Origin: an uncultured Bacteroidales bacterium
GTDB lineage: Bacteria > Bacteroidota > Bacteroidia > Bacteroidales > Paludibacteraceae
Assembly: GCA_900316995.1 (NCBI GenBank)
Contig: ONEZ01000013.1
Location: 20,426-84,425, forward strand
Direction of reading: 5' to 3'
Length of the DNA: 64,000 bases
This document shows positions 1 through 64,000 of this stretch, piece by piece; positions within the stretch are counted from its first letter, which is position 1; every line of letters starts with the position of its first letter. Both the position numbers and the translations under genes were made by a program. A model generated the notes under the pieces. The model ran no database searches. It was given only the letters and a program-made list of their open reading frames with translations, and was not told the DNA's origin.

Positions 1-608
<608 letters not shown>

Positions 609-625
609 CAGAAAATAATTATAAA

Positions 626-1303
626 ATGCGAATTGATATATTAACAGTGCTACCAGAACTGATTGAGAGCAACTTTTCACACTCAATCATAAAAAGAGCA
701 CAAGACAAAGGGCTGGCTGAGATACACCTGCACAATCTGAGAGATTACTCATCTGACCTAAGGCACAGACGTGTGGATGACTATCCTTACGGTGGCGAGG
801 CTGGCATGGTAATGCAGATAGAACCTGTTGACAAGGCCATAGAGCACCTAAAGTCTGAAAGGGAGTATGATGAGGTGATTTACACATCGCCTGATGGAGA
901 AATGTTTACCCAAAAAGTGGCCAACCGCCTTTCAATGCTGAACAACATAATCATACTTTGCGGCCATTACAAGGGAGTGGACCAACGCATACGCGAGCAC
1001 CTTGTAACACGTGAGATTTCAGTGGGAGATTTTGTTCTAACAGGTGGCGAATTAGCAGCGGCTATAATTGCAGATGCAACCATTCGCATAATACCAGGTG
1101 TAATTTCAGATGAACAGTCAGCTCTATCAGACTGTTTTCAGGACGACCTGCTTTCAGCACCCGTATATACCCGCCCGGCTGAATATAAAGGCTGGAAAGT
1201 TCCGGAAATTCTTTTATCAGGACACAAAGCCAACATAGCCCGCTGGCGTGAGGAGCAAGCACTTGAACGCACCCGCCTACTCCGCCCTGATCTACTAAAT
1301 TAA
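626..1303 (+). CDS. trmD: tRNA (guanine-N1)-methyltransferase TrmD
   Basis: Methylates G37 next to the anticodon in a subset of tRNAs using S-adenosylmethionine, preventing +1 frameshifts. The 225-residue product has the normal length. Hallmarks of the SPOUT knot are visible: the [11 protein letters not shown] loop about residue 110 and [12 protein letters not shown] about residue 130, followed by RIIPGV. The C-terminus has the family signature [12 protein letters not shown] chose the ATG at 626 over one at 551 because a promoter -7 box lies between them and the family begins M-R-I-D. It is a single-gene unit, divergent from ligA and followed by a hairpin. Confidence 0.96.
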
Positions 1304-1392
1304 GCATTTGAGTTAATGCAATATTTCAACCCAAGCATCACTATAATAGTACTGCCGTTTTTAAACAATCGGATTATTAATATATATAAACC

Positions 1393-1418
1393 AAGAGAGG
1401 GTTTTTCCACCCTCTCTT
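1393..1418. terminator. Bidirectional terminator between trmD and DUF3078 gene
   Basis: A 9-bp perfect stem (AAGAGAGGG / CCCTCTCTT) with an 8-nt loop lies between two convergent genes. T-rich sequence follows on both strands, but neither tract is long, so efficiency is uncertain. The apparent frame through here at 1316-1555 has no family resemblance and I did not call it. Confidence 0.6.
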
Positions 1419-1480
1419 GTTATTTGTCATGCTTCCGTAATTGTTTATTCAACAAAGAAGCCTCAAGATATTTTCAAAAT

Positions 1481-2620
1481 TTATTTCTCAAATCTGTATG
1501 CAATACCCAAGCTGACAAGCTCCTTCAACTGAAGACGAGCTGCATCCCACCCTGATCTGCCATCAGAAGGAACTATAGTTGAGTCATAACGTGGGTTAAC
1601 TGAAATACGAGCTGTAAGTATTTTGTATAGTACAAAGTCAGCAGCAATCTCCCAGTCAAGCTCTATACCTACATAGTTAGTATAAAATTGGAAACGACTG
1701 GAAAGAGATACAACATCGTTAAATTTTTGACGATATTGGATATCCACACGGCTACCTAAATTGTATGATTTAAGGCTGTTGGGTCTCACATACGAAAGCG
1801 CTTCATCATAATCGCCATCCTTCCACGCTTTGTCAAAAGCAGCCTGATCAGTTATCTGCTGACCAATACCAACTTGATCACTGATAGATGAAGCTACACT
1901 GTTTTTGTCCTTATCCATAGCCACAAATGTTCTCATATCGTTTACATAAACCAGCTTATAAGAATATGGTGAAATATAGATGGACAAATCTATATTTGGA
2001 TTCTTCTCATATTTCCACATAAAACCTACACCAGTTGTAAAGCGTAATGGAGATATAGCCGCACTTGAAAGAGCGTCATAGGCATTAGCGGCTGCCTGAT
2101 CATCACCCACAGTAATATAGTTCTGGAACAAAGTAAAGTTAATATCACCGTTCCAAGCAACGCTCCAACCCTTGCCAAGTTCATAACCAAGTTTGGTTGA
2201 ATAAGCGGTCTTATCATCTGTAAGGTGCCATGCCCTACCAGCCAAGTCCTTAGTGAATGTGGTATTGATACCATATTTAAGTTCTACAAGGTTGTCCCAG
2301 ATAAGTCCATTTGCCCCTTCGTAGTTGAACCAACTCTTAAACTCTCCAAGTCCGGAAAAGTTTGAAGAACCACCCTGATACCATGCGCTTGACCACTTGG
2401 TGTCCTGGCTTATGAAGTTCTGTGCGGCTGTAACAGACACGTCAAAGCCCTTTTTCCAATGGCTTTTCTTTGCCGCCGCTTCAGCAGCCTTCTCTGCTGC
2501 AGATGTGTTTGTGGTAGATTCCTTTACAGCAGTAGCAGCTTCTTCTGCTGTAGCAAATCCTTGTGCGAACGCAAAAACTGATGTTGCGAGCGCAACTAAC
2601 AAAAGTAATGTTTTTTTCAT
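1481..2620 (-). CDS. DUF3078 family outer-membrane beta-barrel protein
   Basis: A Bacteroidetes-specific outer-membrane protein of unknown role. The 379 residues begin with a signal peptide (about 1-19, ending AFA-Q), then an Ala/Glu/Lys-rich stretch (about 20-52), then a barrel region rich in alternating aromatic strands and ending in F-E-K. The family hallmark [14 protein letters not shown] is near residue 82, followed by [10 protein letters not shown]. It overlaps the end of pyrD by ATGA (start 2618-2620, stop 2617-2619), so translation is probably coupled to the pyrimidine genes, although I see no functional link. The family call rests on recognised motifs; function is unknown. Confidence 0.75.
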
Positions 2621-3528
2621 ACTTCTAATGCTCCTATAATTTGTTTAACTGATTGATAATTATGTCTTTTCAAGTAATCTTCTATACCCGATGCAACCTT
2701 CATAGTAACACTCGGGTCTATAAAGTTCGCTGTACCTATCTCTATAGCCGTTGCGCCTGCCAGCATAAACTCCACCGCATCAGTAGCGTTAGAAATGCCT
2801 CCTAAGCCAATTACAGGGATTTTAACCGCCTTAGACACCTGATATACCATACGAAGCGCCACAGGCTTTACACAAGGCCCGGAAAGCCCTCCTGTAACCA
2901 TTGAGAGAATAGGTTTGCGACGCTCAGCATCAATAGCCATACCGTTAAGGCAGTTTATAAGAGAAACGCTGTCTGCACCCTCCGCCTCCACAGCACGGGC
3001 AATCTCCGTTATGTCAGTAACGTTAGGGGTAAGCTTCACAATCATGGTCTTTGGGTAAGCCTTACGCACCGCACGTATCACCTCCGATGCCGCCTTGGGA
3101 TCCACTCCGATAGTCATTCCTCCCTGCTTTACGTTAGGGCATGAAATGTTTACCTCGATGGCAGGAATTTTAGGCAAATCAGCCAGTTTTTCTGCACATT
3201 CAGCATAGTCTTCAGGGCAGGTTCCTGACACATTTACAATTATATTTGTATCGTAATCTTGTATCTCAGGATATATGTGTTCTACGAAATAGTCAACTCC
3301 TTTATTTTGGAGCCCAATCGTGTTTAGAAGGCCTTGTGATACCTCTGCAAGGCGTGGATATGGGTTTCCTTCTCTACTGCGAAGTGTGGTTCCCTTTACA
3401 ATTATACCACCTATTCGCGAGAAGTCAACAAAGTCCTTGAATTCAGTTCCGTAGCCGTATGTCCCCGATGCTGTCATCACCGGGTTCCTAAGCTCAAGAT
3501 TCCCTATTTTTACTACTGTATCTATCAT
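2617..3528 (-). CDS. pyrD: Dihydroorotate dehydrogenase B, catalytic subunit
   Basis: Oxidises dihydroorotate to orotate in pyrimidine synthesis; class 1B enzymes work with the PyrK iron-sulfur/FAD subunit and pass electrons to NAD+. The 303-residue TIM barrel shows [13 protein letters not shown] at the N-terminus, the [12 protein letters not shown] segment with the class 1 catalytic cysteine (about residue 130), KLTPNVTDI, and the FMN phosphate site [11 protein letters not shown] near residue 243. It lies directly downstream of pyrK on the same strand, separated by a 7-bp repeat array, so the two form the expected pair. Confidence 0.95.
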
Positions 3529-3540
3529 GTATTACTAAGA

Positions 3541-3591
3541 ATTTTCAACTATCAACTATCAACTGTCAACTGTCAACTGTCAACTGTTTAA
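3541..3591. repeat. Heptamer (TCAACTG/TCAACTA) tandem array
   Basis: Six to seven units of TCAACTR (RTTGA on the other strand) fill the pyrK-pyrD gap. The array runs into pyrK: its last residues T-V-D-S and its TGA stop are encoded by the repeat units. The same heptamer recurs in at least eight other gaps in the window. Confidence 0.85.
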
Positions 3592-4336
3592 CATTAAACA
3601 CCGGTCCGTCAGAACAAACGCACTTGTGCCCTTCTGTTGTCTTAGTAACGCATCCAAGACAGGCACCAAGACCGCACGCCATCATATTTTCAAGCGACAC
3701 CTCACAATCCGTACCTGATGCAATAGCTGCTTTTGCCACATTTTTCATCATCGGAGTAGGACCGCATACATACATACGGTCATATTTGGCATTTACAGCC
3801 TCATGATTCGTCACAAACCCCTTAACACCGTGACTGCCATCCTCCGTGGTCACAAAAACGCTTCCAATAGCCTTAAAATCGCTCAAATCAATCATATCAG
3901 ATTCATACTTGAATCCTAACAGGTAATTCACCTTAACGCCGTTACAACGCAATTTACGGCCCAAATATATAAGCGGGGCAATTCCCACGCCACCACCAAC
4001 AAGAAGCGCTGTTCCACTTTGAAGCAAAGTAAAACCGTTTCCCAGCGGCAAAAGCATGTTTAAGCGGCTGTTTTGTAACAATTTTGACATATATGCAGTA
4101 CCATCACCCACATTTTTGATTATTAGGGATAATGTGTTATTGCTATAGTCAACATCACTGATTGAGATAGGACGGCGCAGGTAAACAGAGGGGGTGTTTT
4201 CAACCTTTATCTCCACAAACTGCCCTGGAAGCATCTCAGGAAGCCTCTGGGAATGCGTAAGCACCAGCTTGAAGTAGGAACCATTAAGAGGAATATTCTC
4301 TAAAACCGTGCAGTTAAGTTCAAATTTCTTTAACAT
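3566..4336 (-). CDS. pyrK: Dihydroorotate dehydrogenase B, electron-transfer subunit
   Basis: FAD and [2Fe-2S] subunit that carries electrons from PyrD to NAD+. The 256-residue protein has a ferredoxin-reductase fold: the flavin motif YLRRPISI near residue 52, the nucleotide-binding GGGVGIAPL near 113, and CGPTPMM near 187. Near the C-terminus is the iron-sulfur ligand set C-G-L-G-A-C-L-G-C followed by C-V-C, typical of PyrK. The last four residues come from a tandem DNA repeat, so the natural C-terminus may have been altered. It is first in a pyrK-pyrD-DUF3078 unit with a perfect promoter at 4375-4406. Confidence 0.94.
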   Translation of the reverse strand: MLKKFELNCTVLENIPLNGSYFKLVLTHSQRLPEMLPGQFVEIKVENTPSVYLRRPISISDVDYSNNTLSLIIKNVGDGTAYMSKLLQNSRLNMLLPLGNGFTLLQSGTALLVGGGVGIAPLIYLGRKLRCNGVKVNYLLGFKYESDMIDLSDFKAIGSVFVTTEDGSHGVKGFVTNHEAVNAKYDRMYVCGPTPMMKNVAKAAIASGTDCEVSLENMMACGLGACLGCVTKTTEGHKCVCSDGPVFNVKQLTVDS

Positions 4337-4374
4337 TCAGCAGAGTAAAGCATACTTAATGACTTTACTAACCG

Positions 4375-4406
4375 CAAAATTAAGGAAATTTTAGATAAAT
4401 AACAAA
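4375..4406 (-). promoter_or_regulatory. pyrK promoter
   Basis: On the minus strand, TTTG (4403-4406), 20 bp, TAATTTTG (4375-4382): a full match to the Bacteroidetes consensus, 38 bp before the pyrK ATG. The TIR-bounded element at 4411-4577 ends only 4 bp upstream of the -33 box. Confidence 0.85.
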
Positions 4407-4410
4407 ATAA

Positions 4411-4577
4411 ATGAACTATCTATTGCAACGTAAGGCTCAGCCCCTTTGTAAGGGGCTTCGGCCCTCCCATACGGGTCTGTGACCCTATGGGTCCTTTCGC
4501 AAGCGCCTTTTGGGCGGCGTGTTGGCATAATCCAAGCAAGCTTGGCTTCTGCCTTACTTATGCAACAGATAGTTCAT
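4411..4577. repeat. 167-bp structured element with ~26-bp terminal inverted repeats
   Basis: The ends are near-perfect inverted repeats: ATGAACTATCTATTGCA at 4411-4427 matches the complement of 4561-4577 with one change, and homology continues to TAAGGC. Between them lie several hairpins: CCCCTT/AAGGGG, a long CCCATA-c-GGGTC / GACCC-TATGGG stem, a GCC/GGC stem, and CCAAGC-aa-GCTTGG next to the right end. The last hairpin with its flanks (GCAGAAG before, ATTATGCC after, minus strand) is shared with the elements at 35101 and 54816. It looks like a MITE or a structured RNA gene; there is no ORF. It sits between the XRE gene and pyrK. Confidence 0.75.
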
Positions 4578-4584
4578 TGTATTA

Positions 4585-5019
4585 TTAATTAGATTTAAAC
4601 TCTTGGAAGGTGTTGTCACTATAATACACTACAATGCGCAAAATCTCCTTAGGCGGCAACTGATGTACAACCTCTTTAATAATAGTCTGTGGTTGAGGCT
4701 CTTGCGGAATAAAAACAGGCGAATTCTGAGGTTTTTGAGGCTCTGAGAATTCATTTTTTGGTTTTTCATCGTACTGTTGCCCGAATAAATCGCGCTGAAG
4801 AGCCTTCTCATTCTTGTACATTGGCTCTTTTCCAAGCAAAAGCCAATCAGGATTTATGTTAGGAAAAACAGTCATGATTTTTTGCAAAACAGGCACTCCA
4901 GGGTTGTTTCGTCCATTTAGGATATGAGAAATAGCCGATGGTTGGATACCAAGTTTAACCGCCAACTCACGTGGTTGCAGCTCCTCTTTTTCAAGAATTT
5001 TCTTAAATCTTTCTATCAT
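4585..5019 (-). CDS. XRE-family helix-turn-helix regulator
   Basis: A 144-residue DNA-binding protein. Residues 1-62 form an HTH_3 domain (ELAVKLGIQPSAISHILNGRNNPG is the recognition region, cut short here); then PNINPDWLLLGKEPMY, typical of Bacteroidetes XRE regulators of this type; then a Pro/Gln-rich linker and a short conserved C-terminal tail. Its 5' side opens onto 600 bp of AT-rich DNA carrying at least seven TTACA-NN-TGTAA-like sites, one of them only 33 bp from the start codon. I infer autoregulation; the target has not been shown. Confidence 0.85.
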   Translation of the reverse strand: MIERFKKILEKEELQPRELAVKLGIQPSAISHILNGRNNPGVPVLQKIMTVFPNINPDWLLLGKEPMYKNEKALQRDLFGQQYDEKPKNEFSEPQKPQNSPVFIPQEPQPQTIIKEVVHQLPPKEILRIVVYYSDNTFQEFKSN

Positions 5020-5051
5020 AGAATTTAGGGCAATCTGTAAAAAGTTTTCGG

Positions 5052-5544
5052 TTACAAATGTAATAATACAAAATTAAACTTCCAAATTTTTACAGTACTA
5101 ATTTACATACATTTATTAATCACAAATGTAAATTACAGATGTAGTATGATATTAGATAGAATTGTAACATCCCTATCACAGATACTTATAAGATTAAAGT
5201 AAATTTTTCATATTTTACATGCATAATACTGGTTATCTTTTTATTAAACTCATTTCGGTACAAATCTACAGATTGTTGTATTGAATATACATGATTTATG
5301 CTGCATAAATGTAGTCTTACTTTGAATATACATAGTTAAATATACTGAAAAAGTTATAGTTACGCTAAAAATAATTTAATTTTGCATATACATATCGTAT
5401 ACTTTTTTACATTTGTACACTACCCTGCCCTTATGTAACATGGTGATGAGTTTTTTTCATAGTTGTAAACATTTTACATTTGTAAAACATTCAAATTTAT
5501 CTATTTATTTACATTTGTATCCAAAGCACGCATAACATTTGTAA
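5052..5544. promoter_or_regulatory. Cluster of seven TTACA-NN-TGTAA operator-like sites
   Basis: Sites at 5052-5063, 5120-5131, 5133-5144, 5407-5418, 5474-5485, 5509-5520 and 5533-5544 share 12-bp inverted arms TTACA/TGTAA around a 2-bp centre (AA, GA or TT), with at most one arm mismatch each. The 5472-5487 copy extends to TTTTACA/TGTAAAA. The region (5020-5632) is AT-rich, contains no convincing gene, and separates the XRE gene from mazG. The sites near 5407-5544 lie just upstream of the mazG promoter. Confidence 0.7.
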
Positions 5545-5564
5545 ACCACCCTTTTTCATAAAAT

Positions 5565-5595
5565 TTTGTTGTTTCAACACTATTTGGTAATTTTG
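5565..5595 (+). promoter_or_regulatory. mazG promoter
   Basis: TTTG (5565-5568), 19 bp, TAATTTTG (5588-5595), followed by the mazG ATG at 5633. Full consensus match. The nearest operator-like site ends at 5544, 20 bp upstream of the -33 box. Confidence 0.85.
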
Positions 5596-5632
5596 CAAAG
5601 TCAAAAAAATTTTTTACTACCCTTTTATAACT

Positions 5633-6451
5633 ATGGAACAGAACAAGCTTGACGCCTTTGAAAGAATTGGCGACATCATGGACCGCCTCCGCGCTGAATG
5701 TCCATGGGACAAGAAGCAGACAAATGATACCCTACGGATTCTGACGCAAGAGGAAGTTTTTGAACTTAGTGACGCAATCATCAAAAAAGATGACGCCGGA
5801 ATCTGTGAAGAACTTGGTGACGTGCTGCTCCATATACTATTTTATGCTAAAATTGCAGAAGAGAAAAAATCATTTACCATTGCTGACGTATGTAACAGAC
5901 TCTGTGACAAGATGATATATCGTCATCCGCACGTTTTTGGCTCTGCTGAGGCGGATTCTGCCGCAGAGGTTATAAGGAATTGGCAAATTTTGAAGCTACA
6001 AGAGGGTAAAGGAAAGACAGTTCTTGGCGGAGTTCCAGACTCTTTACCATCACTTGTAAAAGCATACCGCATACAAGACAAGGCACGCAGTGCAGGATTT
6101 GACTGGAAAAACAAAGAAGATGTATGGGACAAGGTAAAAGAAGAAGTCAGCGAAGTAGAGGCTGAAATCAGAAGCAAAACAGCGCTTAAGGAACAAGAGA
6201 CAGACCCTGCACAGCAGCAGGCAATTCAGGAACGTATTGAAGAGGAGTTCGGAGACCTTATGTTCAGCATTATCAATGCCGCCCGCCTCTATAAAATTAA
6301 CCCAGACAACGCCCTTGAGCGCACAAATCAGAAGTTCATCAAGCGGTTCAACTACCTTGAAAGCAAGGCAAAAGAACAAGGTAAAAATGTAAACGAACTC
6401 ACATTTGAAGAGATGAACACACTTTGGGATGAGGCAAAAACAGCCTTGTAA
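5633..6451 (+). CDS. mazG: Nucleoside triphosphate pyrophosphohydrolase MazG
   Basis: Hydrolyses (d)NTPs to monophosphate and pyrophosphate, cleaning the nucleotide pool. The 272-residue protein has two MazG repeats: the first with LRAECPWDKKQTNDTL, the EEVFEL segment and EELGDVLLH (the acidic E-x-x-E ... E-x-x-D metal site), then YRHPHVFG; the second around residues 150-265 with EEVSEVEAE and EEEFGDLMFS. Length and both acidic clusters are typical. It is monocistronic with its own promoter. Despite the neighbouring regulator, nothing suggests a toxin-antitoxin role. Confidence 0.95.
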   Translation: MEQNKLDAFERIGDIMDRLRAECPWDKKQTNDTLRILTQEEVFELSDAIIKKDDAGICEELGDVLLHILFYAKIAEEKKSFTIADVCNRLCDKMIYRHPHVFGSAEADSAAEVIRNWQILKLQEGKGKTVLGGVPDSLPSLVKAYRIQDKARSAGFDWKNKEDVWDKVKEEVSEVEAEIRSKTALKEQETDPAQQQAIQERIEEEFGDLMFSIINAARLYKINPDNALERTNQKFIKRFNYLESKAKEQGKNVNELTFEEMNTLWDEAKTAL

Positions 6452-6454
6452 AGA

Positions 6455-7816
6455 CTACTCTTTTACGTAAAACACATGGCGTTGACTGTAGAGCAGAACC
6501 GCCGCCAAGACAGCTCCAAGCACATCACTGCATGTAGCAGAGAGCCATACGCCTGTCAGGCCGTCATACCCCATATTTTCAAGCACAGGTGGCAGAATAT
6601 AGCATAGAGGCACCTGGAATAGCATCTGCCTTGAGAGACTTGTTATAATGGCAATAACTGGCTTGTCTATAGACTGAAAGAATTGTGAATTAACTACTGT
6701 AAACCCTATCAAAGGGAACATTATAACCCAATACACCATAGCTGAGCTTCCCATATTAATAAGCTCAGGATCAGTGGTAAAGGCTCTCATTATGTACTCT
6801 GGAAATATACATCCGGTCAAACTGCCTGCCAGACCAAGAAGAATACATACAATTGAAGTCAGCTTATAAATTTCAAGCAAGCGGTTAAGTTTGCCCGCAC
6901 CATAGTTATAACCTGCTATAGGTTGCATTCCTTGGCATATTCCAAAGATAAGCATAAAGATAAACATTCCGTATGTGTTTATGATGCCGTATGCTCCTAC
7001 CGCCATATCTCCGCCGTAGCGGATAAGCTGGATGTTAAGTATGGCAACTACTCCTGCCGCACAGATATTCATAAGGAACGGACTCAGACCTATCATGGTT
7101 ATATTCTTAAAAATGTAACCTTTAGGCATCCAAGCATGTTTCTTGAAACGTATAAAAGATGACGGCATTACAAAATGTACTACTGACAGTATTGCGGTAA
7201 GAGCCATTGAGATGGTGGTAGCCCACGCAGCACCTGCAATACCCCAGTCAAATACAAATATGAATATAGGGTCTAAAATTATATTTAGCACGGCTCCTCC
7301 TGTAAGAATGTACATGGCTTTGTGTGGATAGCCTGTAGCCCTTATCAGCCCTGCAAGATTAAATGTAACTGTGGTAAGGACCATTCCTGGTAAAACTATA
7401 TACATATACTCCTTAGCGTATGCAATGGTATCATCGGTGGCACCAAAAGCATGTAGAATAGGACTCATAAAGGTGTAGCCGAACAGGAATATCACTGCAC
7501 CGAATATTATGGTGAATATGGTACTGTTACCAAGTATCTTCTCCGCCCAAACGTAATCTTTCTTACCAAGCACTATTGATATTCTGGCAGCGGAACCTGC
7601 TCCTATAAGGGAGCCAAAAGCATGTATAACATTCATTATAGGCATGGTTATAGCAAGTCCTGCAATAGCAAGCGCTCCCACGCCTTGCCCTATGAACATA
7701 CGGTCTGCAAGGTTATAGACAGATGCAATAACCTGACTAACAACAGATGGCAGTGCATACAGCCATAGTAGTGATCCTATAGATTCCGTTTCAAGTTCTT
7801 TAGTTTTGTCTATCAT
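6455..7816 (-). CDS. MATE family efflux transporter
   Basis: A cation-coupled multidrug/toxin exporter in the inner membrane, 453 residues with about 12 hydrophobic segments in two six-helix bundles. The start of bundle one reads ALPSVVSQVIASVYNLADRMF and bundle two repeats the P-x-x-x-x-x-Q/N theme (GICQGMQPIAGYNYGAG), as in MATE proteins. I chose the ATG at 7816, giving M-I-D-K-T; a TTG seven codons upstream lies next to the terminator of the tRNA gene. The substrate cannot be told from sequence. It ends 3 bp from the convergent mazG end. Confidence 0.9.
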   Translation of the reverse strand: MIDKTKELETESIGSLLWLYALPSVVSQVIASVYNLADRMFIGQGVGALAIAGLAITMPIMNVIHAFGSLIGAGSAARISIVLGKKDYVWAEKILGNSTIFTIIFGAVIFLFGYTFMSPILHAFGATDDTIAYAKEYMYIVLPGMVLTTVTFNLAGLIRATGYPHKAMYILTGGAVLNIILDPIFIFVFDWGIAGAAWATTISMALTAILSVVHFVMPSSFIRFKKHAWMPKGYIFKNITMIGLSPFLMNICAAGVVAILNIQLIRYGGDMAVGAYGIINTYGMFIFMLIFGICQGMQPIAGYNYGAGKLNRLLEIYKLTSIVCILLGLAGSLTGCIFPEYIMRAFTTDPELINMGSSAMVYWVIMFPLIGFTVVNSQFFQSIDKPVIAIITSLSRQMLFQVPLCYILPPVLENMGYDGLTGVWLSATCSDVLGAVLAAVLLYSQRHVFYVKE

Positions 7817-7835
7817 GCTTTTGCATATTTGGAAC

Positions 7836-7863
7836 AAAAAAAGCCGATTAAAATCGGCTTTTT
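7836..7863. terminator. Rho-independent terminator after tRNA-Lys
   Basis: A perfect 9-bp stem AAGCCGATT / AATCGGCTT with a tiny loop and T runs on both strands, 1 bp from the end of the tRNA gene. On the minus strand it separates tRNA-Lys from the MATE gene. Confidence 0.85.
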
Positions 7864-7864
7864 G

Positions 7865-7937
7865 TGACCCCGGAGGGGCTCGAACCCTCGACCCATTGAT
7901 TAAGAGTCAATTGCTCTACCAACTGAGCTACGGAGTC
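7865..7937 (-). tRNA. tRNA-Lys (anticodon CTT)
   Basis: A 73-nt cloverleaf: acceptor GACTCCG pairs with CGGGGTC (one G-T pair), D-loop AGCTCAGTTGGTAGAGC, anticodon loop with CTT, T-arm GAGGGTTCGAGCCCCTC with the TTCGA loop. Discriminator A; CCA is not encoded. A perfect promoter is upstream and a terminator downstream. Confidence 0.97.
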
Positions 7938-7954
7938 ATTCTTGATTGCGGGTG

Positions 7955-7986
7955 CAAATATAGTGCAAATAACACACTCTACCAAA
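7955..7986 (-). promoter_or_regulatory. tRNA-Lys promoter
   Basis: Minus strand: TTTG (7983-7986), 20 bp, TATATTTG (7955-7962), 17 bp before the mature tRNA 5' end. Full consensus match. Confidence 0.85.
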
Positions 7987-8003
7987 TAAAAACAAATTTT
8001 TTT

Positions 8004-8585
8004 TCAAAAAAACATTGCAGATTGCCCTAAATCCTCTACCACTATCTTAATACCGATGGCAATAAGTATTATTCCGCCAAACAATCCGTATCTGAATTTG
8101 AATTTTGAACCTAAATAAGTACCCAAAAGTGACCCTATAATTGAAAAAATAAAACTGCCTAAGCCTATTATTGTCACGCCCTTGACAAGTGACTCTGGAT
8201 AGCCTAAAAACACAAGCCCAGTGGCAAGCGCATCAATACTTGTAGCCACAGAGAGAAGCAGTACTGTTGCCACACGATATGGGCTTTTTGACTCCTCTAC
8301 ATCCTCTTCCTTGCCACGTAGATCATCCAATATCATTTTGCCACCTATAAGAGTAAGAATTATCATGGCAATCCAGTGGTCATAATCCTTTATGGCGTCA
8401 ATGAATTCATATCCCACGCAATAGCCTATTAAAGGCATACCGCCTTGAAACAGTCCAAACATAACTGCCATAAAAAAAATGCCACCCCATAATGGTTTGG
8501 CATTTGCTCCCGCTTTGGCAACTGAGACTGCAAAACAATCCATTGCAAGCCCCACAGACAGCAGTATTATGGTAAATATATCCAA
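8004..8585 (-). CDS. mntP: Manganese efflux pump MntP
   Basis: Inner-membrane exporter of Mn2+, 193 residues with six hydrophobic helices. Family signatures are present in both halves: GLAMDCFAVSVAKAG near residue 12 (Asp in helix 1) and SVATSIDALATGL near residue 114, plus ILTLIGGKMI. It starts 48 bp after the transketolase stop codon on the same strand, and the gap contains a CGTCATCC...GAAGGATCTC repeat unit. I see no manganese riboswitch in front of it. The alternative frame across 8407-8637 has no family resemblance. Confidence 0.9.
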   Translation of the reverse strand: MDIFTIILLSVGLAMDCFAVSVAKAGANAKPLWGGIFFMAVMFGLFQGGMPLIGYCVGYEFIDAIKDYDHWIAMIILTLIGGKMILDDLRGKEEDVEESKSPYRVATVLLLSVATSIDALATGLVFLGYPESLVKGVTIIGLGSFIFSIIGSLLGTYLGSKFKFRYGLFGGIILIAIGIKIVVEDLGQSAMFF

Positions 8586-8598
8586 TGTTTACAATCTT

Positions 8599-8626
8599 GA
8601 GATCCTTCACTTCTTTCTGGATGACG
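8599..8626 (-). repeat. Dispersed repeat unit CGTCATCC...GAAGGATCTC
   Basis: A 28-bp unit reading (minus strand) CGTCATCC, ten variable bases, GAAGGATCTC. The same ends occur at 27092-27119 and, as an inverted pair, at 42982-43062. It fills most of the transketolase-mntP gap. Confidence 0.75.
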
Positions 8627-8633
8627 TCAAAGT

Positions 8634-10670
8634 TCAAAACTTTGCAACGTAATCCTTAACCTTACCATACACGCTTTCTCCGTTAAACCCGAATTTTTCA
8701 TCAAGAACGGTATATGGAGCTGAAAGTCCAAAGTGGTCAAGACCTGCAACCATGCCTCTGAGACCTACTGTACGCTGAAGTGTCATTGGTAGGCCAGCTG
8801 TCAGTCCAAACACTGGCTTACTATAATCAATCACACTGCGACGATACTCTTCATCCTGTTCAAAGAAAAGCCCTTCGCTTGGAATGGAAACTATTTTTAC
8901 TTTCATACCGTCACGTTCCTCAAGCAGTTTGGCGGCGTCAAAGAGAGTTGACACTTCTGAGCCACTTGCAACAAGGGTGACATCGGCGTTTTGAACATCT
9001 TTAACAATATAGGCACCTCTCTTGGCTCCAAGACAGCTCTCATACTTATTCTCTCCACGAGGCAGACTTTTAATATTCTGGCGTGATAGGATAAGACCTG
9101 TAGGAGTATCTTTATTCTCAAGAGCCATCTGCCATGCTACGGTGGTTTCATCTACATCAGCAGGGCGTAGAACAAGCATTGAGTTTTTACCTCTATGATT
9201 CTTCACAGCCTCCATTAGTCTTACTTGCAGCTCCTGCTCAATAGGCTGGTGCGTAGGACCGTCCTCGCCTACTCTAAAGGCGTCATGAGTCCAGACATAT
9301 ATTACCTGCAGACGCTGCAGTGCTGACATACGGAACGCCGGCTTCATATAGTCAGAGAACACAAAGAATGTACCGCACACTGGTATGATACCTCCGTGCA
9401 GAGCCATACCGTTCATAATGCAAGCCATGGTAAGCTCACTTACACCAGCATGCAGGAATCCGCCTGAGAAATCACCTTTGACAATAGGTTTGCTGTTCTT
9501 TAAGAATCCCTCTGTCTTATCTGAATTAGAGAGGTCAGCAGAAGATACTATCATGTTCTCAATCTTACCTGAGAATAGAGCCAGCATAGCTCCCGATGCG
9601 GAGCGTGTAGCTTGATCCTGTTTCTGCTGTATAGCTGAGAAATCAATTTCAGGCAACTCTTTGTTATAGAATGACTTGAATTTCTTGTAATGCTCAGGGT
9701 GACCAGCAGCGAATTCAGCCTCCTCTGCCTTACGGCGGCGTACTATCTCTCTAAGCTGAGCCTTGCGCTCCTCATAAATCTGAGCAGCCTCAGGGAATAT
9801 CTGGAAAGGATTCTCTGGATCACCGCCAAGACCGGCAATAGTCTTAGCCACATCAACGCCAGCCTTGGAAAGTGGCTGACCATGTGTGGAAACCAAATTC
9901 TCACAACTTTCACCGTTAGGGCCTTTAGCACCCTTGCCCATAAGTGTATTGCCTATGATAAGTGTAGGACGTTCCGTCTCTTCATTTGCTTTCTTTAACG
10001 CCTCACGAATCTCAGCAGCATCGTTGCCGTTGATAGTCATAACATTCCAGCCCCATGAGCGGTACTTCATAGCAGTATCCTCGCCACTAACTTCATCCAC
10101 AAAAGTGGATAGCTGAACATTATTGGCATCAAAAAACATGATTAGATTACTCAAGCCAAGCAGACCGGCAATACGGCCTGCACCTTGTGAAATCTCCTCC
10201 TGAATACCACCGTCAGAAATGTATGTGTAAATTTTGTGCTTTGTCCACTCGCCAAAACGTGCTGCAAGGAAACGCTCTGCGATGGCAGCTCCGACAGCCA
10301 TTGTATGACCCTGGCCAAGAGGACCGGATGTGTTTTCAATTCCGTGTGCGTAGTCCACTTCCGGGTGACCAGGACAAACAGTTCCCCACTGGCGGAATGT
10401 CTTAAGATCTTCCAATGAGTATCTGCCGGCAAGCGCAAGCACTGAGTAGAGCATAGGAGACATGTGGCCTGGATCAAGGAAGAAACGGTCACGATTCACC
10501 CATAATGCGTCATCAGGATCATATTCAAGAAACTCAGAGTAAAGCACATTTATAAAATCAGCTCCACCCATAGCACCGCCTGGGTGTCCTGACTTGGCTT
10601 TCTCAACCATTGCAGCTGAAAGAACACGTATGTTGTCAGCCGCCTTGTTCAGTTGTGATACGGAATTCAT
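8634..10670 (-). CDS. tkt: Transketolase
   Basis: Thiamine-diphosphate enzyme that moves two-carbon units between sugar phosphates in the non-oxidative pentose phosphate pathway. The 678 residues cover the pyrophosphate, pyrimidine and C-terminal domains: SGHPGGAMGGADF near residue 27, GPLGQGH near 110, the diphosphate-binding motif SDGGIQEE...DANN (about 150-180; Ser replaces the first Gly of the common GDG), and a transketolase-like GEDGPTHQP near 460. I chose the ATG at 10670, with a -7 box at 10705-10712; a TTG six codons upstream is less likely. mntP follows. Confidence 0.96.
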   Translation of the reverse strand: MNSVSQLNKAADNIRVLSAAMVEKAKSGHPGGAMGGADFINVLYSEFLEYDPDDALWVNRDRFFLDPGHMSPMLYSVLALAGRYSLEDLKTFRQWGTVCPGHPEVDYAHGIENTSGPLGQGHTMAVGAAIAERFLAARFGEWTKHKIYTYISDGGIQEEISQGAGRIAGLLGLSNLIMFFDANNVQLSTFVDEVSGEDTAMKYRSWGWNVMTINGNDAAEIREALKKANEETERPTLIIGNTLMGKGAKGPNGESCENLVSTHGQPLSKAGVDVAKTIAGLGGDPENPFQIFPEAAQIYEERKAQLREIVRRRKAEEAEFAAGHPEHYKKFKSFYNKELPEIDFSAIQQKQDQATRSASGAMLALFSGKIENMIVSSADLSNSDKTEGFLKNSKPIVKGDFSGGFLHAGVSELTMACIMNGMALHGGIIPVCGTFFVFSDYMKPAFRMSALQRLQVIYVWTHDAFRVGEDGPTHQPIEQELQVRLMEAVKNHRGKNSMLVLRPADVDETTVAWQMALENKDTPTGLILSRQNIKSLPRGENKYESCLGAKRGAYIVKDVQNADVTLVASGSEVSTLFDAAKLLEERDGMKVKIVSIPSEGLFFEQDEEYRRSVIDYSKPVFGLTAGLPMTLQRTVGLRGMVAGLDHFGLSAPYTVLDEKFGFNGESVYGKVKDYVAKF

Positions 10671-10704
10671 AATGTTTTGAGGTATCAAATGCAGTAATAT
10701 AGCG

Positions 10705-10712
10705 CAAAGGTA
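10705..10712 (-). promoter_or_regulatory. Transketolase promoter -7 box
   Basis: TACCTTTG on the minus strand, 34 bp before the ATG. No full TTTG is found at the correct distance upstream, only TTG-like sequence. Confidence 0.6.
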
Positions 10713-10738
10713 GTCATAATTAAATGAACAACACCCTA

Positions 10739-11605
10739 TTATTTGCTTATTTTATTAACAATGTTCTGTTTCTTTTTATACGGTATCTGATATGAGAGTA
10801 TATACTCAAAACCAAAAGTGGCGGTATTAGTGTTATACTGACCAAAACCAGGTATAAAAGCAGGGTAATCAATCTCCTTCTTGTAGAAATGAGGGAATGC
10901 CCTAACCTTTACGTTCACCCCCATAAAAAAGCTCTTATAGACCTGAACTCTCACACCCACCACAAACTCAAACCATCCCACATTCACATTACGCTTCTCA
11001 TTTGTCATGTAAGTACGCTCTTTCCAATACAGGTTTTCAAGAAGAGCATTAGAGACCGTGTAGTTTACATTTGACAAACCATATCTCACACCCACACCAA
11101 ACGTATGGTCTTTTTTTCTGTCTGGTTTGAAATTCAAGAAGTTATAGTTAGCTCCAAAGCGGAAAAAGAAACCATCTGACTTATAGTGGGAGTTAGAGAA
11201 CTCATGGTTCATAAACATCATACCATACTCCACCACAGGAAACAAACGCTGCCAGAGAGAGACGTCAAAACTCACCACAAATTCAAACCTTCCACCATTA
11301 AACAGAGTTGCAATGGGATTAAAAATATCCACATTAACGTATGCGCCTTGATATACTGGAGACTTTAGTTTAGGCACCTGCCTCACATTGTCACGGCTTA
11401 TAACCATAGTGGAGTCCAGATGAACCACCCCTATCTTTTCATTCTTCTGTTGCAGTGTGTCAGATGAAAGTTTAAGCGTATCAGTTGCAACCTTGAGTGT
11501 GTCAGTCGCAATCTTAAGTGTGTCCTTAGCCTCTGCAGCATTAAGAGACACAACAGCCAAAAACAGGAGCAAGGCAGAACTAATTGTATATCTTAATGTG
11601 GACAT
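10739..11605 (-). CDS. DUF6048-like beta-barrel protein
   Basis: Probable outer-membrane protein of unknown function, 288 residues. It has a signal peptide (about 1-24), then a run of near-identical heptads D-T-L-K-[IVL]-[AS]-[TS] (four copies, about residues 28-52), then a barrel-like region rich in F-G-V-G-V-R-Y strands. The ATG at 11605 is preferred to a GTG one codon earlier. It overlaps the end of the DUF6452 gene by 26 bp. The pairing of a DUF6452 lipoprotein with this barrel family is a recurrent Bacteroidetes arrangement as I recall it; the DUF name is from memory. Confidence 0.6.
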   Translation of the reverse strand: MSTLRYTISSALLLFLAVVSLNAAEAKDTLKIATDTLKVATDTLKLSSDTLQQKNEKIGVVHLDSTMVISRDNVRQVPKLKSPVYQGAYVNVDIFNPIATLFNGGRFEFVVSFDVSLWQRLFPVVEYGMMFMNHEFSNSHYKSDGFFFRFGANYNFLNFKPDRKKDHTFGVGVRYGLSNVNYTVSNALLENLYWKERTYMTNEKRNVNVGWFEFVVGVRVQVYKSFFMGVNVKVRAFPHFYKKEIDYPAFIPGFGQYNTNTATFGFEYILSYQIPYKKKQNIVNKISK

Positions 11606-12062
11606 CACCTTCTAAATTTAAAATTTCCGCCTTATATATCTCAGCCTTCTTCACAAAAGTGTTTGATGTATAAGACATATCCTTAATATAATACGACGCC
11701 ACACAGCCACACTCCTTATTCACAAAGAAAGGCCTGACATTGCAGTTCACTGTCAGCACAAAAGAAACAGTAACCTCCTCTTCTGTAGCCGGCTTTATAA
11801 CAAACTCATACTCTGTCTTCTCTTGTGTAATGTGTAGTGGCAGAAACACTGAGTTCACATTTACGTTATTGTACAAAATTGAGTCACTGCCCACCCCCTT
11901 TACAGTGAGACGTTGCACGGTTAATGGCTTGAGAGAAATAGAATCTAAAAAGGCCACACCAAGCAGAGAGCGTCTGGACTCATAGCACTCTGACGTACAC
12001 GATGCTAAAACCACGCCCGCAAACAAAGCTAACGCAACTGCTATTTTAGTAAAAGTCTTCAC
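11580..12062 (-). CDS. DUF6452-like lipoprotein
   Basis: A 160-residue predicted lipoprotein: signal peptide ending L-A-S-C (lipid-modified Cys at about 21), then a beta-rich domain with further cysteines, including C-x-C (KECGCVASYYIKD). The start abuts the stop of the upstream membrane-protein gene, and its 3' end overlaps the DUF6048-like gene, so the three are probably co-translated. Function unknown; the partner barrel downstream suggests they act together at the outer membrane. Confidence 0.6.
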   Translation of the reverse strand: MKTFTKIAVALALFAGVVLASCTSECYESRRSLLGVAFLDSISLKPLTVQRLTVKGVGSDSILYNNVNVNSVFLPLHITQEKTEYEFVIKPATEEEVTVSFVLTVNCNVRPFFVNKECGCVASYYIKDMSYTSNTFVKKAEIYKAEILNLEGDVHIKIYN

Positions 12063-12587
12063 CTATACAAAATATTTCTTTATCTCATTCTTTACAAATG
12101 AAATTGCAAGCTGGGTTGGAGAATCCTCGCTCTGGTTATATGTGGCAAGTATCACATTTGCAAGCTGCGCAGATGGCGCTTCTGGTGGAACCTTTGCAGC
12201 ACAAGCGTTAATAAGTTGTATAATATTCTCCTTAGCGTTTCTAATAACGCTCCATGCCTCATCACTCACATAAACCTGCTGAGCCACATTATGTTCATAT
12301 TCAGCTCTAATGTCAATAAGCAGAGACGCATGGTACTGAAGAGCCGTAAGAGTATCATCCTGAAGGCGTACGAGAAGGCTGTCAGGGCTGATTCTTTCAA
12401 GGAACAGCACCATACGCTCATAAGCATTAAGGCGTATAGGCAGCGTGGTTTTCTGACTCTCCTTGGCCAAAAGGTATCTACGGCGTGCATTCTCCTCCTT
12501 TGTAAAATTACGTAGCATCACATATACCACGATGAAAACAATCAGCGCAGGAATTGTGTAAGCTAATATTTGTAAGAACAGTTCCAT
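12063..12587 (-). CDS. Conserved membrane-anchored protein, function unknown
   Basis: 174 residues with one N-terminal hydrophobic helix (about 5-27, MELFLQILAYTIPALIVF...) followed by a charged, helical cytoplasmic-looking domain (ARRRYLLAKESQKTTLPIRLNAYERMVLFLERI). It resembles a small Bacteroidetes family of membrane proteins whose members begin with a similar Y-T-I-P-A-L segment (DUF7935 in my recollection, unverified). It is flanked by the GT2 gene upstream (21 bp) and the DUF6452 gene downstream (0 bp). Confidence 0.6.
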   Translation of the reverse strand: MELFLQILAYTIPALIVFIVVYVMLRNFTKEENARRRYLLAKESQKTTLPIRLNAYERMVLFLERISPDSLLVRLQDDTLTALQYHASLLIDIRAEYEHNVAQQVYVSDEAWSVIRNAKENIIQLINACAAKVPPEAPSAQLANVILATYNQSEDSPTQLAISFVKNEIKKYFV

Positions 12588-12608
12588 AAAAAATATTTAT
12601 GACGTGGG

Positions 12609-13565
12609 TTATTTGTCAATTGTCGTCTGTATTTGATATTTGTTACGTTCATTTGATGAGCGTGCTATAAGCTCGCCAAGGAATCCTGTAACAAAGAACT
12701 GCGTACCAAGCACCATGGAAAGCATTGCCAAATAAAAATATGGGCTGTTTGCTATAAGTGGCGCCCTGTACCCCATTATTATGGCCTTAAGTTTAATGGC
12801 TCCAACCACAATCACCATAATTAATCCTACCAGGAACATTACAGAGCCCCATACACCAAAGAAGTGCATAGGCCTTACTCCAAACTTAGAGAGGAACCAC
12901 AAGCTAAGCAAATCAAGGTATCCATGTATAAAACGGTCAAAACCAAACTTGCTCTTTCCAAACTTACGTGCCTGATGGTGAACCTCTTTCTCCCCTATCT
13001 TATCAAAACCCGCATTCTTAGCAAGGTATGGAATATAGCGGTGCATCTCGCCATATACCTCTATATTCTTAACCACATCAAGGCGATATGCCTTTAAGCC
13101 GCAGTTAAAGTCATGAAGCTTTATGCCTGAAACCTTACGGGCCGTTGCATTAAACAGTTTGCTTGGCAGATTCTTTGTAAGTGCAGGGTCATAGCGCTTC
13201 TTCTTCCACCCAGATACCAAGTCATAACCATCCTCCACTATCATACGGTATAGTTCCGGTATCTCATCAGGGCTGTCCTGAAGGTCTGCATCCATGGTAA
13301 TGACCACATCGCCCTGAGCCTTTTCAAACCCACAATAAAGGGCAGGTGACTTACCATAATTGCGTCTGAACTTTATACCCTTTACCTCATTATTCTCCTT
13401 TGAAAGGCCAACAATAGCATCCCATGAGCCATCGGTGGAGCCATCATCAACAAAAATAACCTCAAAAGTGAAGTTATTCTCAATCATCACACGCTTTATC
13501 CATGCAAACAGCTCTGGAATTGATTCAAGTTCATTATACAAAGGTATTACTACTGACAGATCCAT
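12609..13565 (-). CDS. Family 2 glycosyltransferase (DPM1/GtrB type)
   Basis: Transfers a sugar from a nucleotide donor, probably to undecaprenyl phosphate. The 318 residues contain a GT-A domain with VVIPLYNE at the start, FVDDGSTDGS near residue 40, the DxD-like MDADLQDSP near 91 and FNCGLKAYRLDV near 153, then two C-terminal transmembrane helices (about 232-262 and 275-300). This layout is that of the polyprenyl-phosphate mannosyl/glucosyltransferases. The following small membrane protein genes lie in the same direction. The acceptor and sugar cannot be read from sequence. Confidence 0.9.
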   Translation of the reverse strand: MDLSVVIPLYNELESIPELFAWIKRVMIENNFTFEVIFVDDGSTDGSWDAIVGLSKENNEVKGIKFRRNYGKSPALYCGFEKAQGDVVITMDADLQDSPDEIPELYRMIVEDGYDLVSGWKKKRYDPALTKNLPSKLFNATARKVSGIKLHDFNCGLKAYRLDVVKNIEVYGEMHRYIPYLAKNAGFDKIGEKEVHHQARKFGKSKFGFDRFIHGYLDLLSLWFLSKFGVRPMHFFGVWGSVMFLVGLIMVIVVGAIKLKAIIMGYRAPLIANSPYFYLAMLSMVLGTQFFVTGFLGELIARSSNERNKYQIQTTIDK

Positions 13566-13596
13566 TTTTTCAGTTGATAGTTGATAGTTATAATTC

Positions 13597-14124
13597 TCAA
13601 CCCTTAAATTTTTTATTAACTATTCCAGCGATTGGCAACCCAAGTATGAGCCCAACCACTATGTTTATCCAGACAGTCTGAATTGCCACTGTTGATGCTG
13701 ACGGTACACCCACCTCCTTAATCTGTGCCAAGAAATCATTAATAGAAGGCTGGCTTTCAGAGTATTTGGCAAGTGCTTCCGTAAGATGCGAAACCTGCTG
13801 CGCTATATAGTCTGGATTTATAAACTTATAATATATGAACTGCGCTATGGCAAGAATCATTGAGCCAAAGAAAAAGAGATATATGCAAAAACGGAGCAAT
13901 GTGCCAAAGGTGACATCGGTGTCTGTGATGCTACGACGGAAAGAGAGTGTAAGCCAATACGCCACAAATGGTACAAGCATCATAAGAAAGCCTGAAAAAA
14001 ATGCGCCCACAGAACCGTCAGACATAACCTCAGCCACTAATTTCAAGACCAACAACGCACCCAGCCATACACCGTAGTACATAGCCTGCTTTGTTGTATA
14101 TTGCCTTAGTTCTATATAGTCCAT
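13597..14124 (-). CDS. DUF4199 family membrane protein
   Basis: 175-residue protein with four hydrophobic segments (about 15-30, 38-58, 72-95, 148-170) and a soluble loop between the third and fourth, as in DUF4199 proteins. The ATG at 14124 is chosen because the -7 box at 14140-14147 lies upstream and a further in-frame start would sit before the promoter. In Bacteroidetes this family is usually next to a GT2 gene, as here (31 bp). Function unknown. Confidence 0.8.
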   Translation of the reverse strand: MDYIELRQYTTKQAMYYGVWLGALLVLKLVAEVMSDGSVGAFFSGFLMMLVPFVAYWLTLSFRRSITDTDVTFGTLLRFCIYLFFFGSMILAIAQFIYYKFINPDYIAQQVSHLTEALAKYSESQPSINDFLAQIKEVGVPSASTVAIQTVWINIVVGLILGLPIAGIVNKKFKG

Positions 14125-14139
14125 ATCCTTATAATTTTG

Positions 14140-14147
14140 CAAAGGTA
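14140..14147 (-). promoter_or_regulatory. Promoter -7 box for DUF4199-GT2 unit
   Basis: TACCTTTG on the minus strand, 15 bp before the ATG. It is back-to-back with the SRP RNA promoter on the plus strand. Confidence 0.65.
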
Positions 14148-14167
14148 CAAAAAATCCGCTAAACATA

Positions 14168-14198
14168 TTTGTTTTTCAGAAAAAATACCCTACCTTTG
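14168..14198 (+). promoter_or_regulatory. SRP RNA promoter
   Basis: TTTG (14168-14171), 19 bp, TACCTTTG (14191-14198). A full consensus match placing the RNA start at about 14201-14204. Confidence 0.85.
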
Positions 14199-14200
14199 CA

Positions 14201-14302
14201 CTTCGGAAAGGTACTACACGACCAGCTCCCTTCCAATCCCCCAGGGCTTGACCGCAGCAAGGGTACGTTGGTTGAGCGGTGCGATGTAGAGCGCCTTTCC
14301 TT
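14201..14302 (+). ncRNA. ffs: Small signal recognition particle RNA (4.5S type)
   Basis: About 100 nt, bounded by a promoter and by a closing stem GGAAAGG (14205-14211) / CCTTTCC (14294-14300) that runs into six T, so the molecule ends in its own terminator. The Ffh-binding domain is recognisable: CCC, then CAGG on the 5' side opposite AGCA on the 3' side, closed by GC/GC with a TTGACC apical loop, then AGGGTA; CCAA/TTGG continues the rod below. The apical loop is not the common GGAA tetraloop. No coding sequence fits this stretch. Confidence 0.88.
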
Positions 14303-14324
14303 TTTTGTTTTAAATTTCACCAAA

Positions 14325-14819
14325 TTGAAAACCATAGGTCTTTTATCTGACACTCACGGCTACTGGGATGAACGGTACGCCACGTTTTTTGCAGAGTGTG
14401 ATGAAATATGGCACGCTGGCGACATAGGCTCTCTTGAGGTGTATAACAGACTAATGGAATTAAAACCGGTAAGAGCAGTCACGGGTAACATAGACGGATA
14501 CCCTCTACGCTCTATGCTAAAGGCCGAAATGACATTCTGCATTGAAGGTGTTAATGTATATATGACACACATAGGCGGCTACCCTGGCAAATATGCTCCT
14601 GGCATAGAAAACAAGCTACGAACGCAAAATATTAACTTATTTATATCTGGCCATTCGCATATACTCAAAGTGGTAAATGATGCAAAATTAGGATTGCTAC
14701 ATATCAATCCTGGGGCTGCTGGTCTGCAAGGCTGGCAGCTACAACGCACACTTGTACGATTTAAAATAGAAAACTCCAAAATCTCTGATTTAGAGGTTCT
14801 GGAGCTTAAACTTCATTAG
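14325..14819 (+). CDS. YfcE/MJ0936-type metallophosphoesterase
   Basis: A dinuclear-metal phosphodiesterase of 164 residues. Metal-binding motifs appear in order: SDTHG (about 8-12), AGDIG (about 35), GNID (about 57, commonly GNCD/GNHD), MTHIGG (about 84) and SGHSH (about 110). I assign the start to the TTG at 14325, because family members begin M-K-x-I-G-L-x-S-D-T-H and the only upstream ATG in frame (14169) is inside the SRP promoter and would translate through the SRP RNA. Substrate unknown. Confidence 0.85.
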   Translation: MKTIGLLSDTHGYWDERYATFFAECDEIWHAGDIGSLEVYNRLMELKPVRAVTGNIDGYPLRSMLKAEMTFCIEGVNVYMTHIGGYPGKYAPGIENKLRTQNINLFISGHSHILKVVNDAKLGLLHINPGAAGLQGWQLQRTLVRFKIENSKISDLEVLELKLH

Positions 14820-14839
14820 TACATCATTAACGCTATAAA

Positions 14840-16207
14840 CTACCTTATCAGGCTCACCGTTCCCTTCTTCACATATTTGATACGGTTACCCTTCTCGTCC
14901 TTATCATCGCCGGTAGCCTCTATGATATAAAGATAGGCGCCCTCAGCAGCCGGCTTCCCGTTAATTGTGCCGTCCCATCCGTCAGAAGGGTCATCCCAGT
15001 CATAAATCAGCCTGCCCCAAGTGTTATATACACTACCATGGAACTTTATAATAGATTTGTAAGCCACCTTGAATATGTCATTCTTGCCATCGCCGTTGGG
15101 AGTAAAGACATTTGGCACATCAAGAGCGGAAGTAAGCACTTCTATCACAAACTCCTTTCTCTGTGTACACCCCATATTATCCGTTTCCGTTATAGAACTA
15201 TTTGACACTTCACCCCTTAGGTAATATGTACCACTCTCAGCAAAAGTGTAACGGAAATCGCGGTCTTTTATTTTGGCTATCACACTATTATACTGATTAT
15301 CAGAAGATAATGTCCAGTCATAGAAAAATGCTGCCGGCGATGAGTAGTTAAGCACCTCTACATTCAGCGGTGCAGAACCCTTAAGCCTTGTAACAGACTC
15401 CTGTGCCTCCCGTGGTTCGCCACGGTCACGCTCATTGGTGGCGTCCTCTCTTATCCTCACGCTTGAAAGCATGTGTGTCTCCACTGCGTATGGCATATAA
15501 GTGGCTTCGCTTACCACCTTTACAGTATCATCAAACGCCATTGAGAAACGAGTACCCTTAAATGTGAACTTGGTACTGTCAAGAGGTGCAGGCAACACAT
15601 AATTATAATCATCATCAACAAAGTATCCAATCTCCTCTGTTATATATGATTGAGATTCATAGTATGTGGAGTCATAACTTAAATAGTACTGTTGTTTTAA
15701 TGTAAATTTAGGTTCCGCATCGCCGGGGTTCACATACTCCATAGCTTTAACATCCTTGTGAAAGAATACATTTACAATATAACACCAGTCTTTTGAGTCT
15801 GAATCAAATGTCACAAAGCAGTTTGACGGCTTATAATCACTATAAAGGAAAATCCAAACCGTCATCTTAACCTCATTCTTATCATTCAGCACTGCGTAAC
15901 CCATGGAATGAGCCTCTTTGCTAATGGTGACTTCTGTCTCGGTTACAGCCTCAGCCTCCTGCTTAAGAAGTTCCACACCACCATTTAAGTCAAATTGGTA
16001 CCAACTGAATTTAGACGGCTCGCCGCCTTCATCAACCATATACACCAAATTTACATCTTCAAGGCTTTTAACCACCATTACGGAGTCAACTTCAGATTCC
16101 TCTGCCGCCTTAGTCACCAAGTAATCAGTACCATGAATACTAATTTCTGCATGCAACATTACTGCTAACACACAAAAAAACAAAAGTATAAAATTTTTTT
16201 TTGTCAT
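14840..16207 (-). CDS. Secreted protein with T9SS type B (CHU_C) sorting domain
   Basis: 455 residues: signal peptide (about 1-20), a large region with no recognised fold, a PKD-like segment (about 265-350; FFYDWTLSS... TYYLRGEV) and the C-terminal gliding-motility-associated domain (about 365-455: VPNVFTPNGDGKNDIF, VYNTWGRLIYDW, GWDGTINGKPA, EGAYLYIIEA). That domain directs export through the type IX secretion system, so the host should carry T9SS genes elsewhere. The gene has a perfect promoter and a ~95-nt leader with a strong hairpin. Surface or secreted role; ligand unknown. Confidence 0.88.
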   Translation of the reverse strand: MTKKNFILLFFCVLAVMLHAEISIHGTDYLVTKAAEESEVDSVMVVKSLEDVNLVYMVDEGGEPSKFSWYQFDLNGGVELLKQEAEAVTETEVTISKEAHSMGYAVLNDKNEVKMTVWIFLYSDYKPSNCFVTFDSDSKDWCYIVNVFFHKDVKAMEYVNPGDAEPKFTLKQQYYLSYDSTYYESQSYITEEIGYFVDDDYNYVLPAPLDSTKFTFKGTRFSMAFDDTVKVVSEATYMPYAVETHMLSSVRIREDATNERDRGEPREAQESVTRLKGSAPLNVEVLNYSSPAAFFYDWTLSSDNQYNSVIAKIKDRDFRYTFAESGTYYLRGEVSNSSITETDNMGCTQRKEFVIEVLTSALDVPNVFTPNGDGKNDIFKVAYKSIIKFHGSVYNTWGRLIYDWDDPSDGWDGTINGKPAAEGAYLYIIEATGDDKDEKGNRIKYVKKGTVSLIR

Positions 16208-16237
16208 CAGATTTAATTCTAATTCTTTACACAGCGG

Positions 16238-16279
16238 AGACTGATAGCACCAGCCCTTTCAGTGTCCGAGCTATCGTCT
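16238..16279 (-). promoter_or_regulatory. Hairpin in the 5' leader of the T9SS-sorted protein gene
   Basis: Ten paired bases with one bulge (AGACGATAGC with GCTATC-a-GTCT on the minus strand) around a 21-nt loop, lying between the promoter and the start codon 31 bp away. No T run follows, so it is not an ordinary terminator. Role unknown. Confidence 0.5.
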
Positions 16280-16304
16280 ATACCATCATACCTTAATTGC
16301 AACT

Positions 16305-16336
16305 GCGAAGGTACAACATTCCGCTGAAATAGCAAA
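16305..16336 (-). promoter_or_regulatory. Promoter of the T9SS-sorted protein gene
   Basis: Minus strand TTTG (16333-16336), 20 bp, TACCTTCG (16305-16312; one change from TAnnTTTG). Confidence 0.75.
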
Positions 16337-16385
16337 ATACCGCTATAAATTTCCACCAACATTTTAGATTTAATATAATTTTAGT

Positions 16386-16393
16386 TACCTTTG
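16386..16393 (+). promoter_or_regulatory. Promoter -7 box for LysM gene
   Basis: TACCTTTG, 46 bp before the ATG at 16440; no clean TTTG at the usual distance. Confidence 0.6.
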
Positions 16394-16439
16394 TAACTTT
16401 GTATTTGAATAGGAGTCAATACTACAAATCACAACCTAA

Positions 16440-18113
16440 ATGAGACGGATTATATTAACAATGGTTTCTGCGCTAACAGCTACACTTTGTGTGTATGCTG
16501 CGGCAACGCTTAATTACCCCACCATAGTTGAGAATGGCAAAGAGTACTATATTTATAAGGTACAAAAGAGCGAGGGGTACTATGCCATAAGTAAAAAGTT
16601 TGATGTTACCATAAAAGAGATTGTAGATGCCAACCCTATGCAGGGAGGGCTGAAGTTAGGTCAGGAGTTGAAGATTCCTACTGGCAACGTGGTGAAAGTG
16701 GAGAGAAACCCAGACCATAGCAGAAGCAAAAGTCTTGTTCATGTGGTTGAAAAAGGTGAGACACTCTACAGCCTGGCTAAAAAGTATGGCGTAAAAGTTG
16801 ATGACCTAAAAAAACTGAATCCAGGCTGTGATCCGCTTAGTATAGGCTTTGAGCTAAAGATTCCGTCTGATATCAAGAAGCATGAACGCACCCACGCCGA
16901 TGAGAAGCAGAAGCAGGCAGAGGCGGAGCCGCAGAATGTGACACCGATGGAAGCCATGACAGAGACTCCGTTAGAGACCTCTGCAGCAGAATCCCTTGCC
17001 ACAGATTCTCTTTCCACAGATTCCATTCCACAGGAAATATTCCACAAGAACCCGCAGTCTGATGTGAGAATGGCTGTGCTAATGCCATTTAACATTCATG
17101 ATAACAATGAGGCGGATGAAAAATTTGTGGATTTTTATCGCGGCTGTCTTATTGCAGCTGACTCATTGTCAGCACTTGGTATGAATGTAACCATTGATGC
17201 CTATGACATAGGCAAGACAAAGGAGTCTCTTATAAAGACATTGCAAAACCGTGAGCTTAGCAAGGCGGATATTATTATAGGTCCTGCCTACACGGCTCAG
17301 ATACAATACGTTTCAGAATACGCCAAACATCACAAGATAAAAACAGTTATTCCATTCTCAAATAATGTACCGCAAGTGAACAGCAACAAATACCTGTTCC
17401 AGATTGTAAGCCCGCAGAATCTGTTCTTTGAAAGCCTTGCAACAGAGTGCGCAGAGAGATGGAAGGGCAAACACATACTCATAGTGGAACCAGACAGCGC
17501 AGGCATACATTACAATAAGAGAGAGTTTACAGACCTGCTCATACCCAAGTTAAGTGCAAAAGGTATCACCTATAAATATATAACAGACACCAAGGTGGCT
17601 GGACAGGTTAATAATTACATAAGTGAAATAGGGAACGACGATGAGGTGATTGTGATAATTCCAACATCCAACCACGTTAAGATAACTCAGATAGCAGACC
17701 ATATAGAGCAAATCAAAAGTGATAAAGTCAGTCTGTTTGGATTTCCAGAGTGGAATGACATGATGCACAAGGACATTTACAACAAGCCAATGTATATGTT
17801 CACAAACTACTGGCTACGTTTTGACGACCCTGCCACTATTGATTTCTATAACCAATACAATAGCAGGTTTGGAACTCCACCGGCACAGAACAACCCGTCA
17901 TACTCCATTTTTGGATTTGACATCACTCTCTTCTTTGGGAAAGCGTGGATGCACAGCGGCGACGAGTTTGAAGGATTCCTTAATGATGAGCATCAGGATA
18001 TGTTACAGATGCGGTTCCATTTTGACAAGCGCCCTAATGGCGGTTACGTAAACCACGGGCTTTATTTGCAGAGGTACGATAAGGAGGGAATCTCCTTAAT
18101 GGAGAATCGATGA
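16440..18113 (+). CDS. LysM protein with periplasmic-binding-protein-like domain
   Basis: 557 residues exported by a signal peptide (about 1-21). Two LysM domains follow (about 38-82, YKVQKSEGYYAISKKFDVT; and about 100-145, HVVEKGETLYSLAKKYGV), which bind peptidoglycan. After a Glu/Thr/Ser-rich linker, residues about 208-550 form a type I periplasmic-binding fold (RMAVLMPFNI, ADIIIGPAYTAQIQ, VIPFSNNVP, SLFGFPEWNDM). The combination suggests a cell-wall-attached sensor or cell-wall enzyme regulator rather than an ABC transporter component, since no permease gene is near. Confidence 0.8.
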   Translation: MRRIILTMVSALTATLCVYAAATLNYPTIVENGKEYYIYKVQKSEGYYAISKKFDVTIKEIVDANPMQGGLKLGQELKIPTGNVVKVERNPDHSRSKSLVHVVEKGETLYSLAKKYGVKVDDLKKLNPGCDPLSIGFELKIPSDIKKHERTHADEKQKQAEAEPQNVTPMEAMTETPLETSAAESLATDSLSTDSIPQEIFHKNPQSDVRMAVLMPFNIHDNNEADEKFVDFYRGCLIAADSLSALGMNVTIDAYDIGKTKESLIKTLQNRELSKADIIIGPAYTAQIQYVSEYAKHHKIKTVIPFSNNVPQVNSNKYLFQIVSPQNLFFESLATECAERWKGKHILIVEPDSAGIHYNKREFTDLLIPKLSAKGITYKYITDTKVAGQVNNYISEIGNDDEVIVIIPTSNHVKITQIADHIEQIKSDKVSLFGFPEWNDMMHKDIYNKPMYMFTNYWLRFDDPATIDFYNQYNSRFGTPPAQNNPSYSIFGFDITLFFGKAWMHSGDEFEGFLNDEHQDMLQMRFHFDKRPNGGYVNHGLYLQRYDKEGISLMENR

Positions 18114-18137
18114 CGTGTTGATGAACACGAAGTGTGA

Positions 18138-18200
18138 ATAATCGTGGAATCGGTTAATAGAAAAGACGATTCACCGCATCACCGATTAAACAATTAACCT
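18138..18200. repeat. Octamer (CGATTMAM) repeat array
   Basis: Degenerate 8-bp units (GAATCGGTTAAT; GATTCACCG; CACCGATTAAACAATTAACC) occupy the gap between the LysM gene and the barrel gene, reading first on one strand and then on the other. Nothing else is seen in this 103-bp gap. Confidence 0.7.
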
Positions 18201-18216
18201 TTAGAGACATAATTAT

Positions 18217-18894
18217 TTGACTACAAGATTAAAAATATTACTACTGCTCTCCGCCCTACCATTATTGGCGGCGGCACAATACACATTCTATTATCCTGAA
18301 TTATATATAGGTACAAACCAGGGTGTGGCATTGTGGACCAACGTGGGTTTTGACCCTGAGGTAGAGCAAAACTTTGACGTAAGGTATCATGGTGGCATAA
18401 CCGTAAGCTATATTATCCAGAAATATTTTGGCATTCAAGCCGAGTTGAACTACTCACAAAGAGGCTGGTCTGAGACATCAAAGAAGACTGGCGAAAGATA
18501 CGAGCACCGTCTTGACTATCTGGAGCTTCCGCTTGTAACTCACATATTCTTCGGGCCACAGATATTCAAGTTTTATATAAACTTAGGCCCTAAGATAAAA
18601 TATATGATTTATGATGTGGCCACCGCTCCATTCTCTACCGATGCAGGAGTTGAGCAAGAGAAACCAATTGAGAATAGGTTTGACTACAGCATATTTGCAG
18701 GCATTGGTTTTGAGGTCAGGCCTAAAAACATAGGCAGTTTCTTTTTTGAAGCAAGATTTGACTACGGTCTTGGCAATATTTTCAACGCTCGTAAGGGAGA
18801 AGATTTTGCAAGATCAAACAATATGGCCGTAACAATAAGTGTAGGCTACATGTTTAACGTATTAAGTAAAAAGAAGAAAAAAAATGAATTTTAA
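18217..18894 (+). CDS. PorT-like outer-membrane beta-barrel protein
   Basis: A 225-residue probable eight-stranded outer-membrane barrel (OMP_b-brl_2 type): signal peptide (about 1-20, ending A-A-A-Q), then alternating strands with features of the PorT family (GGITVSYIIQKYFGIQAELNYSQRGW, LELPLV, INLGPKIKYMI). The first codon must be TTG at 18217, since no ATG precedes the signal peptide. Its end overlaps the nitroreductase start by 11 bp. Specific function unknown. Confidence 0.75.
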   Translation: MTTRLKILLLLSALPLLAAAQYTFYYPELYIGTNQGVALWTNVGFDPEVEQNFDVRYHGGITVSYIIQKYFGIQAELNYSQRGWSETSKKTGERYEHRLDYLELPLVTHIFFGPQIFKFYINLGPKIKYMIYDVATAPFSTDAGVEQEKPIENRFDYSIFAGIGFEVRPKNIGSFFFEARFDYGLGNIFNARKGEDFARSNNMAVTISVGYMFNVLSKKKKKNEF

Positions 18895-19405
18895 GGATTT
18901 GGCAATAAACCGCCGCAGCCACCGCAAATTTGAGGATAAGGCTGTAGAACAAGAGAAAATAGACTCCATTCTCCAAACAGCACTTATGGCTCCTGCCGGA
19001 AAACGTGCCAACGAGTGGCATTTCTATGTGATCACAGACAAGGCTGTTAGTGAGAAGATCTCACAATGCAAGCCATTTGGCGCGGCGTTTGTTAAAGAGG
19101 CCCCGTTAAATATTGTTGTAACCGCTGACACATCAAAAAGTGACGTATGGATTGAGGACTGCTCTATTGCAGCCATCTACATTCAACTTGCAGCACAAGA
19201 TCTTGGGCTTGGCAGTTGCTGGAGCCAGGTACGTCAAAGAGCATCTTGCGCAGAGGGTGTAACCGCAGAGCAATATATTAAAGAGCTACTTTCACTACCA
19301 GAAGAGGCTGGCGTTGAGTGCATTGTAAGCATCGGCTACGCTGCCGACGAACGCCGCCCGTACGATTTGGAGAAACTACCATACGACAAGGTTACACGTC
19401 TATGA
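18884..19405 (+). CDS. Nitroreductase family FMN protein
   Basis: FMN-dependent NAD(P)H oxidoreductase, 173 residues. The N-terminal RRSHRKF (FMN phosphate contact), APAGKRANEWHFYVIT and the later GLGSCWSQVRQR are family hallmarks. Substrate unknown. Its stop overlaps the next start as ATGA (19402-19405), suggesting coupling to the DUF2520 gene. Confidence 0.88.
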   Translation: MNFKDLAINRRSHRKFEDKAVEQEKIDSILQTALMAPAGKRANEWHFYVITDKAVSEKISQCKPFGAAFVKEAPLNIVVTADTSKSDVWIEDCSIAAIYIQLAAQDLGLGSCWSQVRQRASCAEGVTAEQYIKELLSLPEEAGVECIVSIGYAADERRPYDLEKLPYDKVTRL

Positions 19406-20184
19406 GAGTAACGCTTATAGGGTCTGGCAATGTTGCCACACATATAGCTATGCGCCTGAAGGAACAAGGCGTGGAGATAGCTTGTATCTATAGCCGCACA
19501 TTTGACAACGCCTGCGCTTTAGCAAGTAGAGTTGGTTCCATGGCGATTGCGAACAAATCTGACATACCTCAATCAGACCTATATATTTGCAGCGTCAAAG
19601 ATGACAATATAACAGACGCCCTAAGCGGAATAAACTTTGGCACAGGCATTGTGGCACACACCGCAGGTAGTGTTGACATGAAGGTTTTAGAAAGAGTGGC
19701 AGAGAACATTGGAGTTATATACCCTATGCAAACTTTTTCTAAATCAAAGAATGTAGATTGGGAGAAAATTCCACTATTTACAGAGGCGAATACAGATACA
19801 AATCTCATTAAAATAAATGAGTTCGCGAGCATTTTATCTAAGAATATCACAACAGCCACATCTGAGCAGAGAAAAATAATCCATCTCTCATCTGTATTTG
19901 TCTGCAACCTGACAAACCACCTCTATTCAGTGGCATACAGGCTTATGAAAAGCAATGGATTGGAGTTTCAGACATTGTTCCCGCTTATAGACGAGACTGT
20001 ATCTAAGATAAAAGTTTTAGAGCCCGCCAAGGCTCAGACCGGACCTGCAGTAAGAGGTGATGAAAAAGTGATGAAGATGCAACAGGAGATGATATGTGGG
20101 TATGACTTGGAGATATATAAAACAATTAGCAAGGCTATACAATTAGAACATGAGCAATTACAAAGAGAGACTTCACAAAATTAA
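19402..20184 (+). CDS. Rossmann-like DUF2520 protein
   Basis: 260 residues. The N-terminal NAD(P)-binding motif GSGNVATHIA is at about 7-16; then a conserved IVAHTAGSVDMKVLE and IGVIYPMQTFSK, and a helical C-terminal DUF2520 domain with SVFVCNLTNHLY and GPAVRGDEKVM. The architecture resembles ketopantoate and F420-dependent reductases, but the substrate is unknown. The start at 19402 is fixed by the ATGA overlap with the preceding gene and the family N-terminus M-R-V-T-L-I-G-S-G-N. The 3' end overlaps kdsC by 35 bp. Confidence 0.85.
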   Translation: MRVTLIGSGNVATHIAMRLKEQGVEIACIYSRTFDNACALASRVGSMAIANKSDIPQSDLYICSVKDDNITDALSGINFGTGIVAHTAGSVDMKVLERVAENIGVIYPMQTFSKSKNVDWEKIPLFTEANTDTNLIKINEFASILSKNITTATSEQRKIIHLSSVFVCNLTNHLYSVAYRLMKSNGLEFQTLFPLIDETVSKIKVLEPAKAQTGPAVRGDEKVMKMQQEMICGYDLEIYKTISKAIQLEHEQLQRETSQN

Positions 20185-20671
20185 GGCGTTTATATTTGAT
20201 GTTGATGGTGTCCTGTCGGCTTCTCTTATGAATATGGACGCAAACGGAACTCCTATACGCACTGCAAATGTAAAAGATGGTTACGCACTGCAATATGCCA
20301 TTAAAAGTGGCTATAAGGTGGCTGTGATAACAGGTGCTGACACCGCTATGATCCGTAACCGTTGCAAGATATTTGACATAGAAGACGTATATTGCAAATC
20401 ATCCAACAAAGTAACTGACTACGAGTGCTTTAAGAAGAAGCATAATTTATCAGACAGTGAAATCATTTACATGGGAGATGACCTTCCTGACATACCTGTA
20501 CTGCGTATGGTGGGAATATCTTGCTGCCCCGCCGATGCAGCCCATGAGGTTAAAGAAGTTGTAAACTACATTTCTCATCTCAACGGAGGCTGTGGCTGCG
20601 TACGTGATGTAATAGAACAGACAATGCGTGCGCAGGACAAGTGGATGACGGGAGATGTGTTTGTGTGGTAG
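20150..20671 (+). CDS. kdsC: KDO-8-phosphate phosphatase KdsC (HAD superfamily)
   Basis: Dephosphorylates KDO-8-phosphate to KDO for lipopolysaccharide inner core. The 173-residue capless HAD protein has FDVDGVLS (nucleophile Asp) near residue 16, VITGADT near 60, and GDDLPDIPVLR near 109 (metal-binding acidic pair), the tetrameric KdsC pattern. It is embedded in the DUF2520-kdsC-UbiA-maf cluster. The specificity is inferred from overall similarity; other C0-type HAD phosphatases are possible. Confidence 0.85.
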   Translation: MSNYKERLHKIKAFIFDVDGVLSASLMNMDANGTPIRTANVKDGYALQYAIKSGYKVAVITGADTAMIRNRCKIFDIEDVYCKSSNKVTDYECFKKKHNLSDSEIIYMGDDLPDIPVLRMVGISCCPADAAHEVKEVVNYISHLNGGCGCVRDVIEQTMRAQDKWMTGDVFVW

Positions 20672-20681
20672 TTAATCAGTT

Positions 20682-20714
20682 GACAGTTGACAGTTGATAA
20701 TTGACAGTTGACAT
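20682..20714. repeat. Heptamer (RTTGACA) array
   Basis: Five units (GTTGACA, GTTGACA, GTTGATA, ATTGACA, GTTGACA) begin 11 bp after the kdsC stop codon. They fill the 62-bp kdsC-UbiA gap. Confidence 0.8.
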
Positions 20715-20733
20715 TTAAACGACTCTACAAAAT

Positions 20734-21693
20734 ATGGATTACATAAAATTAATTCGCCCTATAAATCTTCTGATGACTGCACTGGTTGTGTGCCTGATGC
20801 AGTTCTGCGTAGTGAATCCTATTATTTACAACACTTGCGGACTCTCCATAGACTATTTCCCTGTTATATTCAGTCTGCTGATGGTATCTATTATTACCAT
20901 TGCAGCATCGGGGTATGTTATAAACGATTACTTTGATACTAAGATAGACGAAATCAACCGCCCCCAAAGGGTTATAGTAGGCAAAACCATAACACGCTCA
21001 CAAGCAGGAACTTATTTCCAGACATTGCTTATAATAGGCAATTTAGCCGGCATAGCATTAGCCATTATGCTAAGGGACATCACCACCGTATTTATATATG
21101 CAGGGGTTTCAGGCATTCTGTGGTTTTACTCTTCAAGCTACAAACGTCAGCTGCTACTTGGAAATATTATGATTGCCATTTGCACGTTCCTGTGTGTTTT
21201 CTTGGTGGGTTATGTATCTAACAAAGCACTGATTCTCAAGATACAAAACAACCAAGAGCTGCTACAGATGCTTATTCTGCTAAAATCAGACCCAGTGCAG
21301 GCCGTGTGGAGATGGACACTTGGCTACGCCCTTTTTGCATTCCTCTTTACGCTGATACGTGAAATGGTAAAGGACATAGAAGACATAGAGGGTGACCGTG
21401 AAATGGAATGCCGCACCATGCCTATAGTTTGGGGCGTAACTGCAAGTAAAGTGGTTATCAGCGTAATTACAGTAATAACAATGGCACTTGTAGGCTTCTT
21501 CTCAATTGCTTACTTAGATGCAGCCTCAAACAGGGTTGTTGCATCATTTGCCGTGACAGTTGAGGCGTTATGCCTTTTCTTTATCTATCAGCTTTGGACT
21601 GCAAAGTGTCGTAGCGGCTACTCTGCCGCCAGCCTAACACTTAAAATCACAATGCTGGCAGGAATGCTTAGTACTATAATAGTTGACATTTGA
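20734..21693 (+). CDS. UbiA-family prenyltransferase
   Basis: Integral membrane prenyltransferase, 319 residues with about eight hydrophobic helices. Both aspartate-rich motifs are visible: NDYFDTKIDEINRP (about 67-80) and REMVKDIEDIEGD (about 210-222), which bind prenyl diphosphate through Mg2+. Relatives in this phylum are often labelled geranylgeranylglycerol-phosphate geranylgeranyltransferase, but the acceptor is uncertain. The last codons V-D-I and the TGA stop are made of RTTGACA repeat units, so the C-terminal tail may be repeat-derived. Confidence 0.85.
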   Translation: MDYIKLIRPINLLMTALVVCLMQFCVVNPIIYNTCGLSIDYFPVIFSLLMVSIITIAASGYVINDYFDTKIDEINRPQRVIVGKTITRSQAGTYFQTLLIIGNLAGIALAIMLRDITTVFIYAGVSGILWFYSSSYKRQLLLGNIMIAICTFLCVFLVGYVSNKALILKIQNNQELLQMLILLKSDPVQAVWRWTLGYALFAFLFTLIREMVKDIEDIEGDREMECRTMPIVWGVTASKVVISVITVITMALVGFFSIAYLDAASNRVVASFAVTVEALCLFFIYQLWTAKCRSGYSAASLTLKITMLAGMLSTIIVDI

Positions 21694-21709
21694 CAGTTAG
21701 ATATTTCCC

Positions 21710-22309
21710 ATGCTTATACAAGAAAAACTAAAACCATACAACATCGTTCTTGTTTCTCAGTCCCCTCGCCGCAGGGAGTTGCTGAAGGGGTTGGAGTTGG
21801 AGTTTGAGTGTACCAGCGTAGATACTGATGAGAGTTATCCAGCATCACTCAAAGATGGGGAGATTCCAATGTATATAGCTGAGCAGAAGGCGGATGCGTA
21901 TTTACCGCAAATGGAAGATAACACTCTTGCCATTACAGCAGACACCGTTGTGCTAATTAACGGCAGCGTGTTAGGCAAACCTAAATGCAGGCAGGAGGCC
22001 GTTGATATGCTCCACACGCTATCAGGCAATGCACATCAGGTAATAACAGGGGTCTGCATATTCACCAAAGGCAAGCGGAAGACATTCTCTGTACTTACAG
22101 ATGTCAGATTCACCACCCTCACCGATGCAGAAATTGAGCACTACATTGACACTTACAAGCCCTTTGACAAAGCTGGCTCTTACGGTGTGCAGGAGTGGAT
22201 TGGATATGTAGGCATTGAGAAAATTACAGGTTCATACTTTAACGTGATGGGACTGCCTGTGCAACGCCTTTACAAAGAGTTGAATCAGTTCTTTCCTACC
22301 GTTAAGTAG
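21710..22309 (+). CDS. Maf-like nucleotide pyrophosphatase
   Basis: Hydrolyses non-canonical or excess nucleoside triphosphates (dTTP/UTP class is most likely). 199 residues with the family phosphate loop SQSPRRRELL (about 16-25), ITADTVV (about 76) and LGKP (about 86), then AGSYGVQEWIG and KITGSYFNVMGLPV near the C-terminus. With mazG in the window, it is the second pool-cleaning enzyme. Confidence 0.92.
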   Translation: MLIQEKLKPYNIVLVSQSPRRRELLKGLELEFECTSVDTDESYPASLKDGEIPMYIAEQKADAYLPQMEDNTLAITADTVVLINGSVLGKPKCRQEAVDMLHTLSGNAHQVITGVCIFTKGKRKTFSVLTDVRFTTLTDAEIEHYIDTYKPFDKAGSYGVQEWIGYVGIEKITGSYFNVMGLPVQRLYKELNQFFPTVK

Positions 22310-22348
22310 GAATGAAATTTGTGATTATGAAATAAAAAATATTAAGAC

Positions 22349-23650
22349 ATGAAAAAACTTGCAATAATTTTGATTTTAGCAGTAACCGCCGCATCGGCGT
22401 CAATGGCAAGGACTGCAAAAGAGGAGATTGATGAGCACATTGAGTTAGCTGGCAATCAGTACTACGCCTACCCCACACCAGACACCACCCATTACACCAA
22501 AGCGCCCAAGGGCTACAAACCGTTTTATATAAGCACATATCAGCGGCATGGTTCCAGATTCCTTCTCGGCAAAAAAGATTACACAAAGCCACAGGAGGTT
22601 CTTCACAAAGCAGACTCACTTGGAACACTCACAGAAACAGGACGTCTTGTCATGCAGGTTGTTGACACGCTTGAGTGCATTGCAAGAAACCGTTACGGAG
22701 AGCTGACGCCTCTTGGTTTCCGCCAGCACGCCGATGTGGCGCGCCGTATGTACCACAACTTCCCAGAAGTGTTTAAGGGGCACAAACGCATCGACGCACG
22801 TTCAACTAATGTAATAAGGTGTGTGCTTTCCATGATGAGCGAATGCTATACGCTTAAAGGTTGCAATCCGCAACTTGAGATACACACTGACGCATCGGTG
22901 GCCGACCTGTATTACATGAATAACGGAGCAAGCAGCAAACCAAACCCACTGCACAAGCTTGAGTCTGGGAAAGAGTTCAAAGAGGCGCTTGAAAAGGCAA
23001 AAACAGAGCTTATAAAACCAGATAGGATTATAGGAGAACTGTTTACTGAATATGATGAGAATGTTATGCCGCTCGCAAAGCGCCGTTTCTACTCAATGCT
23101 TTACGAACTGGCCATCAGCATGCAAAATCTAGATTTTCATGAAGAGCTGTTGCCGCTGTTCACACTTGATGAATGCTACAACAGCTGGCTGTACTCCAAC
23201 TACTTCTGGTATAACAACTGCGGTTTCAGCCCTGTCACAAAATATGCAAAACCATACGCTCACGAAGCCCTGCTACGCAATATAATGGATACCGCCGATA
23301 CTATTATAACCCGCGGAGGCGATGCCGCCACCCTACGATTCGGACATGACGGCATATTACTACCACTCGCCGCACTAATGCACATTGACAACTGCGCTTA
23401 CGTAGCTAAAAATATGGACGACCTTGCAGAGCATTGGCGCTCTTATACAATGTTCCCAATGGCCTGCAACATACAAATTATATTTTTCAAGACAAAAAAA
23501 GCATCAGATCCAGTGCTTGTAAAAATAATGCTTAATGAGAAAGAGAGCAAACTGCCCATAGACGCAATAAACGGAGTCTATTATGAATGGGACAAAGTAA
23601 AAGCATACTGGACCGATACAGTTTTAGCCGCCAAACCAAAATTTGAATAA
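22349..23650 (+). CDS. Secreted histidine-type (clade 2) phosphatase
   Basis: 433 residues with a signal peptide (about 1-20). The catalytic R-H-G-S-R (YQRHGSRF, about residue 66) carries the phosphohistidine, and RFGHDGILLPL (about 330) supplies the second His-Asp pair. The sequence GELTPLGFRQHADVARRM also fits the family. Related Bacteroidetes proteins include multiple inositol-polyphosphate phosphatases, so phytate or another organic phosphate is a reasonable substrate, but this is inference. It stands alone between maf and the ATP synthase operon. Confidence 0.85.
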   Translation: MKKLAIILILAVTAASASMARTAKEEIDEHIELAGNQYYAYPTPDTTHYTKAPKGYKPFYISTYQRHGSRFLLGKKDYTKPQEVLHKADSLGTLTETGRLVMQVVDTLECIARNRYGELTPLGFRQHADVARRMYHNFPEVFKGHKRIDARSTNVIRCVLSMMSECYTLKGCNPQLEIHTDASVADLYYMNNGASSKPNPLHKLESGKEFKEALEKAKTELIKPDRIIGELFTEYDENVMPLAKRRFYSMLYELAISMQNLDFHEELLPLFTLDECYNSWLYSNYFWYNNCGFSPVTKYAKPYAHEALLRNIMDTADTIITRGGDAATLRFGHDGILLPLAALMHIDNCAYVAKNMDDLAEHWRSYTMFPMACNIQIIFFKTKKASDPVLVKIMLNEKESKLPIDAINGVYYEWDKVKAYWTDTVLAAKPKFE

Positions 23651-23662
23651 TGAATGTAGTGA

Positions 23663-25288
<1,626 letters not shown>

Positions 25289-25289
25289 T

Positions 25290-25547
25290 ATGAAAGTCGC
25301 AATATTAGCTCCGGAAAAACAAATTTTCACAGGTGAGGCTGTGGCAGTTACAATCCCATCTGTCAAGGGCAGTTTCACAGCGCTTGAAAATCACGCCCCC
25401 ATTGTGTCACTGCTTGAGAAAGGTGAGATATTAGTGGAGACAAGTGATTCCAAAGAGAAACTGTCATTCCCTGTGAGCGGTGGATTTGTGGAGATTAGCG
25501 ACAATATTGTTACTGCATGCGTGGAGTGTGATGAAAAACAAAAGTGA
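25290..25547 (+). CDS. atpC: F1-ATPase subunit epsilon, short form
   Basis: 85 residues forming only the N-terminal beta-sandwich (PEKQIFTGEAVAVTIPSVKGSF..., GGFVEISDN). The C-terminal helical hairpin that inhibits ATP hydrolysis in other bacteria is absent, as commonly in this phylum. Starts 1 bp after atpD and overlaps the next gene by 17 bp. Confidence 0.93.
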   Translation: MKVAILAPEKQIFTGEAVAVTIPSVKGSFTALENHAPIVSLLEKGEILVETSDSKEKLSFPVSGGFVEISDNIVTACVECDEKQK

Positions 25548-25899
25548 ACTGGCGATAATATTGGTTACGGTAGTAGTGCTTGAGACTCTGCTATACGGAG
25601 TAAATCAAGTGGCGTTTGAGAGACCGTTTCACTATTTCTACATTGGCATTACGGTGGTGTTTGCTGTGATTGAGGTTCTTTTCTGTTTGAATATGGAGAA
25701 GTTCTTTTCAAACAATGCAGGAGTAAAGATGTTCTTTATATATAAAGCTTGCAAATTCCTATTCCTGCTATGCCCTATGGTAGTCTATGTTTTTGCTGTA
25801 AAGCATCCTGATGTATGGATAGCGGTTAGAACATCCGTTTATTATTTCATATTCCTTATTGAGGAGACATTAATGAGTTTGAAGTACCAAAGAAACTAA
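25531..25899 (+). CDS. Small membrane protein in AtpI position of the ATP synthase operon
   Basis: 122 residues with four hydrophobic segments (about 7-25, 35-54, 67-88, 95-115). It sits between atpC and atpB, where Bacteroidetes keep an AtpI-like gene, and may help assemble the c-ring or bring in Mg2+; the sequence itself is poorly conserved and I recognise no motif. The start at 25531 (ATGAAAAACAAAAG) lies within the atpC end; translations from further upstream would add residues from the atpC frame shift. Confidence 0.75.
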   Translation: MKNKSELAIILVTVVVLETLLYGVNQVAFERPFHYFYIGITVVFAVIEVLFCLNMEKFFSNNAGVKMFFIYKACKFLFLLCPMVVYVFAVKHPDVWIAVRTSVYYFIFLIEETLMSLKYQRN

Positions 25900-25958
25900 A
25901 CCAATTGACAGTTGGCAGTTGACACGTGTTGATGACCGTTAGGGAATAATTGACAATT
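25900..25958. repeat. Heptamer-type repeat sequence before atpB
   Basis: Units of the RTTGACA family (ATTGACA, GTTGGCA, GTTGACA, ATTGACA) fill the gap, the last of them directly before the atpB ATG. Confidence 0.65.
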
Positions 25959-27059
25959 ATGAGACTTAAACAATACATATTGACTTTTGTGGCAGTTATA
26001 CTCGCATGTACAGTTTACGCTGACAATGTGACAACTGTGGCAGACAGCATACAGACTGCTGTCCCAGAGAAAACTACGGACACAGAAGAGGCCTTTAACG
26101 CTAAGGATGTGATATTCTCCCACATAGGTGATGCGTATGAGTACCACATTACAGAGATTAACGGCCACCCCATTTCAGTTCCACTGCTTGTCATAGTAAA
26201 GAGTGCTGAACGTGGTTGGTTTGCATTCTGTTCAAACAAAGTTGCTCACGGTCAGAAATATGAAGGGTTCTATATTCAGAAAGGTGGCGACTACGATGGG
26301 AAAATAGTTGAAGTTAACTCTGAGGGGCAGGTTGTACGTCCGTTTGACATCTCAATCACCCGTAATGTTTTTGCGCTGCTACTTTCAAGCCTTATCCTGA
26401 TTCTTATATTTGTACCAATGGCAAACAAATACAAGAAGAATCCGCTTGGCGTGCCGTCTAAAGGGCATAACATGCTTGAAGCTGTAATTGATTATATAGA
26501 AGCTGACGTTATCAAACCTGCATTGGGAGACAAATACTTCAAATACTCCCCTTACCTGCTTACCGTCTTCTTCTTTATCTTGCTCAACAACCTTATGGGT
26601 CTTGTTCCAATTTTCCCGTTTGGAGCAAACCTTACAGGCAATATATCAATAACATTTGTGCTTGCCATGTTCACATACGTTATTACAAACGTATTTGGAA
26701 CACGGGAATACTGGAAAGAGGTTTTATGGCCTGAAGTTCCATTATTCCTAAAGGCGCCACTGCCACTGATGCCTGTAATTGAAATAATTTCAACATTCAC
26801 CAAGCCTATAGCACTTATGATAAGGCTCTTTGCGAACATATTTGCAGGACACATGATTATTCTGGTGCTTATATGCCTCATATTCATATTCTCATCTATC
26901 ATGGGTGTGGCTGTGGGAGCCGGTGTATCAGTGGTATCAATATTGTTCTCTGTGTTTATGTATTGCTTGGAGCTACTTGTGGCATTCATTCAAGCCTACG
27001 TATTCACAATGCTTTCAGCCATATTCATAGGTCTGGCGCAAGTGGAGCACCATGAATAG
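25959..27059 (+). CDS. atpB: Fo-ATPase subunit a
   Basis: Stator channel subunit, 366 residues. Unusually for bacteria in general, but normal for this phylum, it begins with a cleavable-looking signal peptide (about 1-21, ending V-Y-A-D) and a periplasmic domain of about 90 residues before the usual helices. The essential arginine is in MIRLFANIFAGH (about residue 288), and the C-terminal helix has FIQAYVFTMLSAIFIGLA. The ATG at 25959 is preferred to a TTG three codons upstream. Confidence 0.96.
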   Translation: MRLKQYILTFVAVILACTVYADNVTTVADSIQTAVPEKTTDTEEAFNAKDVIFSHIGDAYEYHITEINGHPISVPLLVIVKSAERGWFAFCSNKVAHGQKYEGFYIQKGGDYDGKIVEVNSEGQVVRPFDISITRNVFALLLSSLILILIFVPMANKYKKNPLGVPSKGHNMLEAVIDYIEADVIKPALGDKYFKYSPYLLTVFFFILLNNLMGLVPIFPFGANLTGNISITFVLAMFTYVITNVFGTREYWKEVLWPEVPLFLKAPLPLMPVIEIISTFTKPIALMIRLFANIFAGHMIILVLICLIFIFSSIMGVAVGAGVSVVSILFSVFMYCLELLVAFIQAYVFTMLSAIFIGLAQVEHHE

Positions 27060-27165
27060 TTGACAGTTAAGAGTTAAGAGTTAAAAGTTAACGTCATCCT
27101 GAGTGAAACGAAGGATCTCACGATTCACAGGTTCACCGATTAAACGATTAAACAATATACATCAA
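27060..27165. repeat. Composite repeat block between atpB and atpE
   Basis: Three repeat kinds in a row: RTTGACA/GTTAAGA-type heptamers (27060-27090), one CGTCATCC...GAAGGATCTC unit (27092-27119) and CGATTMAM octamers (27121-27155). No gene fits here. Same order as at 42963-43097. Confidence 0.75.
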
Positions 27166-27173
27166 ATATTTAA

Positions 27174-27431
<258 letters not shown>

Positions 27432-27444
27432 TACCACCCCATAC

Positions 27445-27480
27445 GCCTTATCGGATTCTCCGAGCGGGAATCCGAAAGGC
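27445..27480 (+). promoter_or_regulatory. Stem-loop between atpE and atpF
   Basis: Thirteen paired bases with one bulge (GCCTT-a-TCGGATTC with GAATCCGAAAGGC) around a 9-nt loop, 14 bp after the atpE stop. A short TTTT follows, too weak for full termination. Probably an mRNA 3'-stabilising or partial termination element giving extra c subunit; inference from position only. Confidence 0.6.
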
Positions 27481-27545
27481 TTTTACGGGAGGCTTAATGC
27501 AAAATGAGGGGAGACCCTAATGTTTACTAAAAAAAATTTAAGTTT

Positions 27546-28052
27546 ATGAATCTTTTCCTACCCGAAGCAGGATTGGTTATCTGGATGCTTATTGCGTTCA
27601 GCATACTGTTCTTTGTACTTGCCAAATTTGCTTGGCCGGTAATCCTGAAATCGGTAAGTGCGCGTCAGGAACATATAGCTGAATCACTGCGCAAGGCAGA
27701 TGAGGCTGTTAAGACGTTGGAATCCTTGGAGGCCAAAGGGAATCAGATTATTGCTGCAGCTCAGGCTGAACAGCTTAAAATGGTTAAGGAGACAAAAGAA
27801 CTTAACAACAAGATGATTTCTGAGGCAAAGGCTAAAGCAGAAGCAGAGGCCGCCAGAATCATAGAGGAAGCCAACGAGCAAATCAGACGTGAGAGAGAGA
27901 ATGCAATTAAAGAGTTGAGAAAAGAGGTTGCATCCATGTCAATAGATATAGCAGAAAAGGTACTCCAGAGCGAACTTGCCAACAAGAAAGCCCAGGGTGA
28001 CTATATAGACAGACTGCTGACATCTATGGAGAAGGATACTCCTGCAAGCTAA
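27546..28052 (+). CDS. atpF: Fo-ATPase subunit b
   Basis: 168 residues: one N-terminal transmembrane helix (about 8-30, GLVIWMLIAFSILFFVLAKF) followed by a long charged helix that dimerises to form the peripheral stalk (heptad-like K/E/A region to about 150). Standard length. One b gene only, no b' copy in the operon. Confidence 0.96.
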   Translation: MNLFLPEAGLVIWMLIAFSILFFVLAKFAWPVILKSVSARQEHIAESLRKADEAVKTLESLEAKGNQIIAAAQAEQLKMVKETKELNNKMISEAKAKAEAEAARIIEEANEQIRRERENAIKELRKEVASMSIDIAEKVLQSELANKKAQGDYIDRLLTSMEKDTPAS

Positions 28053-28059
28053 ACGGCTT

Positions 28060-28599
28060 ATGAACAGCGGAATAATATCTACAAGGTACGCCCGTGCGCT
28101 TCTTATGAGTGCGAAAGAGAATAAGAGCGCAGATAAGGTTTATGCTGAGATGGCTGCCATGGGTGTGGCGTTTGGAGCCTACCCTGAAATTAAGGCGATG
28201 CTATCATCGCCCACTGTCACCCCAAGTGAAAAATGCGAGCTACTTATGGCAGTTGCAGGCAGCAAGGCGAGCAAAGAGACTCAGAAATTCATATCATTTG
28301 TAGTGAATGAGGGGCGTGAGGATTACATGCCGGCTATAGCACGCATGTATGAACAGATTTACCGCAAGGAGAACAATATAGTTATCAGCACACTAACAAG
28401 TGCTGCGGAGCTCCCTGAGAGTTCTGTGGAATCAATTAAGAAATTCATAGCAAAACTTAGCGGTTCTAAGAATGTAGAGGTCAGGACTACAATTGACAGC
28501 TCCATCATAGGCGGCTTTTTGCTTGATATAGATAGCAGCCGTTTGGATGCAAGTATAAAAGGACAATTAAACCAGTTAAAATATTATGCCGGACATTAA
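28060..28599 (+). CDS. atpH: F1-ATPase subunit delta
   Basis: 179 residues; connects the b stalk to the top of F1. N-terminal six-helix domain ([20 protein letters not shown]) and C-terminal signature [23 protein letters not shown]. Starts 7 bp after atpF and overlaps atpA by 14 bp. Confidence 0.95.
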
Positions 28600-30169
28600 A
28601 CCAAGTGAAATATCAAGTGTTCTGAAACAGAAACTTGACGGTTTCAAAAACAAATTAGAATTTGAGGAGATTGGCAAAGTTCTTCAAGTAAGTGATGGTG
28701 TGGCACGTGTTTTCGGTCTCAACAATGTTCAAGCTAATGAGCTTGTGGAGTTTGAGGGCGGTATAATGGGTATAGTGCAGAACCTTGAGGAGGACAATGT
28801 GGGTATAGTTCTTTTGGGTGCTACTTCTGCCATAAAAGAGGGCTTCACTGTTAAGAGAACAAAACGTATCGCCTCTATTATGGCAACAGAAGGTATGCTT
28901 GGTCGTGTTATAAACACAATTGGCGAGCCTATTGACGGCAAGGGACCTATTGAAGGCAAGGCATACGAGATGCCTCTCGAGCGCAAGGCTCCAGGTGTAC
29001 TCTTCCGCCAGCCGGTAAACGAACCATTGCAAACAGGTCTTAAAGCCATTGACGCCATGATTCCAATAGGACGTGGTCAGCGAGAGCTTATTATTGGTGA
29101 CCGTCAGACCGGTAAGACTGCTATTGCACTTGACACAATCATTAACCAAAAGCAGAATTATGAGAATGGAGACCCTATATACTGTATCTATGTTGGTATA
29201 GGTCAGAAGGGATCCACTATAGCAAACCTGGTGCAGACCCTTGAGAAGTATGACGCCATGAAATATACTATTGTGGTTTCTGCCACTGCGTCAGATCCTG
29301 CCGCCATGCAATACTATGCCCCATACGCTGGCGTTGCTATTGCCGAATACTTTAGAGACACTGGGCGTCATGCACTTATTATCTATGATGACTTGTCAAA
29401 GCAAGCGGTAGCATACCGTGAGGTTTCTCTTATCCTGCGTCGTCCACCTGGACGTGAGGCTTATCCTGGTGATATATTCTACCTGCACTCAAGACTTCTT
29501 GAGCGTGCTGCAAAGATTATTGCCAATGATAATGTGGCCCGCAAGATGAATGACATACCAGACTCTATCAAGGATATTGTCAAGGGAGGCGGTTCAATAA
29601 CCGCACTACCAATCATTGAGACTCAGGCAGGTGACGTATCTGCATATATTCCAACCAACGTAATTTCTATTACAGACGGTCAGATATTCCTTGAGTCAGG
29701 CCTGTTCCATGCAGGTGTGCGTCCTGCTATCAACGTAGGTATTTCAGTATCACGTGTAGGTGGTAACGCACAGATTAAATCAATGAAGAAAGTTGCTGGT
29801 ACTCTGAAACTTGACCAAGCGCAGTATCGTGAGTTGGAGTCTTTCAGCAAGTTTGGTTCAGATCTTGACCAAACTACAGTTGCAATCCTTGATAAAGGTA
29901 AAAAGAATGTTGAGATACTTAAACAGCCACAATACTCACCGCTCAACACAGAGGAGCAGATTGCAATAATATTCTGCGGCACAAACGGACTTCTCAGCGA
30001 TGTTCCTGAAAATAAGGTTGCTGATTTTGAGAAGAGGTTCCTTGAGTTACTATCTGTAAAGCACAGGACCGACGTACTTGATGTGCTCAAGGCTGGTAAG
30101 ATTGACGACACCGTAACAGAGATTCTAAAAACAGAGGCATTGAATCTGGCAAAAAGCTATAAAGAATAA
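28586..30169 (+). CDS. atpA: F1-ATPase subunit alpha
   Basis: Non-catalytic nucleotide-binding subunit, 527 residues. Walker [16 protein letters not shown] (about 170-184), the signature [14 protein letters not shown] (about 375, with the arginine that reaches the catalytic site) and [33 protein letters not shown] are all intact. Its stop and the atpG start share one base (TAATG). Confidence 0.98.
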
Positions 30170-31050
30170 TGGCATCACTTAAGGAAATACGTGCAAGAAT
30201 AGGCTCGGTAACCTCAACATTAAAGATTACCTCCGCCATGAAGATGGTATCTGCCGCTAAACTGCATAAAGCGGAAGAGCGTACTTTGAGCACTGTTCCG
30301 TACAAGAACAAACTTACAGAGGTTCTTGCAAGATATTTGGATTCTATAGAGGATGAGAACTATAAAGTTTCATTATCTGTTGAACGCGAGGTAAAAAAAG
30401 TGCTATTAGTACCTATCGCCTCAAGTTCAGGCCTATGCGGTGCATTCAACTCAAACATATCAAAGTTGCTGAAAAAGAAGGTTATTGAGCATCAAGAGGC
30501 TGGGCATAGTGTTATTGTTATGCCTGTGGGCAAGAAGATTGCAGACTCATTAAAGTTCACACTGAGAGGCTTGAATGTTGAGACTGACTTTAGCAACATA
30601 AGTATCTGCGAAAAGCCTAACTACAACGTGGCAAGTCAGGTGGCTGAAGCGCTTACTGAAGATTTTACTAAAGGTAAATTTGACAGAGTGGAGCTACTTT
30701 ATAACCACTTTAAGAACACAGGAACACAGATTCCTACAGAAGATCAGTTCCTGCCGTTGCCTAAAATTGAGGCTAAGGGCAATACAAACAGACTCTATTT
30801 TGTAGAGCCAGACGCCAAGACTTTTGTAGAGAATCTGGTACCAATAGTAGTAAAACTTATGTTCTACGCCACATTGCTTGACTCATCAACTGCAGAGTTT
30901 GGAGCACGAACAACAGCAATGCAGATTGCATCTGATAATGCAGAAACACTGCTTGGTGAAATTACCCAGCTGTTTAACCGTTTACGTCAGGAGTCTATTA
31001 CAACAGATCTTATTGATGTTGTTGGCGGCGCAGAAGCACAAAGGAACTGA
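30169..31050 (+). CDS. atpG: F1-ATPase subunit gamma
   Basis: Central shaft, 293 residues. Conserved N-terminal helix (SLKEIRARIGSVTSTLKITSAMKMVSAAKL) and C-terminal helix (ARTTAMQIASDNAETLLGEITQLFNRLRQESITTDLIDVVGGAEA) both present. Last gene of the operon, followed by a terminator. Confidence 0.97.
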   Translation: MASLKEIRARIGSVTSTLKITSAMKMVSAAKLHKAEERTLSTVPYKNKLTEVLARYLDSIEDENYKVSLSVEREVKKVLLVPIASSSGLCGAFNSNISKLLKKKVIEHQEAGHSVIVMPVGKKIADSLKFTLRGLNVETDFSNISICEKPNYNVASQVAEALTEDFTKGKFDRVELLYNHFKNTGTQIPTEDQFLPLPKIEAKGNTNRLYFVEPDAKTFVENLVPIVVKLMFYATLLDSSTAEFGARTTAMQIASDNAETLLGEITQLFNRLRQESITTDLIDVVGGAEAQRN

Positions 31051-31087
31051 TAACGGAATAGAGTTTTTAACATTTCAAACATTAAAA

Positions 31088-31112
31088 GCACGGATTTTTT
31101 CCGTGTTTTTTT
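31088..31112 (+). terminator. ATP synthase operon terminator
   Basis: CACGGA / TCCGTG stem with a T loop and a run of eight T. The T run also supplies the TTTG of the next promoter, so the terminator and the sigma-factor promoter overlap. Confidence 0.88.
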
Positions 31113-31140
31113 GTTATTAGTCAAAAGTTTTCTATATTTG
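31110..31140 (+). promoter_or_regulatory. Promoter of ECF sigma factor gene
   Basis: TTTG (31110-31113), 19 bp, TATATTTG (31133-31140). Full consensus; gives a leader of about 78 nt. Confidence 0.83.
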
Positions 31141-31222
31141 CAACCTGATGAATCAGTATTAACCCTAAAAACAAAAGCCTATAAGTCAAAGACCTTTACT
31201 TCTAATAAAACAATTGTAAAGA

Positions 31223-31807
31223 ATGACATTATTCAAACAGATGTCTGATGAGGAGTTGGTAAAACTCTATGCAGACGGAAACAATGAGGCGTTTGGTCAC
31301 CTTCTCTTAAGGCACAAAGACTATATATTCTCGCATATATACTCATACGTAAAAGACGAGGATGATAGTAATGATATTTTTCAGGAAACCTTTATAAAAG
31401 TCATAACCTGTATCCGCAACCGCACTTATAATGAAGAGGGCAAATTCCGTTATTGGGTTATGCGTATTGCGCATAACATGGTGATGGATTATATGCGAGC
31501 CAATGCAAGCAAAAACACAGTATCTGCTGAGAATGAAGACTTTACCCTTCTAAATAACAAAGATGTCAGCGATGGCAGCATTGAGGATTTCATTATTTCA
31601 AGCCAAACAGAGAACCAACTTTTAGGGCTTGTAAAGTACTTGCCTGAAAACCAACGTCAGATAGTTTATATGAGGTTCTATGAAGACAAGAGTTTTAAGG
31701 AGATCTCTGAGCAGCTTGGTTGCAGTATAAACACATCGCTGGGAAGAATGCGCTACGCCATACTTAACATGCGTAAAATGGCAAAGGAAAAAAATTACAT
31801 AGGCTGA
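31223..31807 (+). CDS. ECF-type RNA polymerase sigma factor
   Basis: 194 residues. Region 2 (about 22-90) includes DDSNDIFQETFIKV and FRYWVMRIAHNMVMDYMR; region 4 (about 135-185) includes LPENQRQIVYMRFYEDKSFKEISEQLGCSINTSLGRMR (helix-turn-helix; quoted here as its family pattern). No anti-sigma factor gene is adjacent; instead a 58-codon gene and rpe follow. Its consensus housekeeping promoter suggests constitutive transcription. Confidence 0.88.
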   Translation: MTLFKQMSDEELVKLYADGNNEAFGHLLLRHKDYIFSHIYSYVKDEDDSNDIFQETFIKVITCIRNRTYNEEGKFRYWVMRIAHNMVMDYMRANASKNTVSAENEDFTLLNNKDVSDGSIEDFIISSQTENQLLGLVKYLPENQRQIVYMRFYEDKSFKEISEQLGCSINTSLGRMRYAILNMRKMAKEKNYIG

Positions 31808-31879
31808 CACAATATTTTGCACAAGTGGATAGTTTTATAGTAAAAGACAATTGATTTAACTGTCAATTAATAACTGCCT

Positions 31880-32056
31880 ATGCAAAAACACTACTCACAC
31901 AACACATCTTTTACTGATTTTAACGGAACAGGCTTGCCATTGCACTCCCCACGTCAAAGTACTATTAACGCTATTTTGCAATATGCTGAAATTTATCCTG
32001 TAAAAGGTATGCAATATGACGGAAATTTGACGTACCTTTATGACTTGAAAAATTAA
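31880..32056 (+). CDS. Small conserved-looking protein of 58 residues
   Basis: An uninterrupted ATG-to-TAA frame between the sigma factor gene and rpe, ending 11 bp before the rpe ATG. The product is hydrophilic, with L-H-S-P-R-Q-S-T-I-N-A-I-L-Q-Y-A in the middle (a Pro then a helix), a pattern I recall from small Bacteroidetes proteins next to sigma factor genes, though I cannot verify this. No signal peptide or membrane segment. Too short to prove by composition alone. Confidence 0.6.
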   Translation: MQKHYSHNTSFTDFNGTGLPLHSPRQSTINAILQYAEIYPVKGMQYDGNLTYLYDLKN

Positions 32057-32067
32057 AGCCTGAATTT

Positions 32068-32715
32068 ATGAGTCTGGTATCACCGTCTCTGCTGTCAGCT
32101 GACTTCGCTCATCTGGCTTCAGACATTGAAATGATTAACCATAGTGAGGCGGACATGCTCCACCTTGACATTATGGACGGAGTTTTTGTGCCTAACATCT
32201 CTTTTGGTTTCCCTGTTATTGAATCCTTCAAGAATATGTGCAATAAGCCGCTTGACGTACATCTCATGATAGTGGAGCCTGACAAATTCATTGAGAATTT
32301 TGCCAAAGTGGGTGCGGAATACATAAATGTACACTATGAAGCTTGCACACACCTGCATCGCACTATACAAAAGATTAAAGCCACAGGCGCCAAGGCCGCG
32401 GTTACGCTTAATCCGCATACTCCGGTTTGTCTGCTTGAGGATATAGTAAGCGATGTGGACATGGTTCTGTTAATGTCTGTAAACCCAGGCTACGGTGGTC
32501 AGAAGTTTATAGAGAACACTCTAAGCAAGACCCGCCAGCTGCGTGAACTTATTGAACGTAAGAATGCACACGCACTCATTGAGATAGACGGTGGCGTAAA
32601 CCTTGAAACTGGCAAGAAACTTATGGAGTGTGGTGCTGACATTCTGGTGGCAGGTAACTTTGTATTCAAATCACAGAATCCTATAGAAACTATTAAGAGC
32701 CTAAAGGCACTTTAA
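32068..32715 (+). CDS. rpe: Ribulose-phosphate 3-epimerase
   Basis: Interconverts ribulose-5-phosphate and xylulose-5-phosphate, the pentose pathway step that feeds transketolase (also in this window). The 215-residue TIM barrel shows SPSLLSADF, HLDIMDGVFVPNISFG (metal His/Asp), DVHLMI, MSVNPGYGGQKF and EIDGGVN. Stop and comEC start share a base (TAATG). Confidence 0.96.
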   Translation: MSLVSPSLLSADFAHLASDIEMINHSEADMLHLDIMDGVFVPNISFGFPVIESFKNMCNKPLDVHLMIVEPDKFIENFAKVGAEYINVHYEACTHLHRTIQKIKATGAKAAVTLNPHTPVCLLEDIVSDVDMVLLMSVNPGYGGQKFIENTLSKTRQLRELIERKNAHALIEIDGGVNLETGKKLMECGADILVAGNFVFKSQNPIETIKSLKAL

Positions 32716-34034
32716 TGAACGTTCACCAAATACCGTTCATACGGCTACTGTTGCCGTACATTGCGGGTATAATAATAGCGTGGTGCACAATCAGCTACAC
32801 CATCGCTATTTTTGTATCAGCTCTGTCAGCGTGTGTATGGATAGCAGACCTACTCTACTTTAGCCACAAAGGGTACAATATGCGTCATATACAGGGCATC
32901 TGCATAACACTTCTTTTTATAGCTGTTGGAATAACATCCTATAACCTTGCGCTACCAGCAGGGCTGCAAGAGAAAAAGTGTCTGACATCTTATCAGGTAT
33001 ATCAATTCTACAAAACAAACAACACCCCCACTTTACTTGAGACCAAGGCATTAGAGATACGAGAGAGCCTTATTGACATTTACAAAAAACACACCTCAGA
33101 GGCCAACACAGGCATAATATCAGCAATTACGTTAGGTAAAAAAGATGGTATTGACCGTGAGACAAAACAGCTTTTTTCAATGTCAGGAGGTTCGCATGTG
33201 CTGGCTGTAAGCGGGCTTCACGTGGGCATCATCTACATGATTATGCTTTGGCTCACGGCACTTATTCCAAGAAGACGCATGACAATCATAATTTCCCACA
33301 CCATTACCATCCTGTGTCTTTGGATATACGCTTTTATCTGCGGACTGCCGGCCAGTGTGGTACGCTCTGCTCTTATGTTCAGTCTAATGTCGGTGGCTGT
33401 TATTATAGAGCGCAATAATGTTAGCTTGAATGCGGTCTTTGCATCGGCGTTTATAATGCTCATGTACAAACCTTTATATCTGTTTGACGTGGGATTCCAG
33501 CTAAGCTACGCAGCAGTTATAAGCATTATGCTCTTTTACCCCAAACTACACTCTGTGCTGACTCTTAAAAACAGGCTTCTGAGTGTGGCATGGAGTATGA
33601 TTTGCGTTTCAATTGCGGCACAGATTGGCACGCTTCCTCTTACCGTTTACTATTTTCACCAAATACCAACATACAGTCTGCTCACAAACTTTTTAGTGAT
33701 TCCAGCTGCATTTCTAATCATATACCTTTCAGCTTCCATGCTAATTATGAACCAATTACATATCATTCCAGAACTTATAGGGAAGGCGGCTGACACAGTA
33801 ACAAGTTTTTTGCGCATGGGTGTGGATTACATTGTGAGCCTACCCTACTCTGTAATTGACGGGCTGAGGATAGACGGATGGCTTGTTTTAGGAATATTTG
33901 CCGCCATACTCTCTTTTTACGCTTTTACTGAAAGCCGCAAAGCCAGAGAACTAATATTATCTCTTTCAATAGTAGCAATTTTGCAGTGTATTGATATATT
34001 GATTCAAATAAAATTCGTAACTTTGCTTGTTTGA
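32715..34034 (+). CDS. ComEC/Rec2-family membrane protein
   Basis: DNA-uptake channel family protein, 439 residues with about ten hydrophobic helices. An N-terminal soluble part precedes the competence domain, whose signature KKDGIDRETKQLFSMSGGSH then VLAVSGLHVG is at about 138-175. The C-terminal metallo-beta-lactamase domain found in many ComEC proteins is missing; forms without it are common in this phylum. Translationally coupled to rpe, with no evident functional link. Confidence 0.88.
   Translation: MNVHQIPFIRLLLPYIAGIIIAWCTISYTIAIFVSALSACVWIADLLYFSHKGYNMRHIQGICITLLFIAVGITSYNLALPAGLQEKKCLTSYQVYQFYKTNNTPTLLETKALEIRESLIDIYKKHTSEANTGIISAITLGKKDGIDRETKQLFSMSGGSHVLAVSGLHVGIIYMIMLWLTALIPRRRMTIIISHTITILCLWIYAFICGLPASVVRSALMFSLMSVAVIIERNNVSLNAVFASAFIMLMYKPLYLFDVGFQLSYAAVISIMLFYPKLHSVLTLKNRLLSVAWSMICVSIAAQIGTLPLTVYYFHQIPTYSLLTNFLVIPAAFLIIYLSASMLIMNQLHIIPELIGKAADTVTSFLRMGVDYIVSLPYSVIDGLRIDGWLVLGIFAAILSFYAFTESRKARELILSLSIVAILQCIDILIQIKFVTLLV
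34018..34025 (+). promoter_or_regulatory. Possible internal promoter before the DHH gene
   Basis: TAACTTTG inside the comEC 3' end, 28 bp before the DHH phosphoesterase ATG. No clear TTTG at the usual distance. Confidence 0.45.
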
Positions 34035-34052
34035 AAGATATAAGCATTGCCT

Positions 34053-35099
34053 ATGATTACAAAAGTTATACCCGAAGAGAGCATAGTTGAAACTATGAAT
34101 CTTATTAATAAGGCCGGCAAGATTGTAATAGTTGCTCACAAAAGGCCGGACGGCGATGCGGTTGGTTCATCGCTTGCTTTGTATCACTTTTTGTATTCAC
34201 AGGAGAAAGAGACAACTATAATACTTCCAGACGGCATTCCAGATTACCTGCAGTGCCTGCCTTGCGCTAAAGAGATTCTCAACTACGAGACTCAAGAGGC
34301 GGATGCAAGAAAGGCGATTAGCGAGTGTAACCTTATCTTTTGTCTTGATTTTAATGACATTAGCCGTATTGGGGAGCTTGCAGGTCCTATAGGTGAAAGC
34401 ACTGTGCCTAAAGTTATGCTTGACCATCATCTTCATAACAGTGGCTTCTGCGATGTAACCATTTCACACCCTGAGATAGCCTCCACAAGCGAGCTTGTAT
34501 TCCGCCTTATATGCAGAATGGGCTATTTCACAGAGATGTCATTAGAGAGTGCTGAGTGTATTTGCGCAGGCATGCTTACAGATACAGGTGGATTAACATA
34601 TAATGCGAACAGCCCGGAGATTTACTCCATAATATGTGAGCTGCTTAGAAAGGGTGTTGACAAAGACGCTCTTACAAGGCGCCTGTTTGACAACTACTCA
34701 GAGAGCAGGATGAGGCTTATGGGCTACCTGATGTACAAGAAGATGCAGGTGATGAAAGAGTATCAAACCGCCATACTCACCCTTTCATACGATGAGATGC
34801 TAAAATTCAACTACAAACCTGGCGACAGTGAAGGTTTTGTGAATATGCCGCTCACTATTGGCGATGTTATTTGCAGCATTTTCATCAAAGAGGAGCGTGG
34901 TGTTATGAAACTCTCATTCCGCTCACAAGGTAACTTTAACGTGAGCAAAATGGCCTCAGACCTGTTTGGCGGTGGCGGTCATTTTAACGCATCAGGAGCG
35001 GAAAGCAAGCTCAGTATGGAAGAAACAGTTAAGATAGTGAAAGAAGCTTTACCAAAGTATTACGGAGAGTATAGTGGAGAGTTGAGAATTGAGAGTTGA
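34053..35099 (+). CDS. DHH/DHHA1 phosphoesterase (NrnA-like oligoribonuclease/pAp phosphatase)
   Basis: 348 residues. The DHH domain has HKRPDGDAVGSS (about 30-41) and the name motif LDHHLHN (about 127); the C-terminal DHHA1 domain has GGGGHFNASGA (about 310). Family members degrade nano-RNA and 3'-phosphoadenosine 5'-phosphate, or cyclic dinucleotide products, in the cytoplasm. ATG at 34053 is preferred to an upstream TTG. The final residues L-R-I-E-S and the TGA stop lie in an RTTGAGA repeat array. Confidence 0.85.
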   Translation: MITKVIPEESIVETMNLINKAGKIVIVAHKRPDGDAVGSSLALYHFLYSQEKETTIILPDGIPDYLQCLPCAKEILNYETQEADARKAISECNLIFCLDFNDISRIGELAGPIGESTVPKVMLDHHLHNSGFCDVTISHPEIASTSELVFRLICRMGYFTEMSLESAECICAGMLTDTGGLTYNANSPEIYSIICELLRKGVDKDALTRRLFDNYSESRMRLMGYLMYKKMQVMKEYQTAILTLSYDEMLKFNYKPGDSEGFVNMPLTIGDVICSIFIKEERGVMKLSFRSQGNFNVSKMASDLFGGGGHFNASGAESKLSMEETVKIVKEALPKYYGEYSGELRIES

Positions 35100-35100
35100 A

Positions 35101-35188
35101 TTACGCAGCAAGCGAGAGCAGAAGTGAAACTTGTTTCAATTATGCCGAGCGAAGCAAGTAATCACAGAACAGCGAAGCTGTGACGTAA
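35101..35188. repeat. 88-bp structured repeat element, copy A
   Basis: Bounded by TTACG...CGTAA. Contains GCAGAAG, then the palindrome TGAAAC-tt-GTTTCA, then ATTATGCCGAGCG, and near its right end a second hairpin (TCACAG...CTGTGA, or ACAGC-gaa-GCTGT). A second 88-bp copy lies inverted at 54816-54903, with about 75 of 88 positions identical; the differences are concentrated in the first hairpin and keep it paired. Heptamer repeats flank it (…GTTGAA before, AATTGAAAATTGA after). No ORF. Confidence 0.85.
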
Positions 35189-35207
35189 AATTGAAAATTG
35201 AAAGTCA

Positions 35208-36419
35208 ATGAAACACATTATCATTTTAGGAGACGGAATGGCAGATGAGCCTATTGAAAGTTTAGGCGGAAAAACTGTAATAGAGGCGGCAAAAACGCCG
35301 TATATGGATATGCTTGCAAAAAACGGCAGGTGTGGAATGTTTGCAACAGTGCCTAAAGGGTTTAAGCCAGGCAGTGAGATTGCAAACATGGAAGTTCTGG
35401 GCTACAGCGTGGCACAGTGCTTTGAGGGCAGAGGTTCACTTGAGGCGGCAAGCATGGGTGTGGACATCAACCCTAACGAAATGGCCATGAGGTGCAATAT
35501 AATTTGCATCGCTGATGAGAAGATAAAGAACCACTCGGCGGGTCACATCTCTAATGAGGAGGCAAAAGAGATTATTGACTTCCTGCAGCAAAAGCTCGGC
35601 GATGACACGTTTACTTTCCACAACGGAATTTCATACCGTCATCTTTTAATAATGAAGGGCGGTGACAAGCGAATAATCTGCACCCCGCCTCACGATGTTC
35701 CGGGCACCCCGTTCCGCAGCGTAATGGTTAAAGCAGCCGTTCCAGAAGCGGAAGAGACCGCCCGCAAGCTCAATGAGCTGACACTAAAAAGCCAGGAGTT
35801 GCTAAAAAATCATCCTGTCAACCTTAAACGTATGGCAGAGGGTAAAGATCCGGCAAACAGCATCTGGGTATGGTCTCCAGGATACAAGCCAAGCATGCAG
35901 ACATTGGCGCAAAAATTTGGAATTAAGAGCGGCTCCGTAATATCGGCTGTTGACCTTATTAAGGGAATTGGCGTTTATGCAGGGCTGAAAAACATAGATG
36001 TGGAGGGTGCTACAGGTCTATATGACACTAACTATGAGGGTAAGGCACAGGCTGCTATTGACGCCCTTAAAAACGGTGATGATTTTGTATTTCTTCACGT
36101 GGAGGCAAGCGATGAGGCTGGGCATGAGGGTAATGTGGACCTTAAGGTTAAGACAGTTGAGTATCTTGACAGAAGAATCATAGGCCCCATATATGAAGCA
36201 GTAAAAAATTGGGAAGAACCAGTAGCCATTGCAGTTCTACCAGACCACCCTACTCCATGTGCAATAAAAACACATACGGCAAACCCAATCCCGTTCCTGA
36301 TATATTATCCTGGAATAGAAGCAGATGCCACCCAATGTTACAGTGAGAAAGAGGCTGCCTCCAAAGGAGGGTACGGACTGATTAAAGGCGATGAGTTTAT
36401 GAGAATCTTATTCAGTTGA
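35208..36419 (+). CDS. Cofactor-independent phosphoglycerate mutase/homoserine-kinase-like protein
   Basis: Alkaline-phosphatase-superfamily protein, 403 residues. GDGMADEP (about 8-15, metal Asp) and GSEIANMEVLG (about 56, nucleophile Ser) are present, along with EASDEAGHEG (about 306) and a C-terminal DHPTPC. Labelled apgM-type phosphoglycerate mutase in most annotations, but the family TIGR02535 was proposed to be homoserine kinase when it sits with threonine genes. Here thrC follows 93 bp downstream, which supports the threonine role. Which reaction it performs is not decided by sequence. Confidence 0.85.
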   Translation: MKHIIILGDGMADEPIESLGGKTVIEAAKTPYMDMLAKNGRCGMFATVPKGFKPGSEIANMEVLGYSVAQCFEGRGSLEAASMGVDINPNEMAMRCNIICIADEKIKNHSAGHISNEEAKEIIDFLQQKLGDDTFTFHNGISYRHLLIMKGGDKRIICTPPHDVPGTPFRSVMVKAAVPEAEETARKLNELTLKSQELLKNHPVNLKRMAEGKDPANSIWVWSPGYKPSMQTLAQKFGIKSGSVISAVDLIKGIGVYAGLKNIDVEGATGLYDTNYEGKAQAAIDALKNGDDFVFLHVEASDEAGHEGNVDLKVKTVEYLDRRIIGPIYEAVKNWEEPVAIAVLPDHPTPCAIKTHTANPIPFLIYYPGIEADATQCYSEKEAASKGGYGLIKGDEFMRILFS

Positions 36420-36505
36420 CAGTTGACATTTGACAGTTGACATTTATAACTTTCAATTATCAATTATCAATTTAATACGATTCACCGATTCAACAATTAA
36501 AAATA
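36413..36505. repeat. Composite heptamer/octamer repeat block
   Basis: RTTGACA units start in the last two codons of the apgM-like gene (AGT TGA is its stop), run to about 36445, then appear on the other strand (TCAATTATCAATT), followed by CGATTCAC-type octamers up to 8 bp before thrC. The convergent heptamers could fold into a hairpin. Confidence 0.75.
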
Positions 36506-36512
36506 CATAAAT

Positions 36513-37820
36513 ATGAATTACTATAGTACAAACGGGAACGTAAAGGGCATAAGCCTTGAGGAGGCGGTGGTTAAAGGTCTGGCAAGCGATAAAGGTTTGT
36601 TCATGCCAGATGTAATAAAGAAACTGCCACAAAGTTTTTTTGACGAGATAAGCGAGCTCTCCTTCCAAGAGATAGCTTACAAAGTGGCTGACGCATTTTT
36701 TGGTGAAGACGTTGATGCAGAGAGTCTTAAGAACATAGTTTATGATACACTATCATTTGATGTGCCTCTTGTAAAAGTTGAGGACAACATATATTCCTTG
36801 GAGCTATTCCACGGTCCTACTCTTGCATTCAAGGATGTGGGGGCTCGCTTTATGTCTCGTCTGCTTGGCTACTTTATACGCAAAGAGAATAAAGGCGGAC
36901 TTGTAAATGTTCTTGTAGCCACCAGCGGTGATACAGGAAGCGCAGTGGCAAACGGATTCCTTGGAGTGGAAGGCATACGTGTATTTGTGCTCTACCCTAA
37001 AGGCAAAGTAAGTAAAATTCAGGAGTGTCAGTTTACCACACTTGGCAAAAACATTACGGCCATTGAGGTTGACGGCACCTTTGATGACTGCCAGCGGTTG
37101 GTAAAGAGCGCGTTCATGGATGAAGAGCTTAATGCAAAAATGAAGCTGACATCGGCGAACTCTATAAACGTGGCACGATTCCTGCCTCAGGCATTCTATT
37201 ATTTCTACGGATATGCACAGCTTAAGAAACTTGGACTTGCTGACAATGCTGTTATCTGTGTTCCAAGCGGCAACTTTGGCAACATAACAGCCGGATTGTT
37301 TGGCAAGCGTATGGGGCTTCCAGTTAAGCGTTTCATAGCCGCAAACAACCGCAATGACATATTTTACCAGTATCTGCTTACAGGTATCTATTCTCCACGC
37401 CCGTCTGTGGCCACACTTGCAAACGCCATGGATGTGGGAGACCCAAGCAACTTTGCCCGTGTACTTGACCTTTACGGCCACTCACACAGCGCTATTTGTG
37501 CAGACATTTCTGGATGCACCTACAACGATGAACAGATTGCCGCCACAATTAAAGAGTGTCACCGTACTACAGGTTACATCCTTGACCCTCACGGTGCATG
37601 CGGTTACCAGGCACTTAAAGACGGCTTGAAGCCGGGCGAGACAGGCATATTCCTTGAGACCGCCCACCCTGCCAAATTCCTTGAAAAGGTGGAGGCAATA
37701 CTTGGCACCAAGGTTGAGATTCCGCAGAAACTCCAGGAGTTCATGAAAGGCACCAAGCAAAGCGTGGACATGACTAAAGAGTTCACAGACTTTAAGGCGT
37801 TCCTGTTGACAAAGGCGTAA
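36513..37820 (+). CDS. thrC: Threonine synthase
   Basis: PLP enzyme converting O-phosphohomoserine to threonine, 435 residues. N-terminal MNYYSTNG (substrate domain), ELFHGPTLAFKDVGARFM with the PLP lysine (about residue 107), ATSGDTGSAVANGF (about 140) and SANSINVARFLPQ (about 212). Together with the upstream apgM-like gene this may provide the last two steps of threonine synthesis. thrA is not in the window. Confidence 0.96.
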   Translation: MNYYSTNGNVKGISLEEAVVKGLASDKGLFMPDVIKKLPQSFFDEISELSFQEIAYKVADAFFGEDVDAESLKNIVYDTLSFDVPLVKVEDNIYSLELFHGPTLAFKDVGARFMSRLLGYFIRKENKGGLVNVLVATSGDTGSAVANGFLGVEGIRVFVLYPKGKVSKIQECQFTTLGKNITAIEVDGTFDDCQRLVKSAFMDEELNAKMKLTSANSINVARFLPQAFYYFYGYAQLKKLGLADNAVICVPSGNFGNITAGLFGKRMGLPVKRFIAANNRNDIFYQYLLTGIYSPRPSVATLANAMDVGDPSNFARVLDLYGHSHSAICADISGCTYNDEQIAATIKECHRTTGYILDPHGACGYQALKDGLKPGETGIFLETAHPAKFLEKVEAILGTKVEIPQKLQEFMKGTKQSVDMTKEFTDFKAFLLTKA

Positions 37821-37844
37821 ACAACTCCTTTAACATAAAAACGA

Positions 37845-37935
37845 GGGTGACTAAGTATTTAAAGTGTGCGTGGGCGGGTGCCTCCAGATAGGCAGCCTTC
37901 CTGCTTACACATGCATCGTGGCCGTTTTTTTACCA
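37845..37935. ncRNA. Candidate structured RNA downstream of thrC
   Basis: About 90 bp with nested complementarity: TGCCT-ccagat-AGGCA, flanked by GCGGG/CCTGC (one G-T), flanked by GTGT/ACAC. On the plus strand a CCGTTTTTTT run follows. On the minus strand it lies after the HAD gene and also ends at a T-rich stretch (CGTTTTTAT). I found no ORF and no clean promoter, so the strand is unknown. It could be a terminator/attenuator complex rather than an independent RNA. Confidence 0.35.
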
Positions 37936-37965
37936 CATAAGCAGTACCTTTATAGAGTTTGATAT

Positions 37966-38589
37966 TTATAGTTCTAAGCACCGCCTCAAATCATCTCTCC
38001 AGTCTGCATTGTTTTTAGGGCAGATTGTGTGTATCCCAAAAATTTGGGCAGCCGCCACATTCAGTTCGCTATCGTCAATGAAGAGGGTCTCTTCTGCTTT
38101 TATTTTCTCACTATCCAGCACCATCTGGAATATCTCTTTAGATGGTTTCATTAGTTTGCACTCGTAACTGAGATAGCAAGCATCAAAATAATCGCTGAGT
38201 TTATGTCCTCTCCCGTCAAACTCCGGTGACATAGCCCATTTCATGATTAATGGATTAGTGTTAGAGAGCAACAGTAAGCGGTATCCTTCCTTACGAAGCT
38301 GGATAAGGGCATCGAGATTACGTTGCGGCACATGGCTGACAAACCCTCTGCACGCATATATGCACTCCTCCTCTGTCACATTATGACCTGCATAAAGGCA
38401 TAGCTGACGCCTGAACTCATCACCGGTAATCTTACCGCTCTCCAAATCACCAAAGAAACCCATCTGTTTATATGGGTCAAGGATGTTACGTGGTTCAGGT
38501 ATTCCAATCTCCTCAAAACGGCGTATCGCACCTTCAAAATCCAACGCTACAACCACACCTCCTAAATCAAAAATTATTGTTTTAATCAT
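37966..38589 (-). CDS. HAD-superfamily hydrolase
   Basis: 207-residue HAD (subfamily IA) phosphatase-like enzyme: FDLGGVVV (nucleophile Asp, with Gly in place of the second Asp of DxD, about residue 9), LLLSNTNP (about 107), KPSKEIF (Lys, about 149) and FIDDSELN (about 168). The missing second Asp is seen in many members of this branch. Start at 38589 (M-I-K-T-I-I-F-D); TATTTTTG -7 box at 38625-38632. Substrate unknown. Confidence 0.85.
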   Translation of the reverse strand: MIKTIIFDLGGVVVALDFEGAIRRFEEIGIPEPRNILDPYKQMGFFGDLESGKITGDEFRRQLCLYAGHNVTEEECIYACRGFVSHVPQRNLDALIQLRKEGYRLLLLSNTNPLIMKWAMSPEFDGRGHKLSDYFDACYLSYECKLMKPSKEIFQMVLDSEKIKAEETLFIDDSELNVAAAQIFGIHTICPKNNADWRDDLRRCLEL

Positions 38590-38624
38590 TATTGCAAACA
38601 CATGTTAATTACTTACGATGCATG

Positions 38625-38632
38625 CAAAAATA
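38625..38632 (-). promoter_or_regulatory. Promoter -7 box of HAD gene
   Basis: TATTTTTG on the minus strand, 35 bp before the ATG at 38589. No TTTG at the usual distance. Confidence 0.55.
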
Positions 38633-38672
38633 GATTATTTTTACCATTTTTGCAAGGATATCTAACAAACTC

Positions 38673-38777
38673 ATGAAGGAATACGCCGGGAAACATATCC
38701 TCACAGACCACATTAACAGGGTTGGTGAGGAAGGTCACAAAACTCTCCGCTGGCGCTGCTCTCTCCCAGTCGGATAA
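38673..38777 (+). CDS. Possible 34-residue ORF or gene remnant
   Basis: ATG at 38673 to TAA at 38775-38777 in the otherwise featureless 224-bp gap between the HAD gene and the Uma2-like gene. The product (MKEYAGKHILTDHINRVGEE...) is charged and has no recognised family. Could be a decayed gene or chance. Confidence 0.25.
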   Translation: MKEYAGKHILTDHINRVGEEGHKTLRWRCSLPVG

Positions 38778-38813
38778 AGTATCACAAACACGTAGTATTC
38801 AGCATGTATTAGC

Positions 38814-39272
38814 TTAGCAACAATAATCATGAAAGTATTCATCTATAGGTTTTAAAAGATACCTTGATGCCATTTCATATTCATCTGATGTAATCCAGCC
38901 ATTTGTTTCTGAGTTTGCCATATAGATAATATCACGTTCATAATCTATCACAAAGCAATCTATATCTGGAAATCTTGACATAATACTGTCACATTTCCTT
39001 ATATCTCTTTTAAGGGTTTTGTGACGAGTAAATTCAATTATCACAAGCAAATCTCCACGAACATGACGAGGATTTTCTCCTGCTGTATAGATAGAAATAT
39101 CTGGGGCCAGATCATTGTAATCTTCTGTAACAGTAGCTTCTGCATAAGCATATAGCCCCCTTGGTCTGCATTCAAAATTTAGATTTGTACAAGTGTTCTG
39201 AATTAAAATCTGATGATAAAGGAACGGCCTTGGAGACCCTATACCCTGATAATAATCAATAAAATTAAACAT
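38814..39272 (-). CDS. Uma2/PD-(D/E)XK-like protein
   Basis: 152 residues. The pattern A-P-D-I-S-I-Y (about 57-63), L-V-I-I-E-F-T (about 77-83), then D-I-R-K-C (about 90-94) and a following FVIDYERDIIYM matches the order P-D ... (V/I)-E-(V/F) ... D-x-x-K of Uma2 (DUF820) restriction-endonuclease-like proteins. The family's role is unknown. Similarity is at motif level only. Stands alone, in a patch of poorly conserved genes. Confidence 0.5.
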   Translation of the reverse strand: MFNFIDYYQGIGSPRPFLYHQILIQNTCTNLNFECRPRGLYAYAEATVTEDYNDLAPDISIYTAGENPRHVRGDLLVIIEFTRHKTLKRDIRKCDSIMSRFPDIDCFVIDYERDIIYMANSETNGWITSDEYEMASRYLLKPIDEYFHDYCC

Positions 39273-39296
39273 AGCTCTAGTATTTACTTCTGTTAT

Positions 39297-39914
39297 TTAA
39301 TTTTTGATTGTAAGCACCGTGTTCTTTGAAAAAGCAATGTCGTATTCATGATTTGTACCCCATAACATAAAATCTCTCTGCTCACAAAAAACATGGTAAT
39401 AGCCAGCATCTAAATTATTGATTTGAACACTTCCCCCTTTGGGAACCAGAATAGAAGGCAAACTTGCACTACCGTTTAGTGTGACGTAATAACTATGAGA
39501 TTTATCTGTATTACTTATTGTTAAAGAATACGATAATGGGAATGAGTAAGAATCAAGTCTATTAGCCGAAATATTTACCGTTTTTTTATAAGTAGCTTTT
39601 TGATTCTTAAAATCTCCGTTTATAGGAAAATTATTGTATTGAGTAATAACAAAATTATATGTTCCTGGACTCTTCTCTATAGTTCCACTGTTTTCTCCAG
39701 GTTTTAAGCGATACGTGTTACCGCCAAATTCAACATCGTACGAAGTATATTTTGACACATTATAGAAAACATACGACCCATTAGACAGGTATGACGGTTT
39801 CCATTTATAATCAGGCTCCGTTGTAGTCCCTGAATAAGTCTGACCAGTTGGTTCATCTTTAGAGCAACCAACCAAAATAAACAATGACAATAAAAAGAAA
39901 ACTGACTTTTTCAT
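39297..39914 (-). CDS. Hypothetical lipoprotein
   Basis: 205 residues with a lipoprotein signal (KSVFFLLSLFILVGC; Cys at about 17) and a beta-rich domain with many Tyr, Asn and Ser residues. No family recognised. The ATG at 39914 is used because a -7 box TATCTTTG (minus strand, 39955-39962) lies upstream. Probably surface- or periplasm-anchored. Confidence 0.7.
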   Translation of the reverse strand: MKKSVFFLLSLFILVGCSKDEPTGQTYSGTTTEPDYKWKPSYLSNGSYVFYNVSKYTSYDVEFGGNTYRLKPGENSGTIEKSPGTYNFVITQYNNFPINGDFKNQKATYKKTVNISANRLDSYSFPLSYSLTISNTDKSHSYYVTLNGSASLPSILVPKGGSVQINNLDAGYYHVFCEQRDFMLWGTNHEYDIAFSKNTVLTIKN

Positions 39915-40113
39915 AATTTCATATTTTTTAGAACAATTACTGATTTCATTTCTGCAAAGATAGCAGTCATAACCTGACGGAAGCAAGTGATTGCACCTGT
40001 TTAAGGTTACCATTTTTACTGGTTTATGGTCACCGTTTTTGAAAAATTTAACTCAAAAATTATTATGCAGTCAAATAAAAAACTACTTTTGCAACAAGAA
40101 AAAGTCACCATAT

Positions 40114-40887
40114 ATGTCAAAGAAATTTAAATTTCCTCCAATTCCAGCACATCGATGCCCGGACAGCCTCAAACAAGAGATGATGACACGGGATAGCCAG
40201 ATGAATAAAAAAGATATGCCAGAAGCTGACACTTTTACAGATGGTGACATCGATGTGAAATCAGAGAGTGACGGCATCTTTCTCATAAAACTGACAGACC
40301 CTACAGAAGGCATAGGCAAGATAGATTTTTCCGGCGAAAACATCAACGATGTAAAATCATATAAGGAGGAACTTGAAAAAGAGCTTGAGAAAGCAGTAGC
40401 AAGCGGCAATAAATCAGGGCTCTACATAGAGAGTTTGAAAGACCGCATCAAAGAGGCGGAAGACCATATAAGCAAAACATCAAACGTACTGGAGATATTA
40501 GCGAATGGTAAGATTAGAGTTTTAGAGCGGGGTGCAGTAGAGTTCAGTATAGGTTCACACAAAGCGTTGGCATTATACATTCTCTATATCCGTCATACAG
40601 AAGGTATAAACAGGAAAGATCCATTACAGTACAGAAATGAATTAAAGGATATCTTCAAATTCTTTTGGGGTGTTACAGGCGACCTTGATGAAAAGGTAAA
40701 TAAACTGACCACCATTTCTGAGAACAAAAACCCCTTTGATACTGAAATATCCAAACTAAGAAGAGCATTCTACGAAAAAATCACAAATAAAGACACTGCT
40801 GAAAAATTTCTGCCAAGTGGCAAACGTGGAGAGTTCCGAAAACTAAATCATAATCAGATAAGATTTATCCTGCCTAAAGGGTTATAG
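40114..40887 (+). CDS. Hypothetical protein, RteC-like or mobile-element-like composition unknown
   Basis: 257 residues; no family recognised with certainty. The middle (about 95-145) is predicted coiled coil (KSYKEELEKELEKAVASG; SLKDRIKEAEDHISK); the C-terminus ends LPSGKRGEFRKLNHNQIRF, basic and possibly nucleic-acid binding. Start ATG 40114 (MSKKFKFPPIPAHRCP) is preferred because TACTTTTG at 40084-40091 provides a -7 box. Divergent from the lipoprotein gene. Confidence 0.6.
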   Translation: MSKKFKFPPIPAHRCPDSLKQEMMTRDSQMNKKDMPEADTFTDGDIDVKSESDGIFLIKLTDPTEGIGKIDFSGENINDVKSYKEELEKELEKAVASGNKSGLYIESLKDRIKEAEDHISKTSNVLEILANGKIRVLERGAVEFSIGSHKALALYILYIRHTEGINRKDPLQYRNELKDIFKFFWGVTGDLDEKVNKLTTISENKNPFDTEISKLRRAFYEKITNKDTAEKFLPSGKRGEFRKLNHNQIRFILPKGL

Positions 40888-40916
40888 CATCAATCCATAA
40901 TACACTTTGGAAATAA

Positions 40917-41114
40917 ATGTATTTGTATCAGAGTTACGCAATATGGCTGTTTTCTTATCTGGATTCAATATATTTCTGTGAATACAATATCTGTTTGAGG
41001 TATATGCTATGTTTGGTTATAGTATCCGCAGTATTATTCCCTGTGTCTTTTCTTATGGGGGAGCTTGATAGAAAGATAACGAATGTCATACAAAAAAACA
41101 GGGCGACTCAATGA
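40917..41114 (+). pseudogene. Short hydrophobic ORF, possible remnant of a membrane protein
   Basis: 65 residues, with two hydrophobic stretches and the end reading VSFLMGELDRKITNVIQ. This resembles the end of a multi-pass protein (for instance an acyltransferase-3 type), but an in-frame stop directly precedes the ATG. The 3' end overlaps the terminator of the opposite-strand hsp20 gene. Weak call. Confidence 0.3.
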
Positions 41115-41125
41115 GCCACCCTGCA
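41092..41125 (-). terminator. hsp20 terminator
   Basis: On the minus strand CAGGG...CCCTG stem continued by GGCTCA/TGAGTC with two mismatches, then TTTTTTT. 26 bp after the hsp20 stop. Confidence 0.8.
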
Positions 41126-41150
41126 AGTTTCTTAGCCGAAAAATGCTGAG

Positions 41151-41579
41151 TTAAGAAATTTCAATTGCTTTGGCAATCTTAGGTTCCTCTTTTTTGGTTA
41201 TCTTAGGTAGAACCACCGTTAGAATACCATTTTCAACCTTTGCTGAAACTTTATCTTTTTCAACATCATCCGGAAGAGTGTAAACCTGCTCATAGTTTGA
41301 GTAAGAGAACTCACGTCTCAGATAACGCTGTTTCTTGTCCCCTTCCTTGTGTTCAAACTTGTTCTCAATTGCGATATGCAAATTGCCATCTTCATTGATA
41401 TTCACTCTACAAAATTCTTTCTTGATACCTGGTGCGGCAACATCCATTGTGTAGGCTTTTTCATCTTCCTTCACGTTTACTGCCGGTGCTGTTGAATTGG
41501 CACGAGGCATGAAATCACTGTTGAAAAAATCATCAAATACTGTTGGAAACCAACTGTTCTTAAACATTACTGGTAACAT
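41151..41579 (-). CDS. Small heat-shock protein (Hsp20/alpha-crystallin)
   Basis: ATP-independent holdase, 142 residues. N-terminal arm with NSWFPTVFDDFF, alpha-crystallin domain (about 32-132: APAVNVKEDEKAY, VAAPGIKKEF, and the signature A-K-V-E-N-G-I-L-T-V-V-L-P), and the I-x-I-type tail (AIEIS). The start is the ATG at 41577-41579: a perfect AGGAGG (41588-41593) is 8 nt upstream. Such a strong Shine-Dalgarno is unusual in this phylum. Confidence 0.94.
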   Translation of the reverse strand: MLPVMFKNSWFPTVFDDFFNSDFMPRANSTAPAVNVKEDEKAYTMDVAAPGIKKEFCRVNINEDGNLHIAIENKFEHKEGDKKQRYLRREFSYSNYEQVYTLPDDVEKDKVSAKVENGILTVVLPKITKKEEPKIAKAIEIS

Positions 41580-41693
41580 AATCAATACCTCCTAATTTTA
41601 TTTTATTAAATTGTTTAACTCTCAGCTCTCAACCCTCTTGGGGTCTCAAGCCTTCGCCATGTAATTTGCAACAAACATGCCAGACACCACACA

Positions 41694-41708
41694 CTGACAA
41701 AATGGCAG
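41694..41708. promoter_or_regulatory. Near-palindrome CTGACAAAATGGCAG
   Basis: Six-base arms (CTGACA/TGGCAG, one mismatch) around AAA, in the hsp20-thioesterase divergent region, immediately 5' of the thioesterase -33 box and about 115 bp before the hsp20 start. Candidate heat-shock operator; no direct evidence. Confidence 0.35.
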
Positions 41709-41709
41709 A

Positions 41710-41741
41710 TTTGTTTTTTTCTATTAATTTTTATACATTTG
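41710..41741 (+). promoter_or_regulatory. Promoter of acyl-ACP thioesterase gene
   Basis: TTTG (41710-41713), 20 bp, TACATTTG (41734-41741), 30 bp before the ATG. Full consensus. Confidence 0.85.
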
Positions 41742-41771
41742 TGATTCAAAACTAAAAATCACACACATATC

Positions 41772-42476
41772 ATGTTTACCTTAAAATATAAAGTCACCAC
41801 ATCAACATGCGATGTGAACGGGCGCTTGCGCCTATACTCCGCACTACAAATGATGCAAGACTGCTCTGAGCTCTGGATGTATGAAAGTGAGCCGGCAGTT
41901 AGAAAGTTCTTTGATGACAACAATATGGCGCAACTATTAGCATCGCGCCAAGTGGAGATTATCAGAGAGCCTGAGTTTAGAGAAGAGCTAACCGTTACCA
42001 CCAGCGTTTATGATATGAAAGGTATGTTTGGCTACAGAAACACATTTATATATGACGCCAACGGAAATCCGTGCTACAAGACATGGAGTATGGGGGCGTT
42101 TATAGACAAGAGCACAGGCAAACTTAAACGTGTGGATGAGGAGGCCGTTTCAACTATGAAAATTGAGCCTAAATTGGACATGAACTATAAAGACCGCCGT
42201 ATAGTTTTACCCAAAGAAGGAGGGGTGAACGCCTCCCCCATAACTGTGCTGCGTGCGGATATTGACTACAACAAGCACCTTAACAATACAAACTACGTTA
42301 GAATGGCAATGGAGCTGCTGCCTGAAGATTTCAAGGTAAAAGGATTAAGAGTGGAATACAAGACTCCGGCAAAACTGTCAGAAATGCTTACACCAGTTAT
42401 TTACAACAGTGGTGACACTATAATCATATCTCTGAAATCAGGTGGTGCGGTATGCGCCAATATAGAGTTCTGTTAA
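41772..42476 (+). CDS. Acyl-ACP thioesterase (FatA/FatB type)
   Basis: Releases fatty acids from acyl carrier protein. 234 residues with two hotdog domains: N-terminal (YKVTTSTCDVNGRLRLYSALQMMQDC) and C-terminal with DIDYNKHLNNTNYVRMAMELLP, which carries the Asp/Asn/His pattern seen in acyl-ACP thioesterases (about 172-192). A second thioesterase (4HBT) follows 87 bp downstream. Confidence 0.88.
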   Translation: MFTLKYKVTTSTCDVNGRLRLYSALQMMQDCSELWMYESEPAVRKFFDDNNMAQLLASRQVEIIREPEFREELTVTTSVYDMKGMFGYRNTFIYDANGNPCYKTWSMGAFIDKSTGKLKRVDEEAVSTMKIEPKLDMNYKDRRIVLPKEGGVNASPITVLRADIDYNKHLNNTNYVRMAMELLPEDFKVKGLRVEYKTPAKLSEMLTPVIYNSGDTIIISLKSGGAVCANIEFC

Positions 42477-42508
42477 TAAGTTTATTTTTTACTGATTTGC
42501 CATTCTAT

Positions 42509-42516
42509 TATCTTTG
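42509..42516 (+). promoter_or_regulatory. Promoter -7 box before the 4HBT gene
   Basis: TATCTTTG, 47 bp before the ATG at 42564. No well-spaced TTTG. Confidence 0.55.
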
Positions 42517-42563
42517 TAGAGTGTAAAACAAAAATGAACGTATCATAACATATACAGAAACAA

Positions 42564-42962
42564 ATGAAAGAATATCTTTTTAAGACAGAGATGGAGGTGC
42601 GAGACTATGAGTGTGACATTCAAGGCATAGTGAACAACGCAAACTACCTTCACTATCTTGAAGCCACACGCCATAAATTCATACAAAGTTTAGGTTTATC
42701 ATTCAAAAAGCTCCACGATGACGGAATGGACGTGGTGGTTTCAGAAATAGAGATAAAATACCGCACAGCCCTTACCGGCGATGATAAATTTCTATCATGC
42801 CTGAACTATCATCGTGACGGCATCAGACTGGTGTTTGAACAAGACATCTACCGTCTCAGCGACATGAAACTCTGCGTAAAAGCCAAGACATCAACCGTGG
42901 CTGTGATAAACGGAGTGCTCAGTAAGGGAGACGAGATGGAGGAACTGCTTAAATGCAGTTGA
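42564..42962 (+). CDS. YbgC-like acyl-CoA thioesterase (4HBT)
   Basis: 132-residue single hotdog. The helix motif RDYECDIQGIVNNANYLHYLE (shown as family pattern) includes the catalytic Asp and the N-N-A-N-Y-L segment; then ATRHKFIQ. Substrate unknown. Its stop codon is the TGA of the first RTTGACA repeat unit. Confidence 0.88.
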   Translation: MKEYLFKTEMEVRDYECDIQGIVNNANYLHYLEATRHKFIQSLGLSFKKLHDDGMDVVVSEIEIKYRTALTGDDKFLSCLNYHRDGIRLVFEQDIYRLSDMKLCVKAKTSTVAVINGVLSKGDEMEELLKCS

Positions 42963-43097
42963 CATTTGACAGTTGAGAGTACGTCATCCTGAGGACGCAG
43001 TCCGAAGGATCTCATAATGATTACGAGATGCTTCGCTACGTTGTACTACGCTCAGCATGACGAAACCGATTCACCGATTAAACGATTAAACGATTAA
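42955..43097. repeat. Composite repeat block with 81-bp inverted element
   Basis: RTTGACA heptamers (42956-42977), then an 81-bp imperfect palindrome (42982-43062) made of CGTCATCCTGAG...GAAGGATCTC and its inverted partner GAGATGCTTCG...CTCAGCATGACG, then octamers CGATTCAC, CGATTAAA x3 (43067-43096) directly before the kinase-ATPase ATG. No gene in between. Confidence 0.8.
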
Positions 43098-44876
43098 ATG
43101 CTTTTAAAAGAGAATGACATAATAGGTGGCTACACCGTAAAGTACCTTATCAAGGCGAGCGAATATGCCAGCAACTACCGTGTGGTAAACAGAGTGGGAG
43201 AATCTTTTTTCCTAAAACTGTTTGATATGTCAAAAATACCTGCGACTGCCGTAACAGATGGTATGCCTGATGAAATAACAGGCATCAGCCGCCTTAATCA
43301 TCCAAACATAATAAAGTTTATAGGGAAGGACTCATATACAGATTCTGACGGCAACGCATACCAGCTTCTTATAACTGAGTTCCTCAGCGGCATGTTGCTC
43401 TCTGAAATGGTGAGCAATGGGAAGCTGCTTGCAATAAATGAGGCACTACCCTACTATGCAGCCATACTGCAAGGGCTTGACTATATGCACACTACGCATG
43501 AACTTAATCATAATGACATTACACCTCGCAACATACTCCTGTCAAAAGATGGCAATGGCAAGGTTGTGCCAAAGATAATAGACCTTGGCCATATAGGGGA
43601 AAGTGCTATGGGCTGCCCTAAGTTTACAGTGTCAGACCTGAACCTACTGTATTGCGCACCAGAAACACTCTCTGGAATGTTCAAGCACACATCTGACATA
43701 TTCTCAGCCACAGCCGTTCTCTACTATATGCTAAAAGGTGTTGCGCCGTGGAATGTTGATTGCAGTAATGCAGGAAGTTTCCAGCAGAAGAAGGGTTTAG
43801 TGCGTGAGGCAAGAAAAAAAGAACTTGACCTAAGCGGCATTCCAGATGAATACAAGGAGATTTTCAAATACGGCCTTGCTCTTAACCCCGATGACAGAGT
43901 TAGTGTAAAAGACTTGCTTGGAATGATAGCATCGCCGGGGAGCTATAAAGGCAAAGGAAGCACCAATACAAACTCAAATGCAAGTTCCCATACAAGTGCA
44001 AACACAAACGCAGGAGCAAGCAGCACTGCTCAATCTGACAGCCAGAGAGACAGCGGCTCCGCACAGCAAGACGGAGGTGTGGAGATAAAGCGTAACACTG
44101 GCGGCGGTGGCGGTTTTAAGGATGTGGCTGGGATGGACAAACTGAAACAGGAACTCACAAACAGAGTAATCTGGATTATCAAGGATAAAGAGAAAGCAGA
44201 GAAATACCGCATAACACCTCCAAACGGAATGTTGCTTTATGGTCCTCCCGGATGTGGAAAAACATTTTTTGCAGAAAAATTTGCAGAGGAGTCTGGGTTT
44301 AACTATATGCTTGTGAACGGTTCTGACCTTGGCAGCACATATATACACGGCACTCAGGGCAAGATTGCGGAGCTATTTAAAAAGGCCAAAGCAAATGCCC
44401 CTATCATTGTGTGCTTTGATGAGTTTGACTCATTTGTACCGTCACGCCAGTCGCGCTCAGCCGAGCATCGTGCAGAAGAGATTAACGAGTTCCTTGCACA
44501 GCTTAACAACTGCTCCAAACATGGTATCTTTGTTATTGGCACCACCAATCTGAAAGAGATGATAGATCCGGCCATACTGCGTAAGGGCAGATTAGATTTA
44601 CAATATGAGATACCGGCGCCAGACCTTACAACACGCCACGCCATGTTTAAGATTCATCTGAAAGGCAGACCGCTTTCTGAAGACATAAGCATTGATGAAC
44701 TGGCTCAGAAGACAGAGGGTTACGCATCGTCTGACATTGCTTTTATTGTAAATGAAGCAGCCATGATGGCTGCGCTTGCCGATAGAAAAATAGAGCATCA
44801 GGATATTATTAACTCAATTAACTGCAACCCTTCTTCACTAAAAACAAATGCAAGGGCTAAGGTTGGTTACAAATAA
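43098..44876 (+). CDS. Protein kinase - AAA+ ATPase fusion
   Basis: 592 residues. Residues about 8-275 are a eukaryotic-like Ser/Thr kinase domain: Lys in SFFLKLFD (about 39), catalytic loop HNDITPRNILL (H-N-D for H-R-D, Asp and Asn intact, about 138), metal site IIDLG (D-L-G for D-F-G, about 160) and YCAPE (about 187). A Ser/Thr/Asn-rich linker (about 285-325) leads to an AAA+ module (about 335-575): GPPGCGKT, IIVCFDEFDSF, DPAILRKGRLD and the lid helices EGYASSDIAFIVNEAA. Resembles the 26S/FtsH branch of AAA. Followed by a YbjN-like gene. Confidence 0.85.
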   Translation: MLLKENDIIGGYTVKYLIKASEYASNYRVVNRVGESFFLKLFDMSKIPATAVTDGMPDEITGISRLNHPNIIKFIGKDSYTDSDGNAYQLLITEFLSGMLLSEMVSNGKLLAINEALPYYAAILQGLDYMHTTHELNHNDITPRNILLSKDGNGKVVPKIIDLGHIGESAMGCPKFTVSDLNLLYCAPETLSGMFKHTSDIFSATAVLYYMLKGVAPWNVDCSNAGSFQQKKGLVREARKKELDLSGIPDEYKEIFKYGLALNPDDRVSVKDLLGMIASPGSYKGKGSTNTNSNASSHTSANTNAGASSTAQSDSQRDSGSAQQDGGVEIKRNTGGGGGFKDVAGMDKLKQELTNRVIWIIKDKEKAEKYRITPPNGMLLYGPPGCGKTFFAEKFAEESGFNYMLVNGSDLGSTYIHGTQGKIAELFKKAKANAPIIVCFDEFDSFVPSRQSRSAEHRAEEINEFLAQLNNCSKHGIFVIGTTNLKEMIDPAILRKGRLDLQYEIPAPDLTTRHAMFKIHLKGRPLSEDISIDELAQKTEGYASSDIAFIVNEAAMMAALADRKIEHQDIINSINCNPSSLKTNARAKVGYK

Positions 44877-44884
44877 TTTATATT

Positions 44885-45259
44885 ATGTTAGAAAAAGTTT
44901 TTGAGTATCTTAAAAATGAAGGTTTGGTTCCGGAAAGAGTTGACAACCGCATCAGATTCAAGTATCAGATGTTTTACTTTGTAATATTTGGAGAAACCGA
45001 CGATGAGAGATTTCTTAACATCACATTACCAGAAATCTACGAGGTAAATGCAGATAACAGAATAGACGCACTTGAAGCCATTAACACAGTTAATGACGGC
45101 ACCAAGCTGGTAAAACTATATATTTACGATAACGAAGTATGGGTAGGTGTTGAACAACTGCTTGACTCCACTCCTGATTTAGGGGATATTATTCCACGCA
45201 CACTGAGAGTTTTAATTGACGGACGTGAGCGTTTTTACAAAGCACTTAAAGAACTCTAA
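44885..45259 (+). CDS. YbjN-like (T3SS-chaperone fold) protein
   Basis: 124 residues, hydrophilic. The N-terminal helix (LEKVFEYLKNEGLVPERVDNRI), a beta pair with FKYQMFYFVIFGE, then a helix with DALEAINTVNDGTKLVKLYI fit the YbjN/Tir-chaperone fold. It begins 8 bp after the kinase-AAA stop, so it is very probably co-expressed; a role as its cofactor or substrate adaptor is inference. Confidence 0.7.
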   Translation: MLEKVFEYLKNEGLVPERVDNRIRFKYQMFYFVIFGETDDERFLNITLPEIYEVNADNRIDALEAINTVNDGTKLVKLYIYDNEVWVGVEQLLDSTPDLGDIIPRTLRVLIDGRERFYKALKEL

Positions 45260-45267
45260 CAAGCAAA

Positions 45268-46539
45268 ATGATTGACAAAAATTTACAAAGCGGGAAACTT
45301 TTTACTAAGCTTTTAGCAATAAGTTTCCTGTTTGGTGTGGCTTTTACGTCATGCACCACTACTACAGATAATCAAGACGAGACCACAGAACCAGCCGTAG
45401 AAGCCGTTCAGGACACAGTCACAACAGAGTATGGCATAGTTACAGACAATCTTGACAAGGTGGAGGGCGTACTTCAGAACGGGCAGAATCTGTCATCGCT
45501 GTTCTCATCTTTGGGCATCAGCGCTGTAACGGCGTATAAAATGCAGTTTCTGCCGGACTCCGTGTTTGATGTAAAAAAATTACAGGCGGGCAAGCGTTAC
45601 ATTGTCTATTATGACAATGCGTCTGACACGCTCCACTCCGCTCTTGAAAATCCAAAATATTTTGTATATCAAAATTCTCTTATAAATTATACAGTTGTGG
45701 AGATAGGAGACTCCCTGAAAGCCTACACATACAGAAAACCTGTAGAGATTAGAGAACGTGTGTCGTCTGCCGTAATAGAAAGCTCACTCTGGAACGCCAT
45801 AACCAAAAACAACCTGAACATCTCACTTGCCACTGATATGTCTGACATCTACGCCTGGACAATTGACTTCTTTGGCATTCAGAAGGGAGACGGGTTCACA
45901 GTCTATTATACAGAACAATACGTAGATGGCGAGTGCATCGGCGTAGGCAACATTATGGCTGCCGCATTCAAGCACAATGACTCCACCTACTACGCTTTCA
46001 AATATGACACCCTTACCCATCACGGTTATTGGGATGGCAACGGTAACAGCCTGCGCAAGGCGTTCCTAAAGGCCCCGCTAAACTTTAAGCGTATATCATC
46101 CACCTTTACTTACACACGCCGCCACCCTATCTATAAAACTGTGCGTCCGCATACTGGTGTGGACTATGCGGCTCCAGCCGGCACTCCGGTATGGAGCATC
46201 GGTGATGGAAAAGTTATTTTCAAGGGTTACAAGGGAGGTGGTGGAAACACTATAAAGATTAAACATAACAGCGTTTACTCCACCGCATACCTGCACCTTA
46301 GCGGTTATGCAAAAGGGCTAAAGGTTGGTGACACTGTAAAGCAGGGCCAAATTATTGGTTATGTAGGCAGCACAGGTGCATCCACAGGCCCGCACCTTGA
46401 TTTCCGTGTCTGGAAAAATGACACGCCAGTGAATCCGCTCACGCTTGAATCGCCAGAGGCGGAGCCACTGCCAGATGGTTGCAAGCCAGCATTCCAATCC
46501 ATCCGAGACAAATACTTGGAGAAACTATCCGCCAAATGA
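45268..46539 (+). CDS. M23 family (LytM) metallopeptidase, lipoprotein
   Basis: 423 residues anchored by a lipobox (GVAFTSC; Cys at about 29). A middle region (about 50-270) precedes the peptidase: first zinc ligands in RPHTGVDYAAPAGTPVW (His and Asp, about 294-298), then TAYLHLSGY (His, about 342) and GPHLDF (His, about 373). H-L-D replaces the common H-L-H at the last motif, as in many Bacteroidetes members. Cleaves peptidoglycan peptide bridges. Starts 8 bp after the YbjN-like gene. Confidence 0.88.
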   Translation: MIDKNLQSGKLFTKLLAISFLFGVAFTSCTTTTDNQDETTEPAVEAVQDTVTTEYGIVTDNLDKVEGVLQNGQNLSSLFSSLGISAVTAYKMQFLPDSVFDVKKLQAGKRYIVYYDNASDTLHSALENPKYFVYQNSLINYTVVEIGDSLKAYTYRKPVEIRERVSSAVIESSLWNAITKNNLNISLATDMSDIYAWTIDFFGIQKGDGFTVYYTEQYVDGECIGVGNIMAAAFKHNDSTYYAFKYDTLTHHGYWDGNGNSLRKAFLKAPLNFKRISSTFTYTRRHPIYKTVRPHTGVDYAAPAGTPVWSIGDGKVIFKGYKGGGGNTIKIKHNSVYSTAYLHLSGYAKGLKVGDTVKQGQIIGYVGSTGASTGPHLDFRVWKNDTPVNPLTLESPEAEPLPDGCKPAFQSIRDKYLEKLSAK

Positions 46540-46599
46540 CGGAACAAAACATCGCCAAATGACCTAACAAAACACAGCCAAATCACCCAATAAGCCCTA
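46531..46599. repeat. 23-bp tandem repeat at the end of the M23 gene
   Basis: GCCAAATGAC at 46531 and 46554 and GCCAAATCAC at 46577, spaced 23 bp apart with AACAAAACA in the interval. The first unit includes the M23 stop codon. The rest of the 283-bp gap to rseC is AT-rich without a gene. Confidence 0.75.
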
Positions 46600-46777
46600 A
46601 AAAATATTTGTATAAATCATTTATTTACTGAACCTTATATCAAATAATCAAAGTTCATAAATTTAACCAATTTGTAAGACAAAATTTTGGGCGTTGGTAT
46701 GCAATGGCGCACTCGGCCAGTATCCCAGCCACTACAAACCAGTTTAAAGAAATGGCGTGAAACATTTATACCACATC

Positions 46778-46809
46778 TTTGGTTTTGCAATTGAAAATTA
46801 GTAACTTTG
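46778..46809 (+). promoter_or_regulatory. Rnf operon promoter
   Basis: TTTG (46778-46781), 20 bp, TAACTTTG (46802-46809), only 13 bp before the rseC ATG, so the leader is very short (about 9 nt). Confidence 0.83.
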
Positions 46810-46822
46810 TGCGTTAAAATCT

Positions 46823-47227
46823 ATGGCACACAACGGGGTTATAAAATCTGTTTCAGAGGGCACGCTCACCATTGAGATTTGCCAGACTGAGGCGTGCAGC
46901 GCCTGCAACGCACGCAGTATGTGCAATGCGCGGAGCAAGAACAAGGAGATTACAATTGACACCCCCGATGCGGCCATGTACCACGTAGGAGACACTGTTA
47001 CAGTGAGCCTTGGCAAACACGCAGGCAAGCGTGCGGTTCTGTACGCATACGTGCTGCCAGTACTGCTTCTCACAGTGACATTAGCCCTTGCCATAATGGC
47101 AGGCATGAACCAGGAAGCGGCAGCGCTTGCATCGCTGGGAGCAGTGATAATATATTTTGTAATACTCTATTTGTCAAAGAATAAGATTAAAGAACACATT
47201 AAGTTTCATATAGTAAACAACAAATGA
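46823..47227 (+). CDS. rseC: RseC/MucC-family protein
   Basis: 134-residue membrane protein, first gene of the Rnf operon. Four cysteines lie in an N-terminal C-S-A-C-N-A-R-S-M-C segment (about 25-35) and two transmembrane helices follow (about 72-92 and 98-117). In other bacteria it assists the reducing system for SoxR; in Bacteroidetes it is regularly next to rnfB. It overlaps rnfB by 4 bp (ATGA). Confidence 0.88.
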   Translation: MAHNGVIKSVSEGTLTIEICQTEACSACNARSMCNARSKNKEITIDTPDAAMYHVGDTVTVSLGKHAGKRAVLYAYVLPVLLLTVTLALAIMAGMNQEAAALASLGAVIIYFVILYLSKNKIKEHIKFHIVNNK

Positions 47228-48117
47228 TTCTAACTTCAATAATAGTGCTTGCGGTTATAGGATTGCTATCAGCGGTAATCCTGTACGTGCTTCTCCAGAA
47301 ATTCAAAGTGGAGGAAGACCCACGCATAGACAAGGTTCAGGAAGTTCTGCCAGGGGCAAACTGTGGCGGCTGTGGCAGTGCAGGCTGCCGTAATTTTGCC
47401 GAGCGATGCGTAAACGCCACATCGCTTGAAGGGCTTAACTGCCCTGTTGGCGGCAGTGACACCATGAAGAAGGTGGGTGAAATTCTCGGTCTCAAGGCAG
47501 AGGAGTCAGTTCCAATGGTGGCAGTGGTAAAGTGCCAGACAGTATGCAATGACCGTCCAGTCTCAAACACGTATGACGGAGTGCGCACATGCCGCATATC
47601 CCAGAGCCTCTACAGTGGAGAGAGCACATGCCCATACTCATGCCTTGGCTACGGAGACTGCGTGGCGGCGTGCCAGTTTGGAGCCATAAGCATCAGCCCT
47701 GAAACAGGCAGCGTAGTGGTTGACGCAGATAAATGCACAGGCTGTGCAAGCTGCGTGAAAGCCTGCCCAAAAGGCATTATTGAGTTAAGAAAAAAATGGC
47801 CTAAGAACCGTCAGGTATATGTTAAGTGCGTAAATAAGGACAAGGGCGGCGTGGCTCGCAAAGACTGTGACAACGCCTGCATAGGCTGTACCAAGTGCGC
47901 CAAAGAGTGTCCGTTTGAAGCCATAACCATAGAGAACAATCTGGCGCACATAGATACAATGAAGTGCCGTCTGTGCCGCAAGTGCGTGGCAGTCTGCCCT
48001 ACCGGAGCCATAGTAGCTGAGAATTTTCCTCAGCCACTCAAGCCACAGCCTCAGAATCCAGAGGTTCAGAAACCAGAATCCACTAAACCAGCGGTTAAGG
48101 AGGACGCTAAAGCATAA
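47224..48117 (+). CDS. rnfB: Rnf complex subunit RnfB (ferredoxin-type)
   Basis: 297 residues. One N-terminal membrane helix (about 3-25), a 4Fe-4S domain with ANCGGCGSAGCRNFAE (about 46-61), and several C-x-x-C-x-x-C-x-x-x-C clusters in ferredoxin domains (about 130-275). It receives electrons from reduced ferredoxin in the Rnf pump. The C-terminus has a Pro/Gln/Lys-rich tail. The downstream rnfC starts 3 bp later. Confidence 0.96.
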   Translation: MILTSIIVLAVIGLLSAVILYVLLQKFKVEEDPRIDKVQEVLPGANCGGCGSAGCRNFAERCVNATSLEGLNCPVGGSDTMKKVGEILGLKAEESVPMVAVVKCQTVCNDRPVSNTYDGVRTCRISQSLYSGESTCPYSCLGYGDCVAACQFGAISISPETGSVVVDADKCTGCASCVKACPKGIIELRKKWPKNRQVYVKCVNKDKGGVARKDCDNACIGCTKCAKECPFEAITIENNLAHIDTMKCRLCRKCVAVCPTGAIVAENFPQPLKPQPQNPEVQKPESTKPAVKEDAKA

Positions 48118-48120
48118 AAC

Positions 48121-49464
48121 ATGAAGACTTTTAAATTAGGAGGCGTTCACCCCAATGACAACAAGCTATCAGCGGCAGTACCATTCAAAAAAGTTCCAGT
48201 GCCGGCAGAGGTGACCATTCCGCTTGACCAGCATATAGGTGCGCCTGCAACCGCCTGCGTGGCTGTGGGAGATAAAGTTAAGGTAGGTCAGACCATAGGC
48301 CAGCCTGGAGGATTTGTATCAGCGGCGGTTCACAGCTCAGTGAGCGGAACAGTGAAAAAAATTGACCGCGTGCGCGACGCCTGGGGCACCTACCACAACT
48401 GCGTAGTAATCAAGGTTGAAGGCGATGAGTGGCTTGAAGGTATTGACACCACCGATGCACTCATCACAGAATGTAACCTTGAACCCAAGCAGATAATTGA
48501 CAAGATAACAGCATCAGGCATCGTGGGACTTGGCGGAGCCTGCTTCCCCACCCAAGTGAAGCTTATGCCGCCAAAAGATTGCAAGATAGACACTCTTATA
48601 GTTAACGCAGTGGAGTGCGAGCCATACCTCACACACAACCACCGTCTTATGCTTGAAAAAGCTGACGAGGTGTTTGTAGGCGTGCAGATTCTGCTAAAGG
48701 CGTTAGGCATACGCAAGGCCATCATCGGCGTAGAGAATAATAAGAAAGACGCCATAGAGCACCTGAAGAGTCTGCTCCCAAAATACAGTAAAGAGTACGA
48801 CATCACCATATCGCCGCTGAAACTGAAATATCCACAAGGAGGTGAGAAACAGCTCATACAGGCGCTTACAGGCAGAGTGGTACGTAGCGGAGCACTACCA
48901 GCATCCACAGGAGCCGTGGTACAGAACGTAGCCACAGTGTTTGCCGTATATGAGGCAGTGCAGAAAAACAAGCCTATAGTGGAGATGGCAATGACCGTAA
49001 GCGGCAAGAATGTAAAAGAGCCAGGTAACTTTATAGTACGCATAGGCACACCGCTCACCGATGTGGTGAACATGGCAGGAGGCATACCAGAGGGTACCGG
49101 CAAACTTATATGCGGCGGTCCTATGATGGGACGCGCCATGATAAGCACAGACACACCTGCCAATAAACGAACATCAGGCGTGGTAATGCTGCCAAGCGAT
49201 GAAGCAAAGCGAGGCGTTGAAAGAAACTGCATAAGATGCGGCAAATGTATAGACGCCTGCCCTATGGGTCTGGAGCCATACCTGCTTGCCACCATGAGTG
49301 CAAAAAACATGAATGATGAGCTGGAGCAGCACTATATATATGATTGCATAGAGTGCGGCTGCTGCACTTTCACATGCCCAAGCAACCGTCCGCTCCTTGA
49401 TTACATACGTCAAGGCAAAGCCACCGTCATGGGCATAATGAGATCCAGAACCCCCAAAAAATAA
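48121..49464 (+). CDS. rnfC: Rnf complex subunit RnfC (NADH-binding)
   Basis: 447 residues. N-terminal barrel-sandwich-like part, NADH/FMN-binding region with GLGGACFPTQVKL (about 138) and GEKQLI (about 241), then two ferredoxin-like clusters CIRCGKCIDACP (about 366) and CIECGCCTFTCP (about 406). It passes electrons to NAD+. Next is a gap of 44 bp with CGATTCAC octamers. Confidence 0.96.
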   Translation: MKTFKLGGVHPNDNKLSAAVPFKKVPVPAEVTIPLDQHIGAPATACVAVGDKVKVGQTIGQPGGFVSAAVHSSVSGTVKKIDRVRDAWGTYHNCVVIKVEGDEWLEGIDTTDALITECNLEPKQIIDKITASGIVGLGGACFPTQVKLMPPKDCKIDTLIVNAVECEPYLTHNHRLMLEKADEVFVGVQILLKALGIRKAIIGVENNKKDAIEHLKSLLPKYSKEYDITISPLKLKYPQGGEKQLIQALTGRVVRSGALPASTGAVVQNVATVFAVYEAVQKNKPIVEMAMTVSGKNVKEPGNFIVRIGTPLTDVVNMAGGIPEGTGKLICGGPMMGRAMISTDTPANKRTSGVVMLPSDEAKRGVERNCIRCGKCIDACPMGLEPYLLATMSAKNMNDELEQHYIYDCIECGCCTFTCPSNRPLLDYIRQGKATVMGIMRSRTPKK

Positions 49465-49504
49465 CTCACGATTCACCGATTAAACGAATAACCGATTCAC
49501 CATA
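49465..49504. repeat. Octamer array before rnfD
   Basis: CGATTCAC, CGATTAAA, CGAATAAC, CGATTCAC in perfect 8-bp phase between the rnfC stop and the rnfD ATG. Confidence 0.8.
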
Positions 49505-49508
49505 AAAA

Positions 49509-50516
49509 ATGTACATAGCAAACTCCCCACATAATCACGGCGGTGACAGCGTGCGCAAGAACATGCTCAGAGTAATCTTAGCACTTATGCCTGCGTACAT
49601 AGCCTCAATCTACTATTTTGGATTGGGAGCGCTTGCCGTTAGTATGATTAGCATAGCATCATGCGTGTTCTTTGAGTTTATCATATCCAAATACCTTATG
49701 AAGCAGGAGCCAACCATCACAGACTGTTCCGCAATTCTTACAGGTCTGCTTTTGGCGCTGAACGTGCCCACAAACCTGCCTTGGTGGATAATGATAATAG
49801 GTGCAGCCGTGGCAATAGGCATAGGCAAGATGGCGTTTGGTGGTCTTGGTAACAACCCGTTCAACCCAGCGCTTGTAGGGCGTGTGTTCCTACTCATCTC
49901 ATTCCCTGCACAAATGACCACATGGCCGGTGCCAGAGCATTTAAGCACACACTACATGGATGCCACCACAGGTGCCACCCCACTGCAACTAATCAAGAGC
50001 CTCGCAAACACAGAACTTGACAGTTCTTCCTCTGCGACTGTACTAAAAGGAATTGAAGAAATGATTGCTTCGCTGCCTGACTATCTACAATTACTCTATG
50101 GAAACACAGGCGGTAGCATGGGAGAGATTTGCGCCATAGCACTCATCATTGGCGGCATATATCTGCTCTGCACAAGAACCATAACATGGCACATACCTGT
50201 GAGCATACTTGCCACAGTAACCATATTCACAGCCATACTCCACGGAGTAAATCCAGTGAACTATGTAGACCCTCTCTACCACCTGCTCACAGGCGGTATG
50301 CTGCTGGGCGCAATCTTTATGGCCACTGACTACGCCACCTCACCAATGACCCACGGCGGTCAGATCATCTACGGTATCGGCATCGGCGTAATAACAGTGA
50401 TAATAAGACTCTGGGGCAGCTACCCTGAGGGAATGTCATTTGCCATACTTATTATGAATGCGGTTACTCCGCTAATAAACAAATACGTAAGACCTAAACC
50501 ATTTTCAAAATTATGA
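49509..50516 (+). CDS. rnfD: Rnf complex subunit RnfD
   Basis: Membrane subunit, 335 residues, with about nine helices. Flavin attachment motif TGAT (DATTGATPLQL, about 155), whose second Thr carries FMN covalently. GGLGNNPFNPALVGR (about 115) is conserved in RnfD/NqrB. Overlaps rnfG by ATGA. Confidence 0.95.
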   Translation: MYIANSPHNHGGDSVRKNMLRVILALMPAYIASIYYFGLGALAVSMISIASCVFFEFIISKYLMKQEPTITDCSAILTGLLLALNVPTNLPWWIMIIGAAVAIGIGKMAFGGLGNNPFNPALVGRVFLLISFPAQMTTWPVPEHLSTHYMDATTGATPLQLIKSLANTELDSSSSATVLKGIEEMIASLPDYLQLLYGNTGGSMGEICAIALIIGGIYLLCTRTITWHIPVSILATVTIFTAILHGVNPVNYVDPLYHLLTGGMLLGAIFMATDYATSPMTHGGQIIYGIGIGVITVIIRLWGSYPEGMSFAILIMNAVTPLINKYVRPKPFSKL

Positions 50517-51058
50517 GCAAGCCACAAAATAAATTTTTGCCAATGGTTTTATCGCTGACCTTGATAACAATAGTTACAAGCGGACTTTTGGCTGTGGTTA
50601 ATGAACTAACCATGGAGCCAATTAAAGCAGCTAAGCAGCAGCGTGTGCAGAACAGTCTGCAAGAGATTCTCCCTGCATTTGACACAGTGAAAGACACTGT
50701 GATAGGCGGCAACGATGTGACCATAGCCTACAAAGACGGCGATATTGCCGGCTACGCCATAACGTCAAGCTCAAACGGCTACGGCGGAGCATTTAAGATT
50801 ATGGTTGGCTATGACGCCACAGGGAAAATCAATGACTACGCCATACTGGAGCAGCAGGAAACCCCAGGGCTGGGCGCCAAGATGGTTACATGGTTTAAAG
50901 AATCAGTGCCAGGCCGCTCCTGCCTTGATAATCTTGTTGTAAGCAAAGACGGCGGTGACGTTGACGCCATTACAGCCGCCACCATAACATCAAGAGCATT
51001 CCTGAAAGCGGTGAACAAAGCTAACGCAACAATGCAGTCAGAACTGGTGAATCGGTGA
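50513..51058 (+). CDS. rnfG: Rnf complex subunit RnfG (FMN-binding)
   Basis: 181 residues: one N-terminal membrane helix (about 10-30) and a periplasmic FMN-binding domain with ETPGLGAKM (about 122) and DAITAATITSRA (about 150), where the covalent-FMN threonine lies. The last codons and the TGA come from a GTGAATCG-type octamer array, so the C-terminal tail is repeat-derived. Confidence 0.94.
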   Translation: MSKPQNKFLPMVLSLTLITIVTSGLLAVVNELTMEPIKAAKQQRVQNSLQEILPAFDTVKDTVIGGNDVTIAYKDGDIAGYAITSSSNGYGGAFKIMVGYDATGKINDYAILEQQETPGLGAKMVTWFKESVPGRSCLDNLVVSKDGGDVDAITAATITSRAFLKAVNKANATMQSELVNR

Positions 51059-51117
51059 ACCGGTGAATCGAAAAAACAAACAACTCGATTAACCGATTAA
51101 CCGAATAACCGATTAAC
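51048..51117. repeat. Octamer array between rnfG and rnfE
   Basis: GTGAATCG, GTGAACCG, GTGAATCG on one side (starting inside the rnfG stop region), then CGATTAAC x4 with one variant (CGAATAAC) in perfect 8-bp phase. The two halves are inverted with respect to each other, so the region can fold. Confidence 0.85.
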
Positions 51118-51127
51118 CATAAACACT

Positions 51128-51715
51128 ATGAGTAAACTAAAGATAATCCTAAACGGCATAATAAAGGAGAACCCAACCTTTGTGCTAATGCTTGGTATGT
51201 GCCCCACGCTTGGCACCACCACCAGCGCCATTAACGGCATGAGTATGGGGCTTGCCACCATGTTTGTACTTATATGTTCAAACATAACCATATCAGCAGT
51301 ACGTAATCTTATACCAGACAAGGTACACATACCAGCCTACATAGTTATAATAGCCACATTTGTTACTATTGTACAGCTATGTATGGAGGCGTACCTACCA
51401 TCGCTTTATGAGAGTTTAGGGCTTTTCATTCCGCTAATTGTAGTGAACTGCATAGTGCTTGGACGTGCAGAGGCGTATGCAGCTAAAAACGGTGTGTTTG
51501 ACTCCGCCCTTGACGGATTGGGAATAGGCATAGGGTTCACCTTAGCTCTCACACTGCTTGGCGCAGTAAGAGAGCTGCTTGGCTCAGGCAAGATTTTTGA
51601 CATCGTAGTATTTCCAGAGGACTACGGCATGATACTTTTCATACTTGCGCCAGGCGCATTTATAACACTTGGACTCTTAATAGCACTGAAAAACCATATA
51701 GAAAATAAAGTTTAA
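51128..51715 (+). CDS. rnfE: Rnf complex subunit RnfE
   Basis: 195-residue integral membrane subunit with six helices, homologous to RnfA. Features: NPTFVLMLGMCPTLGTTTSA (about 15-34), VNCIVLGRAEAYAAKNG (about 107) and the C-terminal FILAPGAFITLGLLIA. Part of the ion-translocating core. Confidence 0.95.
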   Translation: MSKLKIILNGIIKENPTFVLMLGMCPTLGTTTSAINGMSMGLATMFVLICSNITISAVRNLIPDKVHIPAYIVIIATFVTIVQLCMEAYLPSLYESLGLFIPLIVVNCIVLGRAEAYAAKNGVFDSALDGLGIGIGFTLALTLLGAVRELLGSGKIFDIVVFPEDYGMILFILAPGAFITLGLLIALKNHIENKV

Positions 51716-51788
51716 TTGAAAATTGAGAGTTGAGAATTGAGAGTTATTAACTTTCAACTATCAACTGTCAACTGTCAACTATCAACTA
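51716..51788. repeat. Heptamer arrays in both orientations between rnfE and rnfA
   Basis: RTTGAGA/RTTGAAA units first, then the complement TCAACTR x5 after a short AT-rich spacer. The facing arrays could form a long imperfect hairpin in the middle of the operon. Confidence 0.8.
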
Positions 51789-51791
51789 AAT

Positions 51792-52367
51792 ATGTTGCAC
51801 TACATTATAATTTTCATCGCCGCCGTATTTGTCAATAACATAGTACTGGCGCAGTTTTTAGGAATCTGTCCGTTCCTGGGTGTATCAAAGAAGATAGACA
51901 CAGCATTAGGCATGTCAGCCGCCGTGGCGTTTGTAATGGTGCTTGCCACCATCTGCACATATCTGCTCCAGAAATTTGTGCTTGATCCGTTTGGATTAGG
52001 ATTCCTACAGACTCTCTCATTCATCTTGGTAATAGCCGCTCTTGTGCAAATGGTGGAGATAGTTCTCAAGAAAGTATCCCCTGCCCTGTACAGCGCATTA
52101 GGAATTTTCCTGCCGCTTATAACCACAAACTGTACAATACTTGGTGTAGCCATACTTGTTATACAAAAAGACTTCACACTACTTGAGAGCGTGGTCTATG
52201 CACTGTCAACAGCAGTTGGTTTTGGTCTTGCGCTTGTGTTGTTTGCCGGAATACGTGAGCAACTACAGTTCTCAAAACTCCCTAAGGCTATGGAAGGCAC
52301 ACCAATAGCCCTTATAACAGCAGGCATACTTGCCATGGCGTTCATGGGATTCACTGGGATAGTTTAA
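51792..52367 (+). CDS. rnfA: Rnf complex subunit RnfA
   Basis: 191-residue, six-helix partner of RnfE. FVNNIVLAQFLGICPFLGVSKK at the N-terminus (family pattern), TTNCTILGVAIL (about 112) and GFGLALVLFAGIREQL (about 136) are typical. Last gene of the operon; a lipoprotein gene starts 34 bp downstream with no terminator I can see. Confidence 0.95.
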   Translation: MLHYIIIFIAAVFVNNIVLAQFLGICPFLGVSKKIDTALGMSAAVAFVMVLATICTYLLQKFVLDPFGLGFLQTLSFILVIAALVQMVEIVLKKVSPALYSALGIFLPLITTNCTILGVAILVIQKDFTLLESVVYALSTAVGFGLALVLFAGIREQLQFSKLPKAMEGTPIALITAGILAMAFMGFTGIV

Positions 52368-52401
52368 TCAATTGAGCGTTAGAAATTTAAAATTAGATGT
52401 T

Positions 52402-54324
52402 ATGAAGAAAGTTTTAATATTGTTTTTTGTAGCTGCTATGGCGGCATCGCTGGTGACATGTAAAAAAGAGCCAGAGGCAGGCAAACTTGAAAGTATAACA
52501 TTCAAAGAGGCCACCTATACCGTACAAGAAAACTACAATGACCTTAACCTGCGCAAGCAACTTGTAGGCACACCAGCAGGCGTTATAGAGACTTGCAAAA
52601 TAACATGGGAAGTTTCAGACCAGACAATAGCAGAGGTGGAAAACGGCTGGCTCATGCCTAAATCACCAGGAGTGGTGACAGTTACAGCCACCGCCCAAGA
52701 CAAAAAAGCATCATGTAAAATAACCATAACAGAGGTACCTATAACAGGCGCCACGCTTGAAAATCTCTCAGTGGGCATAAACAGCACAAACAAGCTTGCT
52801 ATAACCACAGAGCCTGAAGGTATATCAATAACAAGGTTCACTCTCAAAAGTCTGGATACAAGCATAGCCACAGTAGATTCTGACGGAACAGTACACGGCA
52901 TCAAAGAGGGAACGGTTAAAATAACAGCCACACATGATGATATAACAGCAGAGTGTACGGTAACAGTTAAAAAGGTGGTTGTAAGCAAAATTAAGATTGA
53001 GCCTACAGAATACAGATTCTACGAGCCTAATAAAACATTCCAATTAAACGCCACTATAGAACCAGAAGACGCAAGTTTTCCTGAAATCACATGGAGCAGC
53101 TCAAAGCCAGAGGTAGTGAAGGTTGATAAAAACGGTACCATTACAGCCGTTAAATATGATGAATCATCAGTCACTATTACAGCAAAAGCAGACGGTGTAA
53201 CAGGGAACTGCTCAGTAAAGGTATATCCGCAGCAATCCAAAAAAATAACCCTTGACAGGGGATCATACACTTTTAGTAAGATTGGAGATACTTTTACCCT
53301 GAAAATTACCGACATACAGCCAGAAGCTCGTACACTCACTGACAATTTCAAGTGGTCAACAAGCAATAAAAACCTTGCAGTGGTCAATGGCGTGGAATAT
53401 GTGGAAGGCAACATATTAAGCGTAACTGTAAAATGTCTGGCGGCGGGAAGTACAAGCATCCGCTGTACCGACACCTGGTCTAATGTATATGCAGTATGTA
53501 GTGTGGAGTTACCTGTAATACCAGTAAAAAGTATATCGCTCAACACAGAGCTTATTAATTTATACAGCGAATCTTCAACGTCTAAACTAACAGCAACCAT
53601 ATACCCGTCAAACTCCACCACTACATCTGTCTCTTGGAGTAGTGATAACACAGGTGTGGCAACAGTAAACGAGAATGGCGTGGTAAGCGTAGGCAACTCA
53701 TCCGGCATGGCAATAATCACTGCAAAAGCAGATTATAAAACCGCACAATGTACAGTTATTGTAAAACTGAAAGATAACATTAAAGATTATGAGAATAACA
53801 CATATACAGTTGTTAAAATATCTGGTAGATGGTGGATGGCGGAAGACTTAAAATCAACTAAGACATCATCAGGAGGTAAAATTGATAAAGATGAATTAGG
53901 TATTAACGCTCAAGCAGGTTATACAACAAGAACACCCAACAGCACAAATGTCAAGCAATACTATTATAACAGAAAAGCAGCCAACATCATTTGTCCGTCA
54001 GGTTATTCATTACCTACCGCAAAAGAATGGGAACAGCTAACCCAAAACGTTACGGGCACAACCAAATGGCAGGCGCTCAAATCCACCACAGGCTGGGCCA
54101 CAAGTGGATTAAATCAGCTTTTCTTTGATGCAAAACCAGTAGGCTATGTCAGTGTAAGTTCAATGGCTCCATCATCATCAACCAAAGAGCTTATAAGTGA
54201 CGGCACAGGAGTAATGTATTGGTCAACCACAGGTGCATACGAAATAACAAACACCAACGCAAGAACCACGACTTGGAACCCTGAAACCCATGCATTTAAT
54301 GTAAGATGTATCAAAAACAAATGA
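52402..54324 (+). CDS. Lipoprotein with Ig-like (BIG_2) repeats and FISUMP domain
   Basis: 640 residues. Lipobox SLVTC (about 17-21) and acidic/basic linker, then four to five Ig-like BIG_2 repeats (about 30-450), each containing W-x-S/x-x-x-x-V-A-x-V-x-x-x-G and ending in A-x-A-x-x-x-x-x-x-C, then a C-terminal FISUMP domain (about 465-640: TVVKISGRWWMAEDLK, ICPSGYSLPTAKEWE, VRCIKNK). A surface adhesin or binding protein. The ATG at 52402 is preferred because it begins the lipoprotein signal. Ends in an ATGA overlap with the next gene. Confidence 0.85.
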   Translation: MKKVLILFFVAAMAASLVTCKKEPEAGKLESITFKEATYTVQENYNDLNLRKQLVGTPAGVIETCKITWEVSDQTIAEVENGWLMPKSPGVVTVTATAQDKKASCKITITEVPITGATLENLSVGINSTNKLAITTEPEGISITRFTLKSLDTSIATVDSDGTVHGIKEGTVKITATHDDITAECTVTVKKVVVSKIKIEPTEYRFYEPNKTFQLNATIEPEDASFPEITWSSSKPEVVKVDKNGTITAVKYDESSVTITAKADGVTGNCSVKVYPQQSKKITLDRGSYTFSKIGDTFTLKITDIQPEARTLTDNFKWSTSNKNLAVVNGVEYVEGNILSVTVKCLAAGSTSIRCTDTWSNVYAVCSVELPVIPVKSISLNTELINLYSESSTSKLTATIYPSNSTTTSVSWSSDNTGVATVNENGVVSVGNSSGMAIITAKADYKTAQCTVIVKLKDNIKDYENNTYTVVKISGRWWMAEDLKSTKTSSGGKIDKDELGINAQAGYTTRTPNSTNVKQYYYNRKAANIICPSGYSLPTAKEWEQLTQNVTGTTKWQALKSTTGWATSGLNQLFFDAKPVGYVSVSSMAPSSSTKELISDGTGVMYWSTTGAYEITNTNARTTTWNPETHAFNVRCIKNK

Positions 54325-54680
54325 AACTGAAAGTTTTAATATTAGCACTGCTTATAACATTTTGCGGCTCAATCTGCGCTAAAAGTAAGAAAACAGACGA
54401 TGTTAAAGTTACGGTAACCTTCTTAGTTATGATGGACCGTGACACCAACGCCAAAATTTCAAAGGCGCTGAAGGCGCAGGACGGAATTATAAACAGCAAG
54501 ATAGACACGCAGAAGCAAGAGGTGGTTATCACCTTTGACGGCAAGAAAAACACCGTGAGCAACCTTCAGCAAATGTTCAAAGAGAACGGTTACACCGCAC
54601 AAGCACTTGAAACAGGCTGTTTTGGTTCACCAGAAGGGTGTTTGAACGCAGTACATTATATTGAGAATACAATGCCATAA
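54321..54680 (+). CDS. HMA-like domain protein lacking metal-binding cysteines
   Basis: 119 residues with a signal peptide (about 1-20) and a ferredoxin-like heavy-metal-associated fold (VTVTFLVMMDRDTNAKISKAL ... VVITFDGKKNTVSNLQQMFKENGY; pattern only). The C-x-x-C metal motif expected after the first strand is replaced by D-R-D-T-N. Two cysteines near the C-terminus (GCFGSPEGCL) are elsewhere. Its start overlaps the stop of the FISUMP lipoprotein, so the two are co-translated. Confidence 0.7.
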   Translation: MKLKVLILALLITFCGSICAKSKKTDDVKVTVTFLVMMDRDTNAKISKALKAQDGIINSKIDTQKQEVVITFDGKKNTVSNLQQMFKENGYTAQALETGCFGSPEGCLNAVHYIENTMP

Positions 54681-54704
54681 GCATTGCATTACAAATGTTA
54701 TTTT

Positions 54705-54749
54705 CATGCGTAGCATGGTCCCGTAAAAGCAGGATTCATGCTACGCATG
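54705..54749. terminator. Inverted repeat terminator with self-palindromic arms
   Basis: Thirteen-bp perfect arms CATGCGTAGCATG / CATGCTACGCATG separated by 19 nt and followed by ATTATTTTTTTT. Each arm is itself CATGC-nnn-GCATG, so either one long hairpin or two small ones can form. Plausible terminator of the rnf-lipoprotein unit. Confidence 0.7.
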
Positions 54750-54815
54750 ATTATTTTTTTTGGAGATTTAAATTATTTTCACTAACTTTACCATTTGAAC
54801 AGTAAGCTGTCAACT

Positions 54816-54903
54816 TTACGTCACAGCTTTGCTGTTCCGTGATTACTTGCTGCGCTCGGCACAATCTAAGTAAACTTAGCTTCTGCTCTCGCTTGCTACG
54901 TAA
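54816..54903. repeat. 88-bp structured repeat element, copy B (inverted)
   Basis: Same length and ends (TTACG...CGTAA) as the copy at 35101-35188 but in the opposite orientation. The first palindrome reads CTAAGT-tt-ACTTAG where copy A has TGAAAC-tt-GTTTCA. RTTGACA/TCAACTR arrays flank it on both sides. Confidence 0.85.
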
Positions 54904-54953
54904 TTCAACGGTCAACTTTCAACTGTCAACTATCAACTGTCAACTATCAACTG
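54904..54953. repeat. Heptamer array before phoH
   Basis: TCAACGG, TCAACTT, TCAACTG, TCAACTA, TCAACTG, TCAACTA, TCAACTG: seven units in phase, ending 11 bp before the phoH ATG. Confidence 0.85.
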
Positions 54954-54963
54954 AATAAATACT

Positions 54964-56289
54964 ATGGGAGCAAAAAAGAATTTTGTGCTTGACACAAACG
55001 TTATTCTGCATGACTACAAGTGCATCTATAATTTTCAAGAGAATGACATCTACATTCCTATCGTAGTACTTGAAGAACTTGACAAGTTCAAAAAAGGTAA
55101 CGATGAGATAAATTATAACGCCCGTCAGTTTGCCCGTGAACTTGACAGCATATCAGACAACGACTTCTTTAAGAAGGGCGCATCGCTGGGAGAAGGATTG
55201 GGAAAACTATTCATAGCACTGCCGCAGGAGCCATCAGAAAAAGTGCAGAAAGCATTTATAGAAAAGATTCCAGATCACCGCATCCTTGCATTCACAGATT
55301 ATCTGAGCCGCACAGACAAGCGTCACAAGACCATACTTGTAACCAAGGACATAAACCTTAGAATGAAGGCACGTGCGCTTGATTTGATGTCAGAAGACTA
55401 CTACAATGACAAAATAACAAACAAAGATATATTTGACAAAGAGCAAGAAGTATTTGAAGGTGTGGACGGAGCCATAATAGACCGTATGTACAGCACGGCA
55501 GCCGGAGTTCCGCTAAACACCCTGCCCTTTGCCAAGGATATACTACCAAACCAGTATTTCATACTAAAGAGCGAGCGTAACTCCATAATGGCGCGCTACA
55601 ACCCTGAGTATGAGACAGTAGTAAAGGTGCAGAAAGAGCGCGCATTTGGCATTGAGCCACGTAACTCAGAGCAGTCATTTGCCATGAACGCCCTGCTTGA
55701 TGACAATATAAAGTTAGTTTGCATCACAGGTAAAGCCGGCACAGGAAAAACACTGCTTGCACTTGCCGCAGCACTTGAAAAGCACAATGAATATAAGCAG
55801 ATTCTGCTCGCCCGCCCTATTGTGGCGCTTGCAAACAAAGATTTAGGCTATCTGCCAGGCACAGAAAAAGACAAGATAAGCCCGTATATGCAGCCGCTGT
55901 TTGACAATCTTAGCGTTATACGCAACCAGTTTGGTTCAGACAGCCGTGAGAACAACACCATTGTGGAGATGCAGCAGTCCGGCCAGCTTGTAATAGAGGC
56001 GCTTGCGTTCATCAGAGGCCGCAGCCTGAGCAACTCATACATCATAGTGGATGAGGCGCAGAACCTAACCCCACATGAGATTAAAACCATCATAACCCGT
56101 GCAGGAGAGAACACAAAAGTGGTTTTCACCGGCGATGTCCAGCAGATAGACCAGCCATACCTTGACATGCTGTCAAACGGCTTGGTATATACCATTGACA
56201 AGATGCGCGGGCAAGACATTTTTGCACACGTTAACCTAATAAAGGGCGAGAGAAGCTACCTGTCTGAACTTGCCAGCAACCTATTATGA
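54964..56289 (+). CDS. PhoH-family ATPase with N-terminal PIN domain
   Basis: 441 residues. PIN nuclease domain (about 5-150; FVLDTNVILHD acidic site, VVLEELDKFK, and later VTKDINLRMKA) followed by a PhoH/RecD-like ATPase (about 235-440; GKAGTGKTLLAL Walker A, YIIVDEAQNLTPHE Walker B, FTGDVQQID). This PhoH2 layout is linked to RNA processing. It overlaps the DUF4105 gene by ATGA. Confidence 0.92.
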   Translation: MGAKKNFVLDTNVILHDYKCIYNFQENDIYIPIVVLEELDKFKKGNDEINYNARQFARELDSISDNDFFKKGASLGEGLGKLFIALPQEPSEKVQKAFIEKIPDHRILAFTDYLSRTDKRHKTILVTKDINLRMKARALDLMSEDYYNDKITNKDIFDKEQEVFEGVDGAIIDRMYSTAAGVPLNTLPFAKDILPNQYFILKSERNSIMARYNPEYETVVKVQKERAFGIEPRNSEQSFAMNALLDDNIKLVCITGKAGTGKTLLALAAALEKHNEYKQILLARPIVALANKDLGYLPGTEKDKISPYMQPLFDNLSVIRNQFGSDSRENNTIVEMQQSGQLVIEALAFIRGRSLSNSYIIVDEAQNLTPHEIKTIITRAGENTKVVFTGDVQQIDQPYLDMLSNGLVYTIDKMRGQDIFAHVNLIKGERSYLSELASNLL

Positions 56290-57503
56290 AGAAGCTAACT
56301 AAAGCACTGAGCACACTAATCACTGCCACACTATTACTGTCTTTTGGCAGTATGGCTTATGCTAATGAGCCAATCCCAATTATGAGCGACAGTGCACAAA
56401 TATCCATTATAACCTGCTCTCCAGGTACGGAGATTTACGAACTCTTCGGCCACTCAGCCATCAGAATCTATGACAAGGAGCAAGGTATAGATGAAGTCTT
56501 TAACTACGGCCTGTTTGACTTTAACCAGGATGATTTCATCTACCGTTTTGTGCGTGGCAAAACAGACTACATGGTAGGCTCCTGCAGTACAAACTTCTTC
56601 CTATGGGAGTATTTAGACCGTGGCTCCGCAGTTTCAGAAGATGTGCTGAACCTTAGCCGTACAGACAAACTTAAAATAGCGGCCTATCTGCTTGAAAACA
56701 CACTGCCAGAGAACCGCACTTACCGTTACAATTTCATATTCAACAACTGCGCCACCAAGCTACGTGACATTTTGGTTCAGAACATCGATGGAAAGATTAA
56801 CTTCATCTATGATTCTGAGTACATGACATTCCGCGATGCCATAAAGATGTACACCCAGACATCGCCGTGGAGCCAGTTTGGATTTGACCTATGCTTGGGC
56901 AAAGGCATGGACCGCGAGGCCACCACATACGAGAAAATGTTCCTGCCAGAGATACTGGGCAAGGCAGTGGCAAACGCCACCGTTACACGTGGCGACACCA
57001 TTAGTCCGCTCACAATCAAAAAGAACCAGATTTCAGAGCAAACACTTGTAAACCCTGCCCCGCTTGTTTCTCCAATGACAGCCTTTATACTTTTGTGCAT
57101 CGCAGTAGCTGTCATAAGCGTTTGGAGTGTTCAGAAAAAACGCTTTATCCGCTGGTTTGATGCCATATTTTTTGGAGTAAACGCTCTGTTTGGCTGCGTA
57201 ATATTGTTTTTGATATTATTCTCAAAACACCCGTTCACAGGTGCAAACTATAACATTATATGGCTCAACCCGCTTATGTGCCTGCCTATAGTATTCCTGT
57301 TCGCCAAGAAATTACTTTTCCATGAACCGTTCTACTATATGTTAGTCAGCATAGTGCTGACACTGTTCCTCATAGCGTCATTTGCCATTGAGCAGGAGTT
57401 CAACCCTGCCATATATCCGCTTGTAACAGCATATCTTATACGTGCGGCATCATACGTAATACGCTGGGGATATAAGCTTGATGCGCCAGAATCACAAAGA
57501 TAA
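56286..57503 (+). CDS. DUF4105 membrane protein
   Basis: 405 residues with a signal peptide (about 1-26). The DUF4105 domain (about 35-250) contains LFGHSAIRI, FNYGLFDF, FVRGKTDYMVG and YRYNFIFNNCATKLRDIL: the conserved His and Cys suggest a papain-like (NlpC/P60-related) hydrolase, which is inference. Five hydrophobic helices follow (about 258-400). Envelope protein, co-translated with phoH. Confidence 0.85.
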   Translation: MKKLTKALSTLITATLLLSFGSMAYANEPIPIMSDSAQISIITCSPGTEIYELFGHSAIRIYDKEQGIDEVFNYGLFDFNQDDFIYRFVRGKTDYMVGSCSTNFFLWEYLDRGSAVSEDVLNLSRTDKLKIAAYLLENTLPENRTYRYNFIFNNCATKLRDILVQNIDGKINFIYDSEYMTFRDAIKMYTQTSPWSQFGFDLCLGKGMDREATTYEKMFLPEILGKAVANATVTRGDTISPLTIKKNQISEQTLVNPAPLVSPMTAFILLCIAVAVISVWSVQKKRFIRWFDAIFFGVNALFGCVILFLILFSKHPFTGANYNIIWLNPLMCLPIVFLFAKKLLFHEPFYYMLVSIVLTLFLIASFAIEQEFNPAIYPLVTAYLIRAASYVIRWGYKLDAPESQR

Positions 57504-57522
57504 AGTGAATACCAGGACATAA

Positions 57523-57566
57523 AAAGAGGGCGTGCAAATCATAATGATTGCACGCCCTCTTTATTT
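57523..57566. terminator. Bidirectional terminator
   Basis: A long stem (AAAGAGGGCGTGCAA with TTGCACGCCCTCTTT) extended by ATCAT/ATGAT, flanked by A and T runs, lies between the convergent DUF4105 and winged-helix genes. Confidence 0.9.
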
Positions 57567-57579
57567 TAAAAATAACTGA

Positions 57580-57777
57580 TTAGATAAGAGAAATCAATAC
57601 TTCCTCGCCACTCTCCTCTACAGAGATTTTGCCTTCACGGAGAAGCCAACCAAAAGCAGCGTAAGCCTCTTTATCTTTAAGTTTTGTAGCTTTTTTAATA
57701 GCCTTTACATCAAGAGCCTGTCCAGCATTGCTAAGAGCCTGCCATACAAGGCCTGCATTTGTACCAACGTTCTGCAT
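57580..57777 (-). CDS. Small winged-helix protein (DUF2582-like)
   Basis: 65 residues: MQNVGTNAGLVWQALSNAG, then a helix-turn-helix (DVKAIKKATKLKDKEAYAAFGWLLREGKI) and a beta wing (ISVEESGEEVLISL). Matches the winged-helix family DUF2582. Start at 57777: an earlier in-frame start would lie beyond the promoter's RNA start. The role is unknown; DNA binding is inferred. Confidence 0.75.
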   Translation of the reverse strand: MQNVGTNAGLVWQALSNAGQALDVKAIKKATKLKDKEAYAAFGWLLREGKISVEESGEEVLISLI

Positions 57778-57820
57778 AATAGTTAATTGTTTTATTAATT
57801 GTTTTTCTTTTTGCGATGCA

Positions 57821-57850
57821 AAAGTAAAAAAACTCAACACTTTATGCAAA
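57821..57850 (-). promoter_or_regulatory. Promoter of the small winged-helix gene
   Basis: Minus strand TTTG (57847-57850), 18 bp, TACTTTTG (57821-57828), 43 bp before the ATG. Spacing is one short of the usual range. Confidence 0.65.
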
Positions 57851-57953
57851 AAATATTGTATTAAAAAGCACCATTCAGGTCAAAATTATTAAAAATAGCA
57901 CAACTTCTATAGTTTTTATTACAAAATAGTTTCTTAAAGAAACAAAAAAGTTG

Positions 57954-57961
57954 TACTTTTG
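57954..57961 (+). promoter_or_regulatory. tRNA-Thr promoter -7 box
   Basis: TACTTTTG ends 12 bp before the tRNA gene. Upstream GTTTCTT/AAGAAAC palindrome (about 57929-57943) lies where the -33 element should be. Confidence 0.6.
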
Positions 57962-57973
57962 CGCTCGCAAACC

Positions 57974-58049
57974 GCCATTTTAGCTCAGTTGGTAGAGCAA
58001 CTCATTCGTAATGAGTAGGTCCGGGGTTCGAGCCCCCGAAGTGGCTCCA
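57974..58049 (+). tRNA. tRNA-Thr (anticodon CGT)
   Basis: Acceptor GCCATTT pairs with AAGTGGC (one T-G), D-loop TTAGCTCAGTTGGTAGAG, anticodon stem CTCAT/ATGAG with loop TCGTA (anticodon CGT), T-arm CCGGGGTTCGAGCCCC. The 3' CCA appears in the DNA after the discriminator T. Directly abuts the stop codon of the minus-strand barrel gene. Confidence 0.95.
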
Positions 58050-58742
58050 CTACTGATACGTTATTGCGCACCCCTTAATTGGGTCACACTTGTTTTTACC
58101 CTTCTTGTAGCCAAAACCAGTACCGCTGCGGCGGGCATCAGGAATCTTGTAGATGAGTGTAAGGTCAAGCGTAGGATAGCAGTCCGGCATCTTTCCACTC
58201 TTTATGTTATCAATCCTATCATCCAGAGTGAAGTTATACGCCGCCTCAAGTCCTAAAGACCAGCTGTCAGAAACAGCCCAGGAGAACCCAAGACCCACAG
58301 GGAACATAGCAGTGGTACAATCCCTGAACCTAGGTTTTGGAAAGCAGAAAACACCCGATACCCCCACGCCACCGTGCAGATAGATTCTCTCAGGTATGAA
58401 GGAGCCTCTGGCGTTCTCACGCCTGCCACTCTTGTAGATGAAGAAGTTATAAATCACCTTTGCTCCCAACGATGCAAAATGGCCCTGGAAATTCTCATCT
58501 CCCCAGAAGAAGTTATAGTCCGCAAAACCCTGCAAACCCAGCTCCGGCAGGAAAAAGTAGGTGTACGCCGCCTGCGCATGAGGCCCGTGCTTGGTCTTTA
58601 GTTCAAACACAGGATGGTTCACACCTATCGCCACACTCACCATCTGCTTTGACGTGGAGCCAATGCGGTTCTTCTTCAGCTGCGCCCACGCCCCCGCCGG
58701 CAGCAGCAACAAGACTGCTAATATGACAACAAATTTCTTCAT
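58050..58742 (-). CDS. Outer-membrane beta-barrel-like protein
   Basis: 230 residues with signal peptide (about 1-20, ending A-W-A-Q) and an eight-strand-like barrel (GLQGFADYNFFWGDENF..., GHFASLGAKVIYNFFIYKSGR, GVGLGFSWAVSDSWSLGLEAAYNF pattern). A C-terminal stretch is Gly/Lys-rich with two cysteines. ATG at 58742 is chosen because the earlier in-frame start overlaps the preceding gene's end. Function unknown; adjacent to the DnaJ-zinc-finger-like gene with which it shares direction (1 bp apart). Confidence 0.65.
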   Translation of the reverse strand: MKKFVVILAVLLLLPAGAWAQLKKNRIGSTSKQMVSVAIGVNHPVFELKTKHGPHAQAAYTYFFLPELGLQGFADYNFFWGDENFQGHFASLGAKVIYNFFIYKSGRRENARGSFIPERIYLHGGVGVSGVFCFPKPRFRDCTTAMFPVGLGFSWAVSDSWSLGLEAAYNFTLDDRIDNIKSGKMPDCYPTLDLTLIYKIPDARRSGTGFGYKKGKNKCDPIKGCAITYQ

Positions 58743-58743
58743 T

Positions 58744-59994
58744 TTACTTAACTCCGTATTTACTACCTGAACCGCCACAAGCGGAACAACGCCCGGTACC
58801 GTGGCAAGAGCCGCAGGTTGTCACAGTACCAGTATATCCTGCATCCTGTAACCTTTTGCCCTGGCATGTCTGACAAACACCAGTGCCATAACATACCTTG
58901 CAATCAGAGTAGCCGTATCGGCTTGAGCTGCTTGATGATGAACTTGAAGAACTACTGCTGTAGCTTGAACCGCCATCATACACATCGATAGTACGAGGCA
59001 CGCTGGCCACACCGCCTGAATTAGTTACAGTCTTACGGTATCCGTTCTCATCGCAGTTGCACCTTCCAGTTCCAGCGCACCCCCAGCAAGTGCCAAAGTA
59101 TGGAATGGTCTTCATTCCTCCACATGAAATACATTTTTTTGAACCATTACACGGACACTTGGCGTAGTGCAGGCAAGATGAGAAGCCATCAGCGCCAAAC
59201 AGACAGTCATCATAATTCTTGGAGTTAGTATATGTTGTACGAGTGTGTACAAGCTGACCGTCAAGATACTCACAGAAGATTTCACCTCCGCTTATATACA
59301 TAGTCTTTGTAGTGTGCACACTGCCACCAGATGATGATTTGCTTCCAGAAGATGATTTGCTACCCGATGACGCACTACTGCCAGATGATGTGCTGGTGCT
59401 GTTTGAAGCAGTATAAGTTTCAGATTTAGGAGACTTAAATGAAATGCCTTTATTACTGAACGAAGCCTTGGGTAGATTGTCAAAACTACGTAAATTAAAC
59501 TTTTCCAAACTGATTAAATGAGTAAACTGATTTAAAATAGCAGTGTAATCGCGTTTGTTATAATCACCCCATTCAATAACCTCCCTTATTTCCTTGCTGT
59601 ACTTATTGATAAAAGCTATTTCTGTAATAGGAGTTCCATCCCTATCGTACGCATGGAATACGGCATATTCATCTTTATCAGGATAGTCTATATTTACAAC
59701 AAAATAAGGGTTTGTACTACGTTCTGACACACTATATGTAATATATCCAGTATTATCAAATATTACATGATGCGGAGCCGGTTCCTCTGATTCAAACACA
59801 ACGTACGTAGCCCTGCCACCTTTAGTGGAAAGGTAGGTGTTATACTTTATTTTAAATGTGCCATTTGGGGAATAAGCTATGTCATTATTTTTAGGATATA
59901 GACACCCCAGTCCCTCCAGAGAGACAACATCGGCGGCATAAGAACATACAGTGCCAAACAGCATGGCCGCAAAAAGAAGTAGTGATTTTTTCAT
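58744..59994 (-). CDS. Secreted protein with DnaJ-type zinc-finger motifs
   Basis: 416 residues. Signal peptide (about 1-20), a non-recognised region (about 21-190), a Ser-rich linker (about 195-230), one cysteine cluster (CISCGGMK...CWGCAGTGRCNC, about 285-315), a pure 12- to 14-residue serine run (about 345), then C-x-x-C-x-G-x-G modules (CKVCYGTGVCQTC, CGSCHGTGRCSACGGSGS; about 362-412). DnaJ-like zinc ribbons on an exported, J-domain-less protein are odd. A TAAGTTTG box directly abuts the start, suggesting a leaderless mRNA. Confidence 0.7.
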   Translation of the reverse strand: MKKSLLLFAAMLFGTVCSYAADVVSLEGLGCLYPKNNDIAYSPNGTFKIKYNTYLSTKGGRATYVVFESEEPAPHHVIFDNTGYITYSVSERSTNPYFVVNIDYPDKDEYAVFHAYDRDGTPITEIAFINKYSKEIREVIEWGDYNKRDYTAILNQFTHLISLEKFNLRSFDNLPKASFSNKGISFKSPKSETYTASNSTSTSSGSSASSGSKSSSGSKSSSGGSVHTTKTMYISGGEIFCEYLDGQLVHTRTTYTNSKNYDDCLFGADGFSSCLHYAKCPCNGSKKCISCGGMKTIPYFGTCWGCAGTGRCNCDENGYRKTVTNSGGVASVPRTIDVYDGGSSYSSSSSSSSSSSSSRYGYSDCKVCYGTGVCQTCQGKRLQDAGYTGTVTTCGSCHGTGRCSACGGSGSKYGVK

Positions 59995-59998
59995 ACTG

Positions 59999-60006
59999 CA
60001 AACTTA
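59999..60006 (-). promoter_or_regulatory. Promoter -7 box abutting the DnaJ-zinc-finger gene start
   Basis: TAAGTTTG on the minus strand ends 4 bp before the ATG (59994), so the transcript would begin at or next to the start codon. No clear -33 element. Confidence 0.45.
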
Positions 60007-60027
60007 GTAAAAATAAATTAAAACAAG

Positions 60028-60035
60028 TACCTTTG
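60028..60035 (+). promoter_or_regulatory. Promoter -7 box of cupin gene
   Basis: TACCTTTG, 23 bp before the ATG at 60059; back to back with the minus-strand box at 59999. No TTTG at the usual distance. Confidence 0.55.
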
Positions 60036-60058
60036 CGCCAGAATTAAAACACATAATC

Positions 60059-60532
60059 ATGAAACAGACAAAATTTTGGATTTTTACCGCAATTATCTCA
60101 TGCGGAATCTTAGCTGGAGTTGCGTTTGCCGCCTATAGCAAGTCAGGCGCAGCAGAGACTGAGGAGGCGCAGGTACAGCACATTGAACTAATCCGCACAT
60201 CTCAGAGCTGGGATGGCGTGGAGCTGCCAGACTATCTTCAGGGACGTCCTGAACTTGTAGCAGTAAAGTATGAGTTTCCAGCAGGCAAGAAGCTTGGCTG
60301 GCACCACCACCCAGTAATGAACTACGGCGTACTGATGCAGGGTGAGCTTACCATCATAGGTCAAGACGGCAAGACCAAGGTAGTTCACGCCGGAGAGCCT
60401 GTAGTTGAGATGGTTAACACCATTCACCACGGTGAGAACCGCGGCAAAGAGACAGTTATTCTTTATATGTTCTACCTCTCACAGGAAGGTATGCCACTGG
60501 CTGTACAGCACCCTGAAATTCCGCTGGAGTAA
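60059..60532 (+). CDS. Exported cupin-domain protein
   Basis: 157 residues with an N-terminal hydrophobic/signal segment (about 6-25). Cupin motif 1 is G-W-H-H-H-P...G-V-L-M-Q-G-E (about 81-97) and motif 2 includes H-A-G-E-P...N-T-I-H-H-G (about 117-133), which together could hold a metal through His and Glu. Enzymatic activity cannot be named. Confidence 0.8.
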   Translation: MKQTKFWIFTAIISCGILAGVAFAAYSKSGAAETEEAQVQHIELIRTSQSWDGVELPDYLQGRPELVAVKYEFPAGKKLGWHHHPVMNYGVLMQGELTIIGQDGKTKVVHAGEPVVEMVNTIHHGENRGKETVILYMFYLSQEGMPLAVQHPEIPLE

Positions 60533-60580
60533 TATTTTAACTATGCCTTAATTAAAGCGCGACGCTGTGTTTTAGAGTCT

Positions 60581-60868
60581 GTGAAATATCAAATAATATT
60601 TACATACCTAATAGTTGTCAATGTTGTAGCATTCCTTGCGTTTGGCGTTGACAAGTGGAAGTCCAAGCGTGACAAGTGGCGCATCCCGGAAGCGCAGCTA
60701 CTTGGATTAGCCGTTATAGGAGGCAGCATAGGCGCCTGGGCAGGCATGAAGATATGGCATCACAAAACCATGCACAAGAAATTCAAATACGGCCTGCCAG
60801 CCATCCTTATCATTCAAATCATACTGGCAATACTGATAATAACTACTTCGTATCAAACGGCGGTATGA
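60581..60868 (+). CDS. DUF1294 membrane protein
   Basis: 95 residues with two to three hydrophobic segments. The family hallmark DKWKSKRDKWRIPEAQLLGLAVIGGSIGAW (pattern only) is near residue 24, then KIWHHKTMHKKFKYGLP. The start is GTG at 60581. The end overlaps the opposite-strand hypothetical gene by 26 bp. Confidence 0.8.
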   Translation: MKYQIIFTYLIVVNVVAFLAFGVDKWKSKRDKWRIPEAQLLGLAVIGGSIGAWAGMKIWHHKTMHKKFKYGLPAILIIQIILAILIITTSYQTAV

Positions 60869-61208
60869 TTGGTTCCGCATCCAAATACCCCACTTCATAC
60901 ACATTCTTACGAAATAACTTGGGCCCGTACGCCGGCGCCTCTTCTGTAATGCCGTACTCCACAATACGCCCAGGCTTAATCCTGGAGGTCGTAGCGCTAA
61001 TAATCTGTGCCTCCCAGCTCCAGTAGTGCATATCCTTATCCGTAATTTGTAAAATTGGATCTGTAAGCAGTTCCGTCAGGATTGCAACATCATGTATGCA
61101 CTCGTAGATTCTATCACCCTTCTTTAATTTACATTCAGACATAGCCATATTATTTTCTTTCACAGTGAACTCTTCAATCTCATTCATCTTAGATCTGGCT
61201 CCAGACAT
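60843..61208 (-). CDS. Hypothetical protein downstream of RelB-like antitoxin
   Basis: 121 residues from the ATG at 61208 (a GTG at 61235 or ATG at 61187 are also possible). The sequence has no recognised family, although ITDKDMHYWSWEAQIISATTSRIKPG is a well-defined core (pattern only). Upstream, its frame opens within the end of the antitoxin gene. Position would fit a toxin, but no RelE/YafQ features are seen. Confidence 0.5.
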   Translation of the reverse strand: MSGARSKMNEIEEFTVKENNMAMSECKLKKGDRIYECIHDVAILTELLTDPILQITDKDMHYWSWEAQIISATTSRIKPGRIVEYGITEEAPAYGPKLFRKNVYEVGYLDAEPIIPPFDTK

Positions 61209-61269
61209 AAGTTTGGAGGCGAACTCCCCAAGCACCGCCTTATCTTCTTCATAGTTATTGCAAAAATCA

Positions 61270-61563
61270 TTATTTCCTCTTGCTTGCACGATATTCAGCA
61301 ATCTCCTCCGCGACCATATAGTCAGGCATTCCAGCAGTGCCATTCTTATGAGCCTCCTCATTAAGTTCCATTACCGCCTTTAAAGCATCTTCTGCCTTAT
61401 ATGTAGAATCTTTTAATTCAAACGGTATGCTACCTGTTGCAACTGCCCTCTTTAGAAAAATTCTAATTGCAGTTGACATATCAAGACCAAGATTATCAAA
61501 CAATTTATTTGCTTGTGTTTTTAACTGGTCTTCAATTCTTAGTTGTATTAAGCTATATCCCAT
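61270..61563 (-). CDS. RelB/DinJ-family antitoxin
   Basis: 97 residues. Ribbon-helix-helix start: LIQLRIEDQLKTQANKLFDNLGLDMSTAIRIFLKRAV (pattern), then ATGSIPFEL, typical of the RelB/DinJ family. A 19-bp near-perfect palindrome (61570-61588) overlaps the promoter, fitting autorepression. No adjacent gene resembles a RelE or YafQ toxin; it may be an orphan or pair with the unrecognised gene downstream. Confidence 0.85.
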   Translation of the reverse strand: MGYSLIQLRIEDQLKTQANKLFDNLGLDMSTAIRIFLKRAVATGSIPFELKDSTYKAEDALKAVMELNEEAHKNGTAGMPDYMVAEEIAEYRASKRK

Positions 61564-61569
61564 AATTAC

Positions 61570-61597
61570 ATTGTATTGACATTACAATACAAAGATA
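61570..61597 (-). promoter_or_regulatory. Antitoxin promoter and operator
   Basis: TATCTTTG (minus strand, 61590-61597) with the palindrome ATTGTATTG-a-CATTACAAT (61570-61588, one mismatched pair) between it and the ATG at 61563. The operator covers the RNA start. Confidence 0.7.
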
Positions 61598-61644
61598 ATA
61601 TAATTTTAATTACAACACAAATATCACATGCAAAATTTTCACCT

Positions 61645-61671
61645 AAGATGTACGATTTTTTCGTACATCTT
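61645..61671. repeat. Perfect 11-bp inverted repeat
   Basis: AAGATGTACGA / TCGTACATCTT with a 5-nt loop of T. No T run follows; adjacent hairpin at 61681-61705. Together they fill part of the 250-bp gap upstream of the antitoxin, in which I see no gene. Confidence 0.7.
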
Positions 61672-61680
61672 ATAACACAA

Positions 61681-61705
61681 AATCCAGCCTTATGAAGACT
61701 GGATT
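61681..61705. terminator. AATCCAG hairpin (terminator-like)
   Basis: AATCCAG-c-CTT-atg-AAG-a-CTGGATT. Shares its outer stem and the c/a mismatch with the terminator at 63633-63665, but the inner CTT/AAG pairs replace CTC/GAG. Lacks a strong T run here. Confidence 0.55.
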
Positions 61706-61811
61706 GTAACACCACTTAGCTTCATTTTTCGTGAGGAAACAAGCGGAAAGTTATCAAAATCTTCCAATTCCGCAGCTTTATTAACGAAAACACATTTTCA
61801 AGTTACGATTC

Positions 61812-62096
61812 TTACAGCTGCTCCCTTATCTGATTAGCGTAGTCCATAGCACCATGCGGCCCGCTCACCCTGAGCGCCTGCTCACCGCGGATAATATCAA
61901 CCTTATGCTCCGGCGTCTCCCTCAGATACACCGGACTGTAATCAACCATAGCCTCAGCCTGACGGATAATTTCATTAACATACCTGAGCAGCTCCTCCTT
62001 GCTCGCAAACTTCTCCCTAAACCCAGTACAAGCAACAGACACAGTGTAACCGCCATCGCCATCCCTTGTAACCTGTGTAATCGGTTTTACCTCCAT
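61812..62096 (-). CDS. Hypothetical protein of 94 residues
   Basis: No family recognised. The product begins MEVKPITQVTRDGDGGYTVSVACTG (pattern) and has a helical part with ASKEELLRYVNEIIRQAEAMVD. Start at 62096 is fixed by the promoter box at 62121-62128, which lies upstream of it. May be part of the mobile/accessory set. Confidence 0.55.
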   Translation of the reverse strand: MEVKPITQVTRDGDGGYTVSVACTGFREKFASKEELLRYVNEIIRQAEAMVDYSPVYLRETPEHKVDIIRGEQALRVSGPHGAMDYANQIREQL

Positions 62097-62120
62097 AGTC
62101 AAACTATTTATAATTTTTGG

Positions 62121-62128
62121 CAAAGATA
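62121..62128 (-). promoter_or_regulatory. Promoter -7 box of the 94-residue gene
   Basis: TATCTTTG on the minus strand, 24 bp before the ATG. CATCGGGGTATG immediately upstream (62130-62141) recurs upstream of the RhuM gene at 63279-63290. Confidence 0.6.
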
Positions 62129-62162
62129 ACATACCCCGATGTATAAACGAAAATGCGTAAAA

Positions 62163-63182
62163 TCAGTTTCTCTCATCAAAAGGCAGATCACCCAGATATT
62201 TATCAAAGTCGCTCTGGAACAGACGGTCCTGCACGATGCGATACTTCTCAAACTCTGTTTCAGCATGAAGCACAGCCTCTTCGTGGCTAACACTGCCTGT
62301 ATTATCCAGCAAAGGACGCTCGTCGCTGCTTAGATAGGCATCAATGCGTTTTGCCCAGTCTTCCATCGTCATGGGAATATGCCGCTTGGCACGACTTTCG
62401 GCAAACTCCAATACTGCCGTTACGATGCGCCCCATATCCTCAAGTTCCATCTCATTCAGATAGTTCTTGGCGATTGAGACATCGGTCTTTACTATCTTGC
62501 CATCAGGTGCATTCTCCCAGGTAGTCAGCCCCATGTGCTCCTTTTCGGCATCAGCCCGCTCCATGATGAGCTCCGCTGCCGTATGCCGGTGAACAGCATA
62601 GTGCATCTTGTTTTGAATGCGCTTATAGAACAACCGTGTGGTAGGTGCATCCTTGTTATAATCCATGCTGGTGGCATAGATGTCTGTGAGCTTCTGGTAG
62701 AAGCGACGCTCAGAAAGACGAATCTCACGAATCTCAGCCAGCAAGTGCTCAAAGTAATCCTCACCTAAAAAAGTGCCGTTCTCCATGCGCTTCCTGTCAA
62801 GCACATAGCCACGGATGGCAAACTCTCGAAGCACGCTTGTGGCCCACTGGCGGAACTGAGTGGCACGGATGCTGTTTACACGATAGCCCACAGCGATGAT
62901 AGCGTCAAGATTATAGAACTGGGTTTGGTAGGATTTGCCGTCTGAGGCAGTATGTGCAAATCTTGCACATACTGCCTCTTCTTTCAATTCTCCCGACTCA
63001 AATATGTTACCCAAATGCTTGGTGATGACGCTTCTATCACAATCGAACAACTGTGCCATTGCCTTCTGCGTACACCACACATTTTCGTTTTTGTAGAACA
63101 CCTCAACGCCCTGATCCTTAGTCTCCAGTTGGAAAATGAGAAACTCAGCAGTGCTGTTTCTTATCTCTAACTTCTTTGTCAT
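62163..63182 (-). CDS. Virulence RhuM family protein
   Basis: 339 residues; matches RhuM proteins (named from Salmonella), function unknown. Features: FYKNENVWCTQKAMAQLFDCDRSVITKHLGNI (DNA-binding-like N-terminal, pattern), FYNLDAIIAVGYRVNSIRATQFRQWATSVL (pattern), and RFYQKLTDIYATS about residue 190. Start at 63182, M-T-K-K-L. Often in genomic islands, as expected for this accessory end. Confidence 0.88.
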   Translation of the reverse strand: MTKKLEIRNSTAEFLIFQLETKDQGVEVFYKNENVWCTQKAMAQLFDCDRSVITKHLGNIFESGELKEEAVCARFAHTASDGKSYQTQFYNLDAIIAVGYRVNSIRATQFRQWATSVLREFAIRGYVLDRKRMENGTFLGEDYFEHLLAEIREIRLSERRFYQKLTDIYATSMDYNKDAPTTRLFYKRIQNKMHYAVHRHTAAELIMERADAEKEHMGLTTWENAPDGKIVKTDVSIAKNYLNEMELEDMGRIVTAVLEFAESRAKRHIPMTMEDWAKRIDAYLSSDERPLLDNTGSVSHEEAVLHAETEFEKYRIVQDRLFQSDFDKYLGDLPFDERN

Positions 63183-63284
63183 ATTTTTCAAAATTTCATT
63201 ATAGTCACACAAACACCATACCCTTAAAACTCTTTGAACATCAAATTTAACAATTTTAAATTTAACTACAAAAAAATCATACCC

Positions 63285-63305
63285 CGATGACAAAATCTGT
63301 CATCG
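63285..63305. promoter_or_regulatory. 21-bp perfect palindrome between RhuM and HicB-like genes
   Basis: CGATGACA - AAATC - TGTCATCG, perfect 8-bp arms. It sits between two divergent genes, 18 bp upstream of the HicB-like -7 box. Candidate operator. Confidence 0.65.
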
Positions 63306-63322
63306 TATATAAAAAATATCAT

Positions 63323-63330
63323 TACATTTG
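63323..63330 (+). promoter_or_regulatory. Promoter -7 box of HicB-like gene
   Basis: TACATTTG only 8 bp before the ATG at 63339, implying a 5' leader of about four nucleotides. Confidence 0.65.
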
Positions 63331-63338
63331 CACCCAAT

Positions 63339-63596
63339 ATGAAAACAGTTAAAGCACACATAGAGAAAGGCAAAGACGGCTCATTTGGGATATACACAGA
63401 GCATGGTGATTTGCCATTCTTGGTAATAGGAGACGGCAAAACATTGTCACAGGCCAAAGATGATTTTAAAGCAGTCTGGGAAAGTTCCATGCAATCATAC
63501 ACTGAAAGGACAGGTAAAACCATAGAAGCAACATACACCTATGTGTATGATACGCCCTCTTTTCTTCAGGCCTATAAAGTTAGAGCAAGCATTTGA
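63339..63596 (+). pseudogene. HicB-like antitoxin, truncated
   Basis: 85 residues. The N-terminal HicB fold is clear (MKTVKAHIEKGKDGSFGIYTE; GKTLSQAKDDFKAVWE, about 34-49; then DTPSFLQAYKVRASI), but typical members carry on after S-F-L-x-Y-Y/Y-K into a helix-turn-helix domain of about 50 residues, which is missing. No HicA toxin is adjacent. Either a truncated form or a decayed gene, next to the CRISPR array. Confidence 0.7.
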
Positions 63597-63632
63597 CTAA
63601 GACTACTCCGATAAATATTCCATTTATAAAAC

Positions 63633-63665
63633 AAAAAATCCAGCCTCAGCAGAGACTGGATTTTT
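63633..63665. terminator. Bidirectional terminator between HicB-like gene and CRISPR
   Basis: AAAAAATCCAG-c-CTC / GAG-a-CTGGATTTTT stem with T runs on both strands (TTTTT on plus; TTTTTTG then TTTT on minus). It can stop both the HicB-like mRNA and a transcript arriving from the CRISPR array on the minus strand. Confidence 0.85.
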
Positions 63666-63717
63666 ATTTCTGTTACAACACGTAAATAGTTGTGTTTCAT
63701 CCTGTTTCTCATATTGA

Positions 63718-64000
63718 GATGTAACAGAATATCAAAGATACAAAATTTGAAAGCAAATCACAACTTGGGTGTACGACAGTGCTAAGGTGTACGGGATGTA
63801 ACAGAATATCAAAGATACAAAATTTGAAAGCAAATCACAACAGCCGGCATGGAGAACTTCAATGAGTTTGGGATGTAACAGAATATCAAAGATACAAAAT
63901 TTGAAAGCAAATCACAACAGTGAATAACGGAGATATTGACCCGCTCAGGATGTAACAGAATATCAAAGATACAAAATTTGAAAGCAAATCACAACGGATG
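63718..64000 (-). CRISPR. CRISPR array (47-bp repeats, 30-bp spacers), start only
   Basis: Four identical 47-bp repeats at 63718-63764, 63795-63841, 63872-63918 and 63949-63995, with three 30-bp spacers that differ from each other; the array continues past the window. On the minus strand the repeat starts GTTGTGATTTGC and ends TGTTACATC, the pattern of Bacteroidetes type II-C repeats (46-47 bp). No cas gene is in view. The minus strand is the likely crRNA strand: repeat polarity, a promoter-like motif in each repeat, and the terminator at 63633-63665 all agree. Confidence 0.93.

Follow-up and report, generated by a model that had tools for sequence, protein, structure and literature searches.

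The DNA analyzed here (the window) is a stretch of 64,000 nucleotides from a 2.15-Mb genome that is 83% complete (G000), and it contains three exact matches to the pattern GCAGAAG-N14-ATTRTGCC, here called the core pattern. Two of the matches lie in 88-bp elements, A and B, and the third lies in a larger composite element that lies 6 nt past the stop codon of a gene at 4585-5019 (minus strand). Element A is flanked by genes of the DHH family and for phosphoglycerate mutase. The features are listed below; G306 is the genome of a sister species of G000.

4410-4578, minus strand: composite (class 2) element with outer arms, core module, P hairpin and GCCCC hairpin
4410-4427, unstranded: outer arm of the composite, AATGAACTATCTATTGCA
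4561-4578, unstranded: opposite outer arm, TGCAACAGATAGTTCATT, complementary to 4410-4427 except at one position
4466-4491, minus strand: P hairpin, CCCATAGGGTCACAGACCCGTATGGG on the minus strand
4524-4552, minus strand: core module of the composite, GCAGAAG-CCAAGC-TT-GCTTGG-ATTATGCC
35077-35100, plus strand: heptamer-type direct repeats left of A, GAGAGTT GAGAATT GAGAGTT (a single GAGAATT in G306)
35101-35188, plus strand: element A, 88-bp form with basal stem, core hairpin and second hairpin
35100-35162, plus strand: basal stem of A, in which ATTAC (35100-35104) pairs with GTAAT (35158-35162) in the direct sequence
35118-35146, plus strand: hairpin at the core of A, GCAGAAG-TGAAAC-TT-GTTTCA-ATTATGCC, whose stem contains two G.A mismatches
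35169-35181, plus strand: second hairpin of A, ACAGC-GAA-GCTGT, in the direct sequence and also in the DNA fold
35189-35207, plus strand: heptamer-type direct repeats right of A, AATTGAAAATTGAAAGTCA (missing from G306)
54816-54903, minus strand: element B, 88-bp form with apical stem CTAAGT/ACTTAG
54858-54886, minus strand: core hairpin of B, a match to the core pattern
54904-54959, minus strand: heptamer array adjoining B, TCAACTN units on the plus strand (14 nt shorter in G306)

A first-pass annotation of the window had reported three versions of one hairpin, and their sequences and coordinates proved exact, the third being CCAAGC-TT-GCTTGG at 4524-4552 on the minus strand. The flanks GCAGAAG and ATTRTGCC are indeed kept in all three, as the three exact matches indicate, and we verified that four of the six apical pairs are changed on both sides between A and B. 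The earlier observation is confirmed and understates the extent of what is present.

Anatomy of the two classes

Elements A and B represent class 1, in which the core hairpin sits atop a basal stem and is followed by a second hairpin whose loop is GAA or AAA. The apical, basal, and second stems each vary in sequence from copy to copy with complementarity largely kept; basal stems read ATTTTAGC/GCTAAAAT, ATTTTGAC/GTCAAAAT, or CAATTTG/CAAATTG, and second hairpins elsewhere read AAGGC/GCCTT, ATTAC/GTAAT, or GTTGC/GCAAC around a GAA or AAA loop. Swapped flanks served as the control for the basal flanks (54 representatives of 220 flank pairs): basal flanks were more complementary on average, and just 9 of the 54 representatives lay above the 99th percentile of the control. 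The single-strand folding z-scores of A and B were modest (−1.0 to −2.5 as RNA and −1.3 to −3.1 as DNA), so folding by itself would not have revealed the family.

The 5′ basal arm is similar to the sequence CAAAKATAGTG at seven loci from several other genera (L227, L228, L237, L239, and L241 to L243). The complement of that sequence resembles the Bacteroidetes −7 box, TAnnTTTG, and at L227 an ATG occurs approximately 25 nt downstream of the arm, on the strand of the −7-box-like complement.

Class 1 elements are set among direct heptamer repeats, not long palindromes. Heptamer arrays of the TTGACAG type occur in the window at 3538-3599, 20668-20721, 36408-36452, 51747-51801, and 54904-54959, and G306 lacks the stretch 51696-51788. 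A second family of tandem units, 8 bp long (CGATTAAA / CGATTCAC), is found at 532-568, 18167-18198, 27121-27152, 43059-43106, 49456-49506, and 51084-51120. The window ends in CRISPR-like direct repeats at 77-bp spacing (63707-63997), and similar repeats are present on contig C72 of G306.

Class 2 elements carry several hairpins in one composite, of which the core may be one module. The P hairpin is common to composite copies that were selected by having it.

A high-copy repeat of Bacteroidales

Allowing up to three mismatches, the core pattern occurred 10 times in the window against 3.88 expected (standard deviation, 1.91), and none of 100 shuffles reached 10. Further copies, on which the first-pass annotation had made its proposal depend, were found across G000: the pattern matched exactly 15 times and the reversed pattern, a control, 0 times, and a covariance model (R1) identified 31 copies. 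BLAST searches of G000 returned 26 matches with element A and 55 with a longer relative at locus L009. Contig ends C5, C7, C23, C26, and C33 of G000 all lie in, or within approximately 150 bp of, elements, which suggests that the repeat interrupts the assembly.

R1 was then searched in genomes of the genus, family, and order, with 150 candidates scored per genome in the genus and family searches. In the 16 genomes of the genus set, taken in the order G000 and G295 to G309, copies numbered 31, 66, 31, 12, 37, 40, 113, 0, 105, 54, 10, 4, 5, 35, 0, and 1. Nine further genomes of the family were searched, of which one had 3 copies and eight had 0. At the level of the order, where up to 22 candidates were scored per genome and high counts are therefore lower bounds, 57 of 295 genomes had at least one match, such that the search of Bacteroidales genomes proposed in the first-pass annotation does recover further copies.

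A pattern scan of genome contigs yielded at least 115 stretches with the core, and the stretches listed contain 126 cores, whose apical arms form 59 distinct pairs. Among the titled matches listed, 79 of 80 bear the name of a Bacteroidales or Bacteroidetes taxon, and one is titled Ruminococcus flavefaciens; a viral collection has 2 stretches. Carriers include isolates such as Proteiniphilum acetatigenes DSM 18083 and Dysgonomonas sp. 520. By a simple ORF call, 126 of 164 occurrences at the loci examined lie between ORFs, and some copies are in tandem at a spacing of 71 to 95 bp. In some other genomes, cores lie near tRNA genes (L084 and L117).

Covariation of the core stem

The core consists of 6+5 pairs, two mismatches, and a TT loop, with near-invariant internal-loop letters (GAGAGC-AGARN ... 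RYTATGCCGA) and stems that vary freely yet remain complementary. GAGAGC, TT, and TGCCGA were imposed by the scan pattern, which also restricted other columns, so that none of these columns is a test; the six apical pairs were left free and the pair at columns 12-29 was partly free. Covariation was measured in 105 distinct cores aligned without gaps, 13 of them from G000. Paired cells amounted to 96.3% versus 79.5% in shuffles, cells changed on both sides numbered 258 versus 86, and the covariation score was 0.514 versus 0.194 in shuffles and at most 0.092 with slid partners. These three of the five measures exceeded all 500 shuffles and all slides, in tests that kinship of the sequences inflates. 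Over the same 105 cores, the remaining two measures were not above shuffles: pairs showing double changes numbered 9 versus 8.0, and pair types 25 versus 24.1. The mismatches within the stem are also constant in place: columns 13-28 hold G.A in 70 of 105 cores and A.G in 11, and columns 10-31 hold G.A in 96 of 105.

Double changes thus keep pairing beyond both shuffles and slides, as in a covarying structured element of either RNA or DNA. The first-pass annotation had allowed that the arms might diverge without keeping their pairing, and with 96.3% of cells paired they do not. We conclude that the core defines a real and large covarying palindromic repeat family, which takes its place among small palindromic dispersed repeats.

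The core hairpin as a probable movable module

To compare orthologous sites, we used G306, in which the genes flanking site A are 82 to 84% identical to those of G000. G306 has neither element A nor its heptamer arrays; the flanking genes overlap there at ATGA, and other members of the genus carry other, unrelated heptamer arrays at this site. Site B holds an identical 88 bp in both genomes. The G306 orthologue of the composite at 4410-4578 has the same outer arms and carries another hairpin (CGTCTCCACCCGCGGAGACG...) instead of the core module. Another orthologous site holds a coreless composite body in G306, and in G000 the same palindrome encloses core modules; the full arrangement in G000 we infer from pieces on two contig ends. 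The L017 site is occupied in G306 by a plain, terminator-like 15-bp hairpin with arms unrelated to those of G000. The elements at L023 and L025 are absent from G306, and their arms were uninformative. L014 was rejected as an empty-site test, as its downstream region is not syntenic in G306. The differences between the two genomes may represent gains in G000 rather than losses in G306. The core hairpin appears to act as a movable module, both between genes and within larger nested hairpins.

Most composite elements have locus-specific arms

Inverted flanking arms scoring at least 24 were present at 20 of 23 composite bodies from G000 and G306, the other three being without clear arms. To be counted among the 23, a body from the loci examined in the two genomes had to carry the P hairpin, a definition that excludes L022 (32-nt arms without a P hairpin). 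The 23 bodies are not all independent, as 7 of them have related arms in common. As a control, arms were swapped among the other 16 bodies, and 2 of 240 swapped pairs reached 24. One was L301 with L030, which scored 59 and in which both loci represent the same orthologous site; the other was L309 with L028, which scored 24, the threshold itself.

The origin of one arm could be read at L032. There, the arms span approximately 42 alignment columns and score 40 in G000 versus 12, the chance level, in G306. Collinearity of the right flank with G306 extends as far as nqrF (name from NCBIfam), and the left arm is that right flank written backwards, with a few mismatches, up to the edge of the hairpin after nqrF. 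The arm at L032 thus repeats, in inverted orientation, older DNA next to it. G306 keeps GAGCCCGA, which also forms the last letters of the L032 body, beside the L032 arm. The retained letters may be microhomology or a deletion relic, and the G306 site may be a deletion product, not a truly empty site. Two other loci are suggestive of inverted flank copying: at L031 (the end of a shikimate-pathway gene) and at an opposite-orientation copy upstream of alaS in G306, one arm lies inside a reading frame, with a weak alignment in each case. L032 is the only locus at which it is clear which way the inverted copying went.

That the L032 arm is a backward copy of its flank favors template-switch (snap-back) synthesis. 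In such a mechanism, a nascent strand at a hairpin would leave its template, copy a hairpin module, snap back to copy its own freshly made flank, and then return to the template. Snap-back synthesis would give rise to the locus-specific inverted arms around composite copies, and the same switching could re-match both arms of existing stems. The reading that we favor, and rate at about an even chance of being right, is that this is a REP/MITE-like family of Bacteroidales, made up of dispersed, non-coding DNA palindromes that insert and change via replication template switching. The first-pass annotation had attributed the kept pairing to selection or to a copying mechanism; copying is supported at one composite locus, L032, and the switching chemistry and its part in the core stems we infer. 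Possibly, though we advance it tentatively, the repeats are mobile DNA free of a transposase: hairpin modules would jump and nest by template switching at forks, backward copies of flanks would make new site-specific palindromes, and stems would stay matched. The strongest new feature is a palindrome that differs at each composite site, for which template switching is supported at one locus and is presumed at the others.

Structured RNA as an alternative

A structured RNA, such as an mRNA leader or 3′ end, a terminator, or a small RNA, could also have stems that covary, by selection on RNA pairing, and could have spread as paralogues. The strong covariation would suit such an RNA, as would the terminator-like hairpin of G306 at the L017 site. 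So too would position, as a stop codon lies within 54 nt at 12 of the 13 composite loci of G000 (the exception being L021) and an arm overlaps a gene end at 6 of the 13. Across those 13 loci, however, stop codons are found on either side of the composite body, which therefore has no fixed sense relative to the gene. Element orientation leans toward the strand of the flanking genes, 44:17 (p = 7e-4, uncorrected for relatedness), in favor of RNA. Against it are a range from 0 to 113 copies within one genus and the modest RNA folding z-scores of A and B. Rfam models gave no match to the elements at the gathering score across the window and nothing relevant among 13 loci at E values up to 1. Kink-turns and other named motifs, considered for the GAGA/CGA loop, did not fit.

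Base-pair types point in both directions. In the core arms, 906 pairs (8 of 159 39-mers with fewer than three of six arm pairs being left out) comprised 849 Watson-Crick, 19 G-U, 10 A-C, and 28 other pairs, with p = 0.14 for G-U against A-C. The G-U share was 2.2%, versus 9.4% in tRNAs from the same loci (70 of 742 pairs in 34 tRNAs), and the share alone is comparable between the two, as ARAGORN brackets may favor allowed pairs. The low G-U content weighs against RNA selection of the ordinary kind in the core and is in keeping with pairing at the DNA level or with the copying of arms. Conversely, G-U to A-C was 17:3 in the outer arms of composites, a count in which loci are not independent and shared arms recur; in an alignment of cores (A1), the ratio was 30:3 in the two basal pairs and 14:10 outside them. 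The ratios of 17:3 and 30:3 argue against a purely DNA reading, and the outer-arm excess points to some selection on RNA pairing.

Of the structured RNA suggested in the first-pass annotation, a classic RNA gene is disfavored by the copy-number dynamics, the Rfam results, and the scarcity of G-U pairs, while the outer-arm pairs and the strand lean still speak for RNA. We consider structured RNA rather unlikely. Any host role, putatively as a terminator or 3′-end hairpin by virtue of position near stop codons, would be secondary.

Transposases as agents of spread

If the elements were MITEs whose transposase targets palindromes such as terminator loops, the arms would preexist at the target. 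Insertion sequences that target REPs have been published (PMC1525189), composite copies are located at gene ends, and the window contains five perfect palindromes of 11 to 16 bp with short loops, some of them intergenic and accompanied by A and T tracts. Those palindromes could serve as targets, but the arms differ from locus to locus, the G306 hairpin at L017 has arms unrelated to the G000 arms, and the L032 arm copies a flank that is not palindromic in G306. Constant terminal inverted repeats were not found, the outer arms being locus specific save for one shared-arm group, and no constant target-site duplication was seen by eye, class 1 being set in heptamer arrays. We regard insertion of a MITE into ready-made palindromes as quite unlikely.

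If a Y1 transposase (RAYT/IS200-type) recognized the folded single strand and mobilized REPs or REPINs in trans, these would likewise be small, high-copy, mostly intergenic palindromes, sometimes in tandem, with stem mismatches at constant places, and Y-TT-R and GNA loops fit DNA mini-hairpins. The Y1_Tnp domain was not found in G000 at its 83% completeness, however, and occurred in 2 of the 16 genus genomes (2 of the 14 with copies), namely, G299 with 40 copies and G303 with 54; it was absent from the three richest (113, 105, and 66 copies). Among order genomes with at least 10 scored copies, 10 of 12 lacked Y1_Tnp, versus its presence in 203 of 295 overall, a depletion with Fisher p = 2e-4, uncorrected for the fact that some of the 12 are congeners. 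Moreover, GTAG was found within 8 nt 5′ of just 7 of the 126 cores listed, and CTAC within 15 nt 3′ of 0 of the 126. The search for a partner enzyme, confined to Y1_Tnp, found none. The first-pass annotation had offered a structured RNA, a REP-like transposase target, or a DNA cruciform, and is borne out in part: dispersed REP-like DNA fits best, given the copy number, the site without the element, and the modularity, and the transposase part fares poorly, since Y1_Tnp is missing from most carriers tested. We conclude that Y1/RAYT is unlikely to be the agent of spread, and mobilization of this kind is, in our estimate, very improbable.

Meaning and comparison with known systems

Covariation is usually the best evidence of a functional RNA, and here covarying stems are found in a dispersed DNA repeat of which at least one stem arose by copying a flank backwards. 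The repeat is widespread in Bacteroidales and matched by no Rfam model here, and it could be misread as RNA. Under the template-switch reading, the family would provide a large natural set, with many events in related genomes, in which template switching can be tested against selection as the source of perfect stems. No description of a GCAGAAG-N14-ATTRTGCC family was found in the open-licence PMC literature searched.

The family is a high-copy short intergenic palindrome, like the REP/REPIN/BIME sequences associated with RAYT, with which it shares many copies, some in tandem, and stem mismatches. It differs in that its stems vary freely, its modules are nested, and its arms are locus specific. 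Since the defining features of REP/RAYT (Y1_Tnp and the adjacent GTAG) are largely wanting, the elements are REP-like in behavior and fall outside the REP/RAYT system. Nesting mobile hairpin modules are also known as the double-hairpin elements of fungal and algal mitochondria, which belong to other genomes and are likened here by description, not by sequence.

CGTC-tagged REPs are described as palindromes without a dedicated transposase, in Bacteroidetes among others, and are similar to the present elements in that respect (PMC3733652). By that description, their stems are 8 to 9 bp and almost always begin with AT, and their loops are mostly 4 to 5 nt (PMC3733652), unlike the 6+5 pairs, two mismatches, and TT loop of the core, and CGTC lies within 12 nt 5′ of 1 of the 126 cores listed. 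The second hairpin has CGTC adjoining on the other strand but has a 5-bp stem and a 3-nt loop. Sequences similar to CGTCATTCTGAGCG, resembling CGTC-tagged REPs, occur in the flanks of L047, L055, and L057.

The BrickBuilt MITE of Porphyromonas gingivalis is likewise an intergenic repeat of Bacteroidales but is set apart, by description, by its tandem 23-nt units and small inverted ends (PMC4596501). The heptamer arrays resemble the TAACTGA heptanucleotide direct repeats, which are intergenic, occur in some Bacteroidetes among others, and for which polymerase slippage is cited as one cause, but have other units and flank hairpin elements (PMC4679880).

Template switching can create and maintain hairpins, as described for rRNA and microRNA genes, and accounts for multibase compensatory change (PMC8794818). 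The present elements resemble such mutations in the inverted copying of adjacent DNA and in perfect stems that could be made in a single event, and they differ from the cases described there in that copying here goes together with a dispersed repeat and with the insertion of a hairpin body (PMC8794818).
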